Assembly (NCBI GenBank): GCA_016125355.1
Contig: WGLX01000023.1
Coordinates: forward strand, 1 to 40,051
DNA length: 40,051 bases
Direction of reading: 5' to 3'
From: Actinomycetales bacterium
GTDB lineage: Bacteria; Actinomycetota; Actinomycetes; S36-B12
Below the pieces are notes generated by a model. It ran no database searches. It was not told where the DNA came from and saw only the letters and a program-made list of their open reading frames with translations. Shown here one piece after another: positions 1-40,051 of this stretch; within the stretch, counting starts at the first letter, position 1; each line of letters begins with the position of its first letter. The position numbers and the translations under genes are program-made.

Positions 1-161
1 GCCGCCTTCTTCGCCGGAGCCGCCTTCTTCGCCGGAGCCGCCTTCTTCGCCGGAGCCGCCTTCTTCGCCGGAGCCGCCTTCTTCGCCGGAGCCGCCTTCT
101 TCGCGGGAGCCGCCTTCTTCGCGGCAGTGCCCTTGCGGGCCGGGCGAGCTGACGTCGCCAT
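1..161 (-). CDS. N-terminal part of a probable DksA/TraR-type zinc-finger protein (runs off the left edge)
   Basis: An ATG on the minus strand at 161-159 opens a frame that stays open to the window edge. An AGGGG ribosome-binding site lies just upstream. The 53 visible residues begin MATSARPARKGTAAKKAA and continue as a repetitive Ala/Lys/Pro tail of AAPAKK hexapeptides, so no catalytic or zinc-binding part is visible. In many actinobacteria the gene beside ileS encodes a DksA/TraR C4 zinc-finger protein with exactly this kind of Lys/Ala-rich N-terminus, usually followed by lspA. That is the basis for the name, and it is inference. Alternatives are a histone H1-like or HU-tail nucleoid protein. 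The gene is divergent from ileS with a shared 140-base intergenic region. Confidence 0.55.
   Translation of the reverse strand, partial: MATSARPARKGTAAKKAAPAKKAAPAKKAAPAKKAAPAKKAAPAKKAAPAKKA
4..129 (-). repeat. 18-bp coding tandem repeat (six full units plus a degenerate seventh)
   Basis: The unit GCCTTCTTCGCCGGAGCC, read on the plus strand, is repeated perfectly at 4-21, 22-39, 40-57, 58-75 and 76-93. The copy at 94-111 has one change (GCG for GCC) and 112-129 is degenerate. The length is a multiple of three, so the repeat encodes the hexapeptide A-P-A-K-K-A in the leftward gene and can change copy number without a frameshift. The left boundary is unknown because the array reaches the window edge. 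Confidence 0.9.
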
Positions 162-301
162 GAGATTCCCCTGTTCTCCGTGGACCGTGCCGATCCCGGT
201 AGCCGGATATCCGGGCGATGCTAGGCCATGCCGCCCCGGCAATGGGGAGCCTCGCCGATATCCTGACCGCCGCTGCCTCAACCGAAGCGTCTGGAGGAAC
301 C

Positions 302-3300
302 ATGTACCGGGCCGTGCCCCCGCAGGTCGACCTGCCGGAGATGGAGCACGAGATCCTCCGGTTCTGGGACGACCAGGACGTGTTCGCGCGCTCCGTGGCC
401 CAGAGCGAGGGCCGCCCCCTATGGGTGTTCTACGAGGGACCGCCCACCGCGAATGGCACGCCCGGCACCCACCATGTCGAGGCCCGGGTGTTCAAGGACG
501 TGTTCCCGCGCTACCGCACCATGAAGGGCTACTACGTCCCGCGGATCGCCGGCTGGGACTGTCACGGCCTCCCGGTCGAGCTCGCCGTCGAGAAGGAGCT
601 CGGCTTCACCGGCAAGCAGGACATCGAGCGCTACGGCGTGGCCGAGTTCAATGCGAAGTGCCGCGAATCCGTGCTGCGCCACGTCGACGAGTTCACGGAC
701 ATGACCCGTCGCATGGGCTACTGGGTGGACTTCGACGGCGCCTACTGGACGATGGACAAGGACTACGTCCAGAGCGTGTGGTGGTCGCTCAAGCAGATCT
801 TCGACAAGGGCCTCCTCGTCCAGGACCATCGGGTGGCCCCTTACTGCCCGCGGTGCGGAACCGGCCTGTCGGACCACGAGCTGGCCCAGGGCTATGAGAC
901 CGTCGTCGACCCGTCCGTCTACGTGCGCTTCCCCGTCGCGGGTGGGTCGGCCCTGGCCGAACGTCATCCCGGTGTCGCGCTCCTGGTGTGGACGACGACT
1001 CCGTGGACGCTGGTGTCGAACACCGCGGTCGCCGTCAATCCCGAAGCCACCTACTCGGTGGTCCGGACCGCCGACGACGAGACCCTCGTGGCCGCGTCGG
1101 AGCTGGTGCCAGCGCTCTTCGGCGACGACGTCACCGTTCTCGAGACCATGTCCGGCACGGACCTCGAGCGCGTGCCCTACGTGCGGCCTTTCGACTACGT
1201 CGACATCCCCGACGCGCACTACGTGATCCTCGCCGACTACGTGACCACCGACGACGGCTCCGGCCTCGTGCACCAGGCGCCGGCCTTCGGCGCCGAGGAC
1301 CTCGTCAGCTGCCGGTCCTACGGCCTGCCGGTCGTCAACCCCGTTCGTCCCGATGGGCACTTCGAGGATGAGGTCCAGGTCGTCGGCGGCATGTTCTTCA
1401 AGAAGGCGGACGAGACCCTCGTCGCCGACCTCGAGCAGCGCGGCCTGATGTTCAAGCACGTGCCCTACGAGCATGCCTATCCGCACTGCTGGCGCTGCCA
1501 CACGCCGCTGATCTACTACGCACAGCCGTCCTGGTACATCCGCACCACGGCGGTGAAGGACGAACTGCTCGCCGAGAACGAGAAGACCACCTGGTACCCC
1601 GGCACCATCAAGTGGGGTCGTTACGGCGATTGGCTGCACAACAACGTCGACTGGGCCCTGTCCCGCAACCGCTACTGGGGGACTCCCCTGCCGATCTGGC
1701 GCTGCCCGGATGGTCACCTGACCGCCGTGGGCTCGCTGGCGGAGCTCAGCGAACGGGCTGGCCACGACGTCACCGACACGGATCCCCACCGGCCCTACGT
1801 CGACGACATCACCTTCGCCTGCCCGGACTGCGGGGCGGAGGCGACCCGCGTGCCCGAGGTGATCGACGGCTGGTACGACTCGGGCTCCATGCCGTTCGCC
1901 CAGGTGGGCTATCCGCACAAGAACGAGGACGTGTTCGCGGGCCAGTTCCCTGCGGACTTCATCTGCGAGGCCATCGACCAGACGCGTGGCTGGTTCTACA
2001 CGCTGATGGCGGTGAACACGATCGTGTTCGGCCAGTCGTCGTACCGCAATGTGGTGTGCCTTGGCCACATCCTCGACGAGGACGGCCGCAAGATGAGCAA
2101 GCATCTCGGCAACATCCTGGCGCCCATCCCCCTGATGAACGATCACGGCGCCGATGCGGTGCGCTGGTTCATGCTGGCCAGCGGCTCCCCCTGGCAGGCC
2201 CGACGAGTCGGCCACTCGGCCATTGCCGACGTCGTGCGCAAGACGCTCCTGACCTACTGGAACACGGTCTCCTTCCAGTCCCTGTACGCGCGCACCGCGG
2301 GCTGGGATCCGGCGCAAGGGGCTCCGTCTCCCGCGGAACGCCCGGTCATCGACCGGTGGGTGCTCTCCGAGGCACAGTCACTGGCGGCAGGCGTCGACAC
2401 GGCCCTGGAGAACTTCGACACCCAGCGCGCGGGACGCCTGCTGTCGGAGTTCATCGACGACCTGTCCAACTGGTACGTGCGGCGATCGCGTCGGCGCTTC
2501 TGGGACGGTGACCCGGCCGCCCTCGCGACGCTCCACGAGGCCCTGCGCATCGTCACCCTGTGCCTCGCACCGTTCACCCCCTTCATCACCGAGCGCGTCT
2601 GGCAGGACCTCGTCCGGCCCACCGACCCGGATGCGCCGCTGTCGGTCCACCTGGCGAGCTGGCCCGAACCCGACCCCGCGCTGCTCGACGCCGAACTGGT
2701 GGAGCAGATGGGTCTGGTGCGTCGGCTCGTCGAGCTCGGCCGGGCGGCGCGGGCGACGTCGTCGGTCCGTACGCGCCAGCCCCTCAGCCGTGCCCTCATC
2801 TCGGCTCCCGGGTGGTCCGCGCTGTCGGACGACCTGCGCGCGCAGGTGGCCGAGGAGCTGAACGTTCTGGCCCTGGAGTCGCTCGCCGACGAGTCAGCCG
2901 GCCTGGTCGACGTCTCCGTGAAGGCCAACTTCCGCTCACTCGGGCAGCGCTTCGCCAAGCAGACCCCCTTGGTGGCTTCGGCGATCTCCGGGGCGGACCC
3001 GGCCACCCTGGCGGCGACCCTGCGAACAGCCGGCTCCGTCACGCTGGAGGTGCCCGAGGTGGGCTCCGTCGACGTGACCGACGGCGACGTCGTGGTCACG
3101 GAGACACCCCGTGAGGGCTGGGCCGTCGTCACGGAGGGTGGCGAGAGCGTGGCGCTCGACCTCCACATCGACGACGACCTGCGGCGCGCCGGCCTCGCCC
3201 GCGAGCTCGTGCGGACCCTCCAGGAGGGTCGCAAGGCCGCGGGCCTGGAGGTCTCCGACCGGATCGAGGTGACCTGGTCGAGCACGGACGCGGACACCGT

Positions 3301-3436
3301 CGCGGCGATCGGCGCTCATGGCGACGCCATCGCCAGCGAGGTGCTCGCCACCGCCTTCGTCGAGGCGCCCGCGGCCGACGATGCCACCGTTGTGGAGACC
3401 GACCTGCCGATCACACTGACCCTGCGGAAGGCCTGA
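302..3436 (+). CDS. ileS: Isoleucyl-tRNA synthetase, type 2 (IleRS2)
   Basis: Charges tRNA-Ile with isoleucine in the cytoplasm. The start chosen is ATG 302, preceded by GGAGG at 293-297, giving 1044 residues; an in-frame ATG at 218 has no ribosome-binding site and would add 28 unrelated residues. The class I signature lies at residues 55-58 as GTHH instead of HxGH, and the KMSKS loop is KMSKH at 597-601. GWDCHGLPVELAVEKELG marks the catalytic core, followed by the CP1 editing domain (about 190-400) and the helical anticodon-binding domain (about 690-850) with a C-terminal extension. Length and motifs match the eukaryote-like IleRS2 form usual in actinobacteria, which is intrinsically tolerant of mupirocin. 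It is convergent with divIVA, with only 6 bases between the stop codons. Confidence 0.98.
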   Translation: MYRAVPPQVDLPEMEHEILRFWDDQDVFARSVAQSEGRPLWVFYEGPPTANGTPGTHHVEARVFKDVFPRYRTMKGYYVPRIAGWDCHGLPVELAVEKELGFTGKQDIERYGVAEFNAKCRESVLRHVDEFTDMTRRMGYWVDFDGAYWTMDKDYVQSVWWSLKQIFDKGLLVQDHRVAPYCPRCGTGLSDHELAQGYETVVDPSVYVRFPVAGGSALAERHPGVALLVWTTTPWTLVSNTAVAVNPEATYSVVRTADDETLVAASELVPALFGDDVTVLETMSGTDLERVPYVRPFDYVDIPDAHYVILADYVTTDDGSGLVHQAPAFGAEDLVSCRSYGLPVVNPVRPDGHFEDEVQVVGGMFFKKADETLVADLEQRGLMFKHVPYEHAYPHCWRCHTPLIYYAQPSWYIRTTAVKDELLAENEKTTWYPGTIKWGRYGDWLHNNVDWALSRNRYWGTPLPIWRCPDGHLTAVGSLAELSERAGHDVTDTDPHRPYVDDITFACPDCGAEATRVPEVIDGWYDSGSMPFAQVGYPHKNEDVFAGQFPADFICEAIDQTRGWFYTLMAVNTIVFGQSSYRNVVCLGHILDEDGRKMSKHLGNILAPIPLMNDHGADAVRWFMLASGSPWQARRVGHSAIADVVRKTLLTYWNTVSFQSLYARTAGWDPAQGAPSPAERPVIDRWVLSEAQSLAAGVDTALENFDTQRAGRLLSEFIDDLSNWYVRRSRRRFWDGDPAALATLHEALRIVTLCLAPFTPFITERVWQDLVRPTDPDAPLSVHLASWPEPDPALLDAELVEQMGLVRRLVELGRAARATSSVRTRQPLSRALISAPGWSALSDDLRAQVAEELNVLALESLADESAGLVDVSVKANFRSLGQRFAKQTPLVASAISGADPATLAATLRTAGSVTLEVPEVGSVDVTDGDVVVTETPREGWAVVTEGGESVALDLHIDDDLRRAGLARELVRTLQEGRKAAGLEVSDRIEVTWSSTDADTVAAIGAHGDAIASEVLATAFVEAPAADDATVVETDLPITLTLRKA

Positions 3437-3442
3437 CAGGGG

Positions 3443-3904
3443 CTAGTCCACGTCGAGCAGGCGTCGCTGCTCATCGAGGGTCGCGCGCACGGCCGCGCGG
3501 ATGGCATCCGCCCGTGCCTGGGCGTAGCGGACGATCTCATCCGCAGTGCGCTGCGCGAGCGCGAGGACCGCCTCGGCCTCGGGATGCTCCCCGAGCTGCG
3601 CCGCCAGCTCCTCCGGCACGACCGGCTCGGCGGGCCCCACGGCACCCTCCTTGCGCGCCGTGGCGAGCTGCTCCTGGACCTCCGCGAGCCGCTGCTCGCC
3701 GGCGACGAGCCGCGCCTGCAGCTGATCGCACTGGGTCCGCAGCACCGCCTCCCCATCCCGCGAGCGCTGCAGCTCGTCGGCGTACTGGGCGACGTCGGCC
3801 TCGATGATGTCGAGGAAGGCGTCGACCTCGTCCATGTCGTACCCGGCACGCATTCGGGTGGTGGCGAACTGCGTCGCGCGTACCTCTGCGGCAGTGATGG
3901 GCAT
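3443..3904 (-). CDS. divIVA: DivIVA/Wag31-family protein (short form)
   Basis: A 153-residue protein with ATG at 3904 and GGGAGG four bases upstream. Residues 2-40 fit the DivIVA N-terminal membrane-targeting domain, including F-x-GYDMDEVDAFLD; two predicted coiled-coil stretches follow (about 40-85 and 110-150), separated by a Pro/Val/Glu-rich hinge. The family marks poles and septa and recruits cell-wall synthesis in actinobacteria. It is the last gene of the leftward division cluster, downstream of yggT. Wag31/DivIVA of polar-growing actinobacteria is usually 250-400 residues, so this copy is clearly short: it has the targeting domain but little of the long C-terminal coiled coil. It might serve a septal rather than apical-growth role (inference). 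Confidence 0.88.
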   Translation of the reverse strand: MPITAAEVRATQFATTRMRAGYDMDEVDAFLDIIEADVAQYADELQRSRDGEAVLRTQCDQLQARLVAGEQRLAEVQEQLATARKEGAVGPAEPVVPEELAAQLGEHPEAEAVLALAQRTADEIVRYAQARADAIRAAVRATLDEQRRLLDVD

Positions 3905-3940
3905 CTGGCCTCCCGGGGTGAGATCGACTCCTCGATCCTC

Positions 3941-4237
3941 TCAGGCGGTGATCGCCAGGCTACGAGCCACGCCCATGAGGATGTTGGTACCGATGAACAG
4001 GATGAGGAAGGCCAGGTCGAGCTGCACCTGACCGAGCCGCAACGGGGGGATCACCCGACGGATCGCCTTCAGCGGCGGATCCGTGACGGTGTAGATCGCC
4101 TCGAGCAGGACCAGAAGCACGCCTCGGGGCCGCCAGTCGCGCGAGAAGGCCTGGACGAGGTCGAACACCAGTCGGGCAAGGAGCAGGATCCAGAAGATGA
4201 ACAGCAAAGTCGCGATCACCTCGAAGACGAGAGACAT
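3941..4237 (-). CDS. YggT family membrane protein
   Basis: A 98-residue integral membrane protein with two hydrophobic segments (about 4-28 and 70-95) separated by a short basic loop containing DPPLKAIRRVIPP, the family hallmark. ATG 4237 is preceded by AGGAG. YggT proteins sit between sepF and divIVA in Gram-positive dcw clusters; genetic links to division, osmotic stress and membrane integrity are reported for the family, but no enzyme activity is known. It is 36 bases upstream of divIVA and 53 downstream of sepF, so probably co-transcribed. Confidence 0.92.
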   Translation of the reverse strand: MSLVFEVIATLLFIFWILLLARLVFDLVQAFSRDWRPRGVLLVLLEAIYTVTDPPLKAIRRVIPPLRLGQVQLDLAFLILFIGTNILMGVARSLAITA

Positions 4238-4290
4238 GATCGCTTTCTCCTGGGCTGTCGGTGAAGGGTGCGTACGAGCGGCGGGGCAGG

Positions 4291-4884
4291 TCAGCTCTGG
4301 TTGAAGAACCCGTCCTGTGCCAGCTGTGCGCGAGCGGCATCGCCGACGTCGACATTGGCCGGCGAGAGCAGGAAGACCTTGTTGGTGATGCGCTCGATGG
4401 AGCCGCGCAGACCGAAGACCAGCCCCGCGGCGAAGTCGATGATGCGCTTCGCGTCCGGGTCGTCGAGCTCGGAGAGGTTCATGATCACCGGCACGCCCTC
4501 GCGGTACTGCTCGCCGATGCGGCGCGCATCGTTGTAGCTGTGCGGGTGGATGGTCTCGATGCGGGACAGGTCCGGCATCGGCGGCGGGTAGCTCGGACGA
4601 CGATCGGCGAGGGGAGCCGACGTCGGGCGGGACGGCGGCGGCGCGTCGGACCGGAAGGTGCGCACGGCTCGGGTGTCCGGGATGGGGCGCACGCTGCGCG
4701 AGCTGTAGCGGTCGTCCTCGTAGCCCCGGTCGTACCCGTCGTCGTATCCCCGTGACGAACCGCGGCTGTCGCGGGACGAGCCGCGACGAGGTGCGTCGTA
4801 CTCGTCGTACTCGTCATAGGGCTCGTCACCGTGGTCCTCGACGAGACCCAGGTACACGGCCATCTTGCGCATCGCGCCAGCCAT
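4291..4884 (-). CDS. sepF: Cell division protein SepF
   Basis: A 197-residue protein from ATG 4884, chosen because GGGAGG lies just upstream and the protein then begins [17 protein letters not shown], the amphipathic membrane-targeting helix typical of SepF. A frame 18 residues longer lacks this support. Residues 18-105 are a disordered Asp/Tyr/Arg/Ser/Pro-rich linker. Residues about 109-190 are the SepF core ([53 protein letters not shown]). SepF anchors FtsZ to the membrane and replaces FtsA in actinobacteria; no ftsA is seen in this cluster, as expected. It follows ftsZ-pgeF-yggS in the usual order. Confidence 0.97.
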
Positions 4885-4953
4885 GCCATCCTCCCTGTGC
4901 GCCTGACTCCCAGGTCGATCCGTGCGGCCCGGCCGCACCCCAATGTGTTGACG

Positions 4954-5682
4954 TTACTGCACCGCTGACCGGTGGCCGAGTACCGCGCCCCCGATCCTGA
5001 CCTGTGTCGCTCCCTCGGCCACCGCGTCCTCCAGATCACCGCTCATACCGGCCGAGATGACGACCGCCTGTGGATGGCTGCCGCGGACGGTGTCGGCCAG
5101 CTCCCGGAGTCGGGCGAACGAGGCCCGAGGGCCCCCGGGCTCCGGGGGAAACGGGGCGACACCCATGACCCCCCTCAGCCTCAGCGAGGGCAGGCCACCG
5201 ATCGCATCGGCCAGTGCCAGGGCATGCGCCGGATCCACACCACCCCGGTCGGACCGCGGCTGCGGATCGAGGTCGACCTGCACAAGAACGTCGAGGTGCC
5301 GTTCCTCCCGCTCGGCTGCGCGGGCCAGGGCCTGCGCGAGCGCCTCGCGATCGACCGACTCGACGATGTCCGCCCAGCGCACCACCGAAGCGGCCTTGTT
5401 CCGCTGGAGCTGTCCGATCATGTGCCAGCGGAGGGACCGGCCCGGGTCGTCGCACGCGGTGCGCTTCGCGCGCGCCTCCTGATCGCGGTTCTCCCCCACG
5501 TCGCTCACTCCGAGCCCGGCCAGGATGTCCACGTCGGACGCGGGGAAGGTCTTGGTCACCACGACGAGTGAGACGACGTCCGATCGGCCCGCGGCCGCGG
5601 TCGCAGCCGCTATCCGGGCGCGAACCTCCGCGAGCCCGGACGCGATCTGCGCGGCCCGCCCCACTGCCGGTGACGTCGTCAT
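4954..5682 (-). CDS. YggS/PLPBP family pyridoxal-phosphate homeostasis protein
   Basis: A 242-residue single-domain TIM-barrel protein of the fold-type III PLP family. The PLP Schiff-base lysine is K44 in SLVVVTKTFP. Further family motifs are GENRDQEA, WHMIGQLQRNK, VDREALAQAL, GVMGVAPF and the phosphate-binding SAGMSGDLEDAVAEGATQVRIG. It binds PLP without a known catalytic activity and buffers PLP and amino-acid pools. Its ATG overlaps the pgeF stop by four bases (ATGA, 5679-5682), indicating translational coupling; sepF follows after 69 bases. Confidence 0.95.
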   Translation of the reverse strand: MTTSPAVGRAAQIASGLAEVRARIAAATAAAGRSDVVSLVVVTKTFPASDVDILAGLGVSDVGENRDQEARAKRTACDDPGRSLRWHMIGQLQRNKAASVVRWADIVESVDREALAQALARAAEREERHLDVLVQVDLDPQPRSDRGGVDPAHALALADAIGGLPSLRLRGVMGVAPFPPEPGGPRASFARLRELADTVRGSHPQAVVISAGMSGDLEDAVAEGATQVRIGGAVLGHRSAVQ

Positions 5683-6437
5683 GACGCCATCCTCGCGATG
5701 GCGATGCCCTGTCGCCCGGTGAGGCCATCTCGCCGGTAGGAGAACAGCCCGGCGTCCTCGACCGTGCAGCCGGCGGCCACGTGGATGGCCTCACGCGGCA
5801 CCCCGAGTTCCACGAGGCGGGCGCCGACGCCCCGACCGACGTCGATGCCCGGCTGTCCGTCGGCACAGGTGACGATCGCCGCCCGCGTCACGTCGGCGGA
5901 GCAGGCCGCGCGCACCTCGTCCGACCGCGCGGGAGGCACCGGATAGCAGCGGCCGCATACCGAGCCGCCGAGGACAGCATGGGTCACCGACGTGCCCAAG
6001 GCCGCCATTCGCCGTGCGGCGGCACCGACCACATCCGCCACCAGGCCGCGCCACCCGCAGTGGACGGCGGCGATGGTTCGGCCGTCGGACCCGACGAGGG
6101 CCACCGGAACGCAGTCCGCTCCGAGGGCCACCAGGGCCAGGTCGGACGCCTGCGTGACCAGCCCGTCGACCCCCGCCACCACACCGGCTTCGTCGACATC
6201 GGCCACGTCCGCGCCATGGACCGCGTCCATCACGGCAAGTCGTGAGGCGCCTGCCCACCCCGTCACCCGAGACCGGTTGGCGAGCACCGACGGCTCCCCG
6301 TCGCCCACATAGCCGGCCAGGTTCAGGCTCGTGTACGGCCCGACGCTGCTGCCGCCCCAACGACCGGTGGCCGCCCAGCGAACTGGGCGGCCACCTGCGG
6401 TCGGGGGGTCGATGACCCCGGCTGCGAGCACGAACAC
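5679..6437 (-). CDS. pgeF: PgeF/YfiH family (laccase-domain) protein
   Basis: A 252-residue protein starting with GTG 6437, 12 bases after the ftsZ stop. It has the family metal-binding and catalytic motifs: VHGADV, ALGADCVPV and AVHCGWRGLV, followed by GGSVCGRCYPVP and the C-terminal CTVEDAGLFSYRRDG. The family is called polyphenol oxidase/laccase domain in older annotation. E. coli YfiH (PgeF) corrects misincorporated L-Ser in UDP-MurNAc tripeptide, and other members act on purine nucleosides. The position between ftsZ and yggS is the standard actinobacterial one and fits a role in keeping cell-wall precursors correct. Confidence 0.93.
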   Translation of the reverse strand: MFVLAAGVIDPPTAGGRPVRWAATGRWGGSSVGPYTSLNLAGYVGDGEPSVLANRSRVTGWAGASRLAVMDAVHGADVADVDEAGVVAGVDGLVTQASDLALVALGADCVPVALVGSDGRTIAAVHCGWRGLVADVVGAAARRMAALGTSVTHAVLGGSVCGRCYPVPPARSDEVRAACSADVTRAAIVTCADGQPGIDVGRGVGARLVELGVPREAIHVAAGCTVEDAGLFSYRRDGLTGRQGIAIARMAS

Positions 6438-6449
6438 TGCGCGGGAGGA

Positions 6450-7565
6450 CTACTTCAGGAAATCGGGGATGTCGAGGTCGTCCTCGGCATCGTCGAACAC
6501 GATCGTCCGCGGCTGGGACAGCGAGCGGGAGCCCGGTGAGTCCACTGTGGGGATCTCCCCGGTGTCCCCACCCTCGCGCAGGCGGGCGGTCTGGCCGTTG
6601 CTCTTCTTCACGGGAGGCTCGCCGCCGTCGAAGCCGGCCGCGATGACCGTGACGCGCACCTCGTCGCCGAGTGTGTCGTCGATCACGGCACCGAAGATGA
6701 TGTTGGCGTCCGGGTGGGCCGCGTCCGCCACCAGTCGCGCGGCCTCGTTGATCTCGAACAGGCCCAGGTCACTGCCACCCGAGACGGAGAGCAGCACGCC
6801 GTGGGCGCCGTCGATGCCGGCCTCGAGCAGCGGACTCGAGATGGCCTTCTCGGCCGCCTCCACGGCACGATCCTCCCCGCGCGCCGATCCGATCCCCATG
6901 AGGGCGGATCCGGCCGAGTGCATGACGCTCTTGACGTCGGCGAAGTCGAGGTTGATCAGGCCCGGGGTGGTGATCAGATCGGTGATGCCGGAGACGCCCT
7001 GCAGCAGGACGTGGTCCGCCTGTCGGAAGGCGTCGATCACGCTGATGTTGCGATCGGCCAGCGAGAGCAGCCGGTCGTTCGGGATCACGATGAGGGTGTC
7101 GACCTCGGCACGGAGCGCATCCACTCCCGCCTCGGCCTGCGACTGGCGCCGCCGTCCCTCGAATCCGAACGGCCGGGTCACCACGCCGATGGTGAGTGCG
7201 CCCAGCGACCGAGCGACGCGGGCCACGACCGGTGCACCGCCCGTGCCGGTCCCGCCGCCCTCGCCCGCGGTCACGAAGACCATGTCGGCCCCCTTGAGGA
7301 CCTCCTCGATCTCCTCCATGTGGTCCTCGGCGGCCTTGCGGCCGACCTCCGGGTTGGCGCCGGCGCCGAGTCCGCGGGTCAGCTCGCGACCGATGTCCAG
7401 CTTCACGTCGGCATCGCTCATGAGCAGCGCCTGCGCATCGGTGTTGATGGCGATGAACTCGACGCCCTTCAGACCGACCTCGATCATGCGGTTGACCGCA
7501 TTCACGCCGCCGCCGCCGATGCCGACGACCTTGATCACTGCCAGATAGTTCTGCGGAGCCGCCAC
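6450..7565 (-). CDS. ftsZ: Cell division GTPase FtsZ
   Basis: The tubulin-like GTPase that forms the Z ring. The start chosen is GTG 7565 (371 residues, beginning [20 protein letters not shown]), with AAAGGA eight bases upstream; an in-frame ATG 15 codons earlier would add a non-conserved tail. The GTP-binding domain carries [13 protein letters not shown], the tubulin signature [11 protein letters not shown] and the T7-loop region [14 protein letters not shown]. The C-terminal domain follows, then a linker of about 50 residues and the conserved tail [10 protein letters not shown] that binds SepF. It has a long separate leader of 185 bases after ftsQ, containing an inverted repeat, so it probably has its own promoter. 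Confidence 0.98.
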
Positions 7566-7627
7566 GGCTGCCGTCCTTTCCTCCGGTGCCGCCGGGACTC
7601 CTCCCGGCAACGTACGTCGACCAGACC

Positions 7628-7650
7628 CTTAACCTCTAGTTGAGGCTAAG
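7628..7650. promoter_or_regulatory. Inverted repeat in the ftsZ leader; candidate operator or promoter element
   Basis: Half-sites CTTAACCTC (7628-7636) and GAGGCTAAG (7642-7650) form a 9-bp inverted repeat with one mismatch around a 5-base centre. It lies 63 bases before the ftsZ start and is A/T-richer than its surroundings. On the minus strand a possible sigma-70-type promoter with a TTGCGT-like -35 and TACCCT as -10 lies upstream of it. Streptomyces and mycobacteria are known to drive ftsZ from promoters in this same interval. Function as an operator is inference. Confidence 0.45.
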
Positions 7651-7750
7651 ATTTCGACCCGGCCTTGGCCGGCGGGAGGGTAGGCCTAAGCCGTCCTGTT
7701 ACGCAAGGTGACGGTGATACGAAAGTCTCGACTCCGACTTGAGAGTCGTG

Positions 7751-8518
7751 CTACCGGGATCGGAATGTGGTCGGCATCTCGGGCGCGGAGACGTCGTAGA
7801 GGTCTGCCTTCCGCCGCAGCAGTGCCCTCAGCACGTCGGCCTTGAAGTCCTCCTGGTCCGCACTCCCCCAGCGCACCTGATCCCCCGACTTGAGGCGGAG
7901 CACCACGTTGTCCCGCGTGGTGGCCTCCACCGAGGACACCCGGCGGGACAGATCCTCAGGAAGGCCGCTGAGGACCGCCATGGCCTCGGTGAGCGCATCA
8001 CCTTGAGCCGTCACCCGCGGGAGGTCCTTGGGCAGGGCGCCCTCCGGATCGAAGACCACGCCGGACGCGTCGACGGCCTGTCGGACGGGCGCGGACGCGG
8101 TAGCCCCCGGGGTCGTCGCGCTCGTGGTGCCCGCCGCCCCGAGGAGGACCGCGACCGGTTCCCGGGTGGTCACCGCGATGACGATCTCCGACGGCCAGCC
8201 CCGTCGCACCTCGGCCGTGGCGACCCAGGGCAGGGCGCGGACCGCCTCCTCGGCCGGCTGGGTGTCGATACGGGCCAACGGCTGGCCGACCGGGATGCGC
8301 GCCTGGGCGAGAACGGCATCCGCCCGGGAGCCCTCGACACCGATCACGCGCACCTGCTTGGCCGCCAGCAGGGTGGAGAACCAGACCGCCCAGATCGCCC
8401 CGGCGACGAGCAGCGCCACCAGGAGCAGGACGAGGGCCCGCAGCACGCGCCGACGTCGCCCGGTGCGCCGGGTCACCAGCCTCGGGGTCTTGGGGCGGTC
8501 GAGGACGGGTGCGGTCAC
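7751..8518 (-). CDS. ftsQ: Cell division protein FtsQ
   Basis: A bitopic membrane protein of 255 residues. The start is GTG 8518, which overlaps the murC stop (GTGA); a longer open frame upstream is only a shadow of murC. The basic cytoplasmic tail (1-26, rich in Arg) is followed by a transmembrane helix (27-50), a FtsQ-type POTRA domain (55-125, with VRVIGVEGSRADAVLAQA and LPWVATAEVRRGWPSEIVI) and the extracytoplasmic beta domain. An Ala/Thr-rich insertion near 128-145 interrupts the beta domain. FtsQ couples FtsL and its partner to the divisome and regulates septal synthesis by FtsW/FtsI. It is the last gene of the coupled murE-ftsQ string, before the ftsZ leader. Confidence 0.95.
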   Translation of the reverse strand: MTAPVLDRPKTPRLVTRRTGRRRRVLRALVLLLVALLVAGAIWAVWFSTLLAAKQVRVIGVEGSRADAVLAQARIPVGQPLARIDTQPAEEAVRALPWVATAEVRRGWPSEIVIAVTTREPVAVLLGAAGTTSATTPGATASAPVRQAVDASGVVFDPEGALPKDLPRVTAQGDALTEAMAVLSGLPEDLSRRVSSVEATTRDNVVLRLKSGDQVRWGSADQEDFKADVLRALLRRKADLYDVSAPEMPTTFRSR

Positions 8519-9945
8519 GGCGCCTCCCCCAGGCCTCGGAGTCGCTCGATGACCTCGGCGCCGATCATGCCGATGTCCCCCGCGCCGAGCGTCATGATGA
8601 TGTCGCCCGGACGGGCCCGCTCGACGAGGTGGTCGGCCACCGCGGACCACGACGGCTCGAACACAACGTGCTCGGGCCTGAGCGGCACGTTGCCCGCCAT
8701 GGTCTGGCCGCTCGCGCCCGGAATCGGGGTCTCCCCCGGCGCGAACACCTCCAGGACGACCACGTCGTCGGCCAGGCCCAGCGCATCGCCGAACTCCTGG
8801 GCGAACATGGCGGTGCGGTAGTAGTGGTGCGCCTGGAAGGCCACCACGAGCCGCCCGTCGCCGACGACCTCCCGCGCGGCGCGGAGGGTGGCCTCGATCT
8901 CCGTGGGGTGATGCGCGTAGTCGTCGAACACCCGGATGCCGGCCACCTGTCCCTTGAAGTCGAAGCGCCGCCGGGTGCCGCTGAAAGCGGCGAGCCCGGC
9001 CCGCAGGTCGCTCCCCGAGAAGCCCAGGCCGAGGCCGATCACCATGGCCCCGAGGGCGTTCAGGGCGTTGTGGCGGCCCGGGACGCGAAGGGCGATCTCC
9101 CCCAGCCGGACACCGTTGTGCACCGTGTCGAAGGTCCACCCCATCGCGCCCGTCTCGTCGGCTGCGGAGCCGGAGGCCACGTGCGCGTCCGTGAGTCGGT
9201 AGTCGGCCTCGAGGCTCTCGCCGTACGTCCGCACATCCACGCCGGACTCGATGGCCCGCTGGGCGAGCCGGGCACCGCCGCGATCGTCCACGCACACGGC
9301 GAGGAAGCCGCCGCGATCCCGGATTCCCGTGGCGAACTGCAGGAAGCCCTCCTCGATGGCCTCGTAGGTGCCCCAGTGATCGAGGTGGTCGGGCTCCACG
9401 TTCGTGACCACCGCCGCCACCGGCTCCAGGTAGAGGAAGGCCCCATCGCTCTCGTCGGCCTCCACGACGAAGATGTCGCCGGAGCCGAGATGCGCGTTCG
9501 ACCCCGACTCGTTGAGCTCGCTGCCGATGGCGAAGGAGGGATCGGCCCCGCAGTGCTGGAGGGCCACCGTCAGCATCGAGGTGGTGGTCGTCTTGCCGTG
9601 GGTGCCGGCGATCGCGACGCCGCGGGACCCGGCCATGACGAGGGCCAGCGCCTCGGCCCGACTCAGTTCGGGGATGTCACGCTCACGGGCCGCGACCCGC
9701 TCGGGGTTGGACTCCGGGATGGCGGTGGACACCACGAGTGCGTCGATGTCGTCGACCATCGACGGGTCGTGACCGATCCGCGCGTCGACGCCCAGCGCCC
9801 GCAGGGCCTGGATCCGCCGGGAGTCCTTGGCGTCCGTGCCGGAGACCTGCAGCCCTTGAGCCACCATGATCCGCGCGATACCCGACATCCCGGCGCCGCC
9901 GATGCCCACGATGTGCACTCGACCCAGGTCGTTCGACGCGGTCAC
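8515..9945 (-). CDS. murC: UDP-N-acetylmuramate--L-alanine ligase
   Basis: Adds L-Ala to UDP-MurNAc, the first step of stem-peptide synthesis. The 476-residue protein starts with GTG 9945, overlapping the murG stop by four bases. The N-terminal Rossmann fold (HIVGIGGAGMSGIA, 11-24) binds the UDP sugar; the ATP P-loop is GTHGKTTTT at 114-122, followed by the central ligase domain (EADESDGAFL, VEPDHLDHWG) and the C-terminal domain with FDDYAHHPTEI. Placement between murG and ftsQ matches mycobacteria and differs from Streptomyces, where murC lies elsewhere. Confidence 0.98.
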   Translation of the reverse strand: MTASNDLGRVHIVGIGGAGMSGIARIMVAQGLQVSGTDAKDSRRIQALRALGVDARIGHDPSMVDDIDALVVSTAIPESNPERVAARERDIPELSRAEALALVMAGSRGVAIAGTHGKTTTTSMLTVALQHCGADPSFAIGSELNESGSNAHLGSGDIFVVEADESDGAFLYLEPVAAVVTNVEPDHLDHWGTYEAIEEGFLQFATGIRDRGGFLAVCVDDRGGARLAQRAIESGVDVRTYGESLEADYRLTDAHVASGSAADETGAMGWTFDTVHNGVRLGEIALRVPGRHNALNALGAMVIGLGLGFSGSDLRAGLAAFSGTRRRFDFKGQVAGIRVFDDYAHHPTEIEATLRAAREVVGDGRLVVAFQAHHYYRTAMFAQEFGDALGLADDVVVLEVFAPGETPIPGASGQTMAGNVPLRPEHVVFEPSWSAVADHLVERARPGDIIMTLGAGDIGMIGAEVIERLRGLGEAP

Positions 9946-11015
9946 CTTCCACCTCCGGTTGCCGCAGCGAGCACGATGCGTGCCAACTGCTCATCGGCGT
10001 CCCTGACGCCATGGCGCCCAGCAGACTCCCCCATGGCCGTGAGCCTGCTGCCATCGTGCAGGACAGAGGCGCTGGTACGGGTGAGCCACTCCGAGGAGAG
10101 GTCGGCGTCGTCGATGATGAGCCCGCCCCCCGAGGTCACGACCGGGAGCGCATTGAGCCGCTGCTCGCCGTTGCCGATGGGCAGCGGCACATAGATGGCC
10201 GGCAGCCCCGCCGCAGCCAGCTCGGCGCAGGTCATGGCGCCGGCTCGGGTCACCGCGAGGTCGGCCGCCGCGTAGGCGAGGTCCATCCGGTCGATGTACG
10301 GCACCGCCACATACCCGGGGGCCGGCTCCGGCACCTCATTGCGCCCGCCGAAGGCGTGCAGAACGGCGATGCCCTCGGCGTGCAGGCCAGGGAGTGCTCC
10401 GGCGATCACCTCGTTGAGATGGCGCGCCCCTTGGGATCCCCCGAAAACGAGCAGCACCGGCGCCTCCGGATCGAGTCCGAAGTAGGCGCGCGCCTCGTCC
10501 CGCATCGCCGTTCGGTCCAACGTGCCGATCGCGTGCCGCAGGGGCAGGCCCATGGCCCGCGCGCCCTTCATGGCCTCGGGCACCGACGCGTAGACGTGCG
10601 GGGTGAAGCGGGCCGCCAGTCTGTTCGCGATACCGGGGCGGGCATTCGCCTCGTGGACGACGAGGGGGGTGTGGGTGCGCCGGGAGGCCAGGTAGGCGGG
10701 CACGGCCGCGTAGCCGCCGAATCCGACGACCACGTCCGCGTGCGACGAGGCCAGCACGTCCGCCGCCGCCTTCACCGCACGGCGCAGGCGACCCGGGAGC
10801 CGCACCATGTCGGGCCCCGGTCGTCGCGGCAGCGGCACGGCGGGCACGGTGACGAGGTCGTACCCCCGCGCGGGGACCAGCGTGCTCTCGAGTCCGCGCT
10901 CGCTGCCCATGACGGTGATCGCGATGTCCGGATCCACTCGTCTCAGCGCATCACCGACGTTGAGGGCAGGTTCGATGTGTCCTCCCGTGCCGCCCGCCGC
11001 CAGGATGACGTGCAC
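9942..11015 (-). CDS. murG: Lipid I GlcNAc transferase MurG
   Basis: Transfers GlcNAc from UDP-GlcNAc to lipid I on the inner face of the membrane, producing lipid II. The 357-residue GT-B enzyme starts at GTG 11015, one base after the ftsW stop. The N-terminal Gly-rich loop is AAGGTGGHIEPAL (6-18); VVGFGGYAAVPA and VVHEANARPGIANR are characteristic; the second domain has VFGGSQGARHLNE and the nucleotide-binding TRAGAMTCAELAAAGLPAIYVPLP, ending in GNGEQRLNA where many homologues have NHQ-xx-NA. The order ftsW-murG-murC is standard. Confidence 0.97.
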   Translation of the reverse strand: MHVILAAGGTGGHIEPALNVGDALRRVDPDIAITVMGSERGLESTLVPARGYDLVTVPAVPLPRRPGPDMVRLPGRLRRAVKAAADVLASSHADVVVGFGGYAAVPAYLASRRTHTPLVVHEANARPGIANRLAARFTPHVYASVPEAMKGARAMGLPLRHAIGTLDRTAMRDEARAYFGLDPEAPVLLVFGGSQGARHLNEVIAGALPGLHAEGIAVLHAFGGRNEVPEPAPGYVAVPYIDRMDLAYAAADLAVTRAGAMTCAELAAAGLPAIYVPLPIGNGEQRLNALPVVTSGGGLIIDDADLSSEWLTRTSASVLHDGSRLTAMGESAGRHGVRDADEQLARIVLAAATGGGR

Positions 11016-11016
11016 G

Positions 11017-12225
11017 TCAGCGCCGCCGCAGCGCTTCAGCGGTACTGCGCCGGCGCAGGGCCCGTCGGGCGTCGGGCTCCGACTTCGCGAAGGCCATGAG
11101 CATGCCGAGGGCCACCAGGGTCGGGACGAGCGATGAGCCTCCGTACGACACCAGCGGCAGCGGCACGCCGGTGATGGGGAGCAGGCCGAGCACTCCCCCG
11201 ATGTTGATGACGGCCTGGATGACCACCCAGGAGCCGACTCCCGCCGCCGCCAGCCGGACGAAGGAGTCCTGCGTGTTCCGCGCGAGACGGAAGATCGCGA
11301 ACGCGAGCAGGCCGAAGAGCGCCAGCACCGAGAGCGTCCCTGCCAGGCCCAGCTCCTCGCCGATCACCGGGAAGATGAAGTCCGTGTGCGCCTCCGGCAG
11401 CGACCCCCACTTCTCCCGGCTCGCGCCGAGCCCCACGCCCCAGAAGCCCCCCGTGCCGAGGGCGAACTGCCCTTGGCTGACCTGCCAGCCGAAGCCCAGG
11501 CGATCCGCGTCTGGATTGAGCCAGGAAGTGAAGCGCTCCATCCGGTACGGAGCGGCGAGTGTCAGCAGCAGGACGCCCAGCAGCAGGGCGCCGGTCAGCG
11601 CTCCGAACAGGCGCATGGGGGCGCCCGCCGCGAACAGGATGCCGCCCGTGATCGCGGCCAGCATCAAGGTGTTGCCGAAGTCGCCCTCGGCGAGGACCAG
11701 GATCATCATGGCCCCCGCGACCGGGATCAGCGGCATCAGCAGAGTGCGCCAGGAATGCGGCTCCTTGCCCGGCCGGGACAGCAGGTTGGCGCCCCAGACG
11801 ACCAGCGCGATCTTCGCGAACTCCGAGGGCTGCAGTCGGAACGGGCCGAACAGGTCGATCCAGTTCCGCTGGCCCGCGACCTCGACGCCGATGACGAGCA
11901 CCGAGACCAGGAGCACGAAGGCGATGACCATGAGCACCCAGGCGAAGGCGCGCCAGAACTGGACCGAGGTGCGCGAGGCGAAGTACATGGCGACGACGCC
12001 GAGCACGGCGAACATCGCCTGGCGCTGGGCCAGGGTGTAGGCCGAGCCGAAGACCCGGAAGCTCTCGATGCTCGATGCCGACAGCACCATGATCAACCCG
12101 AGCACGAGCAGCAGCAGCGTGGTGCCGACCAGCAGGTAGTAGGTGCTCAGCGGGTGGTTCAGCAGGAGCCCGATCCGCCCGGACCGGAGCCGCTCGATCC
12201 GCGGCCTCGCGGCGGTGTCGGTCAT
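11017..12225 (-). CDS. ftsW: Septal peptidoglycan glycosyltransferase FtsW
   Basis: A SEDS-family polytopic membrane protein of 402 residues that polymerises lipid II at the septum as partner of FtsI. ATG 12225 overlaps the murD stop (ATGA), which defines the start. About ten transmembrane helices are visible. Family motifs include AGQRNWIDLFGPFRLQPSEFAK, the acidic GVGLGASREKWGSLPEAHTDF loop, FPVIGEELG and PLVSYGGSSL. The short basic C-terminus ends RRRSTAEALRRR. RodA is an alternative for SEDS proteins in general, but the dcw position makes FtsW the natural call. Confidence 0.97.
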   Translation of the reverse strand: MTDTAARPRIERLRSGRIGLLLNHPLSTYYLLVGTTLLLLVLGLIMVLSASSIESFRVFGSAYTLAQRQAMFAVLGVVAMYFASRTSVQFWRAFAWVLMVIAFVLLVSVLVIGVEVAGQRNWIDLFGPFRLQPSEFAKIALVVWGANLLSRPGKEPHSWRTLLMPLIPVAGAMMILVLAEGDFGNTLMLAAITGGILFAAGAPMRLFGALTGALLLGVLLLTLAAPYRMERFTSWLNPDADRLGFGWQVSQGQFALGTGGFWGVGLGASREKWGSLPEAHTDFIFPVIGEELGLAGTLSVLALFGLLAFAIFRLARNTQDSFVRLAAAGVGSWVVIQAVINIGGVLGLLPITGVPLPLVSYGGSSLVPTLVALGMLMAFAKSEPDARRALRRRSTAEALRRR

Positions 12226-13697
12226 GGACGTTCCCCTGGTTCGGCGAACCCCGGCATGGACGACGCCGCCTCGGCGAACTGCCGGCCGCGATCGGCGTAG
12301 TCGCGGAACATGTCCCAGGAGGCGCAGCCCGGCGCCAGGAGGACGACATCGCCCGACTGGGCGAGCGATGCGGCGTGCTGGACCACCTCGGCCATGGCCC
12401 CAGTGTCGACGGTCCCCACAGAGATCACCGGGACATCCGGAGCGTGTCGGGCGAGTGCTTGCGCGATGACCTCCCGATCGACGCCGAGGAGGACGACGCC
12501 GCGCAGGCGGTCGCGGACCGCTCGCACCAGCTCGTCGAAGTCCTGCCCCTTCGCCATGCCGCCAGCGATCCACACGACCTTGTCGAACGCCCGCAACGAG
12601 GTCTGTGCGGCGTGCGTGTTCGTGGCCTTGGAGTCGTCGATGTAGCGAACCCCGCCAGCTGAGCCGACCTCGGCGATGCGGTGTCCGGCGGGCTCGAAGG
12701 CGCGCAGTCCGTCGCGCACCGCCGTGGGCGGCACCCCGAACGCCCGCGCGAGCGCCGCGGCAGCGAGCGCATTCGCCACGTTATGGGGAGCGGCCGGTCG
12801 GACGTCCTGCACCGAGCCCAGTTCCTGGGCCCGCTCCGCGCGATCCTCGATGAACGCCCGATCGACCAGCAGGTCGTCGACGACGCCGAGCATGGACAGT
12901 CCCGGCGTGCCGAGGGTGAAGCCGATGGCCCGGCACCCCTCGATGACATCGGCCTCTTCCACCATGCGCACGGTGGCCTCGTCCTCGACGTTGTAGACCG
13001 CCGCCTCCTGCACGCGCTCGTAGATCCGCGCCTTGGTGCGCACGTATGCGTCCATCGACCCGAAGTGGTCGATGTGGTCGTCGGCGATGTTGAGGCAGAC
13101 GGCGGCCACCGGGCTGATGGTGTGCACGAACGGAAGCTGGGGTGCCCCCACCTCGATCGCGATCACCTCGACGTCATCGTGCATGACGGCGTCGACGAGG
13201 GAGGATCCGATGTTCCCGGCGGCCGCGGTGCGATAGCCGGCGGCGCGGAGCATCGACTCGAGCATCAGCGTGGTCGTGGTCTTTCCGTTCGTGCCTGTGA
13301 CGCACAGCCATGGCGCAGCGCGATTCGGATCCCGGAGCCGCCATGCGAGCTCGAGCTCCCCCCAGACTGGGACGCCCCGCTCCAGGGCATCCACGATCAG
13401 CGGATCCGACGGGCGCAGCCCCGGGGACACGACCAGCAGTTCGGTGCCCTCGGGCACTCCCCCCTGGTGCCCGAGCAGGACGCGTACGCCGAGGACGTCG
13501 AGGATCTCGGCGCGCTCGCGCTGCTTCTCGCCGTCGGCGGCGTCGACGACGGTGACCTTCGCGCCGAGTTGGGCGAGCGCGTCGGCGCAGGCGAAGCCCG
13601 CGACTCCGATGCCCGCCACGCACACCGACCAGAAGCCCCACTCGGAGTCGCGGCGCAGGGAGTCGGGATCCTTGTCGATGAACACGTTGGGCGTCAC
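12222..13697 (-). CDS. murD: UDP-MurNAc-L-alanine--D-glutamate ligase
   Basis: Adds D-Glu to UDP-MurNAc-L-Ala. 491 residues from GTG 13697, which overlaps the mraY stop (GTGA); the longer open frame upstream is a shadow of mraY. The Rossmann N-terminal domain carries VCVAGIGVAGFACADALAQLG (25-45), the P-loop is GTNGKTTTT (135-143), and the ligase core has LNIADDHIDHFG and KARIYE. The C-terminal domain has DDSKATNTHAA and the late motif LLAPGCASWDMFRDYADRG. Both termini of the coding region are fixed by 4-base overlaps with neighbours. Confidence 0.97.
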   Translation of the reverse strand: MTPNVFIDKDPDSLRRDSEWGFWSVCVAGIGVAGFACADALAQLGAKVTVVDAADGEKQRERAEILDVLGVRVLLGHQGGVPEGTELLVVSPGLRPSDPLIVDALERGVPVWGELELAWRLRDPNRAAPWLCVTGTNGKTTTTLMLESMLRAAGYRTAAAGNIGSSLVDAVMHDDVEVIAIEVGAPQLPFVHTISPVAAVCLNIADDHIDHFGSMDAYVRTKARIYERVQEAAVYNVEDEATVRMVEEADVIEGCRAIGFTLGTPGLSMLGVVDDLLVDRAFIEDRAERAQELGSVQDVRPAAPHNVANALAAAALARAFGVPPTAVRDGLRAFEPAGHRIAEVGSAGGVRYIDDSKATNTHAAQTSLRAFDKVVWIAGGMAKGQDFDELVRAVRDRLRGVVLLGVDREVIAQALARHAPDVPVISVGTVDTGAMAEVVQHAASLAQSGDVVLLAPGCASWDMFRDYADRGRQFAEAASSMPGFAEPGERP

Positions 13698-14761
13698 GAC
13701 CGCACCCACTCGGCGTAGAACAGGGCGAGGCCCGCACCGATGAAGAGCCCCTGGATGATCCAGAACCTCACGACGATCTGGATCTCCGGCCAGCCCAGCA
13801 TCTCGAAGTGGTGGTGCAGCGGGGCCATCCGGAAGACGCGGCGGCCGGTGAGCTTGAACGACCCCACCTGGAGGATGACCGACACCGAGATGATGAGGAA
13901 CAGTCCAGCCGTGAACGGCAGCAGCAGCTCCGTGCGGCTGAAGATGGCCAGGCCTGCGATGGCGCCACCGAGTGCGAGCGATCCGGTGTCGCCCATGAAG
14001 ATCTTCGCCGGAGAGGTGTTCCACCACAGGAATCCGAACGTGGCGCCGGCAGCCGCCGCTGCGACGATCGCGAGATCGAGGGGGTTCGCCGTCGGGTAAC
14101 AGGTCTCGTCGGTCACGAAGTAGCAGCTCTGGCCGTACTGCCACACGCTGATGAGCACGTAGGCGAGGAAGGAGGCGAACGCGGCCCCGGTCGCCAGGCC
14201 GTCGAGGCCGTCGGTCAGGTTCACGCCGTTCGTCGTGGCGGTGATGAGGAACCACACCCACAGGAGGAACAGGCCCATCGGCAGCACGATCCCCGTGTCG
14301 CGCAGGAAGGAGATCCCCATCGACGCGGGCGTCTCGCCCGTGGAGCTCGGGAACTGCACGGACAGGTATGCGAAGCTCAGCGCAACGGCGGCCTGTCCGA
14401 CGAGCTTCGTCCGCGCCCGCAGGCCTGTGCTGCGCTGCTTGAAGATCTTCAGGTAGTCGTCGGCGACGCCCACCAGCCCGAGGCCGACCATCAGGTAGAG
14501 GATCAGCAGGCCCGAGGCCGACAGCGGCCGCCACACGATGAGGTGGGTCAGCAGGTACGACGCCACGACCCCGACGATGATCGCGACCCCGCCCATCGAG
14601 GGGGTGCCGCGCTTGCTCTCGTGGTCCGGGTACACGAGGTCGTCCGACGAGGACCGGATGGCCTGGGCGTAGCCATGGCGGGCGAGGAACCGGATGAGCA
14701 GGGGCGTGCCGACGAGCGACACCACGGCCGCGATCGTCAGGGCGATGACGACGAGCCTCAC
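13694..14761 (-). CDS. mraY: Phospho-MurNAc-pentapeptide translocase MraY
   Basis: Transfers phospho-MurNAc-pentapeptide to undecaprenyl phosphate, making lipid I. 355 residues from GTG 14761, overlapping the murF stop by four bases. About ten transmembrane helices. Family motifs: GTPSMGG near residue 53, VADDYLKI with the catalytic Asp pair, NLTDGLDGLATG, KIFMGDTGSLALGG, and PLHHHFEMLGW near the C-terminus. A short loop with two Cys (QSCYFVTDETCYP) lies on a predicted extracytoplasmic segment. Confidence 0.97.
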   Translation of the reverse strand: MRLVVIALTIAAVVSLVGTPLLIRFLARHGYAQAIRSSSDDLVYPDHESKRGTPSMGGVAIIVGVVASYLLTHLIVWRPLSASGLLILYLMVGLGLVGVADDYLKIFKQRSTGLRARTKLVGQAAVALSFAYLSVQFPSSTGETPASMGISFLRDTGIVLPMGLFLLWVWFLITATTNGVNLTDGLDGLATGAAFASFLAYVLISVWQYGQSCYFVTDETCYPTANPLDLAIVAAAAAGATFGFLWWNTSPAKIFMGDTGSLALGGAIAGLAIFSRTELLLPFTAGLFLIISVSVILQVGSFKLTGRRVFRMAPLHHHFEMLGWPEIQIVVRFWIIQGLFIGAGLALFYAEWVRS

Positions 14762-16173
14762 GAGGCGGCTCCTTGAGACGGCTCGAGGAGCGCCTCGGCC
14801 ACGCGCTCGAGACCGATACTCCGGGACGCCTTGACGAGCACGACATCGCGAGGTGCGAGCTCGCGTCGCAGCAGTGCGATCGCCGCATCGGCGTCGGGGA
14901 CGTGGACGGACTCGTTGTCCCACGATCCCTCGTTCGCCGCGGCGAGGTGCATCACGCGCGTGCCCTCGCCGACGCAGACGAGTCGTGACACGTTGAGGCG
15001 CACGGCGAGCCTGCCGATGGCATCGTGCTCCTCCATGCTGCTGTCGCCCAGCTCGAGCATCTCGCCGAGCACGGCCCAGGTACGGCGGCCGCGACCCATC
15101 ACGGCCAGCGCCTTCAGTGCCGCCCGCATCGACTCCGGATTGGCGTTGTAGGCGTCGTTCACGACGGTGACCCCGTCCGGCGACTGCGCGATCTCCATCC
15201 GCCAGCGACTGGCCGACTCCGCGGAGCTGAGCGCGTCCACCACCACGTCGAACGGGACACCGAGCGCGAGGGCGGCCGCGGCGGCGCACAGCGCGTTGCC
15301 GACCTGATGCTCACCCGGCACGCGCAGCGACACGGCACCCGACTCGCCCGTGCCCCGCCAGTGCAGGGTGAAACGAGCGTGCGCCTCGTCGTCGAGGGTG
15401 ACGTCGGTAGCGCGCACGTCGCAGTCATCCCCCTCGCCCGCGAACACGATGCCGGCCTGCGTGGTCGTCGCGCGGGCGCGCACCAGCGGATCGTCGCCGT
15501 TGAGCACCGCCACCGCATCGCGTCGGAGGTCGCGAACGATCTCGCCCTTCGCCTCCGCGATCGCCTCCCGCGAGCCGAGCATCCCGAGGTGCGCCGAGCC
15601 GACGTTGATGAGCATGCCGACGTCTGGGTCGGCGATGCCCACGAGGTAGCTGATGTGGCCGATGCCGCGCATGCCCATCTCGACCACGAGGTACTCGGTG
15701 CCCTCATCGGCCGACAGGATCGTCAGCGGGACACCGACCTCGGTGTTGAAGGATCCGACCGCGCTCACCGTCCGTCCCGCAGCGGAGAGCACGGCGGCGG
15801 TCAGGTCCTTGGTGCTCGTCTTGCCGCTCGATCCGGTGATGGCGACCACCTTCGCTGTCAGCCGCTCACGGCGCACCCGGCCGGCAAGTCGCCCGAGAGC
15901 GAGGACAGGGTCGTCCACCACGATGCAGGGGAGCGGCGTGCCGTCACCGGCGCGAAGCGGTCGTGCGGCGAGCACAGCCACGGCACCCCCCGCCACGGCC
16001 GCCTCGGCGAAGTCGTGACCGTCGACACGCTCCCCCACGATGGCCACGAACAGGGCTCCCGGGGTGACGGCTCGCGAGTCGACGGCGACATCGGTCAGGA
16101 CCGCGTCGGCGTGCGCGGCGTCGGCCTCGCCCGACGTCAGGGCGGCGACCTCGGCCACCGTCAGCGGAATCAC
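14758..16173 (-). CDS. murF: UDP-MurNAc-tripeptide--D-alanyl-D-alanine ligase
   Basis: Adds D-Ala-D-Ala to complete the cytoplasmic pentapeptide precursor. 471 residues from GTG 16173, which overlaps the murE stop. The N-terminal domain has DSRAVTPGALFVAIVGERVDGHDF; the P-loop is GSSGKTSTKD at 114-123; the central domain has NTEVGVPLTIL, EMGMRGIGHISYL and INVGSAHLGMLGS; the C-terminal domain has NDAYNANPESMRAAL and the ATP-contacting LGEMLELGDSSMEEH. All are diagnostic of MurF rather than MurC/D/E. Confidence 0.98.
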   Translation of the reverse strand: MIPLTVAEVAALTSGEADAAHADAVLTDVAVDSRAVTPGALFVAIVGERVDGHDFAEAAVAGGAVAVLAARPLRAGDGTPLPCIVVDDPVLALGRLAGRVRRERLTAKVVAITGSSGKTSTKDLTAAVLSAAGRTVSAVGSFNTEVGVPLTILSADEGTEYLVVEMGMRGIGHISYLVGIADPDVGMLINVGSAHLGMLGSREAIAEAKGEIVRDLRRDAVAVLNGDDPLVRARATTTQAGIVFAGEGDDCDVRATDVTLDDEAHARFTLHWRGTGESGAVSLRVPGEHQVGNALCAAAAALALGVPFDVVVDALSSAESASRWRMEIAQSPDGVTVVNDAYNANPESMRAALKALAVMGRGRRTWAVLGEMLELGDSSMEEHDAIGRLAVRLNVSRLVCVGEGTRVMHLAAANEGSWDNESVHVPDADAAIALLRRELAPRDVVLVKASRSIGLERVAEALLEPSQGAAS

Positions 16174-17705
16174 CGGTCGGCCCCCCGGTCCTGCGCGTCC
16201 CGGGCTCGTGCCTCGAGGGCGGCGCGCAGGACGGCGACGTCGTCGAAGGGCGTCACGATCCCGCCGACCTCCTGTCCCTGCTCATGGCCCTTGCCCAGCA
16301 CCAGCACGATGTCTCCCGGTTCGGCACGGACTACGGCCACGCTAACGGCTCGCCTCCGATCGCCCTCGTCGAGGACCTCCCCACGCTCCCTCGGCGGGAC
16401 GTCACGAGCCCCCTCCAGCACCTCACCGCGGATGACCGCCGGATCCTCTGAACGGGGATTGTCGTCGGTCACGACGAGGAGATCGGCGAGGCGCACCGCC
16501 ACCTGGCCCATGAGCGGCCGCTTGGCGCGATCCCGGTCTCCTCCGGCCCCCAGGACCACCAGGAGTCGGCCGGTCGTGGTGTCGCGGGCCGCACGCAGGA
16601 CCCGCTCCACCGCATCCGGGGAGTGCGCATAGTCGACGATCCCGAGCACGCCGTCCGACCGCCCCGCGACCTGCATGCGGCCCGGGACCTCCGTGGCCGC
16701 AATACCGGCCAGCGCGTCGTCGAGGGAGACTCCGGCGCCCGTCAGCATCGCGACCGCACACACGGCGTTGGCGACGTTGAACGATCCCGGCATCGGCACA
16801 TCCAGGGGTGCCCGCGTCCCCTCGGGGCCCACGATGAAGGTTCCCTGTGCCTCCCGGACGGCATGCCAATCGGCATGCCCGTCGAGCAGGGACCAGGTCG
16901 TCAGTGGTATGTGCGCCTCGGTGGCGAGCCGTCGGCCCCACTCGTCGTCCACCCCGATGACGCCCGTTCGGCAACGCTCGGGGGTGAACAGGGCCGCCTT
17001 GGCCCGGTAGTACGCCTCCATCGTCCCGTGGTAGTCGAGGTGGTCCTGGGACAGGTTGGTGAATCCGGCGACGTCGAAGGTGATGGCGTCCACGCGACGC
17101 TCCTCCAGCGCGATGCTGCTGACCTCCATCACCACCGACTCGGCACCGAGATCCCGCATCACCGCGAGTACTGCGTGCAGATCCGTGGCCTCCGGGGTCG
17201 TGCGCACCCCCGGGTAGGTGCTCGTGCCCACGCGGACCCCGACCGTGCCGATCATGCCCGCCGCGCGGCCTGCTCGGGCCAGCCCGGACTCCACCATGGC
17301 CGCCACGGTCGTCTTCCCATTGGTGCCGGTGACGCCGAGCATCTGCAGGTTCTCGGCGGGCCGCCCGTAGACCGCCGCCGCGATGGCGCCCAGGGACGAG
17401 CGCGGGTTGTCGATAATGACGACCGGCACGGCCAGATCGCCGCACTCAGAGGCACCCGCCGCATCCGTCAGCACGGCGACCGCCCCGGCGGCCACGGCAT
17501 CCCGCGCGAACCTTGCGCCGTGCGTCACGTGACCGGGAAGGGCGGCATAGAGGTCACCGGGGAGGACCGAGCGGGAGTCCAGGGTCACGCCGGTGACCTG
17601 CCGATCCAGGGCCGTGGCCGGCAGCTCCGGGCTTCCCGCCGGTATGGCGCCGAGCACCGAGCCGAGGGGCACGGGGTGCGGAGCGGGCCGCGGACTGCTC
17701 GCCAT
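16170..17705 (-). CDS. murE: UDP-MurNAc-dipeptide--diaminopimelate ligase MurE
   Basis: Adds the third stem-peptide residue. 511 residues from ATG 17705, two bases after the ftsI stop; the longer open frame above it is a shadow of ftsI. Domain markers: DSRSVLPGDLYAALPG (43-58), P-loop GTNGKTT (127-133), TTPEATDL, MEVSSIAL, DHLDYHGTME, DYAHSPDAVERVL and GAGGDRDRAKRP. The substrate-selecting motif DNPR is at 415-418, which in this family indicates diaminopimelate rather than L-lysine. LGKGHEQGQ lies near the C-terminus. The motif does not separate meso- from LL-DAP. Confidence 0.97.
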   Translation of the reverse strand: MASSPRPAPHPVPLGSVLGAIPAGSPELPATALDRQVTGVTLDSRSVLPGDLYAALPGHVTHGARFARDAVAAGAVAVLTDAAGASECGDLAVPVVIIDNPRSSLGAIAAAVYGRPAENLQMLGVTGTNGKTTVAAMVESGLARAGRAAGMIGTVGVRVGTSTYPGVRTTPEATDLHAVLAVMRDLGAESVVMEVSSIALEERRVDAITFDVAGFTNLSQDHLDYHGTMEAYYRAKAALFTPERCRTGVIGVDDEWGRRLATEAHIPLTTWSLLDGHADWHAVREAQGTFIVGPEGTRAPLDVPMPGSFNVANAVCAVAMLTGAGVSLDDALAGIAATEVPGRMQVAGRSDGVLGIVDYAHSPDAVERVLRAARDTTTGRLLVVLGAGGDRDRAKRPLMGQVAVRLADLLVVTDDNPRSEDPAVIRGEVLEGARDVPPRERGEVLDEGDRRRAVSVAVVRAEPGDIVLVLGKGHEQGQEVGGIVTPFDDVAVLRAALEARARDAQDRGADR

Positions 17706-17707
17706 GA

Positions 17708-19555
17708 CTACCCGCCGAGCGGCAGATTCGGCGACTTGGCACCCGTCGGGGGCACCTCCCGCGCCTGCAGCGCGTAGGTCATGACCCGCTGGAAGACCGG
17801 GCCACCGAGCTGTCCGCCGTAGCGGCCGGCGCGCGGGTTGTTCACGGACACGGCCACGACGAGTTGCGGGTTGTCCGCCGGCGCGATGCCGATGAAGGAT
17901 GCCACGACGCCGCTGTAGCAGCCGCAGGACTCCGAGTAGCGCTGCGCGGTGCCCGTCTTGCCTCCGACGCGATATCCGGGGATCGCCGCCATCGGCGCCG
18001 TCCCGCCCGGGCCGACCACCATCTCGAGCATGGCCCGCACCTGCTTCGCCGTCGCGGCGCTCACGACGCGCGTGGTCTTCGGAGCGGGTGGGACCTGTGT
18101 CGTGCCATCTGGCAGGACGTACTCCGAGACGAGGCTGGGTTCCACGCGGACCCCGTCGTTGGCAATGGTCGCGAAGACGCTGGCGGCCTGCACGGCGTTG
18201 ACACTGAGGCCCTGGCCGAAGGCGATGGTCGGCATCGAGGTCGGCGACCACTTGTCATGCGGTGGGATGTAGCCATTGGCCTCGCCGGGGAAGTTCAGCC
18301 CGGTCGGCTCGCCGATCCCGAACTTCTTGGCGTACTTGTAGAGCTTCTTCCCACCGATCCGCTCAGACGCGAGGATCGTGCCGATATTGCTCGACTTCGC
18401 CATGATTCCGGCGAGGGTGAGGTCCAGGCCACCGTGGGGGTGGTCGTCGTGGAAGGTGTCCCCACCCCGGTTGAGGACCGACGGAACGTGGATCACCGAG
18501 TACGGCGTGGCCTTGCCCTCGTTGATGACGGCGGACAGCGTCATGACCTTGCTCGTCGAGCCCGGCTCGAAGACGTCGGTCAGCGCGCGGTTCCCGCGGT
18601 TGCCGTCGGTCGCGCTCGCCACCTTGTTGGGGTTGAAGGTGGGCACGGACGCGAGGGCGAGGATCTGGCCCGTGTGCGGGTCCATGACGACAACGCTGCC
18701 GCTGTCGGCTCTCGCCTTCCGCACCGTCGACGCAATGGCCTGCTGCGCGACGAACTGGATGTCCCGGTCGATGGTCAGCCGGATGGACGTGCCCGGCTGG
18801 GCGTCCGTCACCGAGCTGTTGGCCGTCGGGATGACCCGCCCTCCGGGACCACGCTCGTACGTCTGGGTTCCCGGGGGGCCGGCCAGCAGCGTCTCGTCGG
18901 CGCACTCCATGCCACCCAGGCCCTTGCCGTCGGCACCCACGAAACCGACCACGTTCGCGGCCAGGTCCCCGGCCGGGTACACCCGCCGCGAGGTCTGCTC
19001 GCTGAACAGCCCCGGCAGCCGTAGGGCGGCGATCCGATCCCACGTCTCCGGCGTCAGGCCCTTGGCGACGTAGATGAACCGACGGTCGCCGGTCAGGCGC
19101 GCCGCGAGCACGTCGGGCGCAACACCGAGGATCGGCCCCAATTGGTCGGCGACGGCAGCGGGATCGGTCACCAGCGTCTGGTCCGCCGTGAGGTTGCGTG
19201 CCTCCATCGTGAGGGCGAGGGGCTCCCCCGCGCTGTCGAGGATCGCACCTCGCATCGCGGGGATCTCCTGGGTGCGCAGCCGCTGGTCGAGGGCCTCCGA
19301 CGCGAGCGTCTCACCACGGACCGCCTGCAGTTCCACGAGGCGGGCGCCGAACACGCTCAGCACCAGGCCCGTGGCGATCAGCAGGACCGCCCCACGGCGA
19401 CGCGGGTCGGCCAGGCGGAAGGTGGAGCGGCGGGGCGGCTTGGGGCGACCGTAGCCCGGGCCGCGTTGCGGCCTCGGGCGACCCTGCGGACGACCGGTGG
19501 GAGCCTGGGTACGACCGTATGCGCCTCGCGGACGGGGCGTGGCGCGGACGCTCAT
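17708..19555 (-). CDS. ftsI: Septal transpeptidase FtsI (PBP3, class B penicillin-binding protein)
   Basis: A 615-residue protein that cross-links septal peptidoglycan. ATG 19555 lies one base after the ftsL-like stop. Residues 1-53 are a basic Arg/Pro/Gly-rich cytoplasmic tail, 54-76 the membrane anchor, about 95-250 the dimerisation/pedestal region (RGAILDSAGEPLA), and 260-600 the transpeptidase domain. Active-site motifs: STSK with Ser333, SSN at 388-390 and KTG at 533-535. An unusual CGC pair (ESCGCYSG, about 543-550) sits just after KTG, with another Cys at 218. The N-terminal tail is long for the family. Confidence 0.97.
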   Translation of the reverse strand: MSVRATPRPRGAYGRTQAPTGRPQGRPRPQRGPGYGRPKPPRRSTFRLADPRRRGAVLLIATGLVLSVFGARLVELQAVRGETLASEALDQRLRTQEIPAMRGAILDSAGEPLALTMEARNLTADQTLVTDPAAVADQLGPILGVAPDVLAARLTGDRRFIYVAKGLTPETWDRIAALRLPGLFSEQTSRRVYPAGDLAANVVGFVGADGKGLGGMECADETLLAGPPGTQTYERGPGGRVIPTANSSVTDAQPGTSIRLTIDRDIQFVAQQAIASTVRKARADSGSVVVMDPHTGQILALASVPTFNPNKVASATDGNRGNRALTDVFEPGSTSKVMTLSAVINEGKATPYSVIHVPSVLNRGGDTFHDDHPHGGLDLTLAGIMAKSSNIGTILASERIGGKKLYKYAKKFGIGEPTGLNFPGEANGYIPPHDKWSPTSMPTIAFGQGLSVNAVQAASVFATIANDGVRVEPSLVSEYVLPDGTTQVPPAPKTTRVVSAATAKQVRAMLEMVVGPGGTAPMAAIPGYRVGGKTGTAQRYSESCGCYSGVVASFIGIAPADNPQLVVAVSVNNPRAGRYGGQLGGPVFQRVMTYALQAREVPPTGAKSPNLPLGG

Positions 19556-19556
19556 G

Positions 19557-20450
19557 TCACTCCACCGGCACCGCGACGAGTCCGGCGTCCCCCGAGGAGA
19601 GCTGGCCGGTCATGTCGATAACGGTCGCGTCCTGCCACAGGCTGTTCTCGGTGACCTTCTTCTTCTTGCCGGCGACCTTGGCCTTGCCGGTGTTGTCCGC
19701 AGCCTTGGCGGCCTTCGTATCGGTCGTTGCGGCCTGTGCCGCGGAGGGGTCGAGCGGCACCGGCTGGGAGGCCGAGGCATCGAGCCCGGAGTCCCCTGCC
19801 GTCGCGGCCGCGGCAGCCGCCTGCGCTGCTGCAGCGTCGACGGCGGCGGGGTCGTAGTCGGCGCCCGGCGAGACGGGCAGGTCGGCCGCACCGTTGTCGA
19901 CGGCCTCCGTGACGGTCGCGTCGGCAGGTGTGAGGAGGCGGGGGGTGACACTGCGCGGGCCGACCGCGGGCTTCGGCCTGCCCAGAACGCGGCCGTTGGC
20001 CACATTCAGGAACACCGGGTTCTCGCTCGGGACCATCCCGAGGGCGCGGGCCTGCGCCTCCAGCCGGTCGGGAGCCGCGGCGGCCGCCAGCTGCTCCCCC
20101 AGGGCCTGCTCGCGCTGCGCGAGCTCGGCCTGCTGCCCCTGCAGCTCGCTCACCGTGAACGCGCCCTGCGCGAGCGAGGTGTTGATGACGAGGATCAGCA
20201 CCATCCCGATCCCGAGCAGGCCGGTGACGAGGAGCGCGAACACTCCGCGGCTGGCCCGCTCCGGCCGCAGGGGCGCCACCATGCGCAGGTGCGGTCGAGC
20301 CGACTTGTGGCCGCGTGCCCCGCGGGTGGCGTACTCCGTGCCGTCGGGGTTGCCGATGGGCAGGTCGGCGGCATCCGGGTCCAGGGCCGGCGCCGCAGTG
20401 CCGTCGGTCACGCCCAGGAGGTCGTCATGCTTGCGCGCTGTGGAGGTCAT
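19557..20450 (-). CDS. ftsL: FtsL-like septum formation protein with long C-terminal extension
   Basis: A 297-residue bitopic protein between rsmH and ftsI, the ftsL position. ATG 20450 overlaps the rsmH stop (ATGA). Residues 1-69 form a cytoplasmic tail, 70-90 a transmembrane helix, 98-125 a coiled coil ([20 protein letters not shown]), followed by [14 protein letters not shown], the FtsL/DivIC-type end motif. FtsL forms a complex with FtsQ and a DivIC/FtsB partner and activates FtsW/FtsI. Typical FtsL ends soon after this point. Here about 135 more residues follow, low-complexity and Ala/Asp/Thr-rich with a [10 protein letters not shown] basic patch, ending in a more ordered-looking [13 protein letters not shown]. 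Family assignment rests on position and architecture, as FtsL diverges fast. Confidence 0.82.
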
Positions 20451-21409
20451 GCCGCCCTGCCGATCCGCTCCGCCGCACGCACGCGAACGGACGCGGCACG
20501 CGGGTTGGCCGCCACCTCCGCCTCGTCGGCAGCCTCGGCTCCGCGCGTGACCAGCCGCAGCCACGGCTGCATGGCCTCCGGGATGACGGGGAGTCCGACC
20601 GGCACATCGGGATGGGCCCCCACCGCGAGGGCGTGCTTCACGATGCGGTCCTCGAGTGAGTGGTACGACATCACGACGATGCGACCGCCCACGGCGAGCG
20701 CGTCGAGGGCCGCGGGGATCGCGCGGCGCAGCACGTCGAGCTCGCCGTTGACCTCGATGCGGAGGGCCTGGAAGGTGCGCTTGGCCGGGTTGCCGCCCGT
20801 GCGCCGGGCGGCTGCCGGGATGGAGTCGCGCACGAGCTGCACGAGCCGCGCGGAGCTCGTGATCGGTGCCTGCGCGCGTTCGACGACGATGCGCGCGGCG
20901 ATCCGACCGGCGAACTTCTCCTCGCCGTACTGCCGAAGGATGCGCGCGAGGTCGGCGGCACTGTAGGTGTTCACCACGTCCGCGGCCGTCTGACCGGTCG
21001 TGGGGTCCATGCGCATGTCGAGCGGGGCGTCCTGCGCGTAGGCGAAGCCACGATCGGCCTCGTCGAGCTGCATCGAGGAGACCCCGAGGTCGAAGAGCAC
21101 CCCTTGGATCTCGCGGTAGCCGAGATCGGCGAGCACCTCCGGGAGCTCGTCGTAGACGGCGTGCACCAGCGTCACCCGCGGGCCGAACGCGGCCAGCCGC
21201 TCCTCGGACAGCCGCAGGGCCTCCGGATCGCGGTCCAGCCCGACCAGGCGCAGGTCCGGGAACCGGGTCAGCGCATGCTCCGCGTGCCCGCCGAGTCCCA
21301 GCGTGGCGTCGACCAGCACCGCGCCCGGTGCCTCGAGGGCAGGGGCGAGGAGGGCGATCACCCGGTCCCGGAGGACGGAGACGTGACGGACGGCAGCGGA
21401 CACGGTCAA
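20447..21409 (-). CDS. rsmH: 16S rRNA (cytosine-1402-N4)-methyltransferase RsmH
   Basis: Methylates N4 of C1402 in 16S rRNA using S-adenosylmethionine. 320 residues if translation starts at TTG 21409, which overlaps the preceding small ORF stop (TTGA); GTG 21403, two codons later, is an equally reasonable start and no strong ribosome-binding site separates them. Motifs: [13 protein letters not shown]-binding [65 protein letters not shown] and [11 protein letters not shown]. It also begins the strongly coupled part of the dcw operon. Confidence 0.97.
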
Positions 21410-21537
21410 GCCCAGGAGTCCACGACAGAGGCGAGCGCAGCGACAACCACGATGGTCAGGGCGAGGGCAACACCGAGCACGCCCGTCGTGCGAAGCACGC
21501 TGCGCACGGGGTGCCCGGGCTGGGTCAGGCTGGTCAT
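21406..21537 (-). CDS. Small single-pass membrane protein between mraZ and rsmH
   Basis: A 43-residue ORF from ATG 21537, which has a strong purine-rich site (AAGGGGGAGAC) immediately upstream; a longer frame to 21591 has none. The N-terminus is polar ([19 protein letters not shown]), followed by one hydrophobic helix of about 20 residues and the short tail SVVDSWA. Its stop overlaps the rsmH start (TTGA), so its translation would be coupled to rsmH. No family is recognised. Size, topology and position suggest a divisome or envelope micropeptide, or a leader ORF that sets rsmH translation; both are inference. Confidence 0.6.
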
Positions 21538-21628
21538 GTCTCCCCCTTCTCCAAGGAAGGTCGCGGTTGGGATTCGTGATGGAGTTGTCATCGACTGCGT
21601 CTCGTGGTCCGTGTGGTCAGGTCCCCGC

Positions 21629-21644
21629 CCGCTGTTTCCAGCGG
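21629..21644 (-). ncRNA. Hairpin in the mraZ-rsmH spacer; candidate mraW-type leader RNA
   Basis: In the 177-base interval 21538-21714, which holds no convincing gene, the minus strand reads CCGCTG GAAA CAGCGG: a 6-bp perfect stem closed by a GNRA tetraloop, flanked by C-rich and G-rich arms that could extend it. A conserved 'mraW RNA motif' is known upstream of rsmH (mraW) in actinobacteria. I cannot confirm that this hairpin matches that consensus, so the link rests on position and on the stable tetraloop. Confidence 0.3.
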
Positions 21645-21714
21645 TGCCCTGGCGCGGGGGAAGTCGCGTCAGGACGGGCGCGAGGAGCGGGAGGAGACCT
21701 CACCGCACGCACCG

Positions 21715-22152
21715 TCAGATTCCCGGGAGCACCTCCTCGCTGAGGCCCGAGTAGGCCTCCTCCTGCTCGGCGAGGTAGGCGGCCCAGGCGTCGGCGTCCC
21801 AGATCTCCGCGGTCGGGCCCTTGCCCACCACGACGACGTCGCGATCCAGTCCGGCGTACTCGCGCAGCGGCATGGGCACCGTGATGCGGCCCTGCTTGTC
21901 GGGGATCTCGTCGAAGGCGCCGGAGAAGAGCACGCGGGCGTAGGCCTGCACCTTGGGGTTGGAACGGGAGGCCTCATTGAGCCGCTCGGCATAGGCGGCG
22001 AACTCACCGGCCGGCCAGACCACGATCGAGCGGTCCTGCCCCTTCGTCAGCACCAGTCCGGGCGCGAGCGCCTCGCGGAACTTGGCGGGGAGCACAAGGC
22101 GGCCCTTGTCGTCGAGGCGAGGCGTATGGGTGCCCAGGAAACCTAGGAACAT
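21715..22152 (-). CDS. mraZ: Transcriptional regulator MraZ
   Basis: The first gene of the dcw operon and its probable autoregulator. 145 residues from ATG 22152, preceded by a GAGGTGAGGTGG purine-rich site; the ORF could extend six codons upstream but the family begins MFLG. Two SpoVT-AbrB-like half-domains are visible, each with the conserved D-x-K/Q-GR core: LDDKGRLVLPAKFRE and IPDKQGRITVPMPLREYAGL. MraZ forms ring-shaped oligomers that bind direct repeats in its own promoter; a matching repeat ladder lies directly upstream here. Confidence 0.97.
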   Translation of the reverse strand: MFLGFLGTHTPRLDDKGRLVLPAKFREALAPGLVLTKGQDRSIVVWPAGEFAAYAERLNEASRSNPKVQAYARVLFSGAFDEIPDKQGRITVPMPLREYAGLDRDVVVVGKGPTAEIWDADAWAAYLAEQEEAYSGLSEEVLPGI

Positions 22153-22164
22153 CCACCTCACCTC

Positions 22165-22219
22165 CCCCACTGGCCCCAGCTACACCCCTGGCATCTCCAG
22201 GTGACGCCACTGTACCCCA
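22165..22219 (-). promoter_or_regulatory. Candidate MraZ operator: TGGnn direct repeats at about 10-bp spacing
   Basis: Reading the minus strand toward mraZ, pentamers TGGGG (22219-22215), TGGCG (22209-22205), TGGAG (22199-22195) and AGGGG (22189-22185) recur at exactly 10-bp steps, each separated by a 5-base spacer. Two further TGGGG copies follow at 22178-22174 and 22169-22165, with steps of 11 and 9 bases. E. coli MraZ is known to bind TGGGN direct repeats with 5-base spacers in its own promoter. The first copies overlap the predicted -10 and transcription start, which fits repression. Binding is inferred, not shown. Confidence 0.7.
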
Positions 22220-22236
22220 CTTTCCTCCACCGTCAA
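22209..22236 (-). promoter_or_regulatory. Predicted mraZ (dcw operon) promoter
   Basis: On the minus strand a TTGACG -35 element (22236-22231) is followed after 16 bases by TACAGT (22214-22209) as -10. The start of transcription would be near 22202, giving a leader of about 50 bases. The -35 matches five of six consensus bases and the -10 four of six. The elements interleave with the TGGnn repeat ladder. Confidence 0.65.
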
Positions 22237-22346
22237 CCACATCGCCCCCATGTCAGGGCCAAAGTCCCTCCACTCCCCTCGTCCGGGCGCCCCCCACCGC
22301 CGCAAGCCGTTCGCCCGCACCGGGCCAGGCGTGTGGGTGTTGCCGA

Positions 22347-22397
22347 GGGGGGTGAGGGGGGGTGAGGGGGGTGAGGGGGGAGGTGACCGGAGGGGGG
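22347..22397 (+). repeat. G-run tandem tract with G-quadruplex potential
   Basis: Four runs of six or seven G (22347-22352, 22356-22362, 22366-22371, 22375-22380) are separated by the same three bases TGA, and a fifth six-G run follows at 22392-22397. It lies in the 290-base interval between the sigma factor gene and mraZ, about 110 bases upstream of the mraZ promoter. Both flanking genes read leftward, so the G-rich strand is the template for that transcript and the RNA would be C-rich. The rest of the interval holds the promoter and MraZ repeats. Confidence 0.85.
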
Positions 22398-22442
22398 TGA
22401 CGTGGGGCAGCGGTGAAGCAGTCGTGCGGTTGGGGGCGTCGC

Positions 22443-23219
22443 TCAGCGGCCGAGGCGGTCCCGAAGCCGGGCGGCCACCTCGGGATTGACGACCGAGTCC
22501 GGATCGCGCAGGTCACCCATGCGCTCCTGCACTCCGACGAGCGCGGAGACCAGCGGCGGGCAGGTCGGGCACGTCGACAGGTGCTGCTCGAGCAGATGGG
22601 CGGTCCTGGCGTCGACCTCCCCGTCGAGGTAGTCGGAGACCTGGCTACGCGCATCCCAGCAGCGCAGCGGGACGCCCCGCAGGGCCACCCGACGCTCATG
22701 CCCCTCGGCGAGGGCCGAGACCAGCATCATGCGGCCGCGCCGCAGCCGCTGCTTCGCCGCCGGCAGATCGACGTCCGCCAGCTCGGCGGACTCCTTCACC
22801 GTGAGTCCCTCGACGTCGTGCAGCACCACGGCAGCGCGGTAGATGGCCGGCAGGCGCAGCAGCGCGTCCTCGATCTCGTCCCGGGTCTCCGCGGCGAGGG
22901 CCACCGCCTCCGCATCGACGGTGTAGTCGTCGGCCATCCACCGCTCCTCGACCTCGTCGACCAGGATCTCCCGGTCGCGACGGGTCCGGTCGATGACGAG
23001 GTTGGTCACGACGCGTCGGAGCCAGGCGTCCATGTTTCCGACATCCGCGAGCTGCTCGCGCCGCTCGAAGGCGCGGACGATGGCCTCCTGGGCGAGGTCC
23101 TCCCCAGCATCCCGGTCACGGGTCAACGCCGTGGCGTAGCGGACCAGGCCCGGCAGTTGCTCGGCGAGGAAAGCACCGGCCGACTCCGCGTCGGGAGCCG
23201 GCCAGTGGAGAGTCGTCAC
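22443..23219 (-). CDS. ECF-like sigma-70 family sigma factor with fused zinc-finger (anti-sigma-like) tail
   Basis: A 258-residue protein from GTG 23219. Residues 15-85 form the sigma region 2 (LVRYATALTRDRDAGEDLAQEAIVRAF, AWLRRVVTNLVIDRTRR); 110-170 form region 4 (ALLRLPAIYRAAVVLHDVEGLTVKESAELADVDLPAAKQRLRRGR). After a short linker comes a zf-HC2-like module, C187 ... H213-xxx-C217-xx-C220 (HLSTCPTC), the arrangement found in zinc-binding anti-sigma factors. The protein may thus carry its own inhibitory or redox-sensing domain. No separate anti-sigma gene is adjacent. DUF2892 lies 25 bases upstream on the same strand. Target promoters are unknown. Confidence 0.88.
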   Translation of the reverse strand: MTTLHWPAPDAESAGAFLAEQLPGLVRYATALTRDRDAGEDLAQEAIVRAFERREQLADVGNMDAWLRRVVTNLVIDRTRRDREILVDEVEERWMADDYTVDAEAVALAAETRDEIEDALLRLPAIYRAAVVLHDVEGLTVKESAELADVDLPAAKQRLRRGRMMLVSALAEGHERRVALRGVPLRCWDARSQVSDYLDGEVDARTAHLLEQHLSTCPTCPPLVSALVGVQERMGDLRDPDSVVNPEVAARLRDRLGR

Positions 23220-23244
23220 CCGGTCATTGTGCCGGGGCGGTCGA

Positions 23245-23451
23245 TCAGACGCGGTTCTTGGCCGTCGACAGCCCGAAGATCCGGTACAGCGGGCAGAAGC
23301 CGGTCACCGCCGTGAGGACCATGATCGCTGCGACGACGAGGAGGATCACGCCCAGCACCGAGCCGAAGCCCACCGCCCAGGCACCCAGGACGGCCGCGAT
23401 CGCGATGATGATGCGCACTGCTCGATCGATGCCGTTCTCGTTGGTCGTCAT
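23245..23451 (-). CDS. DUF2892 family small membrane protein
   Basis: A 68-residue protein from ATG 23451, with AAGGGA seven bases upstream (a frame nine codons longer has no such site). It reads MTTNENGIDRAVRIII, two hydrophobic helices (about 11-55), then GFCPLYRIFGLSTAKNRV. The N-x-x-DR-x-x-R start and the G-x-CPLY-x-xG end are hallmarks of DUF2892, also found fused to rhodanese domains (YgaP-type). Function unknown; the single Cys sits at the membrane exit and may take part in sulfur or redox chemistry (inference). Probably co-transcribed with the downstream sigma factor. Confidence 0.88.
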   Translation of the reverse strand: MTTNENGIDRAVRIIIAIAAVLGAWAVGFGSVLGVILLVVAAIMVLTAVTGFCPLYRIFGLSTAKNRV

Positions 23452-23587
23452 GACAGATCCCTTCGCACTTTCGGCCACCCCTGCGGTGGTCCGTCATCAA
23501 GAAGACGATTGAGCAGCGAGAAGGGATACCGGATTCGCCGAGGAGATTTCCGAGCGCGCCGCTGCCGGGCCGCGTCCGGCCCGGACG

Positions 23588-23593
23588 TACGCT
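23588..23593 (+). promoter_or_regulatory. -10 element for a probable leaderless transcript of the DUF3048 gene
   Basis: TACGCT ends exactly six bases before GTG 23600. With the usual 6-8 base distance from -10 to transcription start, the mRNA would begin at the start codon. There is no Shine-Dalgarno sequence in front of the gene, which supports a leaderless message. The same TAnnnT-N6-GTG layout recurs at 29049 and 30805 (minus strand). Confidence 0.55.
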
Positions 23594-23599
23594 GCACCG

Positions 23600-24793
23600 G
23601 TGACTGGCCGAAGGGCGTTGCGACGCGCCGCCTGGGTGATCGTTCCCGCCGTGGCACTCTCCGCGTGCACCGTCGCCGGTCCCGAGGCGACCGGTCCCAC
23701 GGCGCCCACGACGCGAGGAGCGTCGCCTACGCCGTCACCGACGCCGACGCCGAGCGCCTCCCCCACGCCGACGCTCACCGTGACGGACACCTCCTCCCCC
23801 GAGCCCAGCTGGCTCTCCCCGCTGACCGGCCTGCCCGGCGAGGGTCCGAAGCCGGTGCTCATCGTCAAGCTGGACAACACCCGCTACGCCCAGCCGCATG
23901 CCGGCCTCACGAAGGCCGACGTCGTCTACATGGAGGAGGTGGAGTACGGCATCACCCGCCTGGCCGCGGTGTTCTCCAGCCAGGTGCCGAAGCGCATCGG
24001 CCCCGTGCGCTCGGCGCGCATCACCGACATCGACCTCCTCGCCCAGTACGGCAGGCCCGCATTCGCGTACTCCGGGGCGCAGCACAAGATGTTCCCGGTA
24101 CTCGATGCCGCGCCGTTCCACGACGTATCCCCGCGGCGGGGTGCCGAGGGCTACTCGCGGGACAGCAGCAGGCGCGCGCCGTACAACTACTACCTCGACG
24201 GGCATGTCGCCCTCCAGCGCGCTCCGAAGGCGGCCCTGGCCAAGGACATGGGCTTCACCTTCTCCGAGGATGTCCCGCCCGGCGGTCTCACGGCGAAGCA
24301 CGCCGAGATGGCCTGGGGCTACGCGTCCGCCGCCTTCGACTACGCACGCAAGCTCGACGCCTACCGCATCAACCTCAATGGCCTGCCGGCCCGGGCGGAG
24401 GAGCGGAAGAGTGGCCAGCTGGCGTCGACGGTCGTGATCCAGTACGTGAAGCAGACTCCCTCGCGGTTCTTCGACAAGGGCGGCGGCAACACCCCCCATG
24501 CCGACACCATCGGGACCGGCAAGGCGTGGGTGCTCCGCGATGGGCAGGCGTGGAAGGTCACCTGGAGCCGACCCTCGGCCAAGCAGGGCACGACCTTCAC
24601 GCTGCCCGACGGGTCCCCCATGCCCTTCAAGCCCGGTCAGACCTGGATCGTTCTGCTCGACAGGAGCCGTCGAGCGACGATCACCCCACTGACCGAGCCA
24701 GTCCCCAGTGCCAGCGCTTCGGCACCCTCCCTGCCCTCTCCCGCAGGCTCACCGGGTCCGAGCGCAACGAGCAGCGCCCGCGCCGAGAACTGA
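23600..24793 (+). CDS. DUF3048 domain lipoprotein
   Basis: A 397-residue exported lipoprotein from GTG 23600, with no ribosome-binding site. Residues 1-22 are a signal peptide ending in the lipobox ALSAC (Cys23). A Thr/Pro/Ser-rich linker (24-70) is followed by the DUF3048 N-terminal domain (LTGLPGEGPKPVLIVKLDNTRYAQPHAGL, MEEVEYGITRLAAVFSS, IGPVRSARITDIDLLAQYG, AYSGAQ) and its C-terminal half. The last 35 residues are Ser/Ala/Pro-rich. The family (YerB of Bacillus) has no established function; members are surface lipoproteins of Gram-positives. The gene is convergent with the DUF2202 gene and shares a strong hairpin with it. Confidence 0.92.
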   Translation: MTGRRALRRAAWVIVPAVALSACTVAGPEATGPTAPTTRGASPTPSPTPTPSASPTPTLTVTDTSSPEPSWLSPLTGLPGEGPKPVLIVKLDNTRYAQPHAGLTKADVVYMEEVEYGITRLAAVFSSQVPKRIGPVRSARITDIDLLAQYGRPAFAYSGAQHKMFPVLDAAPFHDVSPRRGAEGYSRDSSRRAPYNYYLDGHVALQRAPKAALAKDMGFTFSEDVPPGGLTAKHAEMAWGYASAAFDYARKLDAYRINLNGLPARAEERKSGQLASTVVIQYVKQTPSRFFDKGGGNTPHADTIGTGKAWVLRDGQAWKVTWSRPSAKQGTTFTLPDGSPMPFKPGQTWIVLLDRSRRATITPLTEPVPSASASAPSLPSPAGSPGPSATSSARAEN

Positions 24794-24811
24794 GCTCGAC
24801 GCGGGCGCTGC
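24771..24811. terminator. Bidirectional hairpin terminator between convergent genes
   Basis: GCAGCGCCCGCG (24771-24782) pairs perfectly with CGCGGGCGCTGC (24800-24811), a 12-bp stem. Inside the loop CGAG (24784-24787) and CTCG (24795-24798) can extend it. It contains the DUF3048 stop codon and lies 15 bases before the DUF2202 stop on the other strand. There is no U-tract, as is common for actinobacterial terminators. Confidence 0.7.
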
Positions 24812-24826
24812 GGTCGCGCGGGGCGA

Positions 24827-25513
24827 TCAGGACTGCAGGCAGCTGCCGTCGCGCAGCCCGGTTCCGGCCTGCGTGCCCGCCTGGCCACCGGCACCCATGC
24901 CACGGCCCTGCATGCCGCGACCGCCGCCGTAGCCGTTCTGGGCTCCGGTGCCGTTCTGCATCCCCATCGCCGTATCACCGGACGCCAGCCGGGTGAAGGC
25001 CACGAGGTGGTTCTCGGACCCGCGCTTGAGAGCGGTGAGGACCTGGGTCACGTCCGCAGGGTTGACGCCCGCCAGCGCGTCCTCGAGGTCGGCGATGTCG
25101 AGCTTCTCGATGGTGATCCCGACCTGGGCTGCCGCCGCGAGCGAGGTCTTGCCCTGGGCGACGAGGTCGTTGTAGAGCTTCTGGACCGCGGCGTCGTCGA
25201 AGTATCCGTAGGCGTCGCCGGCCGTCGGATCGGTCACGCCGTTGTTCGCCATCACCGTGCGGACGGCGGTGAGGTGCTGCTGCTCGGCAACGGCGACACG
25301 GGCGAACTGGTTCACGTCGTAGACCTTGCCCAGAGCCGTGTAGACATCGCGCGCGAGCTTCTCCTCAGCGGCCATGGCCTGCAGCACCCCGGCGGTGTCG
25401 GACGGCACGGCGGCGGACGCGGAGCCGGCGAATGCGAGGGCGGCAGGAACCGTGACGGCGAGCGCGGCTCCGAGTCCGATGATCCGGCGGGTCGCGGTGC
25501 GGGTGGCGTTCAT
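24827..25513 (-). CDS. Secreted DUF2202 (ferritin-like) protein
   Basis: A 228-residue protein from ATG 25513, with AGGAGG five bases upstream. Residues 1-35 are a signal peptide (RRIIGLGAALAVTVPAALAFAGSASA). The mature part begins with the DUF2202 four-helix domain: LQAMAAEEKLARDVYTAL, FARVAVAEQQHLTAVRTVM, YNDLVAQGKTSLAAAAQVG and a last helix with GSENHLVAFTRL. The spaced Glu and His pairs resemble ferritin-like metal sites. About 45 residues of Gly/Met/Gln-rich sequence follow, ending DGSCLQS. DUF2202 proteins are extracytoplasmic, and no reaction is established; metal binding is inference. Confidence 0.88.
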   Translation of the reverse strand: MNATRTATRRIIGLGAALAVTVPAALAFAGSASAAVPSDTAGVLQAMAAEEKLARDVYTALGKVYDVNQFARVAVAEQQHLTAVRTVMANNGVTDPTAGDAYGYFDDAAVQKLYNDLVAQGKTSLAAAAQVGITIEKLDIADLEDALAGVNPADVTQVLTALKRGSENHLVAFTRLASGDTAMGMQNGTGAQNGYGGGRGMQGRGMGAGGQAGTQAGTGLRDGSCLQS

Positions 25514-25657
25514 GGTGTCCTCCTGGTTCACGTGGGCGCTTCGTTGCGCACAACCCTGTTATCCACCCCCGATGTGGTGCGTTGATCCGACGATCATGAA
25601 GCCCACGTAAGGCTCGGTGGAATCGCCGTCCCGGGTGTCCGTTTCGGGACCTTCGGC

Positions 25658-26779
25658 CTACTCCCGAAGGGCCACGGGATCCGAGGAGCGCAGAGCGATC
25701 TCGATCTCGGCGGGGGCATCGAGCGGCCGCGTGGTGGCCACGCCCAGGTCACTGAGTCGGCGCGCCTGTCGAAGAGCCTGTCGATCGAAGGAGCCCACGA
25801 ACGCGTTGTAGCCGCGCACCGCCTGATCGAGTCCCCGGCGCATGCCATCGAGGTGCTCGACGAGGACGCCGAGCCGGGTGAGCATCTCGGCGCCCGCCTG
25901 CCGGATCTGCTCCGCGTTGTCGACGAGCAGCCTCCTCTGGTAGCCGAAGGCCACGGTACGGAGCAGTGCGAGCATCGTGGTCGGCGTCGCGAGGATCACA
26001 CGCCGTTCGAACGCCCTCTCCAGGAGAAGTCCGTCCACCTCGAGCGCGGTGGAGAGCAACGACTCCAGCGGCAGGAACATCACGACGAAGTCCGCAGTCG
26101 TGGTCGCATCGGAGTACCTCTTCCCCGACAGCTCACGCACGCGAGCAAGGGTGTCGGTCGCGTGCTTGGCCAGGAATGCCTCGCGCTGTCCCTCGTCCGA
26201 GGAGGAGATGGACTGCCAGTACGCGTCAAAGGGGAACTTGGCGTCCACGAGGATCTCCCCGCCGCCCGGCATCAGGACGACCACGTCAGGACGTGTCACC
26301 CCGTCGTCGCCGGACCGCGTCTGCTGCCGTGAGAAGTGCGTGCCTTCGAGCAGGCCCGCATGCTCCAGGAGCCGCTCCAGCTGCATCTCGCCCCACTGCC
26401 CCCGCGTCTGGCCCCTCGACAGCGCGGAGGCGATCGCCGCGGTCGCGGAGTCGAGGGCGGCGTACCGCTCGCTCACTGCGGACAGGGCGGTCGTGATCGC
26501 CGCTTCGGCGGCCGTGCGCTCGCGACCCGCCTCGTCCGTCACGCGGCGCAGGCTCTCCAGGCTCTCGCGCACCGGTCGCAGGAGGTCGTCCATCGACCGC
26601 ATCGACGCATCGCTGGCCCGCTGCGCAGCGAGCTCCGACTGGGCCGCCGACAGCGACTCCTCGAGATCGGAGCAACGTTGCCGCTGCAGCTGCAGCCGAC
26701 CCCGGAGCGCGACGACGACCATCGCCAGCCCGACGGCCACGACGAGGAGGACCACGAGAAGGACGGTTGCGAGAGCCAT
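25658..26779 (-). CDS. rmuC: RmuC family protein (DNA recombination)
   Basis: A 373-residue protein. ATG 26779 is chosen because it opens directly into the N-terminal membrane segment (ALATVLLVVLLVVAVGLAMVVVAL); the frame could extend 36 codons upstream with no conserved sequence. A coiled-coil region (about 30-110) precedes the RmuC nuclease-like domain: RGQWGEMQLERLLEHAGL, RPDVVVLMPGGGEILVDAKFPFDAY, VVMFLPLESLLSTALE, ILATPTTMLALLRTVAFGY. RmuC limits inverted-repeat recombination in E. coli and has a restriction-endonuclease-like core with the D-x(n)-D-x-K arrangement visible here. It is divergent from the helicase gene, across a 145-base spacer. Confidence 0.93.
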   Translation of the reverse strand: MALATVLLVVLLVVAVGLAMVVVALRGRLQLQRQRCSDLEESLSAAQSELAAQRASDASMRSMDDLLRPVRESLESLRRVTDEAGRERTAAEAAITTALSAVSERYAALDSATAAIASALSRGQTRGQWGEMQLERLLEHAGLLEGTHFSRQQTRSGDDGVTRPDVVVLMPGGGEILVDAKFPFDAYWQSISSSDEGQREAFLAKHATDTLARVRELSGKRYSDATTTADFVVMFLPLESLLSTALEVDGLLLERAFERRVILATPTTMLALLRTVAFGYQRRLLVDNAEQIRQAGAEMLTRLGVLVEHLDGMRRGLDQAVRGYNAFVGSFDRQALRQARRLSDLGVATTRPLDAPAEIEIALRSSDPVALRE

Positions 26780-26924
26780 GGCAGCAGCATCGACGGGGGG
26801 TGTGACATCGATCCCGATGGACAGGGCGACGGCGCTGCAACCCCGCCGCACCGCGCATGGCAGACTCGATCGCCCATTCGCGGGCATCGGGCGGGCCGAG
26901 CCGGCAACGAGTGTGGTCGAAGGG

Positions 26925-29015
26925 ATGGGTGCGTTGGACGCGCTCTCGGAGGAGCAGGCCTTCGTGGATCTCGCCTACCGACACCTCGCTCGCTTCACCG
27001 AGCAGCTGGACGAGCGCATCGAGGGCATCCGCACCTCCCCCGGCACGGGAACGGCCCAGGACCTGCTCGAGAAGCAGGCCCTCTTCGACTCCCTCGTGCA
27101 GCAGCGTTCCAGCGCAGAGGCGGCGACCCGTCGCCTCTGCTTCGGCCGCACGGATGCGCTGGACGGCCAGGTCCATCACCTGGGCCGCATCGGCCTGCGT
27201 GATGAGCGGGGCGAGCCGGTGCTCCTCGACTGGCGCGCCCCGAGCGCGGCCGGCTTCTACCAGGCCACCGCCGTCGAGCCGATGGGCCTGCGTCGCCGCC
27301 GACGGATCCTCACCCGTGACCGCGAGGTCACCCACCTGGAGGACGAGGACCTGCTCGACCCGTCGGCGGTGGTGACCGACGCGGCCGCCCGGGCGGTCGA
27401 TGCACCGCGGGCAGGTCGCATGGCGGACATCGTGGCCACCATCGCCGCCGACCAGGACCGGATAGTGCGAAGTCCACTCGCCCAGGTCACCGTCGTGCAG
27501 GGCGGCCCCGGAACGGGGAAGACCGTCGTCGCCCTCCACCGAGCCGCCTGGCTGCTCTACACATACCGGGATCGACTCGCGCGCGACGGGGTCCTCGTCG
27601 TCGGGCCCTCGTCCGCCTTCCTCCGCTACATCGATCACGTGCTGCCCAGTCTCGGCGAGACTGATGTCGTGCTCCTGACCCCGGGCCAGCTGTACCCGCC
27701 CGTGTCGACCGACCTGCCGGATCGACCCGAGATTGCCGCGATCAAGGGCGACCTCGTCATGGCCCGGGTGATCGCCAACGCCGTGCGCCAGCGCATCCGG
27801 ATTCCCCTCCAAGACGTCACGATCACCCTCGCCGACGGAGGCCAGGTCGGCATCACGGCGACGAAGCTCGAGCAGGTGACGCGCAGCCTGCCGCGCAACG
27901 GCACCTTCCATGGCAACCGGGACCCGTTCCTCACGCGCGTCCTCGATCACCTGTGCCGCGACCGGGCGCGGCGGAGCGGCGATGACCCCGACGACCCGGA
28001 TGTCAGGGCGCAGATCCTGTCGGACCTCGTGGACGATCCCGCTGTCCGGCGCACCCTCAACCTCATGTGGCTGCCCATCTCGCCCGAGCAGCTCGTCGAC
28101 CGAATGCTCTCCCGCCCCGAGCTCCTCGCCGCTGCCGCGGGCGACCTTCTCACGCCGGAACAGCAGCGTCTCCTCCTCCGCTCGGCCGGGGCGCCCTGGA
28201 CGGTCGACGACGTCCCACTGCTCGACGAAGCCGCCGAGCGGCTCGGCGAGTTCCGTCCCCGGACCCGACCCGTCGAGCGGTCGGATCCTGACTACGCCGA
28301 GCTCGACATCGTGGACCCGTTCGCACGAAACCGGCCGTCGACCACCGTGGCGGAGCGGGCCCTTGCGGACCGCGACTGGGTCTACGGCCACGTGATCGTC
28401 GACGAGGCCCAGGAGCTGTCGCGCATGGCGTGGCGGGCACTGTCGCGTCGCTGTACCAGGAGGTCGATGACGGTGGTCGGAGACCTCCAGCAGACCACGC
28501 ACCCCGCCGGCGCACGGGATTGGCAGGAGGCGCTGAACTGGGCGGGGCGGAACATCGACCTGCACACGCTCACGGTCACCTACCGCATCACCCGCCAGAC
28601 CGCCGAGTCGGCGACGGCCCTGCTCACCGCGGCGGGGGGATCGGCACCGGATCTCCATCCGATCCGCGACGGCGAGAGCACCGAGTCGCTCAGCCTCGAC
28701 ACGGAAGGGCTGGCCCGGCTCGTGCTCGCTCGCGCTGCCGGTCAGCCGGGCCGTACCGCGATCGTGGTTCCGGATGCTCGACGCGACCTCGTCACCACCC
28801 TCACCGGATCGCATCCGGACTTCGGCGCCGGCGACGAGTCCATCGACGCGCCGATCGCAGTGCTCGATGCCCGCAGCACCAAGGGCCTGGAATTCGACGA
28901 CGTCTACGTGGTCGACCCGGCCTCGATGTCCCAGCAGGGCACGCTCGGCTCTGACGTCTACGTAGCCTGCACCCGCGCCACCCAGCGCCTGCATCTCGTC
29001 GACCTCATCGACTGA
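26925..29015 (+). CDS. HelD/HelR-like RNA polymerase-associated superfamily 1 ATPase
   Basis: A 696-residue protein, if started at ATG 26925 (GTG 26913 is the alternative). The N-terminal helical arm (1-70) is followed by FGRTDALDGQVHHLGRIGLRDE and LLDWRAPSA, which identify the HelD branch of UvrD-like proteins. Walker A is GGPGTGKT (193-200), Walker B is VIVDEAQELS, and late helicase motifs are STKGLEFDDVYVVDP and YVACTRATQRL. HelD proteins displace RNA polymerase from DNA using ATP; an actinobacterial relative, HelR, removes rifamycins from RNA polymerase. Which type this is cannot be decided from motifs. No nuclease domain is present. Confidence 0.9.
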   Translation: MGALDALSEEQAFVDLAYRHLARFTEQLDERIEGIRTSPGTGTAQDLLEKQALFDSLVQQRSSAEAATRRLCFGRTDALDGQVHHLGRIGLRDERGEPVLLDWRAPSAAGFYQATAVEPMGLRRRRRILTRDREVTHLEDEDLLDPSAVVTDAAARAVDAPRAGRMADIVATIAADQDRIVRSPLAQVTVVQGGPGTGKTVVALHRAAWLLYTYRDRLARDGVLVVGPSSAFLRYIDHVLPSLGETDVVLLTPGQLYPPVSTDLPDRPEIAAIKGDLVMARVIANAVRQRIRIPLQDVTITLADGGQVGITATKLEQVTRSLPRNGTFHGNRDPFLTRVLDHLCRDRARRSGDDPDDPDVRAQILSDLVDDPAVRRTLNLMWLPISPEQLVDRMLSRPELLAAAAGDLLTPEQQRLLLRSAGAPWTVDDVPLLDEAAERLGEFRPRTRPVERSDPDYAELDIVDPFARNRPSTTVAERALADRDWVYGHVIVDEAQELSRMAWRALSRRCTRRSMTVVGDLQQTTHPAGARDWQEALNWAGRNIDLHTLTVTYRITRQTAESATALLTAAGGSAPDLHPIRDGESTESLSLDTEGLARLVLARAAGQPGRTAIVVPDARRDLVTTLTGSHPDFGAGDESIDAPIAVLDARSTKGLEFDDVYVVDPASMSQQGTLGSDVYVACTRATQRLHLVDLID

Positions 29016-29024
29016 CCGCGCGCA

Positions 29025-29054
29025 CGGACAGGCCGTCGGTAGCGCCCCTATCCT
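29025..29054 (+). promoter_or_regulatory. Promoter for a leaderless transcript
   Basis: TATCCT (29049-29054) lies exactly six bases before GTG 29061, with CGGACA (29025-29030) as a partial -35 match 18 bases upstream. No Shine-Dalgarno sequence precedes the start codon, and the whole spacer after the HelD-like gene is only 45 bases. Confidence 0.55.
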
Positions 29055-29060
29055 GACGAC

Positions 29061-30158
29061 GTGCGGGTTCTCACGCTTGCCGGCTCGGGGGCGCAGCGCG
29101 GCCTTGACTACGGACGCGAGGAGGCGGCAGCCATCGCCGCCGCGGTCACCGCGCTCAAGACGCACCTCGCGTCCCTCGGCCACTCGCCGGGTGCGCTCAT
29201 GCGGCGCCTCGCCACCGGTCCGCTCCCACGGGCAGCCGCCGACCTGACGCCGGAGCTCTGGGCCGAGACCATCGCCATGGCGCAGGGCGCGCGCGTGGGC
29301 CTGGACGAGGTCCTCCTCCTGGTCTTCGCCTCCGACCTCGACTCCTACGCGGGCACCGCAACGGCGTCCCCCGACGGGCTCGGCGGACCCAGCGCCTCGT
29401 TCGGCGCCTCGGCGATCGCCCGCCAGGTGCCGGGCCGTCCCGGCGACACGGGTGGCGGCGGCCTCGCGGGCCAGGCACGCCCGCCGGTGCCCCCGACCAC
29501 CGAGATCGGGCAGACCGTGGACCTGCCCGACTGGGCGCGCGATCGCGCACTCGTGCTGCGCATCGGCGCCTACGACGCCCCCAATGCACTGGCACTGGCG
29601 TACCCGGGGTCCCTCGGGCTGTGCGGTGCCAACCAGTCCGGCCTCGGGGTGGCGACGACGGCTCTGCCATGGTCGGCGGTGGATGCGAAGGGGCTCGGGG
29701 TCACGTTCATCGTCAGGCACCTGCTCACCCTGGAGACCCTGGCCGCTGCCGAGAGCTTCCTCATGTCCGTGCCGCACGCCGTGGGTCGCTCGTACCTGAT
29801 CGCCGCGCCCGACGGGATCGCCTGCTACGAGGCCGACCCGGGGAACGTCATCCGGGTGCGCCCGGCGTCCGAGGTCGTGGCGCACACGGACCACCGCCTC
29901 GGTTCTGCCGACGCCGAGGGTGGGAACGCGACCGAGTCGTCGATGACTCGCCTGGCCACGCTGACCCGGGCCATGGATGCGCATGTGCCGCTGGCCGAGG
30001 CCCTCGGCGCGGATGTCCTGTGTGACGGATCGCGATGGCAGGACGCATTGATCACGTTCGGGGCCTTCCGCGCGGCCGGCGGCGAGGCATCGGCACGGTT
30101 CATCGCCGGAGACGCCTTGGCACGGGGGCGGGACTGGGATCGGCTCACCTACGTCTGA
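29061..30158 (+). CDS. C45/acyl-CoA:6-APA acyltransferase (AAT)-family Ntn-hydrolase homologue with altered nucleophile
   Basis: A 365-residue protein from GTG 29061. The pattern of an N-terminal helix with LDYGREEAAAI, VGLDEVLLLV, then VLRIGAYDAPNALALAYPGSLGLCGANQSGLGVATTAL and VVAHTDHRL follows the acyl-CoA:6-aminopenicillanate acyltransferase (peptidase C45) family of self-processing Ntn hydrolases. Family members expose an N-terminal Cys in a GCT-type motif. Here the matching stretch reads YAGTATAS (96-103), so Cys is replaced, possibly by Thr99. A Gly/Pro-rich insertion of about 40 residues (105-147) follows. Either it uses a Thr nucleophile or it is inactive. The 3' end overlaps the convergent HD gene by 10 bases. 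Confidence 0.72.
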   Translation: MRVLTLAGSGAQRGLDYGREEAAAIAAAVTALKTHLASLGHSPGALMRRLATGPLPRAAADLTPELWAETIAMAQGARVGLDEVLLLVFASDLDSYAGTATASPDGLGGPSASFGASAIARQVPGRPGDTGGGGLAGQARPPVPPTTEIGQTVDLPDWARDRALVLRIGAYDAPNALALAYPGSLGLCGANQSGLGVATTALPWSAVDAKGLGVTFIVRHLLTLETLAAAESFLMSVPHAVGRSYLIAAPDGIACYEADPGNVIRVRPASEVVAHTDHRLGSADAEGGNATESSMTRLATLTRAMDAHVPLAEALGADVLCDGSRWQDALITFGAFRAAGGEASARFIAGDALARGRDWDRLTYV

Positions 30159-30793
30159 TGCGCGGGCGTCGGGTTCTCCGTCTCCAGGAGGGATTCCAGC
30201 TGGGCGACGACGTGCTCGAACGGAACGAGAAGGCGGTCGGTCACCTCGCGGAGGCGCAGGAGGTCCCGGTTGGCCCGGTAGTACCAGAGCACGCGGTCGG
30301 GCGGCGCGTTGAAGCGGGTCATGGCGACGGGCCCCTCAAGCCGCAGGTCGCCGAGGATCGCGCGCCCGTTGTGCACCTTGTCGGCAGCCCAGACGAGCAG
30401 CGAGTCGTCCGCCACCTCCTGCAGCCGCGTGAGGTGCTCGCGCTTGCGGTCCTCCCAGGGCGCCTTGCCCGACCCGTCGGCCTCGAGCGAGTCGCTGCAG
30501 TCCTCCACGATGCGCGCCACACGATCGCCGAACCGGGCTCGGATATCCGCCAGGCGCGCCCGCCCGCCGTGGTCCTCCGCCGCATCGTGCAGCAGTCCGG
30601 CGACGGCCTGGTCCTCGTCACCGCCCGCGTCGAGGACCAAGGAGGCGACGCCGAGGAGGTGCGCCATGTACGGCACGACCGGCGCACCCGGGTTGGTGCT
30701 GCGCTTGCGGGTCTGCGGCCCGGTCACCTCGATGGCATAGGCCAGCGCATCCGCCAGACGTTCGCTCAGTCGCGCGGGCTCCCCGTTGGGCAC
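30149..30793 (-). CDS. HD-domain phosphohydrolase (RelA/SpoT hydrolase-like)
   Basis: A 214-residue protein from GTG 30793. Metal-binding residues of the HD superfamily are visible: H45 in PYMAHLLGVA, H69-D70 in GLLHDAAEDHGG and D138 in WAADKVHNGRAIL. HDAAED and ADK-x-HN are typical of the (p)ppGpp hydrolase half of RelA/SpoT and of small alarmone hydrolases (MESH1-like). No synthetase, TGS or ACT domain is present. The nucleotide substrate is inferred, not shown. The stop lies inside the 3' end of the convergent acyltransferase-like gene. Confidence 0.82.
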   Translation of the reverse strand: MPNGEPARLSERLADALAYAIEVTGPQTRKRSTNPGAPVVPYMAHLLGVASLVLDAGGDEDQAVAGLLHDAAEDHGGRARLADIRARFGDRVARIVEDCSDSLEADGSGKAPWEDRKREHLTRLQEVADDSLLVWAADKVHNGRAILGDLRLEGPVAMTRFNAPPDRVLWYYRANRDLLRLREVTDRLLVPFEHVVAQLESLLETENPTPAHQT

Positions 30794-30799
30794 GTCCTC

Positions 30800-30805
30800 A
30801 ACCTA
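30800..30805 (-). promoter_or_regulatory. -10 element for a leaderless transcript of the HD gene
   Basis: On the minus strand TAGGTT ends six bases before GTG 30793, the same spacing as in front of the genes at 23600 and 29061. The GAGGAC between -10 and start is too close to act as a normal ribosome-binding site. No clear -35 is visible. Confidence 0.45.
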
Positions 30806-30910
30806 TCGACCTGAGCCGGTGAACCGAGACCGAATCGTTGCCTAAGCACGGAACGGGGCCGTCCACCGGTGGCGTCGCATGGGCAGGACAGCACGGATGG
30901 AGGAGGAACC

Positions 30911-31834
30911 ATGCGGGCACGTGCGGCAGCAGCTCTTCTGGCGACAGGCTTGATCCTCGCGGGTTGCTCGACGACCGGGGATTCGGGGGCGGCCGAGCCG
31001 GCCGTCATGGCCCCCGACACGATGGTCGAGGGCGCATCCCCGGCGGACGCCGGCGCAGCGGTGGATGGGGGCGCGGTCGCGCCGGAGAGAGCCGGCGCCG
31101 CTCCCGGCGAGGTGACGACATCGACCACCGTGGCGGACCGGCAGATCATCAGGAACGGATACCTGTCGATGAGGGTCGAGGACGTGCGCCGGTCCGCCGC
31201 GCAGGTGCGCGGACTCACGTCGGCCGCGGGCGGCCTCATCGTCTCCGAGGACGTCGGTGCCTCGGGCGACAGCGCCTACGCCACCATCCAGGCACAGGTT
31301 CCTGCCGATCGGCTCGATCGGTTCATCGAGGATGTCTCCGCCCTCGGCACCGTCGACTCCGTCACCCTGTCGGCATCGGACGTGACCGCCCAGGTCGTGG
31401 ATCTCGACGCCCGCATCGACGCCCTCCACACCAGCATCACCCGGTTGACGCAGCTGCTGGCGCAGGCGAATCGCATCGAGGACCTCCTGGCCATCGAGAC
31501 ACAGCTGGCCCAGCGGCAGAGTGAGCTGGACGGCCTTTCCGCCCAGCGGAAGTACCTCGCCGACCAGGTGGCGATGTCGACCCTCACGGTGACCCTCGCC
31601 CCTCTCACGGAGCTTCCCGAGGTGGATGCGCCGGGCTTCCTCCAGGGCCTGAAGAGCGGCTGGGCGGCGTTCGTCGCCCTCGTCATGGTGGCCGTCACCG
31701 CGGTCGGCTTCATGCTGCCGTGGCTGGTCCTGCTGGCGCTCGTGGCCGTGCCAATCGCGATCCTCGCGGCGCGCCATGCCCGGCGGCGACGGCACGAGCC
31801 CACTGCCCGGCCCGAGGACGAGCAGCCCTCCTAG
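30911..31834 (+). CDS. DUF4349 membrane-anchored lipoprotein
   Basis: A 307-residue protein from ATG 30911, with GGAGGA five bases upstream; a longer frame to 30869 is not supported. The signal peptide ends in lipobox LILAGC (Cys19). A low-complexity Ala/Gly/Asp linker (20-70) leads to the DUF4349 domain (RQIIRNGYLSMRVEDVRRSAAQVRGLTSAAGG, ATIQAQVPADRLDRFIEDVSALG, DVTAQVVDLDARIDAL), a coiled coil (LLAQANRIEDLLAIETQLAQRQSEL), a transmembrane helix pair near 250-290 and a basic tail. The family is widespread with no known reaction. It is convergent with the I78-like operon, 11 bases apart. Confidence 0.9.
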   Translation: MRARAAAALLATGLILAGCSTTGDSGAAEPAVMAPDTMVEGASPADAGAAVDGGAVAPERAGAAPGEVTTSTTVADRQIIRNGYLSMRVEDVRRSAAQVRGLTSAAGGLIVSEDVGASGDSAYATIQAQVPADRLDRFIEDVSALGTVDSVTLSASDVTAQVVDLDARIDALHTSITRLTQLLAQANRIEDLLAIETQLAQRQSELDGLSAQRKYLADQVAMSTLTVTLAPLTELPEVDAPGFLQGLKSGWAAFVALVMVAVTAVGFMLPWLVLLALVAVPIAILAARHARRRRHEPTARPEDEQPS

Positions 31835-31845
31835 GGCAGCGGCCG

Positions 31846-32742
31846 TTACCCGTACGTGCAGGACGTGACGGCGCCGCCTTCCAGGGCGAGGGTGAACCGG
31901 TCGGGCCGGTAGTCCAAGGTGACGGCGAACTGCTCGCCATCGGCACTGCCCACGCGGGTCGTGTAGCCGCTCTCGGCGGCGAAGGCAGCAGCCTGGTCAG
32001 CCGTCATCCGCTCATCGGCCATCTGCTGGCACATGCCCACCATCTGTGCCGAGCCGGCCACCGTCGGCTCGCCCGGGACCTGCTCGAGGGAGCGCGCGAC
32101 ATGCAGCAGCTGCCGATAGGTCAGGCCCGACGACCGGACGACCACCGCCGTGGTTCCCGGAGCCGTCATGGTCGACGCCGGCCGCATGGTGAACGAAACG
32201 GCGCCGCCGCGGCGCAGGACATCCGACCGCGAGCAGGGCCGCGCGGACGGGATGACGTCACCCCGCGTGCGGACCGGACCGCAGTTCGCATAGACCGTGG
32301 CGCGCACCGAGTAGCGCATTCCGGGCACTCCGAGTCGCAGCGTCACCCGATCGACGACGGCGGCGCGCGGGCCGAGATCAGGGGCCACCGCCCAGCGGGT
32401 CCCCGACCACTTCTCCTGCACGGTCAGGGTCGACGCTTCCCCTCCGTACGTCGCACTCGCGTATGTCGACCCCCCGGTGACCGCACCCCTCGCGAACGTC
32501 AGGGCGTCCGCGACCACATCGAGACCGCGTGCTGACGCAAGGCTGGCCGTCCACGTGGGCTTCCACAGGGAACCGGCCACGCCCAGCGTGCTGGCCGCGT
32601 TGTCCCACGACCCGACGCGGGTGTTCACGTCCTGGGGAGCCGCAGTCGCCGGACCGCTGCCCCACAGGGCGATGCCGGCGAGTGCCACGGCCGCGACCGC
32701 GACCTGCGTCGTGCGCACAGGCGCTGCCATCATCCTGCTCAT
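31846..32742 (-). CDS. Secreted two-domain protein with C-terminal I78-inhibitor-like domain
   Basis: A 298-residue protein from ATG 32742, which overlaps the stop of the preceding lipoprotein gene (ATGA); the frame above it is a shadow. Signal peptide 1-35 (VAVAAVALAGIALWGSGPATAA). Residues 36-225 are a beta-rich domain I do not recognise, with Cys154 and Cys170. Residues 237-298 repeat the C-terminus of the preceding lipoprotein: about 34 of 62 positions are identical by eye, including Cys238 and Cys295. The end VTLDYRPDRFTLALEGG resembles the reactive region of peptidase inhibitor family I78 (TMD-x-RPDRLN). It is the last gene of a four-gene operon. Confidence 0.75.
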   Translation of the reverse strand: MSRMMAAPVRTTQVAVAAVALAGIALWGSGPATAAPQDVNTRVGSWDNAASTLGVAGSLWKPTWTASLASARGLDVVADALTFARGAVTGGSTYASATYGGEASTLTVQEKWSGTRWAVAPDLGPRAAVVDRVTLRLGVPGMRYSVRATVYANCGPVRTRGDVIPSARPCSRSDVLRRGGAVSFTMRPASTMTAPGTTAVVVRSSGLTYRQLLHVARSLEQVPGEPTVAGSAQMVGMCQQMADERMTADQAAAFAAESGYTTRVGSADGEQFAVTLDYRPDRFTLALEGGAVTSCTYG

Positions 32743-33140
32743 CCGTAGGTGCAGGACACGACGACTCCACCCTCTACGTCGAAGGTGAAGCGGTCCTCGC
32801 GATAGTCCATCGTGACGGCCTGCGGCGCACCCTCGAGGGTGCCCACGCGAGCGGTGTACCCGTTCTGCTCGGCCAGCGAGGTCGCCTCGTCCGGAGTCAT
32901 CCCGCCACTGACCATCTGGTCGCACAGGGCGCGCATGTCCGCGGTGCCCGCGACCCCGGCACCCGCCGCGTCTGCCGACGCGGCAGCAGCAGCCGCCGAG
33001 GATGCCGCGTCGATCGCGCCGACCGGTCCGCTCGCAGCGTCGTCCGAGGAGCAGGCGGCGACCACCCCGGAGGCCAGGGTGAGGCCCACGATCATGGCGG
33101 CGGCTCGCAGGACGCTCGAGCGGTTCCAGGTTGCGGTCAT
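32739..33140 (-). CDS. Lipoprotein with I78-inhibitor-like domain
   Basis: A 133-residue protein from ATG 33140, overlapping the RDD gene stop (ATGA). Signal peptide with lipobox VVAAC (Cys30), an Ala/Ser-rich linker (31-66), then a small domain 67-133: CDQMVSGGMTPDEATSLAEQNGY followed by ARVGTLEG and AVTMDYREDRFTFDVEGGVVVSC. The TMDYR-x-DR-x-x-x-x-V stretch matches the I78 peptidase inhibitor pattern, and the helix with MTPDEA resembles the I78 N-terminal helix. Cys73 and Cys130 could form a disulfide. Its stop overlaps the next gene, whose C-terminus is a paralogous copy. Protease inhibition is inference. Confidence 0.75.
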   Translation of the reverse strand: MTATWNRSSVLRAAAMIVGLTLASGVVAACSSDDAASGPVGAIDAASSAAAAAASADAAGAGVAGTADMRALCDQMVSGGMTPDEATSLAEQNGYTARVGTLEGAPQAVTMDYREDRFTFDVEGGVVVSCTYG

Positions 33141-33793
33141 GTCGCTTCTCCTTGTTCTGCGGCGGTCTGGAGGGGGGTCGTGTCTCGTGACCCGATGGTG
33201 ACGTCGGGCCCGGCCGGGGTATCGGACCACGTCGGCGAGCGGCGCAGGCCCGGGATCCCGACCACCCAGTCGTAGATCACGCTGGTGCGCAGGACCACGT
33301 CCTGCACCGACCGGTTGGCGCCGCTGACGATCGACCAGGCGAGCCCGATCGGGAAGACGGTGCAGAAGACGGCGCGGGTGAACGCCCCTACCCAGGACGG
33401 ATGCTCGCCCTTGCGGTTCACCACCCGCAGCCCCATGACGAGGTTGCCCACGGTGCGGCCCGACGTCGCCCAGAAGACGGTCCAGTACAGGACGTTGAGG
33501 CCGTAGCCGTACAGGATCATGACCGCCACGCGGGGCACGCGCTGCTGGAGGTTCAGTGCATCGGACTGCGCATTGAGGGGCTGGACGATGAAGGACACCA
33601 TCCAGATGACCGCCACAGTGCCCAGCACCACGAGGAAGATCAGCAGGACGTCGATGCACGCGGCGATCGCACGGCTCACGAATCCGGCCCGATTGCCCTG
33701 CAGCGGCACCGCGTAGGACGGCAGCGCCGGCAGCGTGTGCGCGGGTGTCACCCCCCGATCGAGATCCTCGCGGTACTCCCGGAACGTGGTCAT
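33137..33793 (-). CDS. RDD family membrane protein
   Basis: A 218-residue protein from ATG 33793, overlapping the stop of the repeat-protein gene (ATGA). The RDD domain spans about 35-165: GFVSRAIAACIDVLLIFLVVLG with Arg and Asp in helix 1, further helices with VLYWTVFWATSGRTVGNLVMGLRVVN, the usual TxGKxxxGL-like loop, and VQDVVLRTSVIYDW. The C-terminal 45 residues are hydrophilic. RDD proteins are suspected transporters; some act as Na+/H+ antiporters. The gene sits in the middle of the four-gene operon 34404 to 31846. Confidence 0.92.
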   Translation of the reverse strand: MTTFREYREDLDRGVTPAHTLPALPSYAVPLQGNRAGFVSRAIAACIDVLLIFLVVLGTVAVIWMVSFIVQPLNAQSDALNLQQRVPRVAVMILYGYGLNVLYWTVFWATSGRTVGNLVMGLRVVNRKGEHPSWVGAFTRAVFCTVFPIGLAWSIVSGANRSVQDVVLRTSVIYDWVVGIPGLRRSPTWSDTPAGPDVTIGSRDTTPLQTAAEQGEAT

Positions 33794-34404
33794 GACAGGG
33801 ACTCCGGGGTGCCCGGGGCATCGAGCTTGCGTCCCTTGCGGAAGGTCGCCCGGTCGACGATGCGAGACACGAGGTCATCGGCGCCAGCGGACTGGCGTCG
33901 CATCGTGTTGAGGGCATCACCGGCGATCCCGCTCGTCGAGTCGCGGATGATCTGCGGCAGGTTGATCTCGTCGATGACGTAGTTGGCCAAGGGCAGGATC
34001 GGGACCCGATCGATCACCGCATCGATGTCGGCCTCGGCCACGATGGCGTTGACGTCGACCCGCTGGATAACCAGGTCGGTCAGGTCGAGCGAGTCCAGCG
34101 CGGACTCGACGATCCGATGCAGGTCCACGCGCTCGAGCACGAGGTCCGTGAGGTCGATGCGCTCGATGACAGCATCCGCGATCACCGGCACCAGCCGATC
34201 GAGCGAGGCGTTCACGACGTTGGCGACCGGGGTGACGATCGCCTGCTCGGCCAGCGCGGCCATCGTGGCCGCCGTGCCCGCGGCCATGCCCACGGTGCTG
34301 GCCAGCAGCACCCGCAGCGCCTCGAGCGGAGTCGGCGCCGGCGCGGGAACGGGACGGGTCACGAGGATCACCTCACCCGGCATCAACGGTTCCGGCTCGT
34401 CCAC
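33790..34404 (-). CDS. RDD-linked protein with ten-residue Asp/Val repeats
   Basis: A 204-residue protein from GTG 34404. A Pro-rich N-terminus (1-26) precedes an Ala-rich hydrophobic segment (28-56). Residues 75-150 contain a series of roughly ten-residue repeats: VIERIDLTDL, VLERVDLHRI, SLDLTDL, VIQRVDVNAI, EADIDAV, IDRVPILP, VIDEINLPQI. The tail has MRRQSAGADDLVSRIVDRATFRKGRK. Repeats of this type seem to recur beside RDD genes in actinobacteria (from memory). No catalytic motif is seen. CATGAT lies six bases before the GTG, so the mRNA may be leaderless. The ATGA overlap with the RDD gene makes it the first gene of the operon. Confidence 0.72.
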   Translation of the reverse strand: MDEPEPLMPGEVILVTRPVPAPAPTPLEALRVLLASTVGMAAGTAATMAALAEQAIVTPVANVVNASLDRLVPVIADAVIERIDLTDLVLERVDLHRIVESALDSLDLTDLVIQRVDVNAIVAEADIDAVIDRVPILPLANYVIDEINLPQIIRDSTSGIAGDALNTMRRQSAGADDLVSRIVDRATFRKGRKLDAPGTPESLS

Positions 34405-34504
34405 GGGTCCATCATGCTGGATCGCGGACCTTCCGGCGCCCCGCCACGGGAATCGAGCCCCGGCGACGGGGACACTCCGACAGCGGGGACGCTCGGAGCC
34501 GCGG

Positions 34505-35047
34505 CTACTCGGCGACCAGCGGCCCGGTCTTCGCCGTCGGGAAGTAGTCCTGGCCGATCCCACTGGTGCGCTTGGGGATCATCACGGAGCGGAACCACGA
34601 CACGACCTCGTCCCCGTCCTGGTTCAGGCCCCGCGTCTTCATCCTGATGATGCCCATCTGGGGTCGCGAGGAGCTCTCCCTCTTGTCGAGGCAGATCGAC
34701 TCGGCGTAGATCGTGTCGCCGATGTACACCGGGTGGGTGAGCTTGATGTCCGTCCAGCCGAGGTTGGCGACGGCGTTCTGGCTCATGTCGATGACCGACA
34801 GGCCGAGAACGAGCGCGACCGTGAGGCCGGAGTTGACGATGATCCGACCCTGGGTGATCGGGTTCGACTGGGCGAGGTCGGCGTTGAAGTGGTTCTGGTT
34901 CGTGTTACAGGTCAGCAGCGTGAACCACGTCGAGTCGGCCTCGGAGATGGTCCGGCCGAACGGGTGCTGGTAGACGGTGCCGACCTCGAAGTCCTCGAAG
35001 AAGCGACCGAGCTGGGCAGGGACGACGGTGGGGTTCTCTTCGCTCAT
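34505..35047 (-). CDS. MaoC family hot-dog-fold hydratase
   Basis: A 180-residue protein from ATG 35047, with GGAAGG eight bases upstream; the long frame above it is a shadow of moxR. One hot-dog domain: FFEDFEVGTVYQHPFGRTISEAD, the active-site helix WFTLLTCNTNQNHFNAD (41-57), ITQGRIIVNSGLTVALVLGLS and HPVYIGDTIYAES. Canonical MaoC hydratases have D-x-N-P-x-H in the active site; here it reads N-T-N-Q-N-H (N48, H53), as in some mesaconyl-CoA hydratase-like members. An acyl-CoA substrate is likely, but its identity is unknown. It is divergent from moxR across a 55-base spacer. The 100-base stretch 34405-34504 downstream contains only the repeat-protein promoter. Confidence 0.85.
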   Translation of the reverse strand: MSEENPTVVPAQLGRFFEDFEVGTVYQHPFGRTISEADSTWFTLLTCNTNQNHFNADLAQSNPITQGRIIVNSGLTVALVLGLSVIDMSQNAVANLGWTDIKLTHPVYIGDTIYAESICLDKRESSSRPQMGIIRMKTRGLNQDGDEVVSWFRSVMIPKRTSGIGQDYFPTAKTGPLVAE

Positions 35048-35102
35048 AGGGGCATCCTTCCGCTTCTGCTGCCGAAAACCGTCCTCGGGGTGAGAATGAG
35101 GA

Positions 35103-36104
35103 ATGACCATGACGCAGCAGGGCGGCACACCGGGATCCGAGGGACCGGACACGGGCCTCGGGGAGTTCGGCCCCGAGGCGGCGCGCACGATCGCAGCCGA
35201 GATCGCCGGGAGCATGGGCACCGTCATCTCCGGCAAGCCGCAGGCCATTCGGCTGGCGCTCGTCGCCCTGCTCGCGGAGGGGCACCTGCTGATCGAGGAC
35301 GTGCCAGGCGTCGGCAAGACCATGCTGGCCAAGTCGCTCGCCCGCAGCATCGACTGCTCCATGCACCGCATCCAGTTCACCCCCGACCTCCTGCCGAGCG
35401 ACGTGACCGGTGTCAGCGTGTTCGACCGCCAGACCAGCTCCTTCGAGTTCCGGCCCGGAGCGGTGTTCGCCCACATCGTCCTCGGCGACGAGATCAACCG
35501 GGCCTCCCCCAAGACCCAGTCCGCCCTACTCGAGGCCATGGAGGAGCAGCAGGTCACCGTCGATGGACAGACCTACCAGCTGCCGCAGCCGTTCATGGTC
35601 ATCGCGACCCAGAACCCGGTCGAGATGGAGGGGACGTACCCCCTGCCCGAGGCCCAGCGGGACCGGTTCCTCATGCAGATCCAGCTCGGCTACCCCGACC
35701 GGGTCGCCGAGATCGCGATGCTCGACAGCCACGACATCGCCGACCCGATCGCGGCGCTGCGGCCCGTGACGGATGCCGCGACACTGCAGCGCCTTCGGGA
35801 TGTGGCCCGGGGCGTGTTCGCCTCCCCCGCCGTCAAGCAGTACGTGGTGGACCTGGTGGCGGCCACCCGGCGTGATCCGCTCCTCCGCCTCGGCGCCTCA
35901 CCGCGGGCCGGCGTGCACCTCCTCCAGGCCGCCCGCGCCCACGCACTGCTCGCCGGACGCGACCATGCCCTTCCCGACGACGTGCAGGCACTGGCCGTCC
36001 CCGTGCTCGCCCACCGCGTCCTGCTGTCCCCCGAGGCCCACCTCAGCCGCACCCCGGCCGCGACGGTGATCACCGAGGTGGTCGCGAGGGTGTCCGTGCC
36101 GTGA
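35103..36104 (+). CDS. MoxR family AAA+ ATPase
   Basis: A 333-residue chaperone-like ATPase. ATG 35103 is given; ATG 35109, two codons on, is better spaced from GAGGA and may be the real start. Walker A: EDVPGVGKTMLAKSLA (65-80); Walker B: HIVLGDEINRASPKTQSALLEAMEE; pre-sensor MVIATQNPVEMEGTYPLPEAQRDRFLMQ; lid domain with GASPRAGVHLLQAARAHALLAGRD. MoxR proteins act with DUF58/vWA proteins in maturation or assembly of envelope complexes. The stop overlaps the DUF58 start (GTGA), so the two are translationally coupled. Confidence 0.95.
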   Translation: MTMTQQGGTPGSEGPDTGLGEFGPEAARTIAAEIAGSMGTVISGKPQAIRLALVALLAEGHLLIEDVPGVGKTMLAKSLARSIDCSMHRIQFTPDLLPSDVTGVSVFDRQTSSFEFRPGAVFAHIVLGDEINRASPKTQSALLEAMEEQQVTVDGQTYQLPQPFMVIATQNPVEMEGTYPLPEAQRDRFLMQIQLGYPDRVAEIAMLDSHDIADPIAALRPVTDAATLQRLRDVARGVFASPAVKQYVVDLVAATRRDPLLRLGASPRAGVHLLQAARAHALLAGRDHALPDDVQALAVPVLAHRVLLSPEAHLSRTPAATVITEVVARVSVP

Positions 36105-37357
36105 CCGCCCGGGGTCGAGCCGTCCTCGTGGTCGGGCTCCTGCTGGCCGGCGTGGGCTGGGGCCTGGGGCAGCCGCCTGTGATCGGCGTCGCTGCGATCC
36201 TGTTCGTGCTGCCGCTGGTCGGTCTCATCAGCGTGCGCCGATCCCGCTACCGCCTGGGGGCCGTCCGCACGGTCGATCCGGAGCAGTTCGCGGTCGGCGA
36301 GACCGCCGAGGTACGCCTGCTCGTCGAGAACGACTCCCTCCTGCCCACCGGGTCACTGCTGCTGCGGGACGAGGTCTCCGAGGCCCTGGGCGAGCCGACC
36401 CGCCTCCTCCTGGACCGCATTCCCTCGCGGGCGCAGCGCATCGTCCGCTACCCCGTCATCGGCCAGACCCGCGGTCGCACCCGCGTGGGGCCGCTGTCGG
36501 TCACCGCCGTCGACCCGTTCGGCATGGCGCGCCTGACCCGGTCCTTCACCGAGAGCAACCACGTGCTCGTCACCCCGAGGATCGTCCCTCTCGGCGCCGT
36601 GCCGACCGCCCGCATGGTGGGTGGCCACGGCGAGTCCCAGTCCCGCTCCATCGCCACCCGGGGCGAGGACGACTCCCTGCCGCGCGAGCACCAGCCCGGT
36701 GACGACATGCGGCGCATCCACTGGCGGGCCACGGCGAAGTCGGGCGAGCTCATGGTCCGCCGGGAGGAGCGGGCCTGGCGGGCCACCGCGACCGTGGTCC
36801 TCGACGACCGGGCGCACGCCCATCACGGTCGTGGCGCGGCCTCCACCTTCGAGTGGGCGGTCAGCGCGGCCGCGAGCATCGCGGTGCACTACTTCGAGCA
36901 CGGCTGGCGGGTGCAGGCGGTCACCACCACGGGCCGGGCGCTGGTCCACGTGGGCGTGGGGGCGCCCGGGGAGCTGGAGCTGCTGCTGGAGTCGTTCGCC
37001 GATGCTGAGCTTCACGACGCACCTTGGGGGAAGATCGGCCAGGGTGCTGCGGTGCCGGCCGCCATCGGTTCCCGCATCGACCCGGGGATCGGGCCGGACG
37101 CCACGGCCGTCGTGGCCGTCATGGGCGATCTCGCCGACGACCCCGCGGTGCTCCTCCCGGCCCGGGGCTCGGGCTTCGCCGGGTGCCTGGCCTATGACCC
37201 GCACGGCACCGACGCCGCCGCCTCCACGATGCGTGCCCGCGGCTGGCGCGTCGGAGCGTGGTCGTCGACAACCGATGTGGCCGAGGCCTGGCGGCGGATC
37301 GCCCCCTCGTCGTCGAGCCCGCTGGGCGCCGTGCCGGTCGGTGGGGCGGCCCCATGA
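36101..37357 (+). CDS. DUF58 domain membrane protein
   Basis: A 418-residue protein from GTG 36101. Two N-terminal transmembrane helices (about 5-45) are followed by a beta-rich region (RYRLGAVRTVDPEQFAVGETAEVRLLVEN, IGQTRGRTRVGPLSVTAVDPFGMARLTRSF) and the DUF58 core DSLPREHQPGDDMRRIHWRATAKSGELMVRREE, then a vWA-like fold with VVLDDR. The family partners with MoxR ATPases and with transglutaminase-like membrane proteins, exactly the arrangement here. Start and stop both overlap neighbours (GTGA, ATGA). Molecular role unknown. Confidence 0.95.
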   Translation: MTARGRAVLVVGLLLAGVGWGLGQPPVIGVAAILFVLPLVGLISVRRSRYRLGAVRTVDPEQFAVGETAEVRLLVENDSLLPTGSLLLRDEVSEALGEPTRLLLDRIPSRAQRIVRYPVIGQTRGRTRVGPLSVTAVDPFGMARLTRSFTESNHVLVTPRIVPLGAVPTARMVGGHGESQSRSIATRGEDDSLPREHQPGDDMRRIHWRATAKSGELMVRREERAWRATATVVLDDRAHAHHGRGAASTFEWAVSAAASIAVHYFEHGWRVQAVTTTGRALVHVGVGAPGELELLLESFADAELHDAPWGKIGQGAAVPAAIGSRIDPGIGPDATAVVAVMGDLADDPAVLLPARGSGFAGCLAYDPHGTDAAASTMRARGWRVGAWSSTTDVAEAWRRIAPSSSSPLGAVPVGGAAP

Positions 37358-39789
37358 GCGATCAGGTCATGAGCAGGCCGACGGTGAGCGCCGAGGACAT
37401 GCGCGATTCGGGCGTCAGAGGCTGGCGGCTCCTGCGTGCCCGTGCCCGGCTCGCCGACACCATGGTCGCGGCCGGCGCAACCGCGATCGCGGCGACCAGC
37501 ATCATCCCGCTCTTCGCGGACCTCAGCTGGGTAGCGCCCGTGCTGGTCGTCATCGTGGTGATCGCGGCGGCAGGGGCCCTGGGGCGCGCCGTCGCCCTGC
37601 CCATGCCGCTGATCCCGATCGTGGAGGCGCTCGCCCTGCTCTTCGTCATCACTGCGATGTTCGCGTGGTCGACGGCGTGGGCGGGCTTCGTCCCCACGAC
37701 GGATGCGTGGGACGCCATTCTCGCGCTCGTCCGCCAGGGCATGCAGGACGCGGAGGCCTACGGATCGCCCGCTCCGGCCCTGACCGGCATGGTGCTGCTC
37801 ACCGTGGGTGGAGTAGGCGCCGTTGCGCTGAGTGTCGACACCCTGTTCGTGTGCGTCCGCAGTCCGATCCTGGCTGGCCTCCCGCTGGCGGCGCTGTTCC
37901 TCGCGCCGGCGATGATCAACGCATCCGGCCCGCCGTGGTGGGCACTGCCGGTCGCCGGGATCGGGTGGCTGCTGGTCCTGGCCGCCGACCAGCGGGAGCG
38001 CGTGCAGTCGTGGGGGTCGCTGGCCTCCGAGGACCGGGTGCGCGGCCTCTCGGCCAGCGCACGACGCGTGGGCGCGGTCACCCTGCTGATCGCGGGCGTG
38101 CTCGCCGTGGTCGTGCCCGCGGGCGCGTGGGCCCCGTGGCGGACGGTGACCGGCGACGGCCCCGGCGTCGCGGTGGGCACTGCCGACGAGGCGATCGTCC
38201 TCGATCCGCTCGCCACCATGCGCCGGGACCTCATCCAGAGCAACAACTCCGAGGTCCTCACCTACCGCACCAGCGCCAAGCAGCCGGACTACCTGCGGGT
38301 GTCCGCCCTGGAGACGTTCGACGGCACCACCTGGCTGCCGCGGGCAGCCCTGTCCGAAGGGCGCTACCTCGGCACGCCGATCCCCAGCAACGTCCTGTCC
38401 GACCGCATCGCGGCCGACCCCAGCAACCGTGTGACGGGTGGCGAGTCGGTGTCCTACGACATCTCAGTCACCAACCTCCAGAACGCCTTCCTGCCCCTGC
38501 CCTACCCGATCTCCGATGTCGAGGACATCAAGGGCCTCGGCGCCGACTGGAGCCTCGATCCGACGACGGGCATCGCCTTCTCGAACGAGGTTCCTGCCTC
38601 GGGACTGGAGTACCGCGTCGCGGCCCTGGACCCGCGCATCGGTCCCAACGAGCTGCGGCAGGCGCCGGCGGCCAGCGGTGGGCTCTGGCCGCAGCTGGCC
38701 CTGCCCAGCGGGCTGCCTCCCGTCATCGCCCAGACCGCTCGCGAGGTGACCGCGCAGGCGAACACGCCGTACGACCGAGCCATCGCCCTGCAGCGGTGGT
38801 TCACGCATGACGGAGGGTTCACCTACAGCACGGGCGTGCGCAGCGGCGCCGACTCCGACTACCTCGCCGAGTTCCTGCGCGACAAGGTCGGCTACTGCGA
38901 GCAGTTCGCCGGGGCGATGGCCGTGATGGCGCGGTCTCTGGGCATCCCGTCCCGGGTGGTCGTCGGCTTCACCCAGGGCTCCCTCGTCGGCGACGGGGAG
39001 TGGCGGGTTACGGTGCGCGATGCGCACGCCTGGCCGGAGCTGTGGTTCGACGGCATCGGATGGGTGCGGTTCGAGCCGACTCCGCGCAGTCAGGGCACGC
39101 TCCAGACGCCGGACTACGCGCCCACAGCCGACGTGCCGGTCAACGACGGGCCGCGCGTCCCGCGTGGCCTGGACCCGCAGGCCGTCCCGCTCGCCGGGGA
39201 CTCCGCCGCGCCGACCTGGCGATCGGTGGCGCTGGCCCTCCTGGGCATCGTCGTCGTGCTCGCCGCCCTGGCACTGCTCACCTGGTTCGCCGCGCCGGCC
39301 GTTGTCCGGCGGGTCCGGCGGTACCGCCGACTGCACGCGTCGACGTACCCGGACATCGTCGAGGGTGCGTGGGCGGAGATCGCGGACACGGCGGTCGATC
39401 ACGGGCAGCACTGGGACGGCACAAGCACCCCGAGGCAGGCCGCGGGCCGGCTCGGCCGTGCGATGCCGGAGGCACCGCGTGCCGCTCTCGAGCGGGTGCG
39501 CCGCGAACTCGAGCGCGTGCGGTACGGGCGGCCGGAGACCGTGGGCACGGCGCCGCGCCTGGGGGCGCAGCCGGTGGCCGAGCACGCCGAGGCCGTCCGC
39601 GACGACGTGCGCCAGGTGGCGCGGGAGTTCGGGCGCCGTGTGCGGTGGCAGACCCGCGTGATCGCGTACTGCTGGCCGCCCTCGGAGCGCCGCCGCCAGC
39701 AGGCCTCACTCCGCCGCCCCACCCGAGCCCCGGCCGAGAACACCTCCCCACGAGTTGAACCGCTTCCCGGCTCAAATCTGCAGATTTGA
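37354..39789 (+). CDS. TgpA-type transglutaminase-like membrane protein (DUF3488)
   Basis: An 811-residue protein from ATG 37354, overlapping the DUF58 stop (ATGA). Six or seven hydrophobic helices (about 40-265) are followed by an extracytoplasmic region with a transglutaminase-like core (about 455-575): VGYCEQFAGAMAVMARSLGIPSRVVVGF with Cys515, DAHAWPELWFDGIGWVRFEPTP with His558. The third catalytic residue, Asp in TgpA, is Glu in FEPTP, as often in actinobacterial members. A further helix (about 620-650) and a basic C-terminal DUF4129-like tail follow. It closes the moxR-DUF58-tgpA operon; the substrate is unknown, probably at the cell surface. Confidence 0.93.
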   Translation: MSDQVMSRPTVSAEDMRDSGVRGWRLLRARARLADTMVAAGATAIAATSIIPLFADLSWVAPVLVVIVVIAAAGALGRAVALPMPLIPIVEALALLFVITAMFAWSTAWAGFVPTTDAWDAILALVRQGMQDAEAYGSPAPALTGMVLLTVGGVGAVALSVDTLFVCVRSPILAGLPLAALFLAPAMINASGPPWWALPVAGIGWLLVLAADQRERVQSWGSLASEDRVRGLSASARRVGAVTLLIAGVLAVVVPAGAWAPWRTVTGDGPGVAVGTADEAIVLDPLATMRRDLIQSNNSEVLTYRTSAKQPDYLRVSALETFDGTTWLPRAALSEGRYLGTPIPSNVLSDRIAADPSNRVTGGESVSYDISVTNLQNAFLPLPYPISDVEDIKGLGADWSLDPTTGIAFSNEVPASGLEYRVAALDPRIGPNELRQAPAASGGLWPQLALPSGLPPVIAQTAREVTAQANTPYDRAIALQRWFTHDGGFTYSTGVRSGADSDYLAEFLRDKVGYCEQFAGAMAVMARSLGIPSRVVVGFTQGSLVGDGEWRVTVRDAHAWPELWFDGIGWVRFEPTPRSQGTLQTPDYAPTADVPVNDGPRVPRGLDPQAVPLAGDSAAPTWRSVALALLGIVVVLAALALLTWFAAPAVVRRVRRYRRLHASTYPDIVEGAWAEIADTAVDHGQHWDGTSTPRQAAGRLGRAMPEAPRAALERVRRELERVRYGRPETVGTAPRLGAQPVAEHAEAVRDDVRQVAREFGRRVRWQTRVIAYCWPPSERRRQQASLRRPTRAPAENTSPRVEPLPGSNLQI

Positions 39790-39794
39790 GCCGG
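39767..39794. terminator. 28-bp perfect palindrome over the stop codon of the transglutaminase gene
   Basis: Half-site CCGGCTCAAATCTG (39767-39780) is followed directly by its exact reverse complement (39781-39794), with no loop. The stop codon TGA (39787-39789) lies in the right arm. It could act as an intrinsic terminator for the operon. IS30-family elements favour palindromic targets, so it may also be related to the nearby insertion. Confidence 0.55.
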
Positions 39795-39813
39795 TTTCCG
39801 CGGGATTCTGCAG

Positions 39814-40051
39814 GCGGTCTCAACTGGTTGTTGCACGCCACGATGGGCGGCAATGACGGGAGGCTTGGATGCCGGGTGCGCGGTTGACGGTCCATGACCG
39901 TGAGGTGATCGAGCGGGGCGTGCGGGCGGGATGGTCGGCCGGGCGGATCGCGGAGGCGATCGGCAAGCACCGCACGACCGTGGTGCGGGAGCTGGCGCGG
40001 GGGTCGGGGGCCAGGAACGCCCGTCGGGCCAGGAGTCCGATGCCGGGTCGA
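39814..40051 (+). mobile_element. Left part of an IS30-family insertion sequence (cut by the window edge)
   Basis: After the transglutaminase operon the sequence GGTCTCAACTGGTTGTTGCA (about 39816-39835) resembles the terminal inverted repeat of actinobacterial IS30 elements, and a transposase start follows about 35 bases later. The right end and right inverted repeat are outside the window, so the exact left boundary and any target duplication cannot be fixed. Confidence 0.6.
39869..40051 (+). CDS. IS30-family transposase, N-terminal 61 residues
   Basis: ATG 39869 is preceded by GGGAGG at a good distance. The frame stays open to the window edge. The visible part, LTVHDREVIERGVRAGWSAGRIAEAIGKHRTTVVREL, is the N-terminal helix-turn-helix of IS30 transposases, in which D/E-R-x-x-I-x-x-G-x-x-x-G-x-S-x-x-x-I-A-x-x-I-G-x-x-x-x-T-V-x-R-E is typical. 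This domain binds the inverted repeats; the DDE catalytic domain would follow beyond the edge. It is too short to tell whether the copy is intact. Confidence 0.8.
   Translation, partial: MPGARLTVHDREVIERGVRAGWSAGRIAEAIGKHRTTVVRELARGSGARNARRARSPMPGR

Follow-up and report, generated by a model that had tools for sequence, protein, structure and literature searches.

Paralogous, exported domains of predicted CI-2/I78 inhibitor type beside a repeat-RDD gene pair in an uncultured actinobacterium

Introduction

Canonical protease inhibitors with the CI-2 fold, best known from plants and from the leech, serve protein science as classic tools. CI-2 and eglin c, the latter with Leu at P1, belong to potato inhibitor I (PF00280), which we take to be family I13 of MEROPS. 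The family I78 (PF11720) consists of small free proteins; those of genus g57, which is presumably Streptomyces, have 74 residues. Proteins of the RDD family have also been connected with proteolysis: in Bacillus subtilis, SppA, a protease of the membrane, is inhibited by SppI, which belongs to the RDD family (PMC7568657). Another RDD protein is reported as a cation antiporter (PMC5996927). RDD functions thus differ, and neither can be transferred directly to a further member of the family.

Here we analyze a locus of an Actinomycetales bacterium that combines an RDD gene with two genes for exported proteins ending in related domains. The window, i.e. the whole stretch of DNA that was analyzed, comprises 40,051 nucleotides. 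Like CI-2 and eglin c, the shared domain has, by prediction, the inhibitor fold, with a loop in register with that of CI-2 and a C-terminal Gly. Unlike them, it possesses an extra N-terminal helix with a Cys for which a disulfide to a C-terminal Cys is predicted, and it resides in exported bacterial proteins, one lipid-anchored and one fused to a further domain, that stay below the Pfam cut-off. With I78 it has in common the pattern A ... G(Y/W) ... R ... T-M-(D/E)-Y-R ... R, but the window copies, fused or lipid-anchored and again below the cut-off, are not small free proteins. As in the SppI-SppA system, an RDD membrane protein is encoded in an operon tied to protease inhibition, here a predicted one; however, the window's genome has no SppA match, and in B. 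subtilis it is the RDD protein itself that inhibits. Finally, the N-terminal domain of the secreted protein may resemble MucB/RseB and LpqN in its predicted fold, with middling Z scores and no sequence similarity detected. Among the papers listed in searches of the open-licence PMC library, a description of this four-gene set was not found.

Results

The locus contains the following features, all on the minus strand.

34505..35047, minus strand: MaoC-like dehydratase gene, 100 bases upstream of gene 1 and on the same strand
33790..34404, minus strand: gene 1, ten-residue-repeat protein of 204 aa, GTG start; RDD gene adjacent in 29/30 class-wide loci
33137..33793, minus strand: gene 2, RDD-family membrane protein of 218 aa (PF06271)
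32739..33140, minus strand: gene 3, lipoprotein of 133 aa with a C-terminal CI-2/I78-like domain; lipobox VAAC, by eye
32742..32954, minus strand: inhibitor-like domain of gene 3, 71 residues, TMDYREDR loop, predicted P1 Met
31846..32742, minus strand: gene 4, secreted protein of 298 aa with MucB/LpqN-like and CI-2/I78-like domains; signal peptide by eye
32068..32640, minus strand: N-terminal alpha/beta domain of gene 4; middling structure match to the MucB C-terminal domain and LpqN
31849..32061, minus strand: inhibitor-like domain of gene 4, TLDYRPDR loop, predicted P1 Leu; structure match to CI-2 and eglin c

The sequence-only reading had described four leftward coupled genes with three consecutive ATGA overlaps, and all three junctions between 34404 and 31846 indeed read ATGA. 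Among nine related loci from metagenome-assembled genomes, several of which are the same contigs as in our genus sample, the overlap of genes 1 and 2 is ATGA or GTGA in all nine and the later junctions vary. The close relatives are metagenome-assembled genomes, some of them from lakes according to their sample names.

The product of gene 2 scores well over the PF06271 cut-off (54.5 versus 24.1 bits), in agreement with its earlier description as an RDD membrane protein. The ten-residue repeat ascribed to gene 1 also proved to be real. When residues 77-160 were compared with themselves at 28 shifts, shift 10 gave a z of 3.4 (1 of 2000 shuffles as good) and shift 23 a z of 4.2 (0 of 2000), and longer homologues contain clean ten-residue units of the type VDLDAVVARV. 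The gene 1 product falls in no Pfam or NCBIfam family, has no signal peptide that could be found by eye and is predicted, with low confidence (pLDDT 53, pTM 0.20), to be mostly helical. Weak Pfam and NCBIfam matches of its relatives were rejected as chance, because they are scattered and differ between members.

Gene 1 homologues are present in 43 of the 197 genomes of a class sample. We inspected the best 30 of these 43 genomes, with one locus each, flanks of at most 1.5 kb and the window's own locus included: in 29 loci gene 1 is followed by an RDD gene of the same orientation, and the thirtieth ends at a contig edge. Two of the 30 (L138 and L139) carry the repeat and RDD proteins in one open frame, and a MaoC match lies inside the flanks in five; within the family, a MaoC gene is a frequent neighbour of the pair. 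The repeat and RDD genes are an old pair, far older than the four-gene set.

The tails of genes 3 and 4 are paralogous. BLASTP aligns them with 39 of 71 residues identical (74.3 bits, E 2e-21), and a recount by eye agrees with the figure of about 34 identities previously given for the final 62 residues. Both tails keep, as had been noticed, the Cys pair and the T(M/L)DYRxDR stretch. We then considered an alignment, A1, of 25 domains, which unites both copies of the window with 23 out of 39 retrieved sequences; close duplicates and one out-of-frame row are excluded. Both Cys occur in 21 of its rows, neither in four and a single one in none. A disulfide would be expected to produce such joint appearance and disappearance, although the four Cys-less rows are distant (31-46% identical to gene 3), which calls for caution. 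In a set of 38 distinct domains without the window copies, P2 is Thr in 37, and P1' is Asp and P6' Arg in all 38; the C-terminal Gly found in 38/38 is so by construction, as a final Gly was required for selection. At P1, seven different residues are found, Met in 26 domains, Thr and Lys in 3 each, Ala and Glu in 2 each, and Ser and Leu in 1 each, so that this position is variable, not hypervariable; P4' varies more. In the wider phylum, a degenerate pair of copies is seen at locus L110.

To which known family does this domain belong? Searched against Pfam and NCBIfam, none of the window's four proteins passes a cut-off except the RDD protein: PF00280 has no match in the window's proteins and PF11720 none at the locus, its two matches elsewhere in the genome lying under the cut-off. 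Under the cut-off as well, four of the 25 A1 rows match PF00280 (best 4.8e-5) and four match PF11720 (best 1.5e-4); the two best rows came up again in a further scan. A relative from the wider phylum, L099, passes PF00280 (27.6 versus 24.5 bits), another, L076, just misses it (24.4 versus 24.5 bits), and two of seven relatives scanned singly touch PASTA below its cut-off (E 0.05 and 0.028). A profile-profile comparison of A1 with nine I78 proteins (alignment A2) gave a probability of 97.4 and an E of 1e-11 over 52 columns, versus probabilities of 0.1 and 0.3 for control comparisons with two other profiles of the locus. The A2 rows stem from genus g57, and the PF11720 matches of their source genomes are all above the Pfam cut-off. 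At E 0.001, the A1 profile found 14 of 296 genomes of a phylum sample, five of them from this I78-bearing genus.

Among PDB sequences, the A1 profile, which holds no I78 rows, had 13 matches, nine to plant inhibitors of the CI-2 fold and four to unrelated proteins; the trypsin inhibitor BGIT came top (E 0.013) and CI-2 followed from 0.72. With the I78 rows added (A9), 37 matches were obtained, including a CI-2 mutant (0.00088), wild-type CI-2 (0.0052) and the Aspergillus elastase inhibitor 3w0d (0.0037), the last being partly circular for I78 because of the I78 rows in the profile. The domain sits between potato inhibitor I (CI-2, eglin) and I78. The original description of the tails as I78-like inhibitors is half of the picture: profile similarity, predicted fold and loop residues bear it out, but the domain is as near to potato inhibitor I/CI-2, and neither window copy reaches a Pfam cut-off. 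It is the aligned family that matches I78 proteins, the window copies having no PF11720 match.

The AlphaFold model of gene 4 has a mean pLDDT of 67 (61 for the loop block), and its tail starts with two helices and a strand, which a loop connects to two further strands. VIA-align superimposes this tail on CI-2 (7a1h, Z 7.3, rmsd 2.3, 60 of 64 residues) and on eglin c (4b2a, Z 7.0, rmsd 1.9, 61 residues). Among the matches listed, CI-2, eglin c and plant inhibitors cover mostly residues 225-298 with Z of 6.3-7.3 and rmsd of 1.9-2.9 Å, except one at 3.8. These scores come from re-ranking by VIA-align, a Z of about 7 being a level that the tool grades as middling; Foldseek alone, with the gene 4 model against the PDB, returned nothing at E <=0.001, and CI-2 was absent among the 50 matches listed. 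We predict a CI-2 fold for the gene 4 tail, at this middling level of support.

The family stretch T-M-D-Y-R-x-D-R aligns to T-M-E-Y-R-I-D-R of CI-2 in the search of the PDB with A9, the CI-2 residues being T58, M59, E60, R62 and R65 in the numbering of the PDB titles. This register with the CI-2 loop makes P1 a Met in gene 3 and a Leu in gene 4. By the same register, P2 Thr, the P1' acid, the bracing Arg and the C-terminal Gly are present. Profiles and model together make membership of the CI-2/I78 fold group well supported, though the window copies are under the Pfam cut-off.

The N-terminal domain of gene 4 had been called an unrecognised beta-rich domain. Against Pfam and PDB sequences it gave chance-level matches only and has no sequence family, as that wording implied, but a middling likeness of its model to known structures qualifies it. 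In this moderate-confidence model, the domain resembles the C-terminal domain of MucB (Z 8.7, rmsd 3.5, 99 residues, a middling score), with further MucB matches at Z 8.5 and 7.8 in VIA-align, and also LpqN (Z 7.2), SciW (Z 7.1), and photosystem chain P and Mog1p (Z 6.4-6.8). Because a Z below 8 can mean a common arrangement, we treat the MucB/LpqN likeness as a lead.

We also examined how the parts of the locus are distributed. Of 166 genomes searched within the order, 72, counting the window's own, contain a full or partial match to gene 4. Genes 1-2-3-4 occur in this order in 8 of the 14 genomes of the window's genus; among these eight, gene 3 is partly N in one, gene 4 is split over two frames in one, and gene 4 is truncated at a contig edge in one. 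Three other genomes show 1-2-4 and two show 1-2-3 (one near a contig end); the fourteenth, with no gene 4 match, was counted outside these classes. Genus g10 presents a different arrangement in six of nine genomes, namely MaoC, genes 1 and 2, another secreted gene and the N-domain of gene 4 without inhibitor tail; two of the other three stop at a contig edge. At three of four g12 loci the N-domain comes after the pair, and match coordinates indicate the same for the fourth; a fifth genome (G098) has the pair and no N-domain match. The pair is likewise present with no gene 4 match in G029, G089 and G091 of g2 and g11. Conversely, full gene 4 stands without a repeat or RDD gene in the fetched stretch at 12 of 12 loci of g5 and g14, two of them on contigs of 3-4 kb, and the inhibitor domain occurs in other genera and away from repeat-RDD loci.

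A secreted MucB/LpqN-like domain thus lies beside the pair in three genera, and among the genomes examined the window's genus is the only one in which it bears the inhibitor tail at this place. This distribution suggests that the pair is the oldest layer and that the secreted N-domain is its companion in part of the family; the inhibitor domain was seen beside the pair in this genus only. The idea of a four-gene unit fits the majority of the genus genomes; parts of two other genera fit as well if the inhibitor tail is disregarded. The co-occurrence in relatives that was looked for is found in 8/14, but the set is not a unit of one age, the pair being far older and the inhibitor domain occurring elsewhere.

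Finally, we searched for candidate protease targets. The window's genome (96% complete) encodes one S8 subtilase and three Trypsin_2 proteins over the cut-off, and no match to SppA (S49) was found in it. A subtilase match at E 1e-8 is present in 8 of the 14 genus genomes. Each of the six without one has gene 3 or 4, and for four of them completeness is given as 95-100%. A subtilase as obligatory partner is rejected on account of these six genomes, which also make a dedicated cellular subtilase unlikely as the common target. With regard to the surface protease that the sequence-only reading thought might be controlled, no endoprotease could be recognised by eye among the ORFs beside nine other copies, the check covering the first 70 residues of each ORF with frames chosen by length and GC3. 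At locus L045, an ORF about 3.3 kb away resembles a D-Ala-D-Ala carboxypeptidase.

Discussion

We propose, with a probability of roughly 60%, that genes 3 and 4 export paralogous canonical serine-protease inhibitors of the CI-2/I78 fold that would act at the envelope. The rigid loop of each domain would fit the active site of a protease like a poor substrate, presenting Met at P1 in the lipid-anchored copy and Leu in the secreted one. Neighbouring Asp and Arg residues would brace the loop, and a predicted disulfide between Cys11 (domain numbering) in the first helix and Cys68 in the C-terminal strand would close the domain. The lipid-anchored copy could guard the membrane surface, and the secreted copy would be borne by the MucB/LpqN-like domain. 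In the window's genus, the inhibitors would have been added to an older envelope locus of repeat and RDD proteins. The two exported proteins probably block attacking proteases. We infer inhibition itself, a subtilisin- or chymotrypsin-like target class and any direct binding to the RDD protein; relatives that carry Glu or Lys at P1 would be odd for such targets. The cell's trypsin-fold enzymes, or the proteases of grazers or competitors, remain as candidate targets, and outside proteases seem likelier than a dedicated cellular subtilase.

One could also assume that the inhibitor genes and the repeat-RDD pair are transcribed together but have no common function, which would be compatible with inhibition at the envelope. 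The g5 and g14 loci, where gene 4 stands without the pair in 12 of 12 cases, speak in this sense, as does the absence at the locus itself of gene 3 in 3/14 and of gene 4 in 2/14 genus genomes. However, 8/14 of these genomes keep the order, and in three genera the secreted domain remains next to the pair; we regard such a loose neighbourhood as possible but doubtful. A different role is suggested by the MucB and LpqN likeness of the gene 4 N-domain (Z 8.7 and 7.2): the CI-2-fold domain might be a binding or sensing module, and gene 4 a MucB/RseB- or LpqN-like protein reporting the envelope state to the RDD protein. The N-domain accompanies the pair in g10 and g12 without any inhibitor domain, P1 is Glu, Lys or Thr in some members, and the copies at L110 are degenerate, all of which would suit sensing. 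Yet the loop-bracing residues, near-invariant in the 38 domains, are not demanded by the mere fold, and the MucB match is middling, has no sequence support and is close to that of the unrelated SciW (Z 7.1). We hold such a binding or sensing function, in place of inhibition, to be rather unlikely.

A parallel can be drawn with SppI, which holds SppA inactive as an RDD-family protein (PMC7568657). On this model, a membrane protease might be regulated by a complex in which the products of genes 3 and 4 join the repeat and RDD proteins, and the tight coupling of the genes together with the fusion of repeat and RDD genes in two genomes would be in line with it. But the window's genome, 96% complete, has no S49 match, and the inhibitor domain was not found at those repeat-RDD loci of other genera that we examined and is present away from such loci. 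Such a complex thus appears very improbable. Broader still is the speculation, which we consider an outside chance, that a widespread actinobacterial envelope unit of repeat and RDD proteins is itself protease-sensitive or protease-controlled and is served by exported accessories that vary between genera, here anchored and released inhibitors of CI-2 type.

If genes 3 and 4 do encode canonical inhibitors, a lipid-anchored form and a domain-fused form would suggest that uncultured actinobacteria shield their surface from proteases. As for the repeat-RDD pair, it is an unnamed unit present in many genomes of the class and sometimes fused into one protein, and it merits functional study.

Neighbourhood of the locus

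Around the four-gene operon, the window holds the following genes:
29061-30158, gene with a penicillin acyltransferase-like domain (AAT, PF03417)
30869-31834, DUF4349 gene, downstream of gene 4 (secreted protein) and convergent with it
35103-37357, MoxR-type ATPase (AAA_3) and DUF58 genes, divergent, adjoining the MaoC-like dehydratase gene

The convergent DUF4349 gene recurs in several genomes of the window's genus, and the MoxR-type ATPase and DUF58 genes likewise adjoin the locus in several of the genus genomes. Within a genome of another genus, g13, an inhibitor-like lipoprotein gene comes directly after a homologue of DUF4349 (L078:3791-5335); the same two are neighbours where the window's locus ends, but in the g13 genome they stand in tandem.

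The inhibitor-like domain in other contexts

Stand-alone lipoproteins carrying the CI-2/I78-like domain, with Thr or Lys as the predicted reactive-loop residue P1, are encoded in three loci:
L072:5778-6125
L073:5530-5880
L074:1096-1446

As judged by eye, thiolase-like and ArgK-like genes adjoin all three, and an Rrf2-like regulator also adjoins those of L072 and L073. Among distant members of the phylum, longer open frames terminate in this kind of domain (L098, L099, L102, L104 and L110), the last of which seems to bear two degenerate copies devoid of the T-x-D loop.

Variation within the operon

In another genus, g10, the position of the gene 3 lipoprotein, between the RDD gene and the MucB/LpqN-like N-domain of gene 4, is occupied by a distinct secreted protein about 248 residues long (L065:6822-7568), and the same replacement is observed at the equivalent site of L148, L149, L150, L152 and L153. 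Finally, the ten-residue-repeat and RDD proteins are encoded by a single open frame in two genomes (L138 and L139), hinting at a physical contact between them.
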